Under the pieces are notes generated by a model. It was not told the DNA's origin and ran no database searches. It was given only the letters and a program-made list of their open reading frames with translations. Source: Labia minor (lineage: Eukaryota; Arthropoda; Insecta; Dermaptera; Spongiphoridae). From it: DNA of 64,000 bases. Both the position numbers and the translations under genes were made by a program. Of the stretch, positions 1 through 64,000 are shown piece after piece. Numbering within the stretch: position 1 is the first letter of the stretch; each line of letters starts with the position of its first letter. The stretch lies in the NCBI GenBank assembly GCA_963082975.1, contig OY720344.1:64694546-64758545 (forward strand). The letters run 5' to 3'.

Positions 1-362
1 GTAAAATAAAGTACATGAAAATGAGTGAAAACTAAACATACTATAAATTTAATATAACATAGATCTTGACATCAGAACAAGACCAGGTACGATAAAATTT
101 TCAATTATTTTCAGAAAAAAAAAACATTATTATTAGTTATAAACTGAAGGAGTGTCAGCATCTTAGGTTATTAACGGTAAATTGTAAATTCAAATTTTCT
201 AGAATTTATAACTAAACAGAGAATTTATTTATATAAATGTGATAAAATTATTTATTAAAATATTTTTTAAACCGTTACTACAAAGTTTTATTCCTCTATT
301 TAAAAACCAAAAAATAAATATTTTATCATAAATACCATTCAATTTTTTAAATTGTTTTAAAT

Positions 363-664
363 CATAGGTTTCCAAAGTGGTCTATTTTAACCTCCAAGGG
401 GTCCAAGGCTGCGAATAACAAATTTGGGGGTCCATGAAATGAAAATGGGGGTCTACGGAGGCCTAGGGGGTCGGTCAAAGATGGATGTCGTTTTTCCGAC
501 ATGGCTCTTGTCACATGTTTTGATTTTTTCCCAATATGTCTCTAAAAAAATAAAAAAATAAAAGGTAAATCGTTTATAAAACATCAAAATCAATTTAGGG
601 GGTCTACCCAGAACCGAAAAACATGCCAAGGGGTCTACGACAAGAAAAAGTTTGGGAATCTATG
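363..664. mobile_element. hAT-type MITE with intact 8-bp target duplication
   Basis: The element is about 302 bp. It starts CATAGGTTTCCAAAG, and its right end read on the other strand starts CATAGATTCCCAAACT, so the ends form an imperfect terminal inverted repeat of the common hAT 'GGTTCCCAAACT' kind. The 8-bp sequence TTTTAAAT flanks it on both sides (355-362 and 665-672), which is the duplication length made by hAT transposases. The interior is GC-richer than its surroundings, with runs such as GGGGGTCTAC, and has no open frame. It is a non-autonomous copy. The perfect duplication makes the boundaries secure; the superfamily is inferred from the duplication length and end sequence. Confidence 0.85.
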
Positions 665-672
665 TTTTAAAT

Positions 673-1570
673 GGTTAGTCTATCAATTCATAAAATGTAT
701 TAGTAAAATTTTTATTAGAATAATCTCAACATTTATAAAAGAATTATTAGTCATTCATATTTCTATATAAAAAATATCTAATTTTTAAATTAATTTCAAG
801 CTGCCAATTTACAATTTTATTATAAAACATAAACAAAACAAATATTTCATTTAGATATTTTTTTTTATTTGATGTTTTTCTAAACATTTATTGTAACTTT
901 AAACATTTTTATTCTCTCGATTTGACATTAAAATGCATTTTATTCTATAAGAATGACATCTGAGTTAAAACGAGATGTCAAATCAACTTTACAAAAAGTT
1001 CGATTTGTTTTTTTATCAATTTATACATCCATATATATACCTGCCGATATATGCATATTCGTATATGTAAATAGGCGAATATTCTGACCAGATAAATCGT
1101 AAATTATTCCTGCCCTTCGCACACACCCTACTCCTCTATACCCCATCTTTCTCCCGAACCATTCTATTTCAAATTTCTCTATATATTATAGACCATGCAT
1201 AGAGTTTACCTAAAAGATACAATGGTAAGTGTTGGTTTTCGATTTAGAGAAGGTATTCCGATAAATCTTTATGGACCACCTTTGCCATTTCCACAATCCA
1301 CTTCTCTAACACAAATAATATAGTTCTTTGTGAAATTTAATAATATACAAAAAGGTATCCTATAATTCAGAGATGAAAACCCTTCCGGTTTATTTTAATC
1401 GAACAATAATTTAAATCGTATATCTTTTCAAATATATATATATTGCTTAAAATGTTTTTTTAATCTAAAGTTGTGTGTATATTTAATTTAAACTATTATA
1501 TAAAATAAAATAAATTCAGAGTATTGGAAAATAAAATACTTCTTAAAATTAATGAATTATAATGGCGGAA
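673..1570. other. AT-rich non-coding stretch
   Basis: No open frame, RNA gene or repeat was recognised. A slightly GC-richer patch at 1080-1190, with pyrimidine tracts such as CCTACTCCTCTATACCCC, is unexplained. Confidence 0.6.
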
Positions 1571-1573
1571 GTT

Positions 1574-1807
1574 GTTTAAAATAATTGGAGGAAGAACTTA
1601 GAGAAAGGGCAGCTTCAAGCATCAAGTTCTGTTTGGCATTACAGAGAGCAAGACGCCTCACCGCTCTCTATCAATATAACGCCTATACAAAGGACTAGTT
1701 TGAATGTTACTGCTCCATTACATAACGTTACAACTTGGAACTTGAAGCTTGAAATTGCTTTCCGTGTAGTTGTAGGCAAAGTTATTACTGTTGGACTCAC
1801 TGTATAA
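1574..1807 (+). other. Possible coding remnant or exon, unresolved strand
   Basis: This balanced-composition island in AT-rich DNA is open on the plus strand for about 75 codons without an internal stop, ending at the TAA near 1805. It includes stretches such as SVWHYREQDASPLSINI and HNVTTWNLKLEIAF. The codons are varied and lack the AT bias of the surroundings. The minus strand is also open for about 60 codons. A perfect GTGAGT donor motif sits on the minus strand at 1811-1816, preceded by AAG, but the minus-strand sequence just upstream is closed by stops. I recognise no protein family. It may be an exon, an old transposon fragment or a conserved non-coding element. Confidence 0.25.
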
Positions 1808-1960
1808 CTCACCTTGGCTATTTCCACTTCTTATTAGATATAAATTATAAAATTTTGAGAAGTATGATATAAACTATAATTTTCCTATATAGTTATTTTC
1901 TATTTATCTTTTAGTATTCAAGAATCTATTATTAAAAATTTTTTTTATTAATTTTCCAGT

Positions 1961-2034
1961 GTTCGAGGAATTCAGGTGCTCCAGACTGCAAATCATACAC
2001 CATTCGCCCTCGGAAATCCCCGATATTCATATAA
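1961..2034 (+). other. Possible short exon after a good acceptor
   Basis: A 75-base GC-balanced island begins directly after a pyrimidine-rich tract ending TTTTCCAG, a plausible splice acceptor on the plus strand. Several frames are open over so short a distance, so the reading frame cannot be chosen; one gives CSRNSGAPDCKSYTIRPRK followed by a stop near 2034. The minus strand is also open. If it is an exon it could be the last one of a plus-strand gene starting further left. No family is recognised. Confidence 0.22.
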
Positions 2035-2040
2035 AGATGC

Positions 2041-4720
2041 ATTTAATTGTAATTTTAATTATTTTGAGAACAATGAAAATATAATGCTTTTAGGTCTGAT
2101 TCCATAACTAAAGAAAAAAAAAATCAAAGAAAGTCCTTTTATCTTATTTATTATTTGTTTCAAATATTAATATCTCTTCATTTACTAAAGAGAAGACACC
2201 TATACTACCTAGTTCTTGCCAATGAAGATTAAAAATAAAAAAAAAAAATTTCATATATAAAGAAAAAAAAGAAAAAAAATCTTGAAATTAATTTAATAGA
2301 AGAAAAGACTGAGAATTATTTATACTCTCTCTTATATAATATATATTATGTAGATTAATAAGAGAGAAAAAAAAAACTCAAAAAAAAAATCTTTTAAAAT
2401 AGTCAAACTTTAAAAATTTAGACAAGATCTCACTTAAATATTCAATTCGAAAATATATTAAAAATTCCCTTCTTTTGTTCTTTTAAACTTCAAACCTAAT
2501 AAAATCAAATTTAATAATTTCCCAAATGGGATTTTATAACCCCACAGACAAATTCTAATAGAAAAAACCTTTACTTTTTATTTTTTAAATTTTACCTAAA
2601 TAATTCTACTTTTGTAAAAAAAAATAAATTTCAAAATAATAATTATGAATATTACTTTATTTTTAAAATTATTATTTATAATATTATATATAATAATTGT
2701 GTTTATAAAGTTTTGAAAAATTAAATTTTTCAATGTATTCTTTTTTAAAGACTAAGTATTGACTGAAAATTTTATTTGATTTATTTTTTTAATTGTTATT
2801 TATAAATAGCTAAAGTTGGATTTATAATGAATCACACTTAAAAATTATAAGTAAATCTAAATATTTTATTAAGAATCATCTGTCTCTAAATTAATTATTA
2901 AATTTTTTAATATTTTATATAAATGTAATATTATTTATTATAATACAATTATTATATTATTGTTTAGTTTCGTTAAATTGTTTCTGTGTTCATATAAAAA
3001 AATTATAAATATTTATAGTAGAATTTATGAAAAAAAAATCTTTTATCATTTATTTCTAAGGGTCATCAATTCAGAACCTATTCCTGTAAGGTTATATTGG
3101 TAATTTTAAAAAGTAAATTAGAATCAAAAAAAGAAACTATAAATTGCTCAACTAAATTTAGATTTAAGATTTTAAGTATTAATTTAGTTTATTTAGTTAA
3201 AATAATACATTTCAGTTTGCAATTATGGGAGGAATGAGAATTATCACTTGATTATATTTTGAAATTTTCTTAATCAATTTTCATTTTAAATATTGTTGAT
3301 TTTTTATTTGTTAAATAAAACATGAAATATTTATTTTCAAGAAGTTTGTATAATTAACGATCAATCTTTATGGTACAAAAACAAAAAATATAAAAGTGTA
3401 TCTAATCATAACTAAAATTGTTACTTGTTTATTGAATTTTGTTATACATAATTTCTCTAAACAATAGAAATTTTAACTTAACGATTTTTTTTGAGTATTT
3501 ATGTGTAAATGTACTCGGTGATTTTGTAGAATATTATTATTGTTTACTGGTTCAAAAAATTTTGTTTTTAATTTAGTTCAAACTTTCACGATGAGTAATA
3601 ATGAAATTCGGACAAGATTTTATTTTTGAAAAATATTACACGCCCACTTGGTAAACATGGGTGGAGATTAGAGGTAAGGATGGGTTGGAGGCTCAGGATT
3701 GGACAAATCCATGGAGGACGGGAGTTTAGGTGAACGTGTTGCAAGATTACATAGGGCGGATGCATGATTAAAAATTTAGAGATGGAATGCGCTTAAAAAT
3801 TTTTCTCCTTCATTTGTTGGTAGTTAATAAAAAATATATACAAATTTTAAGTAACTCAATGGAATTAATTAGATTTTCGAAATCTACATATCAATTAAAT
3901 GAAAATTTAATTTTTTATATTAGAAAGGCAAGTTATTTTTGTGTAAATATAACAATTTTCAAATAATAAATAGCATTTTGTGTATTTTTAATAGACTAAT
4001 TGAATTGAAATCTATTACATTTTGTTTAAAAATCATTATATATATAATATATTTTCTTCAAATCCTTTTCCACTTGAATGAAATTACTTTTCTCTTTGGT
4101 GGGGTTGTCAACATATAGAAGAAAAAAAACACACTGAGAACCGGGAGAATTCAATTCAAATCGGACTTTCAAGGCTACTATAAACAAACAAAATGTTTGG
4201 AAAATAAAAATGCAATCCCAGTGAATCCCTTACATTAAAGAATGGTGGAGTATATTTCATTATTTGTTTTCTCAAAAAAGATTCTAAAACAGCCAAAGTG
4301 CTGATATCTTGAAAAATTTACTTTAGTTAAATATAATTTAGATTTTGACTTTTTTCTTTTAAAATAAACAAAAAATAAGTATTTTAATTTTATTCCAGTC
4401 CATCAGATTTAGGAGAACATCAAAAAGAAAACGACTATAAATTAAAAGTTTTATGGATAATAAATTACCAGTAAATAAAGTTATATTTTCTTTAAATGCA
4501 TAAATATCTCTAGTTATGTATCGCATATTTAAGTTTATTTAATATGGAGTTTTATATATATTTATTTTATATAAGGTTATTTACAATATATATATATATT
4601 GTAGTAAATTGATATTCATAAATGAGACAATTATTTGATTAATTTATTTTTTTTTTTAGTTTTCTTAAAAACAACAAATGTCTATAATATAAATATCAAA
4701 ACATTGCAATCATTCAAGCA
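2041..4720. other. AT-rich non-coding stretch
   Basis: The stretch is mostly homopolymer-rich A/T sequence with no supportable gene. An unexplained GC-richer patch at about 3640-3790 contains runs such as GGGTGGAGATTAGAGGTAAG. It has no long frame and no recognised repeat. Confidence 0.6.
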
Positions 4721-4725
4721 ATACT

Positions 4726-4770
4726 TCAGTGATTCTCAACCTGTGGGGTGCGAGAATTTCCAAAAGAAAA
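4726..4770 (+). mobile_element. Solo hAT-like terminus
   Basis: The sequence CAGTGATTCTCAACCTGTGG matches the general form of hAT (Charlie-like) 5' ends. No matching right end or 8-bp duplication was found nearby, so it is probably a truncated relic. Confidence 0.4.
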
Positions 4771-5472
4771 TATTATATTATTTAAAAATTACATTTACTT
4801 ATTGATTTATTATTTTTTAATACTTGAAAAAGCTATCAAGCTAACAAAATTATTGCTTATAGACAAGAACATTTGAAAAATGAGTAATAAACCCTTTTAT
4901 AGTTGCTCATTTTGAGGCAATTTACCCCGGTTCTCTTCAATATGAAAGTATTATTATTATTTATTATAATTTATTTCCAATTTTTTGTTTTTATATTTAT
5001 ATGAGTACCATGCTTTCTCGATTTTATTTTATTTATTGGTTTGATTTGAAATATTGAATCTTGACAAAAATCACTTAAATTTAATTATATAATATAATAG
5101 TTTATAAAATAAAAATTTAGATGCACCGCTGATATTATTAATAAATTTTTTTTATTAATTTAATAATTTTTACTTTTACTTTATATTTTATATGACAATC
5201 AATTTTGTTTACTTTCGCTTTAAGTGAAGAGGAATGAATTGAAATATTGAATCTTGACACAATTCATTCAATATAATTTATTTTTATTCTTATGTACGAA
5301 CCACTAGAATTATTCATTTCTGAATTAATTTGTTTAATATAAATTTATGAAATGTTTATTTATTTTACTTATTTAGTATTATTCATATAATTGTTCTAAA
5401 TTTATTTTAATTGAGTACTATAATTCCAGTATTCGCATATGGATATGAGTTAAGTTTTTGTATAATATGTAG

Positions 5473-5600
5473 TACCGGGACCCCGAGCCTCGGCTCGGTA
5501 CTTAAGTTAAAAAAAATGATTCATTATTATTGGGTTTGGCTGGTAATATTAATACCTGGGACACCGAGCTGTCGCTCGACCCTTTAAAAAATATTAATCT
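5473..5600 (-). repeat. Two repeat ends with GC-rich hairpins
   Basis: Two related termini lie close together. One, at 5473, reads TACCGGGACCCCGAGCCTCG and holds the palindrome CGAGCCTCGGCTCG. The other, at about 5552, reads TACCTGGGACACCGAGCTGT and holds a looser palindrome. A second copy of each is at 6989 and about 6452. A short hairpin a few bases from the terminus is the arrangement of a Helitron 3' end read on the minus strand. Confidence 0.45.
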
Positions 5601-6237
5601 ACAATTAATTATTTATTACAATTATTAAATGTTGCATCATTGCATCAATCTGATTAAAATGAATTGAACTGGGGTCCTCAATAATACAAACAAACAATTT
5701 TAGCTAGCATAATAAGATTAATCCAAGTAATATCGTCTATTTCTATTCGACACTATTTTCAGTTATGAAATGAACAGTCAGTAGAGAGTAAAAAAATTGT
5801 AATTGAAGACCGTTGTTTTTAAAAATAATTAAATTATTTTATAGATTATAAAATAAAAATTATTGTATTAACATTAAAAATATTGAAATAAAAAAATAAT
5901 AGTTTGATTTAATAAACTAAAATATTATAAACATTTTTAATGTGAATTTCTCAGGGAGGTAGGGAGCCCAATTCATTTAACCATCCATGTTGTATAAGGA
6001 ATCTTAATTTCTTAACACTCCGTTTTTTCAAATTTAAAATAGAGGGAGAGAAAGAGTTTCAATTATATTCGAATAATCTATATATTCTATATATGAGTAT
6101 TTTTTTTCTTCTGAATTTAATACCAAGTTGATTTTCAAAATTTTCTATTCTTTATGCATATGATTGATTACATGTGTTAAAATTTAAACAAATTCAAATA
6201 TTCTAATTTATAAATTTATATAAAATTTAATATTATT

Positions 6238-6352
6238 TTTTCGAGACTAATGGCAAATACCGGTGGCCCTAGTCAGAGCAAGAGAAGACTCCTTTTGGTA
6301 GCGGCCCAGTCGATGATGTTATATGGATCGGAGATTTGGGCTTTACAACTAT
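6238..6352 (+). pseudogene. LINE reverse transcriptase fragment
   Basis: About 38 codons on the plus strand read NTGGPSQSKRRLLLVAAQSM followed by MLYGSEIWALQ. This is the conserved block after the RT palm in R1- and I-type LINEs, where NIGGP-x3-RR and LLYGxxIWA are typical. Nothing else of the element is preserved on either side. It is a short, dead remnant. Confidence 0.7.
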
Positions 6353-6451
6353 ATTTTAAGTGAAAAAATGATTTCTTGGTTATATAAAAATTAAAATATG
6401 ATTCTTTATATCTTTATTATACAGAAAAGTAGGCGTGTTAATATAAAATAT

Positions 6452-6500
6452 ATACCTGGGACACCGAACTATCACTCGACCCTTTAACCAATTTATACAA
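6452..6500 (-). repeat. Repeat terminus with hairpin, second copy
   Basis: This is a diverged copy of the terminus at about 5552 (ACCTGGGACACCGA, then ...CTCGACCCTTTAA). The other end of its element was not identified. Confidence 0.4.
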
Positions 6501-7081
6501 TTTATTTTTATATACTTTAAAAATTTTACAATTTTTTAATTATTTATTATAATTGTTAAATGGGATTTCTAAAAATGACCCATTAAAAATTTGTTTCCTA
6601 AAATGTTTCAAATTAATTAAAATAAATTGTATAAATGTTCATTTATAAAATCTATATATCTGTGAGTTTGTTTTTCGATTTTTTAAATTTTGATTTTGGA
6701 TTCGATTAGAGCTTAAAATGTGTAAATGTAAAGTGGTCTTGGTTTTTTTAAAATTCGTTTGGGAACATGGTCAAATCGGCAGTCAAAGTTGAAAATTCCC
6801 CATATATTATAACTACTGTAATTAGTATTATTATAATGTAAAATTATAAAGAAAAAATGTTTAGACATTATTATAGACATTTTCATTCTGTAAATTAAAT
6901 AATTTTATTTCATTTAAATAAATATCTATTTTTAAATATTTTTTTCTCTCTACATTATTTATCTAATTCTCACAATATATTAAGATCATACCGGGACCCC
7001 GAGCCTCGGCTCTGTAATTAAGTTAAAAAAAAAAATTCATTATTATTGATAAATATATATCGTAATTTATAATTATAAAAT

Positions 7082-7223
7082 ATTATTAAAATATATATTT
7101 TTAATTTTATTTCGAAATTAAATAAAAAATTTTAAAATATTTTAAATATAAAAAAAATATATATTTTTAATTTTATTTCGAAATTAAATAAAAAATTTTA
7201 AAATATTTTAAATATAAAAAAAA
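7082..7223. repeat. Tandem duplication of an about 68-bp AT-rich unit
   Basis: The unit beginning ATATATTTTTAATTTTATTT and running through TTTTAAAATATTTTAAATAT occurs twice back to back here. A diverged third copy is at about 7629-7712. The first two copies are nearly identical, so this duplication is recent. Confidence 0.8.
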
Positions 7224-7450
7224 TATTAATACAATATTCTTTAAAAAAAGGCGGGAGTCAAATTTCAATATAAATGTCATTTGTGATGTCATCAATATAT
7301 AAATTAATAATAAATAATATTTATAAATATTAAATTTAATAAAAGAACAATGAATAAATAAATATAAAATAGTAATTTATTAAAATGTAAACAATAGATA
7401 AAAAGAAAAAAAATAACAAATTCATTATTTTCATTTTCATTTTTTAAATA

Positions 7451-7520
7451 ACGATTCACCCGGAGAGTTTCGAACCGACGAAATCCACTCGTTAAAACAT
7501 CACTTTACCATCTGGACTAA
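7451..7520 (-). repeat. tRNA-like module with Pol III box motifs
   Basis: Read on the minus strand, TAGTCCAGATGG fits the A-box consensus (TRGYNNARNNGG) exactly. About 30 bases later GGTTCGAAACTC fits the B-box. The cloverleaf arms are not well paired and the interior contains TTTT, so a working tRNA is unlikely. It is better read as a tRNA-derived (SINE-like) head inside the surrounding repeat. Confidence 0.6.
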
Positions 7521-8038
7521 TATATTTAGATAAAAAGTTGTCATTTTTTTACTGTCTTAGCAGGCAGATTTGATGTTTTTTATTTTATTTTTTTTTTTTT
7601 GAGAGAGATTAATAAATATCTATATATATTTTATTAAAAATAAATATTTTTAATTTTATTTCGAAATTAAATAATAAATTTTAAAATATTTTAAATAAAA
7701 AAAAATATTAATACAAATAAAAATGGAGGCCAATTTTGACGTTTTCCATATATAATTTTCAATTAAGAAATTAATAATGAAGCTGAATGTTTCAAGAGAT
7801 ATCATCAATAAAACTTAATTTTTCTTTATAAATACTATATCTAGTGTAAATTTGAAAAAAATCGTTAGAGCGGTTTTTGAGAACCAATATATATAGATAG
7901 ATAGATATATACAATTTTAGCTAGCATAATAAGATAAGATATCATTATATATAGTAATATTTAAAATTTAACAAAACTTTTTTTTAATTTTTATTAACGT
8001 TGATAAGAAAATTGTCATATTTTTAAGAATTTACTTAC

Positions 8039-8209
8039 CTCGATGATGTCGACATGCGGTGAAGCATTCCTTGGTTCTTTGAGGATAATTCTGTTGGTCA
8101 CAAAAGGACTCCAGTACAATTCTGCCGTCGGGCTCGGCACATCTCACCTGCCTCTGACGTCGGCCCTCGCCACAACCCCCAGCGGATGCTGAACAGGAGC
8201 CCCATGCGG
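8039..8209 (-). CDS. Exon encoding one thrombospondin type-1 repeat
   Basis: This internal exon codes for a single TSP1 domain of an extracellular or secreted protein. The acceptor is TTTTATTTTACAG (exon begins at 8209) and the donor is GAG|GTAAGTAA after 8039. Both introns are phase 1, so the 171-base exon (57 codons) is symmetric, as shuffled extracellular modules usually are. The residues read W-G-S-C-S-x5-G-C-G-E-G-R-R-x-R-x-V-R-C, then six-cysteine spacing ending in KECFTACRHHRG. This is the WxxCSxxCGxGxxxRxxxC pattern, with two extra residues before the Gly-Cys-Gly. The family could be ADAMTS-like, papilin or THSD7-like, and the single domain does not decide. The candidate first exon at 12580-12729 is in the right orientation and phase to belong to it. 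Confidence 0.88.
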
Positions 8210-8214
8210 CTGTA

Positions 8215-10590
8215 AAATAAAAAAACAAAACAAAAATCGTTTTAACATCTCTCCAATGTTTCGGAACTTAAACAAATATGATTATCGGAAATCAATACAC
8301 ATATTTGCAAAATAAAAAATAAACTAGAGAAATTATTATTAAAAGTTGGTAGTTACTTATAAATTTTTGATAAAAAAAAAAATTAACATTTTTTTCATAT
8401 TAAAAGAAAGCTTGAAATTGATTAAAAATTAAATGAGTGGGAATCAATCTACTTCAATTTTAATTATAATCATTTTGAACTCAATTCTAAAAAATAAAAC
8501 CCAATTTAGAGAATATTTTTTATTACTTTTTTGTATGAGTTTTAAACTACATGATAATGTCTCTTTCACAATAAAAGTAAAATAAAAAAATCAATTGAAA
8601 ATTTAATGAGAAAGTTTTTGTTAGATTTAAAAAAGATCGAGTCATTTACCAAAAGGGTCTTAGGCAAATATGCCTAATGAGTGGGAAAGTGATATCTCAT
8701 GTTAGTCTGAAGTATTTAAAAGCACAACTGAATGGAAAAATATTAATGAAAAACTAAGGAAAAGTGAAGTGTTAAGGAAAGGGAAAATTAAGAATATATA
8801 TTTTAAAAAATACCCGTTATAGATAATTTTTTATACTTATTCCTATCTATCTTTTTATTTTTATTTTTTAATATTTTTATCTTACTAGGAAGAGATTAGT
8901 AAAGTGACTGATTTGAAAAAAAGTATTTTATATCAAAATAAATTAAATATTTAAAAAAAAATCCCATAATATTTAAAAACAAATATTTTTAAGTGAAATG
9001 TGTTTTTTTTTTAATGAATATTTTGATAATACCAAGCCTTGGTTAAAATCATGTTTATTAATAAGATATCACGTTTAATTTTAAAACAGATATAAATATA
9101 GTTTAACATCCAGGAGTAAGAATTTCGAAATAAGCCCCACCCTTAAAACCTTTTCAGAATAAAAAAGAAAAAAAACATATATCCATATTTATTTATTAAT
9201 ATAATAAGAATTTAATATTATTTAAGACAAATTATACATACTACATTCTACATACAATATTTTTTTATTATAATTATTATACGGTTGTCATTGCCTATGG
9301 ATAGTGTTCCAGTTCTCCTCCCTCTTTTGCATTAAATCAACAGAACTCCGCAATATTTTATTGGATATAATATGAAATTTAGTCATGATTGAATTGCAAT
9401 TCTCTACCTTATGATAATATGAAATATGAAATAAATCATTAAATTATTAATATTTTAATTCACTCTGTTGGCTATAAAAAGAATATATTTTTATTAATAT
9501 TAAAGAATAGAAATATTTGAAAAAATATAAATGAGAGAAAATAGTTTAATGAATTTATTACACATTAATTTAATATATATATTTTAAATATGGAATTAGA
9601 AATAGGAATATTTAAAGTTATGTTTAAATCAATATATAATTCATAAATAATAAAAATTCTTACATTATTAATAGTTTAATTAAGAGTTTTATAACCTTTA
9701 ATAATAGAATAGATGATATATCTTTTTTTCAATAATTTAATTTGTTGGACTTAAATTAAACTAAAATTACAACTTAATAAATATACATAATAAAGTGAAT
9801 TAAAAATGTATCATTTAATTTATAAAATCATTGGCATTGTTTTCTCGAAAGGGCACTAGAAAAAACCATATAACATATTTGTATAATTTGCTTAAATAGG
9901 GAACAAGCATAATCTTGTTCTTATTTCTAGAATATGGCACAATTAATTTATATAATAAAATTAATAATATCTGTAACTAATCCTAATCACACACACAATT
10001 ATTGTATTAAATTTAATTTATTATTATGATTATGTTATTATTTATTTATTTGTTATATATTTTTTTTTCTTAAAATTCAAATAAATTCTTTGATGTTTTT
10101 CAATTCATACTGAAGAAAGAAAAAGAAAATAAAAATCACATCGAAATTGATATAAACAATAAAAATTTATAGTAAATAAAAAAAAGTACTTTAATATAAG
10201 TTGCCAAGATAAGCATAAAATTTGCAGATCCTAAAAATAAAAGAATAATAAGATTGGATTTTCTTTAGGTTTATAACATGATTGCCTTTGAGCAATTTCA
10301 TGATTGAAAAAAAACGCAAAAAGGGTAAAAATCTAAAGAGAGGACACACACAATATGGAGAGAAATTGATTGACATTTACTATGGGAATGGATGGGTTGG
10401 TTGTCTGTGTCCTGCTGTTCCAAAAAGAACTGTTCTAAAATAGAAATATGCTGGAGATAAAGGAGGGCAACAAACAGGAATAACAAGACAATCTGATAGA
10501 ATAAAAATATTTCTATTTAAATAACTAAAACGGGTAGTTTTTGAGTATTTGAAGGACACACACAGACAGACAGACATTGCCTTTTATATA
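8215..10590. other. AT-rich presumed intron
   Basis: The sequence lies between the TSP1 exon and a LINE fragment. I see only low-complexity AT sequence and short ORFs of biased composition (for example three overlapping minus-strand frames near 10200-10580). I judge none of these real. Confidence 0.55.
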
Positions 10591-10599
10591 TATAGATAT

Positions 10600-10970
10600 C
10601 TAGAGATGCATAGAGGTCATGCAATTCGTTGTTATGCAGTCTCCGCTATTCCCCCGGTGTCCTCATCTTTCTTGGGCCCATAAATGCTGGGAAGAATCCT
10701 ATTCTCAAATACTCTGAATCTACTCTCATCTCCCAGGGTTATAGACCATGCCTTCCACCCATATAATACAACAGAAAAAATAATTGTTTTATATATTTTA
10801 ATTTTGATCCCCTTTAATAATAATTTCCCGATTGCAACCTCGATTTAAATTCTTTGCAAATATTATTCGCTCTGATACTAATTATTTTGCATTATCACTA
10901 TTAATTTCAAACCCCATCACTTTTCCTGCCTCGATTATTTTTTTTATGCTACTTTAAATGTTATTAATTT
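10600..10970 (-). pseudogene. LINE pol fragment (end of RT and C-terminal region)
   Basis: The minus strand is homologous over its whole length to the plus-strand LINE at 60960-61400. It includes the region after the YADD motif (GQEVMGFEINSDNAK), the segment encoding FENRI and the block around IYGP with the CITTNCMTS shift product. Numerous stops and frameshifts interrupt it. It is a 5'-truncated, dead copy. Confidence 0.75.
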
Positions 10971-11045
10971 ATTTAAAAAAAAAACAAAGTAAACAAAATA
11001 AAAATAAAATATAAAGAGATTAGCATAACACTAAACTACTATAAA

Positions 11046-11419
11046 ATTAATAAATTTGTAAAAAAAATATATAATACTTAAAAAAAATTTGCCTTTGCAA
11101 GTTTCGAACTGAGAGTGCAAAGTCATAAGATAACGCCTTAGACGGTTCACCCACGAACCGCTTTTGTTTGCAAGTCTTCTATTACGATATATATCAAATT
11201 ATCGCCAGCAGTGCCTCTATGATCTAGCATTGTAACTAAACTATTTTTATTTAAATACCTCCCCCTGGACACACCTTACCAATTAGCGGTTTAATAAAAG
11301 AAGTCTGACATGCCCTGAGACCTACTGAATATGCATAAAAAATTTCATAAGAATCGGTCCAGCCGTTTCGGAGGAGTATCATTTCAAAGTTTTGTGACAC
11401 GAGAATTTTATATATAAGA
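11046..11419 (-). mobile_element. Truncated non-autonomous Helitron (5' part)
   Basis: On the minus strand the element starts at 11419 with TCTTATATATAAAATTCTCG, then TGTCACAAAACTTTG and CTCCTCCGAAACGGCTGG. This is the widely shared 5' end of arthropod Helitrons, preceded by A as expected for insertion between A and T. It matches the complete copy at 24548-25159 down to about 11046 and then stops, so the 3' hairpin end is missing. A tRNA-like module lies at 11091-11160. It has no coding capacity. Confidence 0.8.
11091..11160 (-). repeat. tRNA-like module inside a Helitron
   Basis: The minus strand reads GTGGGTGAACCGTCTAAGGC and then, after a spacer of tRNA length, AGTTCGAAAC. These look like a D-arm and a T-loop/B-box. 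The anticodon and acceptor stems do not pair convincingly. The same module sits at 24823-24892 in the complete copy, so it is part of the element. Confidence 0.5.
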
Positions 11420-11424
11420 TATAT

Positions 11425-12575
11425 ATATATATATATATATTTATGTTGTTTAAATGATTGTTTTCTATTTTAAATGTTAGAATTCTTCTATTTATTGAAC
11501 ATTATCTATTGAGCAATAATAACTATATTAATAAATAAATATATAATCCTTCTTATACAATTCAGGAAGATATGTTTAATTTTTTATAAAAAGAGAGTGA
11601 AAAAGAGCGTGTTAATTGAGAATAAATGTCGATCAAAAAAGTGGTTGTTATGATGTGGAAAAGTTTTGCTATGAATAAAATTTGACATCTGCTCCTTGGG
11701 ACATATTTTACATCAGTCAAGTTTCACAAGGTATAGCCTAGAGGAGAATTAAATTTCAAATTTGCTCCTTCATAAAAGTGATTTAGAGCTTCAATTAAAC
11801 TTTGTAAAGATCATTCCACCTCCTCCTTCTCCTTCTTCCAATGTATACCTCCATATTCCAAGTTAAATTCAGCCCTTCTAACCCTTAATAATAAGTGGCG
11901 ACAAATGAATAAATAAATTTAAAAGATAATTTTTTTATCTTAACAAAATATAAAATAAATAAAATAATTACTGCTTTAATAAATAATGCTAATCATTAAT
12001 GATTTTATCTTTACTGCAATTAATTCTTTTATTTACAATGTTTTGTGTGGATTAGACAATTTGTACTTATGTAGTGAATAATTAATTAATTTGGTCTGTT
12101 TTATTTATAATTTTATTTATTTATTTTTATTTTTATTTATTTATTATTTTTATTATTGAATTATTGAAAGTCTACACATGAGTTTTTGAAAATAATTCTT
12201 GAATTTTTTTCTAGATCAAAATGACATAATGTACCTATATGTATAATGTATATTTCTATATTTATTATCTATTAAAAAAAATATGAATGTCTAGAAAGAG
12301 TTTTTCGCTGCGGTTTTCTTATTATATAACAATAGATAACAATATGATAAATCAATATGGTCTGAAGAAACTTGAGAAAGATTTTAACATTCAACCATTA
12401 AACTATATAAATAGATATTTTTATATTTTATAATAGAAATATAAAATAAAAGAAATGTGAATTTATTGAAACATGAATGATAAAATCGATGTATATTTTT
12501 GTTTTTGTGATTTTTTTTCTTCTATTTTTCTTTATTTACTTTTTTTGAAGAGGGTTGTTATTTGAATAGAGTACG
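11425..12575. other. Presumed intron, no gene seen
   Basis: A TA microsatellite (about 11420-11442) is followed by a GC-balanced patch at 11640-11890 with pyrimidine-rich TTCCACCTCCTCCTTCTCCT and no long frame. The rest is AT-rich. Confidence 0.5.
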
Positions 12576-12579
12576 TCAC

Positions 12580-12729
12580 CTGTTTTCCATATATAACGTT
12601 GTTTGGATGAAGAAGCGGCGGTAGCTCCCACAATATTGGCTGCTTTGTAATCATCGGCTGTCGTAAAATTGATCACCAACACTGTCACGATGACACGGAT
12701 GCTCCAATTCGATATCATCTCGTAAAATT
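12580..12729 (-). CDS. Candidate first coding exon with signal peptide
   Basis: The minus strand has a good acceptor (TTTTTTGTATAG, exon from 12729), an ATG at 12718-12716, 46 codons, and then a donor AACAG|GTGACG after 12580. The peptide begins MISNWSIRVIVTVLVINF, followed by TTADDYKAAN. It therefore has a short polar N-terminus, a hydrophobic core of about ten residues and a likely signal-peptidase site near TTA-D, so it looks secreted. The exon ends in phase 1, matching the phase-1 entry of the TSP1 exon 4.4 kb downstream on the same strand; together they suggest one gene with a 5' non-coding exon further upstream. No family can be named from this exon alone. The donor is not ideal and the upstream ORF could be chance, so confidence is moderate. 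Confidence 0.5.
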
Positions 12730-12734
12730 CTATA

Positions 12735-15030
12735 CAAAAAATAAAAAACACAAAAAACACAATTAATTTATCTAATATTTAAAAATAATAATTTAAATTG
12801 AATATATTTGTTATTTAAATATATTGCAATTAAACAAACAATATTAGGAATGATTTTAACTATCATTTATCTTATTTTATACAAGTGTAACTATAAATAT
12901 GAATATAATATATAAAATTAAAAATTATGTTTTAGTAAATTTTATATTTTATCAAATTTCTCAATTTACATATACAGATTAATATAAACATATCTTATCC
13001 TATATATATAGGAGAGTGGGATTGATTGCTAAAGGATATTTCTCCATGGCTTTTAAAAAATAGGTTATATAATATTTTTATATAAAATAATTTATTTATC
13101 AATTATGCACATATAAATAAAAAAAACTACTTAATTGTGTCGGAAGTATTAGATCTGTAAAAATAAATTTTACAAGGTACCTGGTTATTAGATGGTTATT
13201 ATTCTACTATAGATATGTCTGTCGAAGTCAGAGCGTGGGATTTTAATGCCACACTGTTAGCAGTGATCATTTGTCTCACTCAGTCAATGAGAGACTAGCA
13301 TTCGCTATTTCTTCTTATTAGTAAAAGAATGCAAATTGGACTCTCATTAATTTTTCTAATTGGTCATTAATTAATCCATTGATAAACAAATTAAACAATA
13401 TTTACAAAAATCAAAATATAGAAATTCCCACCTATTGTATAGGGAAAATTAATTCTGAGATGTTTTCAAGAGGATTATTGAAATTTTAATCTTTACGCCC
13501 TCAGACTCTGGTACGAGCCGCACCACTCTTAAGAGTGAGTGATAGTGTCAGGGCCGAGCACCATTATCTATCCACCTTAATGAGCAATATGAATCTACCT
13601 TTCATAATCAGAGCCTTTACGAAAACCTAAACGAACATATATATATAAGATTTAAAATAATAATTTATATATATATTAAATAAACGAACTTTCTAAAAGA
13701 AGATTTAAAGAAAACATTGAAGAATGAATAAAAATTACGTTTAATTGTTTTTTCTACTATTTGAATAATTTAAAAAAATATATATATAAATTGAAATAAA
13801 TAAAGGTTTTAAACGACACATAAAATGTTTTTTTTTTAATGCAAAGATAATAAAAAATGAGATGAGCTCTTGAAAAATACAAAAATTCGAGAATATAATA
13901 AAAAAATAAAAAAGTTGAACAACCCTTCATGCAAATAAAACACACGAAATAACAACCCGTAAAATTACAAGACCGGCTGATTTATTCCGAGTCTATAATT
14001 TCTTTTAGTTTGAGATAGAAAAAGATAGAGAGCTCTTCTTCTTGTCTCTTCATTATTCTTGGATCGCGAAAAGATTGTTCTAATAACAATCTTTTTATGG
14101 GATCTCATCAAGGATGGTTTCCTATAAAAAGACAATTTTTTTTTTTTTTGTTTTTGTTTATTTTTTAAGCAAACTTTAGTGCAGCACTTGTTGATACAAA
14201 TCTCATATTCGACAAAAAAAAAAAAAAAAGGGAAAAATAAATTGAAATTGAATGCGGCAACGTTGAAAAAACAATATGGATCAATCGATGATGACTAATC
14301 ATCTTTGTTTCGCCTCGTTTGGCAAATGGAGGTTAAATTACCCCGAGGGCATTAATCTCAATTTTTCACCTCTAGAAGAAAATAGGTGGTTTGATTTCAC
14401 ACAATACCATAACACAAATTTTAATTATTTATTAGTTTATTCTTTTAAACTTAAATGATTTGTCAATTTTTTTGGTTACATTATTAATAAAATTGAATTT
14501 TATATTTAATTATTAATTATTAAAAATGATGAGAAGGGGGTTTTATAGAATCTTATTTTACTAATTCCATTGATATGTTCTAAATAAATAATATAAATCA
14601 AAATTTAAATCAACCATAGAGATATTTGTAAATTTCTAAAACAATTTTAATAAGAAAAGAATTTAACAATTTCATCATTTCTTTTAAGTTACAATTGAAT
14701 ATCAACATAAAAGCAATAATTATTTTTATTTTAAAAAAATAATAACCCACACATTCGCCTAATCCTACATCTATTATACCGCACATAAAAAGACATATAC
14801 AATATTTAATTTAAATTTTTAAATAAATTTTTGGGAAAATATCACAACAATAAACCATAATTTTCAATTAAGGAATTATTTTGAATTATTTCAGTCCAAT
14901 ATATTTATTTAATTGTTTAATAATAATTTTAACTTTGATCTATGCTCTATGGTTATCGTGACTATATACTGACAAATATGTGAAAGAATATTTTTTAATT
15001 CATAGGTCCTTAAAACTAATATATTTATAT
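12735..15030. other. AT-rich stretch with unexplained GC-balanced patches
   Basis: Patches at 13140-13310 and 13490-13640 are complex sequence but not open over useful lengths. In the second, one plus frame is open for about 45 codons to a stop near 13629. A near-perfect hairpin, AAAAGATTGTT-CTAAT-AACAATCTTTT, lies at about 14071-14097. A patch at 14250-14420 holds a 60-codon frame of unconvincing composition. None is assigned a function. Confidence 0.45.
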
Positions 15031-15037
15031 ATAATTA

Positions 15038-15205
15038 CTAGCTCCTCCGAGCGCCTTCGGCGCTCTTCACACCTAGACGGGGCTCCGCCCCCTGTACCCC
15101 CGAGTGGTACATAGTATTTGGTTGAAAGTCTGTATGTAAAAGGTTTTCATCCATTTTGTTTCAATCAGTATAAGTAGATAAGACATTTATTTGTTTTCTT
15201 GAAAA
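15038..15205 (-). mobile_element. Solo Helitron 3' end
   Basis: On the minus strand the sequence ends with the hairpin GAGCGCCGAAGGCGCTC, 11 bases, then CTAG at 15041-15038, followed by T. This is the standard Helitron 3' terminus. It matches the ends of the copies at 24548 and 25160, and the homology to the second extends to about 15205 (GGTACATAGTATTTGG and onwards). The 5' end is missing. Confidence 0.8.
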
Positions 15206-15209
15206 ATAA

Positions 15210-17155
15210 CAACAAATTTCCAAAAAATTTTAATTTAGAATCTCAATTTTTTTATAACGATTATATTATTAATTTATGTGTCATTCTTTGAAAAGTTAAT
15301 AATCCATGACTATAAACGACCTCATCCAAATAATTAAAAATTGTTCTCTTTTCTAAGTATTGACACTAATTTACGGTATCTATTAGTGACAATTTAGCAA
15401 TTGAATGAAAAACTACTTGAATATGCGGGCATCATTTAGAATAGTTTTCAAGTGGTTTATTTAAACGGCATAAAGAAATTGTTCAATGACTCTGGCCACA
15501 ATCTTGTAAATAAATTATGTTAGAAGAAAAGTTCATCGCAGTCGAAGAGATTTAACGGGCCATTAAATTTAATTCCATCCTTCTCTTCCTTTTTCATCTC
15601 TCCCCCACTCCTTTTCTAAACTATCTTGGTCAAAAAGTATTTTTTTCTTTTTCTTCTCTTATTTAATCCAATTATGCGAGAGATGGGAAAGAAGGCATAA
15701 GACCTAGTGATCAAGAGATGAAGAAAAATTCATAGCGAGTAAATAAATTAAGAAAATGAAACTTGGAAAAGAAACAAAAAAAAAATGAAAAAATTACGTT
15801 CTGACTGAATAAATTTAATTTAATAAAAAAACAAAAAAATATTTATCTAAACTCTTCTTTTATTTTATTATATTATTTTTTTTTTATTTATATATTTTTT
15901 ATTAAATTAACGAAAAAAATTAATAAATTGAACCAAAATATAATAGTAAATTACTTTTTCCTCAACTTGAATATTTTTTATGAAATTATATTTTAAATGA
16001 AATTTTCGAAACATAAACGAATTTGGAGTAATAATGAGAAACAATGATAGAATTTCAAATTTAAACCTTCAATTGGAAAATATGTTAAATATTTTAATAT
16101 TGGTAAAGTATTAAGAATAAGTTATCTAAATGAATATATATCGTATCATATAAAATAATAAAGCTTTAAATAAGTTTAAAGAACCTTAAATAAAAAATGG
16201 ATTCTATCAGCTAAAAATGCTATAAAAGAAATTAATTAATATTTGATCCTCTTGAGAGTTTAAATTTGCATAAAATAAATTGATAAATTCAGAATATGCT
16301 CACTAATTTAGTTATTTATTGAAACAATGATTAGACGATTTCATGCATAAGATAATGAATAAATTGTATCTAATGTTATTTTTAAAATAGTGAATAATGC
16401 TTAGAATATGACTCTCAATAGTGTAGTATTCACCAAAAAATGAAAAGATGAGAATTTTTAATATTTTTTTAATAATAATCAAAAAGACTATATAACATAT
16501 ATTAATAAATTGCAATTATGGGAATATTTTGAATTTGAAAAAGGACGCAAATGACTTTCGAATTAATTAATTATTAATTATTCAAAATTTAACATTTATA
16601 CTTTTTCGTTTTTTGACTAAAGAAATAGTTAATCTTTAAATAATAATCATGTTAATTTTGAAATATTTTATAAAATTAAATTTTCAAATGAAATGTTACT
16701 TGAACTTTAATACTAATTATGTTTTTTAGTTTATAGTTTACATAAAATTCTAGTTTACATACAATTCGAAAAGTCGGTTCCTCCCATCTAGTTTCAGAAA
16801 AGTTTTTGCAATAAAATTTGTTATTAATAATTTCTCCATGAAAATAAAAAAAATTAAACAATGATTAGTAGAATCCAATAAGAATGGATCTTGAATGAAT
16901 AATGAAAAACTATTAAGTTTTGATACAATTATTGAAGGACTAAAAGTCTTACGCTCAGAACGTTTCCTTCCCTGGAGACTGTTTATATCTTAGAAGTTTT
17001 ATACTTTATTGGAAATTTTTAAGACGACACTATCGATATTCAATTATATTTATTTTTAGAAGATAAATGTGTTTAAAAAGATGCCTGAAACAGGAAAAAA
17101 GCCTATTTACCTATTCTAAGTAAATAATTTTAAATTATCTTATACACAAATTATA
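15210..17155. other. AT-rich non-coding stretch
   Basis: No gene or recognised element was seen. Pyrimidine-rich sequence lies at 15580-15670. Short minus-strand frames at 16312-16515 and 16676-16861 have the composition of translated AT-rich DNA. Confidence 0.55.
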
Positions 17156-17164
17156 TTTTATTTA

Positions 17165-17312
17165 TATTTTTACTATCTCTGACGAGATAGTATTGCGATC
17201 ACGAAAATTTTCGATGTTGAGATTTTGATGTTTTTATACGTTTTGAAGGTTTCTGAATCATTTTCACTAAGGTTGAGAAAAATGTCTCTGTGTGTGTGTA
17301 TGTAGATAAGAT
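17165..17312 (+). repeat. Dispersed repeat ending in the ACTATCTC/GAGATAGT inverted pair
   Basis: The terminus contains ACTATCTCTGACGAGATAGT, then ATTGCGATCACGAAAATTTT, and later a GTGTGTGTGTATG stretch. The same sequence occurs inverted at 29550-29843 and in short form at 59305-59370. It encodes nothing and may be the end of a SINE- or MITE-like family. Confidence 0.75.
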
Positions 17313-17929
17313 TACTCGAAATAGATAATAGATAATAGATATGATATTAAAGTAATTAAAAATAAATTAACTGTAATGTTTATAATAAAATATTTTAACT
17401 TTTAACTAAAAAATATTTTTTTTAAATCTCATATTTAATTTCAAATAGAAATTGCTTCAAAATAACTAAAACTAAATGGTTAAATATATTATTTTCTAAA
17501 TTTATATATTTACTTAAATTTAAATAAATTACTTTAAATTGATTAAAAATTCAGATAGATAACAAAGTTATTAAAAAAAAAATAAAAATATTGTAGTTTT
17601 ATTCATTGTATTTATTTTAAATCATAAAAATTATCACCAATTAATTATTTTGTGAAATTCACATAAAATATTTACTTATATCTTTATATTTCTTTTAGGA
17701 ATTTTCCAGAATGCTAATTTTTTACCGTATTCCATTCAAAAAATGACAAATTGAATCTTGTAAAATGTAGATACGAATTTTTACAAAATAATATTTTTTT
17801 TTCTTAATCCTTCTATTTCATCTTTTAAAAAAATGATAAAGTATATTTTTTATTTTTTTGTGTTTTTGTTTGTTTGTCTTTTTTTAATTTATTATTTAAA
17901 TGTCTTGAAAGTGATGATCAAATAGAGAC

Positions 17930-18470
17930 AAGATAAGATTTAGGTGGTGTCTCGATAGAAAAACGAAGAAGTGTATTTTCGATCAATCTCCTTGTGTGAC
18001 AAAAGCCCGAGGGGTGAAGGGATACTGAGAGGGGAAAGAGGGAAAGAGAAAGGTCTTTCGCTGCCAGAAGAAGGATTAAGCCTGAAAGGGGTGCGTTTGG
18101 CAAGCCGCGCAGTGTGAGTTGGCAAAACCGAAAGCTGACTTCCTTCACCCCCATGAAAACATGCACGTACGCTTTCCTGAGATAGAGGAATGGGAATGTC
18201 GCAGAATGAATGGCCCATGGGACTAGAATACGGGTTCGAACATCCGCCACCTCCCACCCACTCACACCGCCTCCTTCAGTGCTCCGGGCGCCTGCAGTTT
18301 ACAGCTTACAATTGAAGCCCATCTTGGCAACTGACCGGATATAATTCACGAGCCGGATAATTAGTTAAACAAACAGAGCCAAATGGTCCAATCAAGCATA
18401 CCAATCGACGACTTTCATTGATTGAGATGGAAGTTCTTTCGTAAATATTGACTTAACAAAAGTCAATGTG
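17930..18470. other. GC-balanced island, possible regulatory element
   Basis: About 500 bases of complex sequence interrupt the AT-rich background. Two overlapping minus-strand frames (115 and 105 codons) cover the same bases, with compositions that do not favour either as a protein. No splice sites frame them well. The right part holds homeodomain-type TAATTAG and ATTGATTGA sequences. It resembles a conserved non-coding element or a promoter-proximal region more than an exon. Confidence 0.4.
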
Positions 18471-18479
18471 TTCATTCAT

Positions 18480-20410
18480 TGGTCCTAGATAAATAAATTT
18501 GCATTATACAGATTCATTGAAAGTATTCTATACTTTACTTCTTAATTATTTTGAAAATCATCAACGTATCTATAATCAGTGGCTAAAAAATTTCTACTTT
18601 TTGAATAATATATATAGTTACTAAATTTTATTTTTTTTCATCTCTTTATTGCTTAAAAACGACTAAAAATTATTTCTATATTTATATTCTCCATTCACAG
18701 GTGTTTTATTGGATAGGATTCAAAGAGGTTGAAGATGGATTGAGCAATTAGCACACCCTTCTTACCCATTATAAAAAGTGCCAACACCCTAAGTGTTAAA
18801 TTGGCAAAGCCTTCCATTTTGCCGGCTATTAATTGAAGAGAAGGATAAAATCTCGTAATGAAGATATATCTTGTTATTCCTGTTTAGATATTCGATTATT
18901 GCCTAATTAATTCATCATAGATACTCATCATAAGTCTCAATTCAACAAGCAACAAATCAAAAAAATTCGTTTTCTATAAAAATAATTAATTTCACATATA
19001 AACAAATAAAGTATTACAATCACTCATAATAACTTTTGAAGTACATATGTTATTAATTTATTTTTGTGTTTAAAGAATGAAAGAGATTTTTTATCACAAT
19101 AAATTTAAGATTTTTATTATTAAGATGTTTATTATTATGTATATAAAAACGAGATTCACTTAATAGATTTTTTTAATTTATTAAAAATTATTTTTTTCAT
19201 ACTCATTTATTAATTATTTATTTATATTTTGAATTGAATTTTAATAATTTATTAACAGGAATATATTTTTATGTAACATAGCTCACAAAGGTTAGGAAGT
19301 ATATGACATTTTTTTCTTCAGAAATTATGAACTTGCATGAAGTAAAATTAGCATTAAAATAAAATCTTATGAAGTATAATTAAAAATTTATAATTTTAAA
19401 AATCATTTATCTTAGTTAAAAGGGAATTCAGTTATATATATATTAAAATAATCTTATTTGATTGTCTGAATATTTTTATGATTAAACTATTGGGTTGTGT
19501 TTTCATTAGTCATTAATCAGTTTTTTAAAGGCGAAAATTTTAATTTGTAAATTGATATTGATCAATTCTAATGAAAATAAAATAATCAAAAATAAATTTA
19601 TATGGTAAAAAATTTATAAAGTAACATTGAGTAACAAGTATAATCAAATTTTTTATATATTTTTTTTTAAAACTGATAAATTAACAATATAAACCATTTG
19701 ACATTCTTGTCTTTATAGTTTTTGAATTTTAACGACAAGCGTGTGTTGAGTTGAATTAAGGCATATGTTTCAACTCTCCTATTCCCATTTACCCCCCAAC
19801 CACTTCATATTTCACCCTCATTCCACTTTTGCGTTAGAGAACAGGAAGTGCATGAAAGAGTCGAGGCGGTACTAGATCATTATTTAAGCGAGAATTCGTC
19901 CAAACAAAGGGACACTCAACGTATGGGCTTGAAAACAAAAGTGTTTATCAACAAACAAACAAGCCAAGTCACACAAAATCCTCCCAACTGATGAATAATT
20001 CACCATTTTAATTTTTAAATTGTAACTAGAGTCTTGTAATTAATGAGATGTAATACCCGTCATACTAAATAGACTTTTAAATAAAATCATGATAGATGGG
20101 GAATTTATATTTTTAAGATTTTTGTGTTTTTGGTGTATATATTTCAGAATATTATATATAAGTTACCTTTTGTAAATAAAAAATATAAATGAAAAATACA
20201 ATGATTATTATATATATAATAATGAATAAAATAAAAAAAAATAGTTACAAAAAGGAATTGTTTTAAAATTTTTTTATAATTATGAAAATATATTTACCTA
20301 AATAAAATCCATATTTAAAGACATTTATTCTAGTTTTTTATATGATCAATTTTACAATATCATTAACTAACTTAATTTTATTATTATTATTATAATATCT
20401 TATATATATA
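18480..20410. other. Non-coding stretch with two GC-balanced patches
   Basis: The patch at 18690-18870 includes TATAAAAAGTGCCAACACCC and an ATTAATTG core. The patch at 19740-20010 includes forkhead-like GTGTTTATCAACAAAC followed by AAACAAGCC. Both lack long frames, and regulatory function is only a guess. A TA microsatellite ends the stretch at 20420. Confidence 0.4.
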
Positions 20411-20416
20411 TATATA

Positions 20417-20995
20417 TATAGGATCTGAAAAAATGAAATTTATTTTATTTTATTATTTTCCTACGAAGATGTTCTCGGAGCGACTAAGCAAATTCCTGTT
20501 GCGCCGGGACATATATTTAAAACCTCGCTACCCCCTCTTAGAAGCTTACGATTGGCTATAATAAGCTGGCCATCTATTGGCTCTTCGTTCAGCGCCTAGC
20601 ACGCTATTGGTTATCGAGAGTCCCCACCACTCCGCCTAGATGTCGCCAGCCGGGTATAAAAAGCCGTGAAGCAGGCTAGCTTGCCAGTTGCCAGTAGCAG
20701 CAGTAGCAGCAGTAGCAGTAGTAGCAGTTGTGATTCAAGACGTTAAGAAGAACATATACGAAGAACGAAGAACGAAGAACCGAAGATTTCCAAGACGTTT
20801 ATTTTTATCTGTGTATATATTTTTTGCTAATATTTCTAAACAAAAACCTTATATTTTTTGCTACACTTTTCAATAAAAACGATATATTTTTTGCTAATAC
20901 TTTTCATCAAAAACGATATTATTTTTGCTACTTTTTTCTTCAAAAACGATATTTTTTAATACATCTGCTTCACTATCGAAGCCACCAACCCTACA
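20417..20995 (+). repeat. 5' long terminal repeat
   Basis: The sequence matches the copy at 23664-24242. Its ends form a short imperfect inverted pair (TATAGG ... CCTACA). The left boundary is uncertain by a few bases because it abuts TA repeats, and the 3' copy is preceded by TGAGT, so a canonical TG start may lie there. A TATA box (TATAAAAAG, 20655-20663) and AATAAA (20872-20877) lie inside, giving the expected order of promoter then polyadenylation signal. A GCAGCAGTAGCAGCAGTAGC tract follows the likely start of transcription. Confidence 0.88.
20655..20663 (+). promoter_or_regulatory. LTR TATA box
   Basis: TATAAAAAG in a GC-rich context within the 5' LTR. Transcription would start about 25-30 bases downstream, near 20685. 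The matching site in the second LTR is 23902-23910. Confidence 0.75.
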
Positions 20996-20998
20996 ATT

Positions 20999-21017
20999 TG
21001 AGGGCTCAGTCCGAGAT
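20999..21017 (+). other. Primer-binding site, tRNA-Pro-like
   Basis: TGAGGGCTCAGTCCGAGAT starts three bases after the LTR end. It resembles a complement of the 3' end of tRNA-Pro (the TGGGGGCTCGTCC type) with two substitutions and one inserted base. The position fits a minus-strand primer site. The mismatches make the tRNA assignment tentative. Confidence 0.5.
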
Positions 21018-21109
21018 TGAAGAATCATTACCCCTAGTAACCACGAAGAAACAAGAGCCAATTCGAGGAAATATCCAGTCTTCAAGATACAAGACATACG
21101 CCTTTCAAA

Positions 21110-22363
21110 ATGACTTCCTTTGAAACTATCCCATTCGTTCAACGTCAGCTAGCCTTGGCTGAATTCAAGATTATAAAAAGTTTGCACAAAATTCTTTACG
21201 ACGAAGAAGCCGATCGAAAAAGCCGTAGCAAAGTAAAACGATTTTCTGGATTTGATTTCGAAAGAGAGTCGGAAGAATTCAAGAATCGACTTGAAACGAT
21301 GAACTCTTTAAACACAGCCACTTTAATTAAAATTGGAAACATTTTAAATATAGCTGAAAATTCTAAAGACGACATAATAAACGCTATTACAGATGTTTTA
21401 TTCAATTTGGCTGAATTTGGAAGATCATTAAATGAATCGGAAGCAGAAGAAGATGAAGAAGAAGAAGAAAACGAAGAAGAAGCAACTGAAGAAGTACGCC
21501 AAGTTCCATCTTCATTAAGATATCCCTCTGCTGTCAACATAAGAGATATCGAAGACTTGGTAAAGAAATTTGATGGTGCTAAAACATATTCAGTTAACCG
21601 CTGGATACAAGATATAGAAGACGAAGCAGACATCCATTTATTAGACGAAAGACAAACGATGATACTCGCAAGAAGATGTCTCACAGGACTTGCAAAATTG
21701 TATTTCGAAAATACAAAAAGTGTCAAGACATGGAGAGACATGAAAACGAGCCTGAGAAAACAATTTTCCTCAAAGATCGACGAAATCGAGATTCATCGAC
21801 AATTGGGAAACAGGAAAATGAAAAGAGGCGAAGATGCAACTGAATATTTTATTCATATGCAAAAGATTGCGAATCAAGGGGATATAAAGCCGAAATTACT
21901 AATTGAATATATAATTAATGGAATTGAAGATCCTCATAGCAAAATATTTCTAGTTGGAACAAAAACATTGACAGATCTTCAACAAAAACTAAACATGTTG
22001 GGCGACTTTATAAAAGAAGCATCAATAAGAAGAAACCCTGTTGAAAGAAAAGATACTAATCAGAAGCATACTGTCACAGAAAAGAAAAAAGAAATCACAA
22101 GATGTTTCAACTGTGGAGACACTTCACATTTTTCTAACGAGTGTCCATCTAAGAACAGAGGCGTCAAATGTTTTAAATGTAATAATTTTGGACATAAATC
22201 ATTTGATTGCCCCACTAAGAAAAAAGAAATATATAAAATAGAAACAAAACCGTCAACTAGAAATCACAAGCTCGTATCAATCCAAAATTTAGAAATAAAT
22301 GACGATGCTCAAAGGGAAGAAAATTTCAAAACAATGACAGTGGACAAAAAGAAGAAAAATTAA
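21110..22363 (+). CDS. gag: Gag polyprotein with a DEK-like N-terminal domain
   Basis: The 417-residue structural protein of the retrotransposon. Residues 20-105 resemble the pseudo-SAP/SAP region of the host chromatin protein DEK: LHKILY at 25-30, RFSGFDFE at 44-51 and a helical SAP-like segment at 64-103 ending in GRSL. An acidic tract (108-129, mostly Glu) follows, also as in DEK. Residues about 145-305 form a retrotransposon Gag/capsid region, with W165, W208 and the segment EDATEYFIHMQKIANQ. Two CCHC knuckles follow at C332-C335-H340-C345 and C354-C357-H362-C367, giving RNA binding. The start is the first ATG after a 114-base leader. The element is transcribed from its own LTR. The fusion is seen in the sequence; the DEK relationship comes from motif comparison by eye and the role in chromatin targeting is inferred. 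Confidence 0.9.
   Translation: MTSFETIPFVQRQLALAEFKIIKSLHKILYDEEADRKSRSKVKRFSGFDFERESEEFKNRLETMNSLNTATLIKIGNILNIAENSKDDIINAITDVLFNLAEFGRSLNESEAEEDEEEEENEEEATEEVRQVPSSLRYPSAVNIRDIEDLVKKFDGAKTYSVNRWIQDIEDEADIHLLDERQTMILARRCLTGLAKLYFENTKSVKTWRDMKTSLRKQFSSKIDEIEIHRQLGNRKMKRGEDATEYFIHMQKIANQGDIKPKLLIEYIINGIEDPHSKIFLVGTKTLTDLQQKLNMLGDFIKEASIRRNPVERKDTNQKHTVTEKKKEITRCFNCGDTSHFSNECPSKNRGVKCFKCNNFGHKSFDCPTKKKEIYKIETKPSTRNHKLVSIQNLEINDDAQREENFKTMTVDKKKKN
22321..22327 (+). promoter_or_regulatory. Candidate -1 ribosomal frameshift site
   Basis: AAATTTC is read in the gag frame as A-AAT-TTC, which fits the X-XXY-YYZ slippery pattern. It lies in the short region, about 19 codons, where the gag frame and the -1 frame of ORF2 are both open, 33 bases before the gag stop. 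A downstream pseudoknot was not identified by eye. Frameshifting here would join ORF2 to Gag. Confidence 0.5.
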
Positions 22364-22494
22364 CATCAAACGAAGAAATACAAACGAAAGAAAATTTAGA
22401 AATAAATGATGATGAACAAAAAGAAGAAAAATTACTATCTAATGAGGATATACAAAATAATGAAGAAAGCTTAGAAACAAAAGAGAATATCGAA

Positions 22495-23628
22495 ATGGAT
22501 GAAGACTCGATAACAAATGTGGAAGTCCAAGAGGAAAATTTAGAAACAAATATTCAAAACGAAGAAAATATAGAATTAAATATTGATGACAAAAAGAAAG
22601 AAAATGTAAATTTAACAAATGTAGATAAACAAGAGCAAAGCCTAAAGGATGATGATGAAAATGTACAAAAAAATAAAAAAGATACAGAATATATAAATGA
22701 AATAGAAATGGAAGAATCTGATGAAAAAGACGAAAGCACCTCGATGGAAACAGATGAAGTGAAAAAGTCTAAAGAAGTGACAAAAGAACAAAAAACAGAA
22801 TCCGAAACTAAGTCAAAAGAAGAGAAAACAGAGAAAATTGATACGAAAGAAACTAAAGTAAATGAATCTACAGAAGAAAAAGAAACAACTAAAGAGGAAA
22901 AAGATGTGAAAAAGGCAGAAGAAACCAAACCAGAAGTTAAAGAAGAAAAAGAAGCCTCTTCTGAAGAGAAGAAGAAAGAAGAGAGTGGAAATGAAAAGAT
23001 GGAGGTAGAAAAAAAAGAAGAACCAGAAAAGAAAGAAGTAATAGAAGAAAAAGAAGAAACTGATAAGGAAGAATCTGATATAAAAGAAGAGACTGAAAAA
23101 GAGGAAGTCAAAGAAAAGAATGAAGTTGCAGATAAAGAATCTCCAAAAACTGATAATGGAAAAAAGACTGAAAGTAAAGTTAATGAAGAGGATAAATCAA
23201 ATGAAGGTGAATCAATGGAAGTTGATAAGGATGAAAGCACTTCAGAAGATCAAAATAAAACAATTCGAGAAGAAGATTTTGATCCCAATGATAAAATTTT
23301 TGATCTTGATAAAACACAAACTACAAGTAAAGTTGGAACTGAAGATAGTATATTAAATAAAGAAAAGGAAGACTTTAATTTTTATGAGGTTAGTGAATTA
23401 AAAGAAATAATGAATGTAAATTTAGATTTAGAAACAGACATAAATAATTTATCCGAATCACAAGATATGGATGATAAGAAAAGTATATTTGATGTGCAAT
23501 CTAATAAACTATTTTATCCTGCTCATTGTGTGAAGAAAGAAATTGATAAATATGGAAAAAGGAAGAAGGTGAAGTGGAGAGACAAGATAGAATGTTGTGA
23601 AGGCGCCGATGACAACTACGAGAATTGA
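22495..23628 (+). CDS. Charged Glu/Lys-rich ORF2 in place of pol
   Basis: This frame codes for 377 residues from its first ATG. It is open from about 22300, so the product could be about 435 residues if reached by -1 frameshifting from gag. Residues 1-260 are low-complexity, with repeated KEE, EEK and EVKEEKE runs plus Ser/Thr-Asp/Glu, probably disordered or helical. The last about 40 residues change character: FYPAHCVKKEIDKYGKRKKV, then KWRDKIECCEGADDNYEN, directly before the polypurine tract. That end could be a remnant of a pol C-terminal tail, because such tails lie at this position in gypsy-like elements. No protease, RT or integrase motifs are visible. Function is unknown. Confidence 0.75.
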   Translation: MDEDSITNVEVQEENLETNIQNEENIELNIDDKKKENVNLTNVDKQEQSLKDDDENVQKNKKDTEYINEIEMEESDEKDESTSMETDEVKKSKEVTKEQKTESETKSKEEKTEKIDTKETKVNESTEEKETTKEEKDVKKAEETKPEVKEEKEASSEEKKKEESGNEKMEVEKKEEPEKKEVIEEKEETDKEESDIKEETEKEEVKEKNEVADKESPKTDNGKKTESKVNEEDKSNEGESMEVDKDESTSEDQNKTIREEDFDPNDKIFDLDKTQTTSKVGTEDSILNKEKEDFNFYEVSELKEIMNVNLDLETDINNLSESQDMDDKKSIFDVQSNKLFYPAHCVKKEIDKYGKRKKVKWRDKIECCEGADDNYEN

Positions 23629-23663
23629 CATTCGGGTCGAATATCACCAAAGAGGGGGTGAGT

Positions 23664-24242
23664 TATAGGATCTGAAAAAATGAAATTTATTTTATTTTAT
23701 TATTTTCCTACGAAGATGTTCTCGGAGCGACTAAGCAAATTCCTGTTGCGCCGGGACATATATTTAAAACCTCGCTACCCCCTCTTAGAAGCTTACGATT
23801 GGCTATAATAAGCTGGCCATCTATTGGCTCTTCGTTCAGCGCCTAGCACGCTATTGGTTATCGAGAGTCCCCACCACTCCGCCTAGATGTTGCCAGCCGG
23901 GTATAAAAAGCCGTGAAGCAGGCTAGCTTGCCAGTTGCCAGTAGCAGCAGTAGCAGCAGTAGCAGTAGTAGCAGTTGTGATTCAAGACGTTAAGAAGAAC
24001 ATATACGAAGAACGAAGAACGAAGAACCGAAGATTTCCAAGACGTTTATTTTTATCTGTGTATATATTTTTTGCTAATATTTCTAAACAAAAACCTTATA
24101 TTTTTTGCTACACTTTTCAATAAAAACGATATATTTTTTGCTAATACTTTTCATCAAAAACGATATTATTTTTGCTACTTTTTTCTTCAAAAACGATATT
24201 TTTTAATACATCTGCTTCACTATCGAAGCCACCAACCCTACA
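23664..24242 (+). repeat. 3' long terminal repeat (middle LTR of the array)
   Basis: The LTR follows the purine tract AAAGAGGGGG (23649-23658). It carries TATA at 23902-23910 and AATAAA at 24119-24124. It differs from the 5' LTR at one base as read, which indicates a recent insertion. The sequence runs on into a second leader and gag start, so it serves as the 5' LTR of the partial downstream copy. Confidence 0.88.
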
Positions 24243-24535
24243 ATTTGAGGGCTCAGTCCGAGATTGAAGAATCATTACCCCTAGTAACCACGAAGAAACA
24301 AGAGCCAATTCGAGGAAATATCCAGTCTTCAAGATACAAGACATACGCCTTTCAAAATGACTTCCTTTGAAACTATCCCATTCGTTCAACGTCAGCTAGC
24401 CTTGGCTGAATTCAAGATTATATATATTTTTTGCTAATACTTTTCATCAAAAACGATATTATTTTTGCTACTTTTTTCTTCAAAAACGATATTTTTTAAT
24501 ACATCTGCTTCACTATCGAAGCCACCAACCCTACA
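24243..24535 (+). pseudogene. Deleted second copy: leader, gag start and LTR 3' end
   Basis: The sequence repeats the leader and the first 21 codons of gag (ATG at 24357), then jumps within TATATA at 24421 into the last 114 bases of an LTR, ending ...CCTACA at 24535. A tandem LTR-internal-LTR array followed by a deletion at a short TATA microhomology would explain it. The gag fragment cannot make a useful protein. Confidence 0.8.
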
Positions 24536-24547
24536 TATATATATATA

Positions 24548-25159
24548 CTAGCTGCTCCGAGCGCCTTCGGCGCTCTCCACACCTAGACGGGGGCTCCGCC
24601 CCTGTACCCCCTATAACCATCTAACTCCTACCCTGTCCCATCTCTATAGTTTTTTATATATGTTTATTTATGCAGAAAAAATTAATTGACATAATTATTA
24701 ATTTAATAAAATAAAATTTAATAATAAAATTTAATTTAATAAAATAAAATTATTTAATAAAATATTAAAATAATAAAAATTAATAAATTTGTAAAAAAAA
24801 TATATAATACTTAAAAAAAATATGCCTTTGCGAGTTTCGAACTAAGAGTGCAAAGTCATAAGATAACGCCTTAGACGGTTCACCCACGAACCACTTTTGT
24901 TTGGAAGTCTCCTATTACGATATATATATACATGTCAAATACATGGCAGTGCCTCTATGATCTCTAGCATTGTAACTAAACTATTTTCATTTAAATACCT
25001 CCCCCTGGACATACCTTACCAATTAGCCGTTTAATAAAAGAAGTCTGACATGCCCTGAGACCTACTAAATATGCATAAAAAATTTCATAAGAATCGGTCC
25101 AGCCGTTTCGGAGGAGTATTATTTCAAAGTTTTGTGACACGAGAATTTTATATATAAGA
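24548..25159 (-). mobile_element. Complete non-autonomous Helitron, copy 1 of a head-to-tail pair
   Basis: On the minus strand it runs from TCTTATATATAAAATTCTCG at 25159 to the hairpin GAGCGCCGAAGGCGCTC, 11 bases and CTAG at 24548. The length is 612 bp with no coding capacity. A tRNA-like module lies at 24823-24892. Its 5' end directly abuts the 3' CTAG of the next copy, without intervening bases, so the two are in tandem. The left neighbour is the LTR element's end plus a short TA run. Confidence 0.88.
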
Positions 25160-25894
25160 CTAGCTCATCCGAGCGCCTTCGGCGCTCTCCACACCTAGAC
25201 GGGGGCTCCGCCCCCTGTACCCCCCCGAGTGGTACATAGTATTTGGTTAAGAGTAGTAAAAGGTTTTCATCCATTTTGTTTCAATCAGTATATTACATAA
25301 AACATTCATTTCTTTTTGTGTTCTTATTTATAATATATTAGATCATATATTTCAAATGAATAATAAATAAATTAAAATGAGAACTTTTAGAATAAATTAT
25401 TTAATTGAATTGATAACGGAATTTTGTAAATTAAACCACATATTGATATTTGTTATTGTAAATTTATTCAAAAAATACAAAAATATACACAACGTTTCGA
25501 TTGCAGAAGTAGCAAATATCAATATGTGCTTTAATTTACAAAATTCCGTTATAAATAAAAACAACCACCAAAGCTTTAATAATTTAATATAATTGAATTG
25601 ATATTTGAATATTAGAATTTAAAATAAAAAGTGAAATATTACAATAATTTTTAAATTCTGAGCAAATGTCAAATTATCGCCACCAGCGCCTCTATGAGCT
25701 AGTATGGTAACTAAACTATTTTTAATTAATTAGCATTTCCTGGACACACCTTACCAATTAGCGGTTTTCTAAAGGAAGTCTGACATGCCCTGAGACCTAC
25801 TGAATATACATAAAAAATTTCATAAGAATCGGTCAAGCCGTTTCGGAGGAGTATGATTTCAAAGTTTTGTGACACGAGAATTTTATATATAAGA
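25160..25894 (-). mobile_element. Complete non-autonomous Helitron, copy 2 of the pair
   Basis: The same termini occur, with TC at 25894 and the hairpin and CTAG at 25160. The interior differs from copy 1: it lacks the tRNA-like module and instead holds an inverted repeat at 25413-25552. The 3' third matches the solo end at 15038-15205. The flanks are A before the 5' TC and copy 1 after the CTAG. Confidence 0.88.
25413..25552. repeat. Long hairpin inside a Helitron
   Basis: The arms are AACGGAATTTTGTAAATTAA with CCACATATTGATATTTG, and their near-complement at 25511-25552. They are separated by about 50 bases with TTTCGATTGCAG. Arms of about 40 bases with few mismatches could fold in RNA or mark a small foldback nested in the Helitron. 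Confidence 0.75.
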
Positions 25895-25899
25895 TATTT

Positions 25900-26840
25900 T
25901 ATATAAGAAAAACTGCATTATAATTTTTTCTAAAAATTTTTTTACGAAATTTTAATTTATATATTTTGTAAGTTCAAGATGTAAATGTAGAGGGGAATTT
26001 TTTTTTACATATATGTAGCTAATGATATTATTTAAAAATTTAAATTTTATTTGGGTAATTTAAATTTAAATTTTAATGATAGAAAAAAAATCTCTATTTT
26101 ATTTTTCTTCTTAAAAAAAATTTCTTAAAGTTATTGAACCTTTTTTATAAATTTAGATAAAATTTTGATAATTATGTTTCTGGTAATTTATGAATACTTT
26201 TTGAATAAAATTAATTTTTATTTTTATATATTTCTTTCAATTACTTTGTATTTGTAATACGCATTTAAATTATAATAGGATGAAAGGATAGTTCTAACCA
26301 ATCGAATCGTCTAATGTTTAAACGTCATTTGTAGTATGTGCAATATTAGCAAATATCATAAATTATTAATTTGAGAGAAATGTCATTTGATCTTCAGTTT
26401 ATATATAATCAGGACAATTAAAAAAGAGTTTCAAATGAATTATTTATTTATGAGGGGGGGGGGGGAATACCAGAGAGAATATTATTTAGGAAATAAAATA
26501 TTTGACCATAAAACGAAAGAATGAAGCTGGGAAAATTTTGAAATAGAAAATTTTGATGATATTATTCTTAATTAATAAATGGTAGAATATGGAGACAAAC
26601 CCATTTATTCCTTTCTTCTTTTAATTAAAAATCCTAGACAGATATTCAATTTCTTTTTGTGATTACTTTTACTTTTATTTTTTATTTTTGAGTAGTTTAT
26701 AAAAGGTAATTTCAAATAATAATTGCATTGGATTTTTCATTTTGTGATCCTATAATGGCTGGAGATATTCAATATATTTGGAGAGAATTGTTTAAATAAA
26801 AGTAATTTGAAATAAAAAAAAAATGAAAAAATCAGGTGAA
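25900..26840. other. AT-rich non-coding stretch
   Basis: Nothing recognised. A G homopolymer of about 13 bases starts near 26454. Confidence 0.6.
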
Positions 26841-26859
26841 TTTCTATTTTTTTTTTTTA

Positions 26860-27130
26860 AGGAGTGACTTTTTACGTCAATTTGCATGTAAATCTGTTAG
26901 GGGTTTTGCGAGTTGTGCATTAGAAATGGAAAGTGCTGTTTTAATTTCAATCTGCGTCGAGTGGACGTCGGATGTAAGGGCCATAAGAAGGAAAAGGTGG
27001 GCTTCCTCAACATGCAGCAGACGATATTACTCTGGGTCCAACTTTATATATGTAAAGGACTATTATACGTTGAGAGAGAGTGGGAAGTAATTTCAAACCT
27101 TTTTCATATAAAGGGCGTGAAAAATATTTT
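26860..27130 (+). other. GC-balanced island with overlapping open frames
   Basis: A polypyrimidine run ending TTTTTTTTAAG at about 26861 could be a splice acceptor. Two plus-strand frames are open: one gives SDFLRQFACKSVRGFA and onward to a stop near 27090; the other gives a cysteine-bearing peptide (CELCIRNGKCCFNFN) to about 27161. A GTAAGG donor-like site occurs near 26970. Neither product is recognised. It is an exon or conserved non-coding candidate. Confidence 0.3.
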
Positions 27131-27233
27131 TTTTTCTCTCTTTACATTTCTTTTTTTATAACATAATCATTTAGATTTGAAATAAAATTTGTTTTTATTA
27201 AAAAGTTTGAAATTGAATTTTTTTTAATAAAAT

Positions 27234-27241
27234 AAAAAAAA
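27234..27241 (-). terminator. Pol III terminator of tRNA-iMet
   Basis: Eight consecutive T on the minus strand begin two bases after the end of the mature tRNA. Confidence 0.85.
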
Positions 27242-27242
27242 T

Positions 27243-27314
27243 TAGCAGAGCGTGGTTTCGATCCACGGACCTCTGGGTTATGGGCCCAGCACGCTTCCGC
27301 TGCGCCACTCTGCT
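27243..27314 (-). tRNA. Initiator tRNA-Met (CAT)
   Basis: The 72-base sequence folds as a full cloverleaf on the minus strand. It starts AGCAGAGTGGCGCAGCGG with the A1:T72 pair and discriminator A73. The anticodon stem carries three G:C pairs (GGG/CCC) beside the loop, which are initiator hallmarks. The anticodon CAT lies at 27282-27280, and the T-loop reads ATCGAAAC rather than TTC, as in eukaryotic initiators. The internal A and B boxes are intact. A run of eight T follows on the minus strand (27241-27234) as a Pol III terminator. It appears functional. Confidence 0.97.
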
Positions 27315-27319
27315 TTTAT

Positions 27320-28185
27320 TATATAATTCTAATACACATCTATACCTCTATATATACTCCGTAATAAGAGCAAACGAAGAAATTTGAAAAACCAATCTTG
27401 AAGTGTGGATGAAAAATAAAACGATTTCATTTCATTCTAATAATAAAAAAAGTAAGATATTTTTTTCTAAATAATTGAATAAAAATATAAATAAATAAAA
27501 AAGGTTTCTAAAATTATACTATATTCATTAAAAGATAGAGAGAATATAAAATATTAAATAATAGATAAAAAAATAATATATGTGTACATGCTTGAATTTA
27601 GATCAAGCAGAAGTAAAATATTAAATATTATTAACCAAAATATATTTTTCGTTTAGAGTTCTTTAGATGACAATTCTTATGTGAGAATAATTTAATATTC
27701 GATAAATATAGGGTTTCACTATTTGCCCATATTGTCGGAATTAGGGCAATATATAATACAAATACGTAATGCTTCAGTCTTGATTTTAAAGTCAAATCGC
27801 AGTTCCCTTTAACGAATATTTCGTTTCCCAAGATATTTTTAATATTTGATTTCATTTTATTCCCCAGTTTTTTTCCTCATTTTTTGTATATATATATATA
27901 TATATATATCGTACATGAAATCAATCTCCATCTTGAAGGTGAAAATGTGTTCTTCTCTCTGAAGAGAATATTTAAAATTCACTACCAGAATTATAAGGTT
28001 ATAAAAATTACTTATCACGTTTTCAATTTCCTGCCTTTGGATTTTATATTTTCCAAAAAAATAATCCGGAATCTTTGTGAATATTTTAAACTATTTTTTT
28101 TAAATAATTCAATAAATTAAATAAATAAATTATATTAGTGCGAAAATAATTCATATTGGCCATATGAGTGCTAAAAACATGTTAT
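27320..28185. other. AT-rich non-coding stretch
   Basis: Only AT-rich sequence and a TA microsatellite (about 27886-27909) are present. The short frames on both strands are not convincing. Confidence 0.55.
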
Positions 28186-28199
28186 TGGATAGAACATTA

Positions 28200-28440
28200 A
28201 TTTTTGACCTGCTCTGACTTTTGCACGATGCCGCCTAACCGGGCACAGCGGATTATCACAACCTATTATATCTTGATTTTCTTGTTCGGAGGTTTCTAAT
28301 TCATATTTCAATTTTAATCACGTAGGATAGCTGGAATTCATTCCCTTTGATCACAGCTAAAGAAAAATTCCTTTGCCAGGTCTGGGACTTGAACTCGAGT
28401 CCACAAGCTTGAAAGACAAGCGTACCCTCCCCACAAATGC
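28200..28440 (-). repeat. Possible tRNA-derived SINE
   Basis: On the minus strand, CGCTTGTCTTTCAAGCTTGT and then GACTCGAGTTCAAGTCCCAG resemble an anticodon arm and a B-box/T-arm. A GC-balanced non-coding body of about 170 bases follows. No poly-A tail or duplication was found, and no second copy occurs in the window, so the class is a guess. Confidence 0.4.
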
Positions 28441-28449
28441 GTGTAGTAT

Positions 28450-29545
28450 TTAATAGTCTTTATATAAGTAATTAATTTTATATTAAAACAAGATAATCAT
28501 AATAAATAGTTTAAAAAATAAAATAAATAAATTTCATATAATATTGAATTTTATACGAATATATATATATTATTACTATTACTCGTAGAATAATTTCATT
28601 TTTTTAGAAATTTCTTACGTGTGAAAATAAACTAATTGTAAGATAAATATTTATTTATCTTGTCTCAATTATTTACAGGTAGTTATATTGTCATATTTTT
28701 TTATTGATGACATAACTTTAATTTCTATTAGTATGTATATTTACTTCTAACATCATTTAGCAAAATTAATTGTTCAATAATAAAATAAATAAAAATAATA
28801 ATTTCATCATATTTATTGTATCTTTACATTGAAAAAGATATTACTAATCAACAGCGCCTGATATATATGCAACCAGAAATCAAAATGATATTAACAAATT
28901 ATGTAAAATAGTTATTCATACATTAATATATATCATTAATTGATACATACATAAATTAAACTGTTTAATATTTTAAAAATTATATAGTTAATAGGTCTAA
29001 AAAGAAATCAAATTATATTTTCACTCAGCAGTAATCATTTTTTATTACATGACAAGACTAGTACTTCCTTTTCACATACTGAAATAAACTTTTATACAAA
29101 TATATTTCGATAAACAAATTAAAATAATATAAAATCTCTTCAGATATAAAAATAATACAGGACAATACATTTATTTTAAAAAAAATAACGATTTGAAATG
29201 TTTACTTTTTGGAAAATTAGCTGGAGTGTCTCCACTCGACTATCTCGCAATTTGAATTGGATTAAATAACATAATATATTATATTTAAATTAAATTTAAT
29301 TAATTATAAATTATAAATAATAAATAATAAATATTAAACCAGCGCATGTTTGGCTTTTTGTTGATGGCACCACGTTACGTGTTGGCGCGTGAGATTTGCA
29401 GTGTTAACAAATTAATTCTGGTAATTTTAGCGAATCAATCAAGCTGAAATTCTATATATAGCAGTTTTATACAATTATTAATCATGTGAAAAATTATCAA
29501 ACATATATCTTTATTTTTACGGTCACTTTAGAGGAAAAAAAATCA
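28450..29545. other. AT-rich non-coding stretch
   Basis: No gene seen. A small GC-balanced patch lies at 29340-29410 (GGCACCACGTTACGTGTTGG, with the palindrome CACGTTACGTG). Confidence 0.5.
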
Positions 29546-29549
29546 AAAC

Positions 29550-29843
29550 GTTGTAGGTAATGACCCTCTTCCGGTTGACCTACATTTCTCAAAAGTTGAT
29601 AGAAAACTATGAATTTTGAATAATGTCCATGTACCAAATTTCATCATTCTAGCTCAAACCGTTTTTGCGTAATCTTGCCTACATACATACACACACACAT
29701 ACACACACACACACACACATACAGACATTTTTCTCAACCTTAGTGAAAATGATTCAGGAACCTTCAAAACGTATAAAAACATCAAAATCTCAACATCGAA
29801 AATTTTCGTGATCGCAATACTATCTCTGGCGAGATAGTAAAAA
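29550..29843 (-). repeat. Longest copy of the ACTATCTC dispersed repeat
   Basis: This is the inverted copy of the sequence at 17165-17312, extended at the other side by TACCAAATTTCATCATTCTA, GCTCAAACCG and a CA microsatellite. The terminal ACTATCTCTGGCGAGATAGT is conserved. The CCAAATTTCATC motif is common near ends of arthropod repeat families. Confidence 0.75.
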
Positions 29844-29849
29844 TTGAAC

Positions 29850-31055
29850 ATTGAACTTCAAATTAATCTTATATTACTTGGCTAATAATAGTTTTTTTTA
29901 GAAGTGGATCAATGTGTTCACCTTTGAATGTATATAAATCATATGTCAAAATTCGTTATCAACTTTAACTTTTTATCAAATTCAACTAATGTATTTGAAA
30001 AGAGAGGCATATCAATCAATAAGGAATGTGTTTATTTAAAAAAAATAAAAAATTCAATAAGAATAATGTTATATCAAGAAATCATACTCATTCAGTCTAT
30101 TATGATTGAATAAACTATTGATAAAAATAAAATAGTTGAGTGGCAGACATATTATGTAATGGATACTAACGTGAAAATATATAATAATGTCAAGTATTTC
30201 ATGCAAAATGAAGGAAAATAATTTGATGGAAAATAAAATCATGAGCTCATGGTTACAACTCCTTGGAGTAGATAATCGCTCTCATATTAAATTTTTCCGA
30301 ATTACCACCATATATAAATAATATAAACGAATAAAAATGTGTATATTCATTGTAATATATAACCCAATTTTACATTTATTGTAAAGGATATTAATCCGGT
30401 TACATATGCATATACGTACAACATATTATATATATATATATATATATATATGAATTCTTGTATGTTAATATGATATGTTAAAAAACATTAATAATTCACA
30501 TTTTGAAATGGATTCTGTATCTCAACACCAGAGTAGCAAATTGCATTTTTAACTGATAACTTTTTTTGTTGGATTTTGTTGCCATAAAAGTAAACAAGTT
30601 AAATGAGAGGGGTGGTTGAAATGCTAATTCATTTTTTTCTAAATATGTTATCTTTAAAGAAATTAAATTTTAAACTAAAAAACAAAAACAAGATTAGCTT
30701 TCGACTTTTTTTGTTGTTTCTTTTTACTCTATATTAAATCTAAACAAAAACATTCCCTTTTAAAAGTATATATAATTATATCAATAACGAAGAAATATAT
30801 TCAGTATATTTGAAAAATAAAATTTGTTAAAACCTTTATTGTCAAAAATAAAAATAATTAAATTGACTGTAAAATGGCGGAGATTACATAACGTCTTCAC
30901 TAAATGTAGTTATGATTAGGGTTTATACAAAAACCGACATTTTAGAAAACCGGTTTTCGAATAGTAATTTTCCCAGAAAATCGTTTTTAACCGGTTTCGA
31001 ATTTTTATAAAAAAAATTTTTACTCGAATATTTTCTGATTCGAACAACAAATTTT
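29850..31055. other. AT-rich stretch
   Basis: TA microsatellite at about 30424-30450. At 30915-31030, repeated AAACCGGTTTTCGAA-type words suggest the end of an unidentified hAT-like element next to the R1-like LINE. No host gene was seen. Confidence 0.45.
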
Positions 31056-31059
31056 AACA

Positions 31060-32494
31060 GAAAATTTAGAGTGATTAAAGGCAGTCCGCTGTATGCTGTA
31101 TTTCCTTCGAGCAACGTCCTTCGAAAAGAGGTCTTTTATTATAGTTCTCACCCATTTTTCTTCGTTTAAGTGAGGTGCCGTACTTTCCTTAGCTCCTATT
31201 TTGTTATTTACTATTTTGTAAGGAAGACCGCATGGGTCGTTCTCTATTTCTTCTAACAGGTTTCGCCATTTCTTTAGTTTTCTTTTTTTATGGCCTTCTT
31301 TAGCTGTTGTTTTGCCTCTTTATATAGCCCGTTTATCATTGGGCAGCCCTTTGATCTGGTCGCTTTTCTTTTAGCTTTAACGCAGTTGTGCCTTAGAATT
31401 GCGATTTCATCTGTCCACCAATATTTCGGACAAACGGTGACCTCTTACCGGTATGTACGAGTGATTCTTTTTCTAGAACTTCCTAACATGTAATCTTTCT
31501 TGCCACGTACTGACTCGCCAGCGTCAGATCTAATATAGATTCTGCCGTGCCTCTGTGGAACGTAGTTTTGTCACCCATATTTACAACCACCAGGTCCAGA
31601 ATAGGTACCATCTCTTCCACGAGAATGCCACGCCAATCTCGACTTCTTTCTCCCCAAAATGGGGATTTGGCATTCAGATCGCTGCCCTGCCACTTTCGTC
31701 CTCATACCATTCAGACGACTCGATTCTACTCCGGTGCTCAGACAGCAGTAATATATCTGCGTTGCATTCCGCCGCAGTCTGCAAGCACAAGTTTTAAACA
31801 ATCTTTCCTCTATTCAAATTTAATTGTAGAAAAGTTATTTTCCCTTCTCCCTCTAAATCATTTGGACTTTTTGTCGTCATTTATTTGACCGTGTTTTGAT
31901 CTCTTGGAGAACCCTACGAAATGCTTGGCAACCCCCGGAACCCAAAGCATGCGATGTCTCGCTATTCTTTAGATTCATTTCTTTACATAAGATACATTTC
32001 GGGGCGTTTTTACAGTCACTTCTTTTGTGACCTTTTTCGCCGCAGTTGAAACATTTACCGCTTCCCCTTTAAGGTCCTTTGCAAACAGTTCGTACATGTC
32101 CAAACTCTAAGCAATTAGAGCACTGGATTACTTTTGCCCATTCTCTAATTCGGCAGATAACCCAACCGATCTTAATCTTGCCTGCGTTAAGTAAAGCTTC
32201 AGCATGCTTGCTCGGAATAACCACGATAGCCAGGACCTGTTGTCTAGCGTTGGGTTTCGTAAGCGATATTGACCCATCTAACGTTGCTACTTTAAGTTCT
32301 GCTTTTAGCGCCATCTGTACCTTTTCCTTAGTAGTACAGCAGTCTAAGTCTCTTATCTCCAATTTGGTTTTAGGTTTAAGCACCCTCACACCAGCATTCT
32401 CTCTTAGTATAGCTTGTAGTTTCTCCTTGAATTCGGTATTATTCTGAGTGCTATTTCCTAGCTCTAGAAGTATACTTTGCACAAGGGCGGGCAA
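31060..32494 (-). pseudogene. R1/LOA-type LINE, ORF1 C-terminus and ORF2 endonuclease start
   Basis: On the minus strand ORF1 runs from 32494. It has an alpha/beta region and then three zinc knuckles: CSNCLEFGHVRTVC, CFNCGEKGHKRSDC and CILCKEMNL...C. An internal TAA near 32069 separates the first from the others. The ORF1 stop overlaps the ORF2 start as TAAATG (ATG at 31880). ORF2 shows endonuclease pieces (ADILLLSEHRSR, SRDWRGILVEEM, TFHRGTAESILDLTLAS) broken by stops and frameshifts. It ends before any RT domain, about 31060. The three-knuckle ORF1 with overlapping ORF2 is typical of R1-clade LINEs. Dead copy. Confidence 0.85.
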
Positions 32495-32499
32495 AGAAA

Positions 32500-34015
32500 A
32501 CGAGTCGTAGCAAGAAAAAATTGGGAAAGCACATTAACTATGTCCACTCTCATCAACGACTGACTCCTATAAGGAAGATAAGATATAATGTTGTTTGAAA
32601 ATTAATTTATTTCAAATCGTCGGTCGGTTCTGTGCCTGGCCACAGCTCATTTATTTTTAAGTGTTATTCATACATTCATTCATACAATCCGATATAAAAA
32701 ACAGGTTTTCGAATTTCATATAATTATTTATTTATTCAAGAAATATATATACAATCATTCTGAATGTTATTTCAGTCCACCTTTTTGGATGGTGACAAAA
32801 CAAAATATCAAAAACATCCAAAAAGCAAACAAAAAAAAAACAACATATTTACATATTTTCATAATAACTAACACTCTGTAATCAACTATCATAAATGTCT
32901 TTAATTGAGGGCACACATAATCACAGACTCAGAGTATCAGTTTTCTATCTTTTTAGATATATACAGTAAAGAAAAACCAAAATAAGAAAACAAAATACAA
33001 AAAAATGACAAAAAAAAAAAAATATAAATAATGCAAAAAAAGCCACACAAAGAAAGAAAAATAAAATAAAAAGGAATAACTAATCGTTACTCCTCTAATA
33101 TGAAGGATCTGTTTTAGGCGACATTTCCCTTGATTGCCTCTCGTTTCTAAAATGTTTATTTTCTAAACGAGTAAAATAAAATAATTATGTTTATGTTATA
33201 TTTAGATGATTATACTGTATTTTTTTTATTTTTGAATTAAATTTATTTTATTTTTTAGCAAAAACAACATTTATTTAACTTTTTCGTAAAATTTTTACAA
33301 TTTACACCTCAAATTTAGTATTTTTATAAATTTCCCAGTTTCCGGGAACGAAAATAATCAGGGAAAAATTACTCGAGATAGGCACATTTGGAGGAATGTT
33401 ACTCCTGAGGTGAAGAGCTTTCAAGATCAGTGCTATAAAGACATTTTTAATAAACATTTCTGAATAAAAATAAAAATAAGTAATATTAATATATTTTTAT
33501 TTATTTTTATTTTTACAAACAATATATTTCTGAGTGAACACTAAAAATTTGACAGAATATATATATACATATATGTATATAAATTGTATTTATTTGAGGT
33601 TAACAAAGAAAGATTGAGAATGAGAAAATAAGTAGATGAAAGGAAGGGTGAAAATAAAAGAGATAGAAATAAGGGAACGAGCCAATTGGAAGATATGCTG
33701 ACTTGTTGTTTCAACAAAAACATACACCCCTTTAAATAATATACGAGTAGTCTTTTGTTTTTAAACAATCCTTAATTTGCTGAGACAATATTTTCATAAT
33801 AAATAACCGTTAAAATGTTTTGTTTTAACTCTGGTTCTCTATAATTTATTATTTTATAATTACATGCCTTGTTTTGACATCATGTCCTGTCACATGATAG
33901 AAGTAAGGAAACGCATATTTATTTACTATTAGTAATATTAAAAAAATTATAAAAATAATACTTTGCATTTATAACCAATAAACGTAGTTATGCTTTGGGT
34001 AATATTTACTATATA
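32500..34015. other. AT-rich stretch with a short repeat fragment
   Basis: The segment 32598-32658 (CGTCGGTCGGTTCTGTGCC, GGCCACAG) is a piece of the family found at 37.4-39.2 kb. The rest is AT-rich, with A-rich tracts at 32980-33080. Confidence 0.5.
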
Positions 34016-34020
34016 TTTAA

Positions 34021-34930
34021 ATTCAAGTTCAAAATACTAATAAGATGCAAGATTACAAGCTGGGACATTGCCCATCTAGTTTTTTATGTCATTAGTCTCT
34101 ATTTTGTTGTATAGCAAAGATATTAGAAATCAAGATATGTGGATATGCTGGAAAGAGTAAATGTGGAGTTCTCCAAAAGGTATTTTTCATTTCAAGAAAT
34201 ATCCTAAATCATTTTTGCAGAGTTGACTTTAATAAGGGACCACTGACTTTGTAGGTATTGAGAAGAACTTTCAACTGAATTATTAGCTTGACGGAAAAAG
34301 AACCTCTAAGCTCTTATGTTATAATAGGTTAAAGAAGATGAAGATGGAAAAAATGGAGAAACCTGAATGGAATTGGATCTCAGCGTTAAGGGGTATTCTG
34401 TCTGAAGTGGATTGGGGAAATGTGTGTGTGTGTGGATTATGTGGAGTAAAGATTACAAAGCTGGAAGGATAAAATTATAGAAGATTGGAATGAATTAAAA
34501 CTGAAAATAAATTACAACAGAATATTAGAATTCAGATACAATCCTAATTATAAAGAGATAATATTGGAAAATACGGAGAACTCATCATTAAAATTGGGGA
34601 ATAATATTGAGATGGTTAGAATTATAAGTCAGGCTGGAATGAAATAAAATATAAAAAAATTACATGTAATTATATGCATTAGATATGAGGAGGAATAAAT
34701 CATATATTTATATAGGAAATTATACATGTATAATGGAGATTGATAAACTTTTGAAGGTAACTGATGTTGAAAAAACAAATAGAATATATTTTTGTTGATG
34801 AGTATATTGAGATAGCATTGATTCATAATGAGTTAATGAATCTAGTTAAAATGTAATAAATTAATGAAAACTTATGTACTAATTTGAAAGGCATTAGAGA
34901 CAAATATTGAATAAATAAATAAAAAAAATA
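34021..34930 (+). pseudogene. Degenerate LINE 3' part
   Basis: The plus strand has broken frames such as WKDKIIEDWNELKLKINYNR and YNPNYKEIILENTENSSLK, followed by a shifted segment resembling EEE-x-NHIFI and then an AATAAATAAATA-rich tail. The order resembles the C-terminal region of LINE pol proteins common in insects, where YNxxYKEI and ExxEHIF motifs occur. No RT core is present. Assignment is by resemblance only. Confidence 0.5.
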
Positions 34931-34934
34931 AAAT

Positions 34935-35530
34935 AAAGTTAATAATCACAGATACAAACTTTACCACATACATATTATCATATTAATGTGTAATATACAC
35001 GTAAAAAATTACAAAATAATTTTTTTCAAATTCATTTTTTTATCATTTGAAAGTAAAATCTTCCCTTCTGATAGTAAAATTCAGGTTTAAATCAAATGTC
35101 CTTTAAATATTATATATATATATATTAATATATGAATTAAAAAGACTAAAGACTTTAAAATTAAAACATCAAAAGAAATACTTTTCATGAATGAATCCAA
35201 AATATAAATAGCATAAATATTTAATTAAACAAATTACAAATAACAAAATATATAGAGTTTATTTAATTATTTATTTATTATTATTTACTTATAATAGATT
35301 TAAGTATTATACATTTATTTTATTTATTTATTTATTAATTAATTATTTATCTTTCTCTTTCTAAAATTCAAATACGGATATGAATACTGGCTTAAATAGC
35401 CAGAGGGGATTCGATATGATAAATATTTAATAATAATAATTTAATAATAATATTAAAATATTGAATATAATAAATTCAAATATTAAAACTCTTGAAGACT
35501 CTTATAATCAAATATTTGATTTATATTAGA
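34935..35530. other. AT-rich non-coding stretch
   Basis: Nothing recognised. Confidence 0.6.
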
Positions 35531-35538
35531 TCTATCAT

Positions 35539-37850
35539 CTATCTATCTCTGTCGTTCTACGGAACTAGAAAGTACAAGAAAGACAGCAACCACATTTCTC
35601 CAAATGTCCCTATCCTGAGATACCCCCATCCAACTTCTATTTTCTCCCATCTCTCTTACAACCCTCCCTACATTGTCGTCCTTGGTCTTCCAACAGGTCG
35701 TTTTCCAATAGGTCTCTCCACAAATATATTTTAGACGTGTTCTCCCCATCGAAACCTTCTCTATTTTATAACCCTAAGTATGCATAGAGGTTATTCATTT
35801 CCTCGTTATGCATTCTCGGTCATTCCCCACTGATTTCATCTTTCTTTGGCCCATAAATGCTGAGAAGAATCTTATTTCCAAAACTCTAAATCTACTCTCG
35901 TCTCCAAAAGTCATAGACCACGCCTCACCCATATAATACCAACAACCTGTAAATTTTTTTTTTATATTTTTTAAATATTTTAATTTTGATTCCTTTGGAA
36001 AATAATTTTGACAAGATAATCCGCTTTACTGCATGATAACAGGCGTTACCCGATTGCATATAATTATATTATTATAATCCATCGTGATTACAGAACCTAA
36101 GTACAAGCAGTCTAGATTTTCAAATTATACATTTCTTATGTTAATATTTTATATGTTAATACTATTCCTTTTTAATACTAAATTTTTGGTTTAGAACTAT
36201 TAATTTTGAGTCCAACCTATTCTCTATTAATTTTTCTACGCTGTCTTTAATTGTATTTATTGATTCTCATATTATATTTAAATCGTCTGCATAACCTAAT
36301 ACTGAATTTTTTGTCTAATTGAATTTCTTTTGATTTTTCTCCACTTTGTCTAATCACGTATTCCAGTACTCTAAATTAAATAGAATTGGTGAAAGTGCGT
36401 CTCCTTGTTTTAACCCATTTCGAATTTCAAATGTTTCAAATAATTGATACCCGCATTTAACCCGTCCTTTACTACTTTCGAGATCAATTCGAATTATGAG
36501 TAGTAATTTTCCCTTTAACAACAATATTTGAAAAAGTTTATCCAGAGTCATATGCTTAGCTAAATTTTACGAATAGTTGATGAACAGAAATATTGAATTC
36601 CTATTTATTTCTAATCTTTCTTAGCGAGAAAATTTTATCTTATGTTTATAGATTCGGTGTGAAATCGTATTGATGTTATCTTAATATTACCTCTGCATAT
36701 GGTCTAATTTTAATAAAATAATATTCGAGAGAATCGTCGAAAGATAAATTCCTCTGTAGTTATTGCAGTTCGTTTTATTTCCTTTTTTAAAAGTGGGATA
36801 ATAACTGCATCTTACCATTATAATGGGATCTTTTCCTTATGCCAATTTGACAGAACTAACTACTAAAGTTTTCTCACCATTTTTAATTAATTCTGCAGAT
36901 ATCGCATCTATTCCCAGATTTGTATTATTTTTAAATTATCATTTATATAATATCGGTTCTTTTAAATTAATTTCTGCTGAGTCTACCGTTAGGGTTCCTG
37001 TTCTATTTTTTTCAAAATAAACCCTCCATCTATTCTTAATATTACACATGTCTGTTATTAAATTATTATCAACTTAAATTACATCTAACCGTGCCTGATA
37101 ACCCTTTTTAATATCTTTAAATAATTAAATTAAATTAACAGATCCCTATTATTATTGTTCCTGCTACTTTTCTCTATCTCTAATATTTTATTTTTAGAAG
37201 TTTACCATTTTTTTTTTTTAATAACTTTCGTCACTATTTTCCTGACTTTAATATATATATTTTAACCTATTCACTTCGCCTATACTATTAATCCATTGTA
37301 ATTTTGATTTTTTTCTATTCTCTCTTAATTCTTTACATTCCTGTCGAACCATGAGATATTTTTACCGAGCGACGATAGTAAGGGAGGTATTGTTTTCACA
37401 CCAAATTTCACATGTGGAGATTTTTACATATCTCCACGAATCATGCATTTTCTTAACAGAAAAAAGTATTTTTAGCATGATGTCTGTCCGTCCGTCCGTA
37501 TAGATGTGTACAGCCTGAACGGCTCAACGGATTTTGATGAAATTTGGTAAAATAAAATTAAAAATATTTATGTTATATCCATATCTGTTTTTTATTACAT
37601 TAATAGATATATTAAAATTATTTGAAATTGTTTCTGTAGCTGGAAATTAATTTATTTCAAACCGTCGGTCGGTTCGGACCTGGCCACAGGTCAACTTATT
37701 TTTGTTATTTTTGAGTCTTATACTAATTCCTGCTGTTCTTTTAATATTTGTCTTTATTTTGTTTAATATTTCTTCCGAGTCTTATTGATTGTAATTTAGA
37801 GCTTTATTCTATTCTTTCGTGCAAGGAAAGAAATTAATAAAAGGAACCCA
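35539..37850 (-). pseudogene. LINE pol pseudogene interrupted by a repeat insertion
   Basis: Same family as the copy at 60795-61641. On the minus strand, from right to left: a Lys/Glu-rich linker (37701-37850, and 37250-37355 with QECKELRENRKKS), a degraded RT N-terminal part (36600-37000), the RT motif GLKQGDALSPILFNL (36354-36551), the region after YADD, the FEN/IYGP block (35790-35930), and the C-terminal block encoding VGRPRxRW and VREMGENR (35543-35749). Many stops and frameshifts interrupt it. A 340-bp repeat copy is inserted at 37360-37700. No intact endonuclease was seen. Confidence 0.8.
37360..37700 (-). repeat. Short inverted copy of the GACCGACGG family
   Basis: It carries both ends of the longer copies at 37861 and 38526 in opposite orientation (ACCGAGCGACGATAGTAAGG at one side, CAGGTCAACTTATTTTTG at the other) but lacks about 300 internal bases. 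It lies inside the LINE remnant. It is non-coding. Confidence 0.8.
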
Positions 37851-37860
37851 AAAATAATAA

Positions 37861-38490
37861 GTTGACCTGTGGCCAGGTCCGAACCGACCGATGGTTTGAA
37901 GTAAATTAATTTCCAGCTACAGAAACAATTTCAAATAATTTTAATATATCTATTAATGTAATAAAAACAGATATGGATACATAAATAATAAATATAAACA
38001 TTTTTAATTATATTTTATTTATAATATATATGCAAGACCAGGTTGTGACGTCATGAATGGCTGGATGACGTCATATAATTTTAAATCAAGAAAAAACTAA
38101 TAAATATGATTTTCCCCAGGATAAAACCAATACAAAGTGCATGATTCGTGGTGATATGTAAAAAATCTCCTCATGTGAAATTTGGTGTGAAAATAACCCT
38201 TCCCTTCATATCGTCGATCGCTAATACTACCACTTCAGGTTTCCGGATTTGCACCAAAAGTTGATCAATTCATCCCACTGATGTATTAAGGAAATATACC
38301 AAATTTCATCAAAATCGGTTGAGCCGTTCAGGCTGTACACATCTATACGGACGGACTGATGGACAGACATCATGCTAAAAATACTTTTTTCTGTTTAGAA
38401 AATGCATGATTCGTGGAGATATGTAAAAATCTCCACATGTGAAATTTGGTGTGAAAACAATACCTCCCTTACTTTCGTCGGTCGGTAAAA
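37861..38490 (+). repeat. Tandem repeat family copy 1 (about 630 bp)
   Basis: It begins GTTGACCTGTGGCCAGGTCC and ends CGTCGGTCGGTAAAAA. It contains GACGTCATGAATGGCTGGAT, CAAAATCGGTTGAGCCGTTC and a GGACGGAC run, words often seen in arthropod dispersed repeats. It has no coding capacity. It is about 90% or more like the next copy by eye. Confidence 0.85.
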
Positions 38491-38525
38491 AACCTACCCA
38501 ACTTTTAAATTATTTATTTTCTAAA

Positions 38526-39165
38526 AAAAATAAGTTGACCTTTGGCCAGGTCCGAACCGACCGGCGGTTTGAAATAAATTAATTTCCAGCTACAGAAACA
38601 ATTTCAAATAATTTTAATATATCTATTAATGTAATAAAAAACAGATATGGATACATAAATAATAAATATAAACATTTTTAATTGTATTTTATTTATAATA
38701 TATATGCAAGACCAGGCTGTGACGTCATGAATGGCTGGATGACGTCATATAATTTTAAATCAAGAAAAAACTAATAAATATGATTTTTCTCGAGAATAAA
38801 ACCAATACAAAGTGCATGATTCGTGGTGATATATAAAAAAATCTCCTTTGGTGTGAAAATAACCCTTCCCTTCCTATCGTCGATCGCTAATACTACCACT
38901 TCCGGTTTCCGGAATTGCACCAAAAGTTGATCAATTCATTCCACTGATGCATTAAGTAAATATACCAAATTTCATCAAAATCGGTTGAGCCATTCAGGCT
39001 GTACACATCTATACGGACGGACGGACAGACGGACGGACAGACATCATGCTAAAAATACTTTTTTCTGTTTAGAAAATGCATGATTCGTGGAGATATGTAA
39101 AAATCTCCACATGTGAAATTTGGTGTGAAAACAATACCTCCCTTACTATCGTCGGTCGGTAAAAA
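38526..39165 (+). repeat. Tandem repeat family copy 2 (about 640 bp)
   Basis: Direct repeat of the 37861-38490 unit with the same ends, about 36 bases after it. It differs by scattered substitutions and a short deletion near 38846. Head-to-tail order suggests duplication by unequal exchange or two insertions in the same spot. Confidence 0.85.
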
Positions 39166-39502
39166 TGAAAAAAATATTGAATATTTTCATATCCATGACA
39201 TATCAATATAGAAATTAAAAGTTAATTAAAAATACATTTTGTGAAGATTTTTAGATTGTATAAATAGATAAAAACTTTAAGATAACATTATTATGAATTG
39301 TCCTTGAGAAAAAAATTCACTAAGATGATAGGAATATAATTTCATGTTAAAAACAGAAGAATTGTATTTACCAAGAAAAATAGACAAATAAAAAATACCG
39401 AAAAAGAAACATTTTGTTGTATTTATTCAAAATATATTTCCTGTCTTCAAATAAAACAAATAAAAAAATATGATTAATCGTGGAGTTATTATGTAATACT
39501 AA

Positions 39503-39709
39503 TCATATATAAAATTCTCGTGTCACAAAACTTTGAAATCATACTCCTCCGAAAAGGCTGGACCGATTCTTATGAAATTTTTTATGCATATTCAGTAGGT
39601 CTCAAGGCATGTTAGACTTCTTTTATTAAACCGCTAATTGCTAAGGTGTGTCCAGGGGGTGGTATTTACCTAAAAATAGTTTAGTTACAATGCTAGATCA
39701 TAGAGGCAT
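39503..39709 (+). mobile_element. Helitron 5' end fragment
   Basis: It begins TCATATATAAAATTCTCGTG after an A and continues with the family sequence through CTAGATCATAGAGGCA, where it breaks directly into a mariner sequence at 39710. The orientation is opposite to the other Helitron copies in the window. Confidence 0.85.
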
Positions 39710-40057
39710 CTTCCCGGCCATCTTGGAAGAGTTTGTACCACTTGTAAACATTTTTTTTACTCAGAACAGTTTCACCGTATGTCACTGTCAACATTTCAAG
39801 TGTTTCGGAGCACTTTATTTTATTTTTTACACAAAATTTGATGCAAATCCTTTGATCCATATTTTTCGATTTTCAAGCACGCAAAACACTTATAACCTTT
39901 ACACCTCTCACAACCAAACAAAAAATGATATATACTTGAAACTTGGTACAGATGTTCAGGAAGAGTGTACCAACATAACAAAACAAAAAAATCGATAATC
40001 GAAAGTACTTTGTCCGCGAATTTGAAAATTCACCTTACTTTTCGAACACCCCTCGTA
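39710..40057 (-). pseudogene. 5' end of a mariner element with transposase N-terminus
   Basis: On the minus strand a terminal repeat TACGAGGGGTGTTCG begins at about 40057 next to TA. About 200 bases later an ATG (39860-39858) opens a frame of about 50 codons: an FC-x-K start, then SETLEMLTVTYGE, VYKWYKLFQDGRED, which is the N-terminal helix-turn-helix of mariner transposases. The frame ends where the Helitron fragment begins, so the catalytic domain is lost. Confidence 0.85.
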
Positions 40058-40059
40058 TA

Positions 40060-40925
40060 TACATATACTAGTGAATCTAATCTTTATGGCTAACTTTCAT
40101 TTACGGCAATATATATGTTATTTATTGTCAAAAAAGTAATAAACTTAAAATACTTTTCGTTTTAAAGATACCTTCGCTTTATAGAATATATATATATATA
40201 TATGTAATTGCAGGATTAAAATTCTTCCATTAATATTATAATCCTTGGTAGAATAATTTCTTAATAAAAAAAAGTTATTGTAAAGTTCAAATAATTTATT
40301 ATGAAAATTTTTCACTTTCCAAAAAGTAATTTATTTCACCAATATAATAGGCAATTATTATTTTAAAAGTATATATAGTAGAGAGAGAGAGAGTTAGAAG
40401 TATTTTCAAAACTAAATTAATTTCTTTTCCTCTCTCTTTTTTCGTTCATCATTTATATTCTAGCGTTTTTTGAAGATATTTATTAAACATGCAAAATGTT
40501 TCTTTATTTTATAATATTATTTTATAGTAAAAATTGTTATTTATTTACAGTTATGGCGAAAAATATTAATCCCAAAGCTTTAGCATGTAAATACTTATTA
40601 GGAATTAAGAATTTATTTTATTTTTTTCTAACTTTCATTAAGTATTATTTCAGTTATTCACTTACCATGTTCCCACTCCCAAATTTTGTTATTCTTTTAT
40701 AAAGGGAACAGAAACAGAGCGAGTGAGGGGGGTATTTATGCTATGGCTGTCTCTCACAGAGGCTGGGCTGGAGTCTCAAATGGTCTCATAAACAATGTTA
40801 TGTTTATACGAAAAGTGATCGAACACGAAACTATTAATGCTCAGACTCGCTATGAAACATATATTTAAATTTATATTTTAGAAATATGCCCGATAAAAAT
40901 TGCAAAAGTTTTATTTGTTTTAAAA
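40060..40925. other. AT-rich stretch, no gene
   Basis: TA and GA microsatellites (40188-40203, 40381-40394). A GC-balanced patch at 40710-40860 has TGTCTCTCACAGAGGCTGGG and no convincing frame. Confidence 0.5.
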
Positions 40926-40930
40926 AAATT

Positions 40931-41159
40931 AATAAATTTAAGTAAAAAGAAATCTTTTTAAAAAAACACACTTTACTTAAAATTGCACTAAAAAGTAAAA
41001 AATAAAATCACTGTAAAGTGTGTGCACCCAATAGTGGAAGCAAATGTTTACGGGGTTATTACGGCGCACACACTTTACAGTGATTTTATTTTTTACTTTT
41101 TAGTGCAATTTTAAGTAAAGTGTGTTTTTTAAAAATATTTCTTTTTACTTAAATTTATT
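40931..41159. repeat. Large foldback with about 95-bp arms
   Basis: The left arm (40931-41025) and right arm (41065-41159) are almost perfectly complementary, including CACACTTTACTTAAAATTGC and AATCACTGTAAAGTGTGTG. They are separated by a 39-base GC-balanced loop. Such near-identity between arms means recent formation or maintained pairing. No target duplication was identified. It may be a foldback MITE. Confidence 0.92.
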
Positions 41160-41652
41160 TTATACGTTTTAGTAGAACTGCTATCGCCATCTATGATTGA
41201 AATAGTGAACTATTCCATATTCCGCATATGAAAGTTTAGTTAATTAATTACCACTAATAGATAAATAATTCAGTGGATTTTTCAATTGATTCGTGTATTA
41301 TTAGCAGGAGCAAGCGCGTATGCAAAATTTCAAGTTGATTGACGGGAAGTTGTTGAAATATCGATTATAAAATACCGCGGACAAACAAACGGACAACCGG
41401 ACAGTGTGAGTTAAGTAAAGTGTATTAAAAAATAAACGAATAAATAAATATTCCCCATTTATATATTTATAATAAATTAAATAATACATATTATACATGT
41501 ATGTTACTATAAAAATTTTTAAAAAAAAATACTTCAAAAATTTTAAATATTGTATTGAATAATGAATTTTAAATATAATTGTACTATTTTGCCATAGAAA
41601 TATTTTTATTTTATTTTATTTTAAAAACCTTTTATTTTTTTCCCCAACGGAC

Positions 41653-41817
41653 ATGTCGGTTATAGAAAAAACATTATGGCTTCTGGCAGGTGTTGAGTAT
41701 CAATCCTCACTTTATAGTTATATTAAATTGGCGTCGCCATATTTCCAATCTAGAAAATTCTCCTTGAAATATTGGATGCCCAAGAGAATGGCTAGATCAG
41801 TGCTAACGTCTTTTTAA
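41653..41817 (+). CDS. Short ORF of unknown function
   Basis: A 54-codon frame from ATG to TAA reads MSVIEKTLWLLAGVEYQSS and onward, ending MARSVLTSF. It is GC-balanced relative to both flanks, with varied codons. The frame is also open a little upstream. No family, signal peptide or splice site is evident. It may be an exon, a transposon scrap or chance. Confidence 0.25.
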   Translation: MSVIEKTLWLLAGVEYQSSLYSYIKLASPYFQSRKFSLKYWMPKRMARSVLTSF

Positions 41818-41819
41818 AA

Positions 41820-43400
41820 ATAAAAGTATTTATTTAGCAAAGGTAAAAGAGAGAGAGAGAGAGAGCTTAGCAAATTTTCTAACACTTTTAATAGTCGTTT
41901 AGTTTTGTTATGTTAAATCTAAGAATTTCAATTTAATTTAATATTTCTAATTTTATTTGGAATACACATTTTATAGCCTCTTAGACCTAATACATTTGAG
42001 TTATAAACTATATCTTCTCTAGTGGATATAAGTAGATTTAATTTCCAATTATAGTCAGACAAGTGCACAATCTATAAATGTAATAGAAATTAAATAATGA
42101 GATTAGATTTAGATATGACAAATCATAATTTAGCCAGTTGCAAATATCAGTTTACTCTAATTACTTAAGATTTTATTTATAAAATGACTAAATATTTTAT
42201 TTAAATTTCATTCTCAAAATACCTTTCCTTTCCCCCCTCCTTCACACTACTTTCCACTTGTCAATAATTATAAATATAAAAATATAAATATTATTAATAA
42301 CACACATACCCACACACACAAATTAAGTTAAAATAGAATATATTTTAAAATTAAATAAAATTTACTAATGAATTAATAAATGCCAACAAGTGAAAAAATA
42401 TTTAAATGTTTTCATTACAAAGAGCAAATAAAAAACAATTTTAATAAAATGTAAAGTTTGCATTAAGGATTTAATTAATAAATTATAGATCACTTATTAT
42501 AAATATATATTGAAAGAACGTCCAAACGATTAAAAATATTTTTACTAAATTTTGGGAATCGTCTCTGGGGCAAAATATATCCATCTCCTATATATAAAAT
42601 CACGAAATAAAAATTTATTTTGTTTTTATTTAATTTCTGATCAGGAATATTTTTTATGTGCTTTTAATTTTATTTTTTAATATTTAATAAATAATAATGC
42701 TCAATTTAGGTTTACCTTTTTAAGTATAGATAAGGTTCATTAATGTTTTATGTTGGACAATGGAAACGGTTTTTATCCTTTATATACTATGTTTTGAATA
42801 ATTGATGGAGTTTGTCAGATTTCCATATTTTGAGAATCAGCAAGTAAGAAAATGAATATTTCAAAACCTAACACATACTAGAAAAATAAAAATAAAATAT
42901 TTTTTTTTATTCAACACCAACCGAGAGTAGGATTTATTATTTATCTTTGAATGTTAATAAGAAATAATAATTTCTTTTCATTTTACTTTTATTATAAATT
43001 GTTGATAGATTTTTTTTAAAATACATGATTATTAAAGAATTCATTATTTTTGAACTGCAATTAATGGATGTCAAACAAAAACTAAAAAGCCTAGCTGGTT
43101 CAAATTTCTACAGGACCAGCTGATAGTTGCCTACTGTGTTAGCATTTCATTTAAGAGACGAGAAATTCTAAAAGTTACGGACTTATTGACCTACCCTCGT
43201 ATCAACCACTTAAACACATTCTGCCTTATGTATGAGATGATTATACCAATGACATTTCTGATGTTATTTTTATGTCGCAATATTATGCCTTCCATATCCC
43301 CAAAGAAAAATACAAAAGGATAATGTCAGTTGGTACACCATCCAACTGTTGAGGAAGGTTTAATTAAGAATATCGTGGACATCTAGAACCTAAAGAATAA
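41820..43400. other. Mostly AT-rich stretch
   Basis: GA microsatellite at about 41847-41866. A complex patch at 43080-43390 without a long frame is unexplained. Confidence 0.5.
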
Positions 43401-43403
43401 ATA

Positions 43404-44325
43404 GGGGAGAGTGGTGATACTTGATCCTGGGTAATACTTGATCCCCATTGAAATTTCCCGTCTTAGAACGTTTTGTCGCCGTTTTGTTGGTATCACTGGG
43501 TGGTAGTGTTGTTTATTTATTGAATCCGTGTAATGGTAGCCGCTTGAGTTGATGACATAGACCAATAATATATAAATTCTTTTAACTGCTACCTCAAAGT
43601 TTTTTTCAACTTAACGGTAAGTCATATTATTTTCTTGTGTTATATGTTGTAAAGAATTGGTTGATACATTTAAATTGTACCTTTTATTGGCTATTTAAAA
43701 TGACATAGCTTTTTCGTACAGACCGACTTTTTTGACATTTTCCAATTTATTAATTTTTTATGTTAAGTGGAGGATAGTTGATCCCTTAGCGTTAAGTGAT
43801 ACTTGATCCTGGGATCAAGTATCACCCACCACGAAATTCTCCTTTTAAGAAGGCAATTTTGATAATTATTATTGTTGTATTATTTATATATTAACACACT
43901 ATGAGCGGGGCGGGTATTTGTACCCGTTGCGGGGACTGCCACTTATAAGCGGGGCGGGTATTTATACCCGTTGCCACTTATATGAGGGATATATATTAGT
44001 TATCGTTTAAAATAAGTAATTTTAAGTGACACAAGGGAAAATATATATTATCACACTATGAGCGGCTAGCGTCCGCCCCGCTTATAAGTGGCAGTCCCCG
44101 CAACGGGTACAAATCCCCGGGAACAAGTATCCCACTCCTTGGGAGTACATTACAATAAACATCACTTTTTTCGTAATCGTGAAAGTTATTGGTTACAAAC
44201 CTGGTGCCAAGTGGAATGTAAGGAACCATGTCATCAACTCGTTCAAACAGAATTTCAAATTCACGAATATAGCCCGAAATATATGAAAAAAACCAAAGTG
44301 GGGATCAAGTATCACCACTCTCCCC
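43404..44325. mobile_element. TA-flanked element with terminal inverted repeats
   Basis: The left end GGGGAGAGTGGTGATACTTG and right end (rev. comp.) GGGGAGAGTGGTGATACTTG are perfect partners over about 24 bases, and TA flanks both sides, as for Tc1/mariner/pogo insertions. The 922-bp interior repeats TACTTGATCC in both orientations and contains a perfect palindrome near 43798-43828. A GC-rich foldback lies at 43904-44114. It has no transposase gene, so it is non-autonomous. Confidence 0.85.
43904..44114. repeat. GC-rich nested inverted and direct repeats
   Basis: AGCGGGGCGGGTATTT, TACCCGTTGC occurs twice in direct orientation (43904-43930, 43949-43975). The block TTGTACCCGTTGCGGGGACT with GCCACTTATAAGC recurs inverted at 44071-44114. 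Each unit also contains its own small stem CGGGTA/TACCCG. It is strikingly GC-rich for this window and probably a separate insertion within the TIR element. Confidence 0.8.
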
Positions 44326-44329
44326 TATA

Positions 44330-45565
44330 TATATATAAAGAATATATATATATATATATATATATATTCTTTTTTAATAGATATAGAGAGAACTTAACGT
44401 TCAGTATAATAATTATGTTTTAGACATCATATTTTTAGTAGAATCTTAACTTTATGTATTATTTATAGATTTTATATTAAAATTGAATGAATAGTCCAAT
44501 CAACTGTTGAAAATAATAACCCTGGTCCTTCCAATCTTATTTTAGTCAAAATCTAAATTCATTTACCTAAATTCTGTTTTATAGTTTATAAATAAATAAA
44601 TTTACAAGGCAGAGAGACAATTTGGAAATTGTATTTATTTACAAGTAAAGAATTTATGTTAATAATTAAAATAATATAAATTAAACGTTTTGTTAAAATT
44701 ATTTAAAAAATTTTTTAGTTATCCATTATGTTAAGAAAATTTTTCTGTGCTTGGTTAATGCTCTTTTAGTATTTCTATTCTCTTTCAGATATCTCTCATC
44801 CAATATTATTTAATAAACATTTCAATACTGGTTTACATGAGGTTTAGGTATGCTTAAATAATAATACAAATCTGTACATAATAATAAAAAAATATTTTAA
44901 AAATTAAATAACAACATTAATTAACTTCTATATGAATTTTTGTGGTTTTAGCATTTTCAATATAAAAAATATTTTTTTTTGTTTCCAATAAAAGAATGAA
45001 ACAATTAAATAATGTTTCCAACGATTATTTGTGGTTATTATTGATTATCTAAATAATTGATTCGGGAGGTAAATGATAAATATTTATAAAGAAAATTATT
45101 CACCCATATAAAATAATGGTAATAATAAAATATTTAAGAATTAATGTTAATTAAAATCCATGGTATTTTAACTATTCTCTAATATATTTTCAAAAATTAA
45201 TATTTATCAAAAAAGTATTTCCAAAATAAATAAATGTTTTTTTTTGTGAGGTCTCTGTGATCTCGTAATTTTTTATATAATTATAATCTTATCTATTGAC
45301 AATCACCTTTGACACTTTCCTGATCAATTTAATTTAATTTTCATATAAATTAAATGTTATAAATATATCATATTACTCTCCTTTACTACATTCAAAAATA
45401 ATTCAAATATATGCAAAGTGATGTATAAAAATAATTTCCATACTTTTACTTCATATTTATTCTAGTTTATTATTTTTGTCAGGTTTATAGAAAAATTATT
45501 TTATTCTTTTTAGTCCATTGGAAAAACGTTATTTTATAAAATTTTTTTATATTTATATTTTTATT
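44330..45565. other. AT-rich non-coding stretch
   Basis: TA microsatellite at about 44340-44368. Nothing else recognised. Confidence 0.6.
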
Positions 45566-45570
45566 ATATA

Positions 45571-46508
45571 GAGGAGGTGGTTGTATTATGGAACCTGTAT
45601 TTAATATGGAACCCATTTGTTTCGTTCATTATAACGTGCTGCACTTTTTTAACAATTGATTCTCTAGTACCAAAATCTACCATAAAAATTGAAATGGGGG
45701 TTAGTTATTTGTCATTCAGTTTAAATGTTTTGTGTTTTCAATTTTAAAAAACTTTTTTTAAGGTAAGTAAAACTATATTTATAATTATTACTATTGTTAA
45801 TAATTTATTAATTTTATGAATGTGCCTTAATTTATTAACGAATTATTAAATATATTGCTGAAAATAATTTGATATAAATTTATATTCAGTTCATAACAAG
45901 TGCATTTTTTTTAAATGGCGATTTCTGTAATATGGACCCTTGCCATGATGCTAATATGGAACCGGGTTCTATAATACAGACAAGGTTCCGTATTTTAGAC
46001 AAACATTTAATTATTTTTTTTTTAGCTCTATATTTATTTATTTTAATTTTATTCCACATATTTTTCAGATGCCAAGAAAAGCATTAATGTGTCAAATGTG
46101 GGCCCATTCAGAATGCGCAGGTGCAGAAAAAGACTATTACATTTGTGATTTCTGTTTATAATTTTATTACGGTTAAATTTTACATACATATATGTCAATG
46201 TATAATTTTTGAATAAAAAATGTTTTTTTCAAATAATTGCTGTCTATGACTGATTTTTACTAGGGTTCCATTTTACCAACACAGTAGGTTCCATATTATC
46301 AACACTTTTATCTTGAACCGTTTTTTCACTTTTTTCAAAAAAAGTGCCACTACGTCGTGTAAGTAATATTAGTTGTGATATTGTACCTGAATGTCAATAT
46401 AGGAAAATAATGAATAAAAACATTTTACACTGTACCCAGAGAACAACTTTTAGATGAGCTTCAATTCACGAAAAATAAAATGGGGTTCCATATTACAACC
46501 ACCTCCTC
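45571..46508 (+). mobile_element. Pogo-like TA-flanked element with a PHD-finger remnant
   Basis: The ends GAGGAGGTGGTTGTATTATG and (reverse complement) GAGGAGGTGGTTGTAATATG match over about 26 bases with a single mismatch and are flanked by TA. The repeated word GGAACC/GGTTCC runs through both subterminal regions. The interior holds a 30-codon coding remnant at 46069-46161 and no DDE domain, so the copy is non-autonomous. Pogo-like transposases with C-terminal PHD fingers are known, which supports the superfamily guess. Confidence 0.82.
46069..46161 (+). pseudogene. C-terminal half of a PHD finger
   Basis: After an acceptor-like TATTTTTCAG, 30 codons read LMCQMWAHSECAG, then YYICDFCL and a stop. 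The spacing C-x2-W-x-H-x2-C-A-x7-Y-x-C-x2-C fits the second half of a PHD zinc finger. It is likely the last exon of the parent transposase, left behind in an internally deleted copy. Confidence 0.65.
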
Positions 46509-46751
46509 TATATTTATTTCTTTAAATTTTTTAATATTTTTAAATATTAATAAAATAATTTAAAAAATACATTTCGACATCTATTTTATGATATAAAATA
46601 AAATTGTTTTATAGAAGGATCATAAATATGTATTTTTTTATATATATAGATTAGAATGACTTATGTGGTGTTCTTAACACAAATGAGAAAAGAAAGAATG
46701 ACGGGTAATAAGTTAACGGGCAAAACAATTGAAAGAAGAATGGGCAAAAAT

Positions 46752-47918
46752 CAGGGCTTCGAACCGGAACTGAACCGAAAACCGAAAACCGAAAAAACCG
46801 GTATTTTTGTCGGAACGAAAACCGGAGCTGAACCGAAAAAAATAATATCGGTTTATTTCGGTTCAGTACGTGTTCAATCCAGAGTTGCCACAAGAGGTGT
46901 TTTGGCAACACACAAGCCCGAATTTTTTTCAATTAGTTATGCCTCGCACTGCATGGTGTCGCTAAAAACTTTGTTTCAAAAATTAGTGTCCTAGTCATAC
47001 TCTCCCTTCGGTTGTGTTGGCAGCGTCTCGTAGTCGCAATACAGAATTTAATGTTTTCATCGTTTGTTTAATACTGATATTTTGATTTAATGATAGTATT
47101 AATTTTTTAAATTATTTATTCCATTTGTTACAGGGTTATGTATTGATATAAAGAAAATGATTCATAAATATAAATAAAATTATTAAATAAATTTAAACAA
47201 ATATTGAATACCTTTGACCAAGTACGAAGATTAGACAGTAAAAAACTTATTTTAGAATTTTGGGAGGAAAATAAAAATACATATCCTCATTTTAACAAAA
47301 TTGCAATGGTGGTTTTAGGAGATACTGCAACACAAGTTAGTGTTGAAAGAGCTTTCTCTGGTTTAAAGTTTATTTTACGAGACAATAGAAATAGTTTAAA
47401 TGAAAATATATTAGAAGATATTTTAATAATTAGAGGTATAATTTTCATCTTTTATAATTCTAGTTATAATTATAACTAAATATATCCAAGAATCCTGTAT
47501 ACTTTAACATTAAATATACGAATTTGTTTCGTTTGTTGAGTGTTTGAAAGTAGAAGGATGTAAAAAAATATTCATACTTATTTGTTTCGTTTAATAAATT
47601 ATATTAACATCTTATATTATATACTTCTAATTATTATACCTTTAATTAATTATTATTATTTATATTATATTGTATCAATTCATGTAGTATGATTTAGGGT
47701 GGTAGCAAGAAATATTTTTATATATTTATGGCAGACTCGGCATACCCCGACCTAAATTTCTAATACAAATAAAAGGTCTTTAAAATTAATTAATCGGAGC
47801 TGAACCGAAAACCGAAAACCGAAAAAAACCGTTATTTTTGCCGGAACCGAACTGATATTTTTTTTTTATTGAACCGGAACGAAAACCGAAACGAAAAAAA
47901 TAACGGTTCGAAGCCCTG
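46752..47918 (+). mobile_element. hAT element, internally deleted, with perfect 8-bp duplication
   Basis: It begins CAGGGCTTCGAACCGG and ends CGGTTCGAAGCCCTG (inverted). GCAAAAAT flanks it on both sides (46744-46751 and 47919-47926). Subterminal ACCGAAAACCGAAAACCG repeats occur at both ends. The 1167-bp element retains only the transposase dimerisation region. It is recent enough to keep an unmutated target duplication. Confidence 0.95.
47204..47479 (+). pseudogene. hAT transposase C-terminal dimerisation domain
   Basis: The frame gives 91 residues. The conserved block reads FWEENKNTYPHFNKIAMVVL then TQVSVERAFSGLK and NSLNENILEDILIIRG, the hAT C-terminal dimerisation motif (W...YP.L..lA......S...ER.FS). 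The catalytic DDE region and BED finger are absent. The first ATG is not preceded by a clear promoter and the frame probably continues from a deleted upstream part. Truncated, not expected to transpose by itself. Confidence 0.88.
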
Positions 47919-47929
47919 GCAAAAATACT

Positions 47930-50020
47930 GAATATAAGGCAAATTTTAGAGAAATTTGAAGAGTATAGGAATTGAATGGAGGTTTCTTAAAACCTATTCA
48001 GACAGTTGGAGGAATGAGGATATTGTTGACCAAAATAATGAAAAAAAAAAAATAATGTAGAATAATGTCACTTGTTTCAAAAATTGGATAATAATAAAAT
48101 CTTTAATTTTTTTTTGTTGAGATTTACTCTTTTGAAAATAAAAATAAAAAATAAAAAAAAAAAAGGATTGATACATATAACAATTCTTTCTATTTTCGTA
48201 ATTTATTCTTGCTTATTGCATTGTATTCTGTTCTTATTTTTCCGAAATTGCCAGACTAAAGTGGACGAGCGTAATTGAAGCTTTTTCGTCTCCCGGGAGG
48301 CTCATATCATTTGATAGTTGGATGTCCTCGAGTTGTTGTCCGCCGGGAATCTATTTAATGGATCCCACGCTACACCGGTTATCGCCACACAGTCTACCAG
48401 AGAGAAAGAATACTACCCTACTAAAAAGAAAACAATTTATATTATATATATATCATAAAATTCTTTGCTTTCTCATTGTCCACCCGCTCCTTCTTTCTAT
48501 ACACATACACATATATTACCACATATAACCATAAAGAATACTTATTAGACGGCTCTGACTACTGTATTTTTTTAAAATATAAATGATATTCTGACCAAAA
48601 GATTATAACCCCCTGAGTTTCTGTTCCAATTTTCATTTAACAAACTTTTTAAAAATAAGTGGTGTTAATAACAAAACATAGTTGGAAGTGAGAGACCATT
48701 TGTCATTCTTTCAAAAAAAAGTAATTTACCAACCAAACATTTGTTAAATGAGTTCAAAACGTACGAATGAAAATTTAAATTAATTATAAAAAAAAAATCT
48801 AATTTGATCTTTAACCTCTTTAATGCCATTTACAATTGAATAAACAGTTTTTATTTTACAAAATTGAAATATAAATATTCCACTTTACTATAATAAATAA
48901 CCATTACTAAATATACAAATTAAAAGTAGATGAATGATTTATTTTGACATTTTAAATAAATTATTGCTAATAAAATTCCTTTGTATCTATTTAGTAGAGA
49001 ATTTTATATTTAATGTTAAATAATAATGATAATAATTAGATATATAGAAAATTTCTTTGAAAAAAATGTTTAAAATTATAAGTTGGAAACAATATAGGAC
49101 TGATTTTGAATAAAGATATCCATTTTTTAAAACATTTTAATGTTATTATCAAATTTTCGTTGTCATTTTTAGTTCAAGTTTATCTTTTTAATTACTCATT
49201 TTTGAAAATATATGAATAAATATAAAAATTAATATTTTACAGATTATAAAATACCCCTTCTTCACAAAGCTAGAAAATTTTAAGATCTTAAAATCTTTAT
49301 TATGAAGATATATAAGTATCAGCATCGTTTATTATTTTTTCATTGATGTATATATATATTCTTTAGAAAAACAAAAGTAAAAAAACATAACGATAGCATG
49401 ACAATTTTGTAATATATAATTTTAAGAATTTAAGATTCGGTAATGAGAAACGACTCAGGTGCCACAATCAAAATAGCCTTTCAGTACCTATATACCAATT
49501 TTGGTCCCAATCCTTGTAGTCTTGTGGAAACGCATAGATAAATAGGTAATAGATAGGGAATAGTTATTGACATCCTCTTTTATATATTTATAGTTATATT
49601 TTGTTTTCATTTCTAATTTTTTTATTATTTAATAAAATAAATAAATTTTTGTCTGAATAATTTATTTTTATTAAAGTATATATTTCAAAATAATAATTTA
49701 CTTACGAATATATACTTAACTTAAGTTAGTCTTTTGTTAATATATAGGTATATAAAGAGTAATAATTGTATTTTAATGGTGTAATATTTTTTTTTTCATA
49801 TTAATATTATTGACTATCGGGAACGAATTCTAAATTCAACTCGTTTTTACTTTTAATTCAAATATTAATTTATTATTTTATTAAATTTATATGAGGTTTG
49901 ATATTTCGTCTCCAAATTAAGGACTATAACCATTTAGACAGTAGAATAAATTATTATTATTATTATTGTTATTATTATTATAGATATGTTAAAATACATG
50001 TTCTCTATGTTCAAGAATAA
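47930..50020. other. AT-rich stretch with a GC-balanced patch
   Basis: The patch at 48230-48430 (CGTCTCCCGGGAGGCTC, CCGGGAATCTATTTAATGG, GTTATCGCCACACAG) has no long frame and is a candidate non-coding conserved element. Another at 49445-49560 (TATACCAATTTTGGTCCCAA, GGAAACGCATAG) resembles a repeat end. Confidence 0.45.
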
Positions 50021-50029
50021 TAAAGACCG

Positions 50030-50270
50030 AGCACGAATATTCAGATTACTGGAACCTCAATTCTAGTTGATATAATCCAAGCAAGTTAGAAATCCTTGGG
50101 GGAGGGGGCATTTGACGAGACGAAAAGGGTTACATGTTTGTTTTAATCTGTGTTGAAGTCCCCATGAGTGACCTCAAGTGCTTAACAAAACACGAAACAA
50201 ACTAAAGCTAGAAACACCCACACTACGAGAGATGATAAGGATGTTAAGCAACTTACAATATATACAGTCA
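50030..50270. other. GC-balanced island, no frame
   Basis: Complex sequence including CTTGGGGGAGGGGGCATTTG and a GAAGTCCCCATGAGTGACCT stretch. No splice-bounded frame or repeat was recognised. Possibly regulatory. Confidence 0.35.
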
Positions 50271-50279
50271 TCAGCTGTA

Positions 50280-53090
50280 CATTTATATTGCAAATATTAT
50301 GATATATTAATAACTTTTGAGTAAATAATTGATAAAATGTAATTATTTCATCCCCCAAATATATTTTATAATTTATTAATTCATTTAATTGATTAGAAGA
50401 ATAAGCAATTCTTTATTAAGGGTATATTAACACAGATTTAATATAATTATTTTATTCTAAAGCAGAAGAGTCAGAAAAATTTTGAATTTTAAACTTCTCT
50501 GGTAAAATTTAAAAATGACTTTATTTTTTGAATAAAAAAGGTAGAAAGCACTGGTCAACCTTTTCATGGTGAGATAAAAAATTTTATTTTTAAAATGATA
50601 AATGTTGCTTATATACATTATACCTATTTATTATATTTATTGTTATTTATATTATGATATTATAAAGTAATGTGATTTTTTAGTGTATATGTGAAACTGA
50701 TTTTGTATTCAATCTATATGTCTCATGGGAATTCGCAGAAATTCAAAAGACCAAGAAGAGAGAAGCAGATTCTTTGTTTCCACTGCATCTTGCATCAATT
50801 TTAAATAGTGATATTATAAAACAATATGTATTTTAATTTATTAATTTAATTTAAATGTTTAATTATTTGATAATATCTTTATTTATTTATTAAGAACCTA
50901 TAATTCTAAATTTTATAGAAAAATGACAGAAAAGCATAGGTTTTTTTTTTAAATTAAAAATTGATTAAAATAATTTGGGAGCATAGAACATAATTACTTA
51001 AATAAAACTAGAACTTTTTAATGCTAATATTTCATCAAAACAAAAGTTAGGAGACTGCGCAGCAATTCTCAAATATGTTTCCAAATTGAGCAAAATTTTA
51101 ATTGAAAACAAATTTAAGAATTGATGCATAATTAATTTACAAAAGGAAAAAGAAAAAAATCAAAATAAACAAGAGAAAATAATACAAAATAAAAAAATTT
51201 GAATGAATTCTAAAGTTGGGATACAGTGTTTATTTGAGAGTGAAGAAGTTTCGATTTCCGTAAAGTTATTTTATAAAGATTCTACACTTTTCTCCCCACT
51301 TTCACTTTTTAATCTTTAACCTAAAGTTTATGATCTGATATCTGTTGTTTTTCTACAAATAAAAAACATATATAATCGTTTAAAGTTATTCCTTAAGTAT
51401 AAAGATATATATAATATATATTCGAAATAAAACTTTCTTCTCTATAGTCAGTATCAACAAAGAGAGTAAAATAATTAATTAAAGAAATTATTAAAAAATA
51501 AGCATCCTTAATAGACAATGGAAGAATATTTTAGCATTTCCACTCATATTAAAAATATATAATTACATTGGATACCCATTTGAATGCCGTCAATTTCTAT
51601 ACTCGTCAAAATTTTCTCGGAAATTTATTTCAGTTCTCGCCGCTTTTGAAATCAAGATACTCTTGAAATTTTCAAGTTTAAAATTTTGACAAAAGAGTCT
51701 TTGACTTTTCTTTTTCACTATTGTCTATTTTCTACGGTTCTGTACTTTACTACTTTTTCTAAATTTTCCTAAATTTCTTTTAATAAAAGTAAATCAACTA
51801 TAAGAAAAAGTATTGAAAAAATGTTCAAAAATTACATAAAGTACTGTGGGACAGAAAGAAAACGGTAGTGGCTGTGTTAGAATCAGGGAAAACGCGGGTC
51901 TACTCGCAAGGTATACTGCGCTATATTTATATGTGCCCAAAAGTTAGCTTTATTTCTACTTTTTCTTATCTTTATTATTTATTTTATCATTTATTTCTCT
52001 TTTTATTTATTTATATTTCTTTTATTAATAATGTATTTTAACTTTATTTATTTTAATATAGCAATAATATTGTTAAAATCATGGTGAAAATGCCATATAC
52101 TTGAGTGATATTGCGGGACTTGGAACCGATTACTTGATTTTTATTCATTTTTTATGGGAAAATTAAATTTGCTTCTCATCGTTTTTGGTTGCCGTCGGTT
52201 TTCCTGGAATTAATTAACGACGATATCCGAGTATCCATTGAATATATAATAAGAATAAGAATATATTATACGTAAATATTTAATATATCTATTCTATTTA
52301 ATTCTATATAGGGGTATACATATAATTATTATATACAGATGTAGATAAAATAGTTGCAAGATCGCCTCTAATTGAGTAGATTTCAATTTTTTGATAATAT
52401 TGAATTTTAGTATTTCGAATATGAAAACCATTTTTTTTTTTTTGGAAACAAATATAATGATATATAATTAAGATAAAATTGGAAGTAGTAAAACAGTCCT
52501 TCCAAAGACAATAACCAAAAATTGATATTTTAGACGGTTTATTCTAACGAAAGCTGATAGTCCTTAAATCTAATCTATTTTTAATTATTTTTATTTAATA
52601 TGAAAATCAATATTTTTATTTCCTTCATAACTGAATCAGAATAAATACCTATAATCATTTATATTAATAAGTTTGGGAACTTCTGTTTTTTATTATATAT
52701 ATATATTATTTTATTATTGAAACAACAAACCTTAACTTATTGGTTTTCCCCAATTTCAGTTTAAATAAATAAATACTATTTGTGAAAGACAGGAATAACT
52801 TAAACAATATTTTTAAATAAAAATAATAATTGTTACAAATATAAATCTTTAAAAGTCAAAAGTAATTATTTATCTGTTAAAAAATAACACCAAAATAATG
52901 ATCTTAATTTGTCTATCGCTCGCAAATTGAAGGGAATTAAAACGAATTTATAAACCAAATAAAATACAGATGGGCTAAAATAAAATTAATCACTTCTTCT
53001 AGGGGTAAATTAAAAGGATTTTTTTACTACCGAACGAAAAACAAACGATTCACTTAATAAATAAAATAAAAAAAACAATGTTTAAAAACC
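50280..53090. other. AT-rich stretch with two small complex patches
   Basis: Patches at 51845-51950 (ACGGTAGTGGCTGTG, CGCGGGTCTACTCGC) and 52075-52250 (TTTTTATGGGAAAATTAAAT, GGTTGCCGTCGGTTTTCC, GGAATTAATTAACG) are non-coding by inspection. The second has homeodomain-type ATTAATTAA. Otherwise AT-rich. Confidence 0.45.
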
Positions 53091-53099
53091 AAATGTCTA

Positions 53100-53440
53100 T
53101 TGTGTAATAAATTGTAGGCCAACGGTAAGAGCGAAAGTAGACATGCATTCTTTTTCTTGAGGCCTTTAAGGGCAAGGCGTTTACCAATGATGGAACGCAG
53201 TGGTGAGCAAAGTGAGGGCGAGGGGTGGTATGGGGCTTGTTTTCGCTTTGGAATTCAGGGACGAAATGAAAAACCACAGCCGTTCGAACCGTTACCGGCG
53301 CAGGCACGTTTTAAACGCTGACAAATTGACCTCAACAGGCTTCTGGGCTGTCTAATAAACGCCCTGCTGACCCGTCTTCGAAAGAGATCCTAACGCCCAT
53401 ACCAACTTTACACGGGGCCCTTTTTCTCATTAACCTCGTT
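53100..53440. other. GC-richest host-like island
   Basis: About 340 bases of complex sequence with several CpGs (CGTTCGAACCGTTACCGG, ACGGGGCCC). A minus-strand 85-codon frame (53050-53307) covers half of it, with composition that is not persuasive. The sequence continues across the frame boundary without change. A TGACCT half-site lies near 53325. It is a promoter or conserved non-coding candidate. Confidence 0.4.
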
Positions 53441-53876
53441 TTAAAAAACATTCACAATGAACATTTTAATTTCAATCCAATCTAAAAAAAATACTCCAAT
53501 CCATTCATGTGTTTAGCTATTTTATCTACTTTTTAAAAACAAAAAAAAAATGTAATAATTCCTTAAGAAGCAACATTTTAATAGACAATAAAACCATCCA
53601 GAAGTTTATGTGAATCTCAAAATAATAAATAAATACTCAAAACATATTATAAATTTTATAAATTTAATTAATAAAAATTATTAAAAACTTTATTTTTAAT
53701 AGATAAAATTAAATAAAATATTGATTATATTTCAAAAATAATCTAAACCATATTTAAGACAACTTTTTAAACAAATCAACAATTATTAAAACTATAAAAC
53801 TTTTGAAATCCATTGTAAGTTATATCAATATACGTTTGGAAATTAATGTTAAGAATTTCATAATACTCGCACAAAT

Positions 53877-54114
53877 GTGCCACTCAGAAGCCAAACTGAT
53901 TAACTCCAATTTTTAAAATTTTGCTAATAATGTAATGTAATGTAATCTGAAAATTATGAAGTGAATTACGAACGTGATAATCTTAATGCAATGCAATGCA
54001 ATATACATTTTCTGTAATCAATAACCCTGATTTTCCTACAAGCTCTGAACTTTGGGCTTCATTTTCTCAGTTTGTTTATATTTGGAGTTAATCGCTTTGG
54101 CTTCTGAGTGGCAC
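53877..54114. mobile_element. MITE with 32-bp terminal inverted repeats
   Basis: The left end GTGCCACTCAGAAGCCAAAC and right end (reverse complement) GTGCCACTCAGAAGCCAAAG continue to TTAACTCCA in both. AAAT flanks both sides. Inside are tandem pentamers AATGT x3 and AATGC x3. At 238 bp with no coding capacity, it is a MITE of unassigned superfamily. Confidence 0.85.
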
Positions 54115-54284
54115 AAATAATAATCATGACAAATTTGGAAGACTAACGACATCTTTGATCATAATCTGTGATTAGCAATTAGTAGTTAGGCCAATGAATT
54201 TTTAAATTTTATCAGTTGAAGATCCCTTTGTTTCAAAGATACAATTATACCGCGCACTTCACAACTAGTGTATGACCATAGTTT

Positions 54285-54405
54285 CAGGGCCCGCTCTAGA
54301 CGGCGAGGGTAGAAAACCTGAAAGGTGGCATTTTGTTTAGTGAATGTAATAAATTTTACGGAGCCAATTTATTAATTTGCCAGGGACGCCTTAGAGCGGA
54401 CGCTG
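54285..54405. mobile_element. 121-bp hAT-like MITE
   Basis: The ends CAGGGCCCGCTCTAGACGGC and (reverse complement) CAGCGTCCGCTCTAAGGCGT form an imperfect inverted repeat. ATAGTT is next to both ends, suggesting a slightly decayed 7-8-bp duplication. No coding capacity. Confidence 0.65.
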
Positions 54406-54409
54406 ATAG

Positions 54410-56460
54410 TTATCAACAACAACTATTGAATCAAACCAACTATGGTAATAATCTCAAAATAAGTGAGAGAAAGCGCTGCATCCTTGAAAATTTATTCAGA
54501 CCTCCCATTTAAATATTGGTTATCGGACCTTAGTTTTGGGATACCCATCGTATATTAGAATATATTAATTTCTATGTTATAGTTGTTAATTATTTAAATA
54601 TGTATGTACGGGGAACCTCTAAGCAACTAATTAAAAATTCTAGTCATACTACCAAAATATTTTTAAATTTTGTAATACATATATATATTTTTAAAAAAAT
54701 ATTAAATACTTTAATTTACCGATATGTATATATATCATTAGAACTTTTTAGTTATAATCAATTATTTATATATATATAAAAATATCTTATTAAAGAATAG
54801 TTTTGTGTGAATACTGAATATATATATATTCCATTCTATTGTTATGGAAAGGAATATACTTTATCATAATATACTTGTCTTTGTTTTCAACTTTCAACGG
54901 ACGGGAAGTTATAGATCTTCCATTTGGAATGATGGATGATGATGGAAATGTGTTTGATCCGCTTTTCTAAACTGACAAATAAGTTAAAAGCTGAATTAGA
55001 TAGAATTTAAGAGGTTCATCATAGAGAATTATTCATAAATTCACTAATTTCCACACCACTAAAACGGATTATGAAAAGTAATTAAAAATAATCATTACAT
55101 AAAAATAGTGAATTCTTTTTGGAAAACAAACTTTGAATATTACAAGAGTCAACTCTTTAATGATCTTTTAAAGAAATTGTTTATCATTTGTTTGTTTTTT
55201 TTTCTTTTATTTTTATTTGTTTTTTCCTTTACGATTTTTGTATTATAAAAGGGGACATAATCGAATATTAGCTTTAGTTTAAGTGAAATATGGAATTATA
55301 TAATGGGCCTTATCCGCATTCTCTCTGCAAGATGCTGACATTATTGGATTCTAGAAAGAGCGCTGTAATGAAAGTGCCGCCTCATTTTCACTTCAAGTTA
55401 TTAAAAAGTATTTTGGAAGTGCTAGGAAGTATTGAGACAAATTCCTTAGATAATTTCATCTAACCATAACGAAAATCTTATAAAATAATAAATTTTAATA
55501 AAATTTATTTATTCCAAATATACAATACATTGTATAACCAAATAATTAAATTAAATTTATTAAATAATAATTATAATTTTCTCAATAAAGTATTGATATA
55601 TAAAAACAATATAATCAAATCACAGTATTTAACCAATTAAAATATTTAGACTATCTCTTATAGAAATTCAGGAATAAGTATATGGTACCTCTCATATGAA
55701 ATAAAGTAAAAACTAGATTCTTGAGGTACCTAAACGTCACATAAGATAAATTACACATATTACGCATTATCTATCTTTATTCTCTCTTATTAATTATAAA
55801 TATAAAATATTTTATTTAAGGTATTTTTGTTTAAATTACTATATATTTTGAAATTAATAAATTCTAAGTAACAATAGTTTTGTGGTTAATCTTTTTGTAT
55901 ATGTTCTATGTATAATACTATTATTTAATTTTTTATTTTCTCTCTCAAAATCTTATAAATATTTAACACAGATGTCAAAATCAAATTCACTATTTGTGTT
56001 TAAAATTAATATTAACATAATAATCAGATAATCACTAAAAATTTATGTATTAAAATATTAAAATTATTATTATTATGACTAAAGGTTAGAGAGATTAATA
56101 TTATTCAATAAATGAAATAAATTAGGAAATAATTAAAAATATGAATATACGCGTTTATATTAATTTCAAATGCTCCTATCCGCCCTTATGTTTAAATAAA
56201 AAAATAAATAATCTTTAATCTATATTCGTAAAAATATTAATATGTATGAGTATTAATATTTAAGTATTAAATTAACTTTTAATTAAACTTAAAGATTTTT
56301 AACCTTTTTAATTTTATAAGAAACAAATATAAAATTCTAAGTTATAGATATTTTATTATTTTAATATTTTTTTTTAATTTTTATTGTTTGATTATTAATA
56401 ATAACTCTATAGTCTTAGGGAGATATTTTTAAAAAAAAATTCAAATTATTAACATTCATA
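54410..56460. other. AT-rich stretch with one complex patch
   Basis: The patch at 55240-55450 includes GGGCCTTATCCGCATTCTCT and GAAAGTGCCGCCTCATTTTC. No frame is supported. The rest is AT-rich. Confidence 0.45.
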
Positions 56461-56463
56461 TTT

Positions 56464-57440
56464 AACGCCGTAATTAGACTCACTTACTTCCCCCTGAGCT
56501 TGAAAGTCGCTACGATCATACTCATCCCCAAGCCTGGCAAACCCCCGGAAGATGTAAGTTCGTAAAGACCCATTAGCCTTCTTCCAATCATATCAAAAAT
56601 CCTGGAAAAACTCTTGAAAAGACAACTCGAATTAATTGTAGATAAAAATAAAATATTAACAAACCATCAATTCGGATTTATAAACTACCATGGCACCATC
56701 GAACAGATCCACAGACTGACCAAAAAAATAAACGAGGCATTAGAAAAAAGAGAATATTGTTCAGCCATATTTCTAGATATCAAACAAGCCTTTGATAAAG
56801 TGTAGCATGTGGGATTATTCTACAAACTAATATAGTATTACCACATAACTATTACTTGTTACTGAAATCCTATCTCAGTGAAAGGCACTACATGATAAAG
56901 TACTTGAATGAAGAAACTCCTCTCCACCCAAAACGCTAATTGGTCGCAGATCCAGTCTGTCACTAGAAAACAAAATCCTGATCTATAAATGTATATTCAA
57001 ACCAGTCTGGACCTACGGACTAGAATTATGGGGCTCCGCTGCCAACTCAAACGTTGAAATACTCGAACGCTTTCAAGCTAAAGTCCTACGTGTAATAGTG
57101 AACTCGCCTTGGTTCGTGCCAAACGAAGTTATCGCTCGTGATTTGGGGATCTCATCAGTAAAAAGTGAAACCATCAAAAAGTGTAAAAACAACTTAAACA
57201 AACTAGAACATCACCCAAGTGCACTAGTCAAACATCTAATGATTCCACCCAGTTCAAGAAGACTAAAAAAATTAACCTGCGACTCTAAAAAGAGATTAAA
57301 AAAACAAACATAACCACTGGGTTACTTTCTACAAGATTGTAGACTACCTATTTTACACTATTGTAATTATTAACTAATTTACTTATTGTTATAAATTAAT
57401 AACAGATTGTAAATAAAATATAATAAAAAAAAAAGATTGC
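56464..57440 (+). pseudogene. Jockey-type LINE with internal deletion in RT
   Basis: The frame opens with AVIRLTYFPLSLKVATIILI then PKPGKPPEDVSS*RPISLLP, where a TAA replaces the usual Tyr. It continues through ISKILEKLLKRQLE, NHQFGF, HRLTKKINEALEKREYCSAI and FLDIKQAFDKV to a stop at 56805. The following part is frameshifted, and the YADD palm motif is deleted between about 56820 and 56940. The C-terminal part (LIYKCIFKPVWTYGLELWG, ANSNVEILERFQAKVLRVI, and a 71-codon frame at 57098-57313) is present. An A-rich tail ends near 57434. Dead copy of a jockey-clade element. Confidence 0.88.
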
Positions 57441-57444
57441 ATGT

Positions 57445-59300
57445 TGGGTAATTATAATCATAGTTTTGTCTATATTATATATCTACAGCTTACCGATATA
57501 TGATTAGCAGAGAGTAGATGACCTATTCATTGACGCTAGTGAAGGTCAACTGAACATTCATTTACTGTCAGCCAGTATAAGAGCCCCTGAGGTTAGACAA
57601 CCCGCATCAATTGGTTCCGATTTTTAAACTTGTCATTTTATACATACTTAAATTAATTTTTTATACACATAAACTAAAACTTTATATTATTATCACATAT
57701 AATATTTAAAACATATTTTAAATTTTTTCAATCTATAAAATAAACATGTATATATAATAATTTTTTATGTCTTCTCTCAATACTAAAATAAATTCTTTAA
57801 GTAACTTTTTTAGAGAAAAACTAATATATTAATATATAATTTAACATGGAGTTGGGATTCAACTAATAATTCCAAAATTAAATTAATCAGAAAGTGAAAA
57901 AAAAATATATAATTCTGAAATAAATGAAATTATTTATTTTAATGTTAGTATTTTAAAAAATAATAAATTATTATTTAATAGTTTAAATAATTTAAAATCA
58001 TTAAAATAACATATTTTTAACATACAAATAAGCTTTATTTGAAGAAGGGAGAGGAGAAGAATGCTTTAAATCCTCGGAATAATTTGAAATAATTTTTATG
58101 TAACTTTAAAACGGAATATTTACAATCATTTTCGCAATTCCCACATTTTGTTTTATATTTTTTTTTATTGTACAAAAAAAATCGAAAAAATTAAATATTC
58201 ATAATCAAATATAAAACTAATGAAATATAATTTATGTTATTTAAATGAATATTTTCGTTTTACAAAATATAAGAAATATAATAATTGTATTTATATTTTA
58301 AATAAATTTCCATTTGAATTGAATAAAATTTAACAAAGTAAAAAACAGTTTTATTTATTTATTTATTTAAAAATACATAAATAATTCATTTATTAAAGTA
58401 AGTTATGTATAAAATTACGAATTCTTCTCTGTATAGTGAAAAGTTTTTATTTTATTTTTTTTTTTTATTTATTATTATTCAATTGAATTAAAAGTTTAAT
58501 GTCAAGCGGTAATGAAGAAAACGCATACAATGGTTTAATACAATTATAGAATAAAACGGATTGTTTACGTTGTTCTGTTGAATTTGTTAAAAGTTTTTTT
58601 AATCCGTTGGAAATAGAAATGTTGTACAACCTTCAGTTTGATTACTTTTTATTTTTTCTAAATTTTTGTTTTTACAAAAAAATTATTTATTTAATGATTA
58701 TTTATTCATGATTTATACATATTTTTTACCTTTCATTAATTTATAAAAACACTTTTCTAATAAATTATATGTGGAGATATTTCATCAGATACTTACTAAG
58801 CAAAAATAATTTTTCAAATATGTTATTAAATAATAATAACATTTATAAAAAAAGAACAAAAAACATTTAAAAATTGAAAATTAGTAAAATTAAGTGAAAT
58901 TACAGATGGTGGAAAGTAGTAGTTTTGTTATGGTAATGAGGGTTTAATTGGATAAATATGATCTCAAAACTAGATATTTCTTGATATTTTCAGGCATATA
59001 TGACTTGTTACGAATATTATCATAATTTTTATGAGCACAATTGACTTATTTGCATATACAAATATTCTCTATTAAGATCAATACACTTTGCCATTGTTTT
59101 GAATCAAGTTTCGAAGCATTTTTTTGACTCCATTTTAGCTGATTTCATGCATTTTGAATGCACAAGAGCTTTATACAGTATCATATGCATATAACCGCGT
59201 ATTCACTTCAAAAAATCCTTCTAAATTTTTTTCCATCTTCATGAAAAAATAAGATACTATATAATACATACTTCTTAATATATTAAAATTTTTCTTGTTT
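57445..59300. other. AT-rich stretch with one complex patch
   Basis: The patch at 57480-57640 (GAAGGTCAACTGAACATTC, CAGCCAGTATAAGAGCCCCT) has no frame. It could be regulatory. Otherwise AT-rich. Confidence 0.45.
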
Positions 59301-59304
59301 TTTA

Positions 59305-59370
59305 CTATCTCGTAAGAGATAGTATTGCGATCACGAAAATTTTCGTTGTTGAGATTTTGATGTTTTCATA
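59305..59370 (+). repeat. Short copy of the ACTATCTC dispersed repeat
   Basis: Terminal ACTATCTCGTAAGAGATAGT then ATTGCGATCACGAAAATTTT, as at 17165. The homology stops after about 65 bases. Confidence 0.75.
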
Positions 59371-59374
59371 TGTT

Positions 59375-60790
59375 TTTTTTAAAGATTATTTTTCATAATT
59401 ATTTATTTTTTCATTATTATTAAAAGCACCTGTCAGCTCAGTAGATTATAAGAAAATATTTTAAAATATTAAAAACAAGATAGCTTTAACAGTTTTAAGG
59501 GAAACATTTTTTTCAAGAGTTAAAATATTATTGATTTAATAAACCCTATTTATATATATATATATATAAAATTTGGATTTTAACTGAAAATTTATCATTT
59601 CATTATAAAATACTTGTCTTAATGTAACTAAAAAACTAAAAAATAACAAGAGAATTATAAATAAAAATTACAAATATCATTCATGAATCAAATTTAATTT
59701 TCAATGATTTCTATTCAATAAATTATTAAATGAAGACCAATTATGATTAATTTTTTTTTATTTTTTGTTCTAAAATATAAACCACTATATAATATATATG
59801 CATCATATTAAACATTGATCGAAATACATGAATTCTTTTATAACTAAGCTTAAATTATAAAATGAAATGTAAAAAAAAATACGGGATATGTTGGAAATTC
59901 AGTAGATAGCTAATAAAAAAACGGAAAAAGACGGTTTAAAAAAAGAAAGAAAGAAAAAAAAATGAAAGTAAAATAAAAGAAACGGATGAAAAAAAAATCC
60001 AATGGATATTAATGTAACCTAGATTCGGATAAGGACGCTCCTTTTAGTGACAAATCGGGCTGCTCTATTGTAATACATGACGTTAAAATAAAAAAAAAGA
60101 GGAAGGGAAAATGGTTTCAAATGAAAGAAAAAGAGAGAATTCAATTTTAATAAAAAAAAAATAGATATTTTATATTTTAAATTATTATTTTTTTGACTTT
60201 CAAGAATTTGGGATTAATTAATAATTTTTTCCTGTCATATTGGTATGCCTTCAATTTTTACCATAAATATAATATTATGGTTTCACACAAATAATAAAAA
60301 TTATTTAATCAGTGAACGCTTCGGGGTGTGATTTTTATTTTACAATAAAAACAGTAGGATAATTAAAGCTCTTTTGTGTCATTTTGAATGATAATTATAT
60401 ATCTATAGGAAGTAGAGTAATATCAATTTTGTTTCAAAATGAAAGGAATTTATAATTATGTACATAGTATTATATATTTTTTTTAAATAAAATCATCATT
60501 AAGTGCACTCTTATTGTTATATCTAATATTTAATTAAATTAAATTGTAATTCATTTTATTATTTATTCGTATTAAAATACTTTGCATTCTTTTAAAGTAA
60601 TTTGGGCAGAGGGGATGAATGTTGAAGGAAGGACAGTTTCAAATTAAATTATTCACTGCAATTATACTTTAAAGGTTTATAATATTATATTTATCATTAT
60701 ATAGATAGTAGATAATTAACCATTCTTCTTTCATTATTTTAAAATTATATAATATATTCGATATTTTATATACTATTTATCACCAATTTT
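59375..60790. other. AT-rich non-coding stretch
   Basis: TA microsatellite at about 59551-59568 and A-rich tracts. Nothing recognised. Confidence 0.6.
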
Positions 60791-60794
60791 ATTT

Positions 60795-61641
60795 AATTTA
60801 GTTCTGGAATATGTAATTAGACAAATTGGGGAGAGGTCAAACGGAATCGAATTAAACAAAAAAATTCAAGTATTAGGTTACGCAGACGACTTAAATATAA
60901 TAGAAGATTCGACAATTACAATTATAGATAGTGTAGAAAAATTAATTAGAGCAGGACAAGAGGTGGGACTAGAAATTAATAATGCTAAGACAAAGTATTT
61001 AGTAACAGAGAGGAATAGTATTAACACACAAAATCTTAATATACAAGATATAGAATTTGAAAATATAGAAAAATTTAAATACTTAGGTTCTGTGATAACG
61101 AAAGATAATAATATTCGAGATGAGTTTAAAGCGAGGTTACAATGTTATGTTATCATGCAATAAAGGGACTTATCGCATCAAAATTATTATCAAAGGGGAT
61201 ACAAGTTAAAATATATAAAACAATTATTTTGTATTATATGAATGTGAGGCATGGTCTATGACCTTAGGTGACGAGAGTAGATTTAGAGTATTTGAGAATA
61301 GGATTCTGCGAAGCATTTATGGGCCAAAGAAAGAGAGGTCATCGGGGAATGGCGAAGATTGCATAACAAGGAATTGCATGACCTCTATACAACTCCAGAT
61401 ATAGTTAAAATTATAAAATCGAGAAGGCTATGGTGGCTAGAATGGTAGAATGGCAAAAAATATATTGGTAGGGAGACCGAGTGGGAAACGTCCACTTGGA
61501 AGACCAAGGACACGGTGGGTGGATAATGTGGGAAAGGATGTGAGAGAGATGGGAGAGGATAGGGACTGGAAGGTTGTGGCTCAGAATAGGAACACTTGGA
61601 GGGGTGTGGTTGCTGCGGCCAAGAACTTTCGTGTTCCGTAG
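60795..61641 (+). pseudogene. LINE pol 3' half (RT palm to C-terminus)
   Basis: The plus strand starts within the RT at LEYVIRQIGERSNGIE, with GYADDLNIIE as the catalytic motif. Then come GLEINNAKTKYLVTE and KFKYLGSVITKDNNI. A frameshift follows near 61150, then CEAWSMTLGDESRFRVFENR with IYGP, another shift, and the C-terminal frame 61450-61641 (RPSGKRPLGRPRTRWVDNV, WRGVVAA). The order KYLGS - IYGP - GRPRxRW is that of the endonuclease/RT LINEs abundant in insect genomes. The upstream endonuclease and first RT motifs are missing. Best-preserved copy of the family in this window. Confidence 0.88.
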
Positions 61642-61644
61642 AGT

Positions 61645-62220
61645 CACACAGATAGATATATATTTATTTTATTATTAAAAAAACATTTCAATTTATATTA
61701 ATAACACATTAATGTTTCGTGTCTTTATTTAAAAAATTAATATAGGTATAAATAAAAAAATTTTAAAAATTTGAATTTTTTCAATCAATTTGTACAAATT
61801 ATTGCTGGTACAACTTCCACTTTTTCCAAATAAAGATGGGAATTTTCAGTGGATAAAACAACTTATTTTGTTTTTATGATTTATGTAATTAGATCAACTT
61901 CCTTCTAGCTTATAACTATTAAAATTGCCTTTTTGGTTTTCTTACTGATATTTTATTAAAACTAAATTTCTATATTTAATCAGGAGTAAATCCCAATTTT
62001 TAAGAGGATATCCATTAAAATAAGTCATGCCATATCATTCTATTATATAACATTCCAATATTCCAGAACTAGATTTTGATTAAATTGAGCAGTTCAAATA
62101 GATGTGTATTATATATTATTTCTACTAATCTATTGTTTTTTACTTGAAAGTATCAATTTTAATCGATTTCGATCGCCAATTTTGTTACCTTCTATAATTA
62201 GTTGTTAATAATATATATAT
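61645..62220. other. AT-rich non-coding stretch
   Basis: Nothing recognised. Confidence 0.6.
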
Positions 62221-62229
62221 AAAATCTGC

Positions 62230-62715
62230 CGACAAAGCGCATAGAATTCTTCTATGACGGCAATGCTCTATGTAAACTCGGTGCAGAGCATGGTTACGGC
62301 AACTCAAAGAAAAGGGTGGTTTACTAGGAATTGTTGAGACCTAGTAAAAAGACCCAATGCTACCAACAACAAATCATCAAATTGGGTCATGAATTGCGCA
62401 AAAAAGACCAGAATACGAGGATCGACATGAGGGAGTCATTTTCTAGCAAGACCGTCCGGAATACGTTAGATCCGTTTGGTTGGTAGTTGCTTCCACATCC
62501 ACCCTACTCTCCAGATCTGGCCCCTTCGGACTATCATTTGCTTGCGTCAATGGAACACGCGTTTGGTGATCAGCTTTGCAAATCATATGAAGATGTGTAA
62601 AAATGACTCAATGGGTAGTTCAGGTTCAATGAGGATGAATTCTTTTGGAGTAAAATCAACAACCTTCCAAAAAGAGAGAAAATATAGCGAACAAGTGTAA
62701 ATACTTTGAATAAAA
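62230..62715 (+). pseudogene. Degenerate mariner transposase (C-terminal part)
   Basis: The frame is broken by several stops but keeps KTVRNTLDPFGW, LLPHPPYSPDLAPSDYHLL, MEHAFGDQLCKSYEDV and FFWSKINNLPKR. The PYSPDLAPSDYHL block with the catalytic Asp is diagnostic of mariner. A weaker KEKGGLLGIVE segment lies upstream at about 62310. The N-terminus and terminal repeats were not found. It is unrelated in position to the mariner end at 39.7 kb. Confidence 0.85.
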
Positions 62716-62905
62716 GAATTTTCACTTTTCTGCTTTAACTATTGTGTTTTTCCTCAAAAACAGGCATTTTAAGGTTGAATACAATTTTATTTGGTGAGAT
62801 GGAAAAGGAAAAATTGATTAAGTCATTTGTTGATTGTTTAGTGAGTAAGTTTTAAGTAAATTTAATTCTAAAGAATCTTCAATGAAGGGGAGAGAAAGGT
62901 TGTAA

Positions 62906-63053
62906 TCAAGAGGAGAGGTATGAGATCCACCCGTCCCCACAGGACCTTAATCCTATATTGGTGAATGAATTTGCCACTTGACCTGAGCCCTGAAATAATT
63001 GATATCCTAGCTGGGATAAGTAGGCAGCAGTACACACAGCGATTAAAATACCA
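62906..63053 (-). CDS. Candidate terminal exon of an unknown gene
   Basis: On the minus strand a long T-rich tract ending TTTATTTATTTAG makes a good acceptor (exon from 63053). The frame then reads GILIAVCTAAYLSQLGYQL and onwards for about 48 residues to a TGA at 62906, ending GDGWISYLSS. The composition is balanced while both flanks are AT-rich. The hydrophobic start could be the end of a signal peptide or a membrane segment. The alternative 79-codon frame starting at 63145 reads through the pyrimidine tract and is less likely. The family is unknown. Confidence 0.35.
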
Positions 63054-63059
63054 CTAAAT

Positions 63060-64000
63060 AAATAAAAAAAAAAGAAAACAATTAGTACTTTGATAACTTT
63101 AATTCTAAACGCCTCTCTTATATAATAATAATTATTATTCTCCATTATATTTTGTCCTTTTTTATGTAAAATTTTATTTTATTTTAAAAGTGTGCATATA
63201 AAAATTCTTAATTTAATTGAATATCTAATTTTTATTCAAACCAAACTTGTGTGTGTCGTTGGTCAATCTATAGCTATAATTATCAATTTAACAAGCTAAA
63301 TAAAATAGGCTGGACATTTAGTTATAAAAGGTAAGATTAACTGTCTAGAGGTTTATTTAAAAAAACAATTTATACAAAAGACCTGTAGGTGGGAATACGA
63401 CAAAATGATAAAATTAAATCTATTAAATCATATAAGAGAAAATTAAAAGAGAAAAAAAAATTGGGAGGAGGTAATTTTTTAATTTAAAAAAATCTTACTC
63501 ACTTGCTTCCCAGATATATTGATAGATTTATGTTTGTGTAATTTTGATTTTGATTTAGTTTTGATTTATTTTAAACTATTCTTTAATATTTGAATATTGA
63601 AATTTTAATTTTTTTTATCAATATATGTTAAATTTTTAACACAATCTATGTTCATAACTTAAGTAAAGATTAATTCCAATTTGAATATAATAAAAAAAAA
63701 TGTTGAACAAAATGTTTCGATTTTATCTAATAAAATTGTATATTGAAATATGATGTTCTGATTTAATCAGGACATATCAAAACAATCAATGTTTTGGTAA
63801 AAGAAAATGTAGTATAACAGGTTTATCATTTCCTAAGGGATGTAAGGAAGCTATATAAATTTTAATCGCTTATTATCAGCTTAATTTGTAATTTATTACT
63901 TGGTGTTACGTTAGAGAATAAACTTATAAGAGACCCTTCTGAGGAAAATGAGATTTGAAATTACTACTACAAGATATTAATAAAATAGGTAAGTGAAAAT
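63060..64000. other. AT-rich non-coding stretch
   Basis: No supportable gene to the end of the window. Confidence 0.55.

What the first reader, a model, noticed from the sequence alone, without database searches (positions are those of the whole stretch)
21110..21500. Retrotransposon Gag with a captured DEK-like chromatin-binding domain
Seen: the first ~105 residues of this Gag contain LHKILY, then RFSGFDFE, then a SAP-like helical segment and a Glu-rich tract, in that order and with similar spacing. Known: DEK proteins of animals carry LHK-L-LY, FSGF-F-E and a SAP box in the same order, followed by acidic runs. Gag proteins of gypsy-like elements do not normally carry this. Inference: the element transduced a host DEK SAF/SAP region, which could tether the particle or the pre-integration complex to chromatin, bind element RNA or DNA, or interfere with host DEK. 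I do not know of a described DEK-Gag fusion.
Basis: partly seen in the sequence, partly recalled or inferred. Interest (0 to 1): 0.88.

Follow-up and report, generated by a model that had tools for sequence, protein, structure and literature searches.

The report
Retrotransposon capsid protein bearing DEK domain
A jumping gene in this genome makes a capsid protein that begins with a domain related to the DNA-binding part of the chromatin protein DEK; the fusion is real but old, shared by many related elements here and by spider elements, and its job is not yet known.

The parts
20417..20995 (+). 5' LTR (left edge lies in a TA microsatellite, so approximate to a few bases)
   Evidence: Direct repeat 20417-21175 / 23664-24422, 759 nt, 99.87%; right end ...CCTACA shared with 24242 and 24535
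21110..22363 (+). Gag ORF, 417 aa
   Evidence: homologous Gags
21110..21424 (+). DEK-type pseudo-SAP/SAP domain, Gag residues 1-105
21182..21199 (+). LHKILY motif
   Evidence: aligns with LHKLLY of human DEK
21239..21262 (+). RFSGFDFE motif; F45, G47, F48 and nearby S54 invariant in the ten Gag families aligned
21434..21493 (+). Glu-rich linker
   Evidence: not conserved in the spider Gags aligned
21539..22060 (+). Capsid region (Pfam match at Gag residues 202-272)
   Evidence: PF03732 E 3.9e-5, 24.2 bits vs cut-off 24.1; Arc/copia-like capsid fold of the spider homologue
22103..22210 (+). two CCHC zinc knuckles
   Evidence: PF00098 E 3.1e-9, two stretches; conserved C/H columns
22303..23628 (+). 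second ORF, Glu/Lys-rich (E+D 0.33, K+R 0.18), no Pfam hit, in another frame than gag; in 17 of 26 copies of 89% identity or more (window included) the frame through the domain stays open for 750 aa or more
23664..24242 (+). second LTR
24243..24421 (+). second copy of leader and first Gag codons, cut off
24422..24535 (+). third, partial LTR end (114 nt, 100% to 20882-20995)

Best explanation
Shown here: the window holds a young, pol-less Ty3/gypsy-type LTR element whose Gag starts with a domain homologous to the pseudo-SAP/SAP domain of DEK, and the domain is a long-standing N-terminal module of Gag in a whole lineage. Inferred: an ancestral element acquired it once from an animal DEK, through spliced RNA, before the sampled spider elements and those of this genome diverged or spread. 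Inferred, about 0.45: the module docks Gag, or the core with its new DNA, on nucleic acid or chromatin, through a kept basic helix 3 face (R36, R39) and K23, not by copying DEK's tripartite nucleosome grip, most of whose contacts are gone. Copies that lost the module would be mobilised in trans by Gag of other copies.
For: Homology and fold. Lineage-wide: 110 of the 150 capsid matches scored have a detected DEK-type domain upstream; gag-pol members L011, L015, L016 in one frame and L019 over two frames. Old: 14 Gags and 4 DEKs separate at 100/99, host dek with vertebrates. Selection: dN/dS of the domain 0.10-0.26 against nine siblings and 0.14 against diverged L025 (27 synonymous, 20 non-synonymous changes). 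Nucleic-acid side: Arg at the DEK K124 position in 14 of 14 Gags and Lys at R107 in 13 of 14. A sister Gag family has a canonical SAP domain at the same place (PF02037 E 8.1e-8, 32.2 bits, cut-off 23.9), which suggests that a SAP-class module was put there more than once. In host dek an intron, inferred from frames and GT..AG (no transcript seen), splits the domain in phase 0, and Gag reads straight across that point.
Against: Contact positions: vertebrate DEKs 9 of 9 basic, host DEK 7 of 9, Gags only 2-5 of 9; basic at R116 in 3 of 14 Gags, at R153 in 0 and at R168 in 0. The best kept position, K124, belongs to the pair whose reversal only somewhat lowered DEK binding (PMC12263440, passage). 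Helix 3 is not clearly richer in K/R than in host DEK (4): Gags have 2-6. Net charge over DEK 88-186 is -6 to +6 in Gags, +7 to +9 in DEKs. [quoted passage not shown] Fifteen siblings without a detected domain have amplified, so it seems not needed in cis. Some domain pairs show dN/dS near or above 1 (L010-L011 1.29, L011-L012 1.2, L013-L021 1.1). Spider domains alone are weak: against human DEK 8 to 411 of 2000 shuffles reach their scores, against host DEK 5-6 of 1000, hhalign 0.014 and 3e-4. Missing introns are expected of any element that copies through RNA. The SAP family may be unrelated or a remnant. No binding was measured.
Confidence: 0.45

Rival explanations
1. The domain is an assembly or matrix-like module: a stable helical fold at the Gag N-terminus that spaces, dimerises or binds element RNA in the particle, with no role on chromatin.
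For: Near-neutral net charge and loss of most DNA contacts; it sits where matrix lies in retroviral Gag (recalled); DEK SAP domains touch each other through helices 2 and 5 on the nucleosome (PMC12263440 section 9, read); purifying selection in the window's family.
Against: L013/L014 keep the domain without detected capsid or knuckles, and copies without a detected domain amplify; replacement by a canonical SAP domain in a sister family points to nucleic acid.
Confidence: 0.3
2. It interferes with the host's DEK, as a decoy that competes for DEK partners or sites and eases silencing of the element.
For: Direct homology to host DEK (score 93 for the window, up to 121 for L016); L013/L014 encode domain plus a Lys/Glu-rich tail, an outline like DEK's own.
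Against: Most DNA-contact positions and the histone-binding region are missing, so it would compete poorly for nucleosomes; no expression or interaction data.
Confidence: 0.1
3. This element recently transduced the dek gene of its present host.
For: Clear homology and an uninterrupted reading of the domain.
Against: Shared with nine other own-genome families at 22-33% identity to the window's domain, with P0001, P0002 and the spider Gags; host dek groups with vertebrate DEK.
Confidence: 0.02
4. Convergence: a helical bundle that happens to resemble DEK.
For: The window's model is of middling confidence (pLDDT 74, pTM 0.64), and no Foldseek match reaches E 0.001.
Confidence: 0.02

Closest known systems
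DEK (human; PDB 2jx3, 8kcy, 9l1x), pseudo-SAP/SAP domain
   Same: Sequence, order of motifs and predicted fold over about 100 residues
   Different: No histone-binding region, no DEK-C hit in the Gag or second ORF, 3 of 9 DNA-contact positions basic in the window; fused to capsid and zinc knuckles
Chromodomain-bearing LTR retrotransposons (chromodomain named as a known accessory domain in PMC6338049, passages read)
   Same: A host-type chromatin domain carried by a Ty3/gypsy element
   Different: There the domain is at the end of integrase (recalled); here it is at the start of Gag and of DEK type
Foamy virus Gag and MLV p12 chromatin binding (PMC12125541, PMC6021111, seen as search listing with the start of the abstract only)
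   Same: Gag-borne nucleosome contact is an established strategy
   Different: Those are short motifs (recalled); here it is a folded domain, and contact is not shown
Gags of proteins named Trichonephila clavipes (P0004-P0011, P0022)
   Same: DEK-type domain, capsid, knuckles, with protease or RT in some
   Different: Domain more diverged; no Glu-rich linker; public names call them only Tf2-9, 412, 17.6-like or uncharacterized

Membership tests
DEK protein | Homologous pseudo-SAP/SAP domain | tested here: met
DEK protein | Fold of the pseudo-SAP/SAP domain | tested here: met
DEK protein | Nine basic nucleosomal-DNA contacts (107, 111, 116, 124, 125, 144, 153, 158, 168; PMC12263440) | tested here: not met
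   window 3 of 9; 14 Gags 2-5 of 9; host DEK 7, three vertebrates 9
DEK protein | Histone-binding region upstream of the domain (residues 52-68) | tested here: not met
   Gag residue 1 aligns at about DEK 85
DEK protein | C-terminal DEK-C domain | tested here: not met
   no PF08766 row at E up to 1 in Gag or the second ORF; the host dek has this region
Pfam SAP (PF02037) | Score above curated cut-off | tested here: not met
   window Gag: not listed at E up to 1; sister family L045 passes, 32.2 vs 23.9 bits
Ty3/gypsy LTR retrotransposon | Paired LTRs | tested here: met
Ty3/gypsy LTR retrotransposon | Gag capsid and CCHC knuckles | tested here: met
Ty3/gypsy LTR retrotransposon | Protease, RT, RNase H, then integrase | tested here: not met
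   not found in the window copy, read as a non-autonomous derivative; present in this order in relatives L011, L015, L016
Gag chromatin tether (foamy virus, MLV p12) | Direct nucleosome binding needed for integration | not testable with these tools
   needs biochemistry

The most novel reading that the evidence does not exclude
A lineage of Ty3/gypsy elements (spiders and this genome, probably arthropods at large) captured the DEK chromatin domain once, long ago, and has used it ever since as Gag's own chromatin or DNA docking domain, keeping a basic helix 3 while dropping DEK's other contacts, and in one family exchanging it for a plain SAP domain. From it have split off capsid-less LTR parasites (L013/L014 type) that encode little more than a DEK look-alike: DEK-type domain plus Lys/Glu-rich tail.
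Probability: 0.35. Interest if true: 0.86.

Novelty: new variant of a known kind. Interest (0 to 1): 0.72.

Why it matters
How retroelement cores find and hold chromatin is known for a few retroviral Gags and chromodomain integrases. A Gag lineage built around a captured DEK-type domain, with natural variants that have it, lack it, or carry SAP instead in one genome, makes the question testable by comparing insertion sites and spread of the variants. It also suggests that DEK's fold can be kept while its nucleosome contacts are lost or rewritten, and it would help annotate many elements now named only by pol similarity.

Tried and rejected
Region search with Gag 1-110 in 5.8 billion proteins: 102 candidates, none at E up to 1. 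DEK search: 160 proteins, 120 listed, those with an organism name being vertebrates, so the only arthropod-side DEK I had is the host's own. Two viral-contig scans found no relative. BFVD fold search: best E 0.62. The capsid tree left the place of the domain-less P0003/P0014/P0020 unresolved, so gain versus loss outside this lineage is open. The first DEK-domain tree, without host DEK, was superseded. A relation between the L045 SAP domain and the DEK-type domain was tested by hhalign and not found (E 0.32 and 0.13). The Troyka paper PMC12440569 (passages only) holds no mention of DEK or SAP in its main text. I considered a ribosomal frameshift joining gag and the second ORF; since 17 of 26 copies (window included) have one open frame of 750 aa or more, a lesion in this copy is likelier. 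The two domain searches missed the 40-41% capsid group, in which the two copies read of six do carry the domain, so counts of absence are upper bounds except where read.

Full report
WHAT IS THERE. The finding lies in a young LTR element. A direct repeat of 759 nt at 99.87% (20417-21175 and 23664-24422) marks two LTRs, each followed by the same leader and first Gag codons; after the second, 24422-24535 is a third, partial LTR end. Between the first two lie a 417-aa Gag (21110-22363) and a Glu/Lys-rich ORF in another frame (22303-23628) with no Pfam match at E up to 1. No protease, RT or integrase was found between the LTRs, so I read the copy as non-autonomous. The Gag has a Retrotrans_gag match (24.2 bits, cut-off 24.1) and two CCHC knuckles.

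THE DOMAIN IS DEK-TYPE. phmmer of residues 1-134 against the PDB sequences gives DEK at E 2e-6, 1.5e-5 and 1.6e-5, then nothing below E 3. Against human DEK the window scores 98, P0001 61 and P0002 76, where 2000 shuffles reach at most 59, 60 and 57. Five control stretches of Gags are within their shuffles. The eight spider domains tested are weak: 8 to 411 of 2000 shuffles reach their scores. By hhalign the window alone gives E 2.7e-8, P0002 1.4e-5, P0001 5.7e-4, spiders 0.014, and the combined Gag profile 1e-10. Ten Gag families of this genome against host plus three vertebrate DEKs give 5.3e-17, and 1.1e-16 without the window; spiders against these ten give 1.7e-12. These are single-comparison E-values. 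Each of ten own-genome Gag domains, and P0001 and P0002, beats 1000 shuffles against host DEK; for two spider domains 5 and 6 shuffles reach the score. Pfam SAP does not list the window's domain.

NOT A PRIVATE CAPTURE. Of 37 homologous proteins, 21 were aligned with the window. Eleven carry the domain: P0001, P0002 and nine proteins named Trichonephila clavipes. Three have another or short N-terminus (P0003 and P0014 of Loxostege, and P0020; these are gene models, so a missed start is possible). Seven begin downstream. In the window's own genome the domain gave 134 matches (150 of 259 candidates scored), and a sister domain 150 (150 of 247 scored). Merged, they make 220 loci. Several relatives are full elements: L011, L015 and L016 with Gag or knuckles, protease, RT, RNase H and integrase in one frame, and L019 over two frames, where the domain's start lies outside the frame; some Gag, knuckle and protease scores are below Pfam's cut-offs. 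L010, L018, L020 and L021 showed Gag and/or knuckles with protease and no RT; of L012 only the part after the knuckles was scanned (protease, no RT).

HOST DEK. Frog DEK found one clear host gene on C1: residues 100-217 at 45%, E 7e-23, and the C-terminal part about 1 kb downstream. The other rows (41 of 43 at E up to 0.1) are weaker, many of them places of the Gag families, the best E 1.1e-5 for the relic L028. Inside the host domain a phase-0 intron, inferred from frames and GT..AG, lies between ...IPRIEAKIM and KNKADD...; Gag reads across this point. That fits capture through spliced RNA, but any element copying through RNA would lack introns. In a tree of 14 Gag domains and 4 DEKs the DEKs, host included, are one side of a 100/99 branch. 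So the host's dek does not look like the direct source. That DEK gave to Gag and not the reverse rests on my recollection that plants also have DEK.

A MODULE THAT COMES, GOES AND IS SWAPPED. Of the 150 capsid matches scored (762 candidates), 110 have a detected DEK-type domain upstream, 15 a SAP domain and 25 neither. Of the 25, six belong to a 40-41% group in which the two copies read (L042, L046) do carry a DEK-type domain. Fifteen are siblings of the window's element at 94-97% capsid identity; four of these were read, and all four share one in-frame junction that removes the domain and the acidic tract (Gag then begins MTSFESSTPSSLRYPSAVNI). The last four (one partial sibling, three others) were not examined. 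The L045 family has a canonical SAP domain at the same place (PF02037 E 8.1e-8, above cut-off), with 32 matches of 39 scored. L013 and L014 keep the domain followed directly by Lys/Glu-rich repeats. Pfam found nothing in the two halves of L013 nor in the second half of L014 (its first half was not scanned), and their DNA matches the gag-pol element L011 only in leader and domain and in the last 52 nt. Yet their LTR pairs are 100% identical, and L013's LTR is 99.4% identical to L012's.

SELECTION. The domain's dN/dS is 0.10-0.26 between the window and nine siblings, on 1-5 synonymous and 1-3 non-synonymous changes each. Against the diverged L025 it is 0.14, on 27 and 20 changes. In the group L010, L011, L012, L013, L014, L021 the values run from 0.25 to 1.29, apart from two pairs with a single change each. 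Constraint is clear in the window's family and mixed elsewhere.

HOW IT MIGHT WORK. In the DEK-nucleosome structure (PMC12263440: section 9 read whole, passages of section 10 and others) the SAP domain touches dyad DNA with R107, K111, R116 and K144 and linker DNA with K124, K125, R153, K158 and R168. Charge reversal of R107/R116 or of R153/K158/R168 drastically reduced the complexes; reversal of K124/K125 reduced binding only somewhat. DEK without the histone-binding region (52-68) was substantially defective. In the 14 Gags 2-5 of these nine positions are basic (window 3), against 9 in three vertebrate DEKs and 7 in host DEK. The K124 position is Arg in 14 of 14 Gags and R107 is Lys in 13 of 14; R153 and R168 are basic in none, R116 in 3. 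Helix 3 carries 6 basic residues in the window and 2-5 in the other Gags; the vertebrate DEKs have 2 and host DEK 4, so enrichment is not shown. R36 and R39 are invariant in ten own-genome families. So DEK's nucleosome grip is not preserved as such, while one basic face is. With SAP at the same place in a sister family, a role in binding nucleic acid or chromatin is the best single reading, about 0.45; assembly or RNA binding inside the particle is next, about 0.3.

NOVELTY. Full-text searches of the held library (retrotransposon, DEK, SAP domain, Gag; SAP domain, LTR retrotransposon, gag; DEK domain, retrotransposon; Trichonephila clavipes, retrotransposon, gag; protein DEK, retrotransposon, gag) listed 0, 1, 2, 0 and 3 papers, none of whose titles or abstract starts points to such a fusion. 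These papers were not opened, and most subscription journals and all preprints are missing from the library. Chromodomains in LTR elements are known (PMC6338049, passages), so I rate this a new variant of a known kind.

Noticed in passing
L038-L041 (C6:48018223, C5:60495566, C9:40526512, C1:38175895 and eleven further capsid rows not read): A subfamily of the window's element without the DEK-type domain; the four copies read share one in-frame junction. Fifteen copies in all show no detected domain.
   Followed up: partly
L045, L047-L052 (C1:99326633 and others): Gag family with a canonical SAP domain at the N-terminus instead of the DEK-type domain, with frames up to 1375 aa.
   Followed up: partly
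L013:1959-3665, L014:1784-3538: LTR elements with identical LTR pairs encoding the DEK-type domain followed by Lys/Glu-rich repeats, without detected capsid or knuckles.
   Followed up: partly
window:22303-23628; L010, L012, L013, L014, L022, L023: RT-less members of two families end in Glu/Lys-rich stretches (E+D 0.29-0.33, K+R 0.18-0.26), partly built of short tandem repeats in the window, L013 and L014. Cause unknown.
   Followed up: partly
G000 C10:20652357-20687522: Six DEK-type domain loci within about 35 kb on one strand, frames 179-421 aa: a local cluster, perhaps tandem copies or a host-owned gene group.
   Followed up: no
window:24243-24535: Truncated second leader and Gag start joined to a third LTR end: a tandem or aberrant reverse-transcription product.
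   Followed up: partly
window:31985-32533 (-): Cysteine-knuckle ORF resembling the first ORF of a non-LTR element (by eye); weak knuckle similarity to Gags only.
   Followed up: no
window:15026-15101, 24536-24611, 25148-25223: A GC-rich repeated motif in an AT-rich window, one copy directly beside the element.
   Followed up: no
window:27243-27314 (-): tRNA match (Rfam RF00005, 56.1 bits).
   Followed up: no
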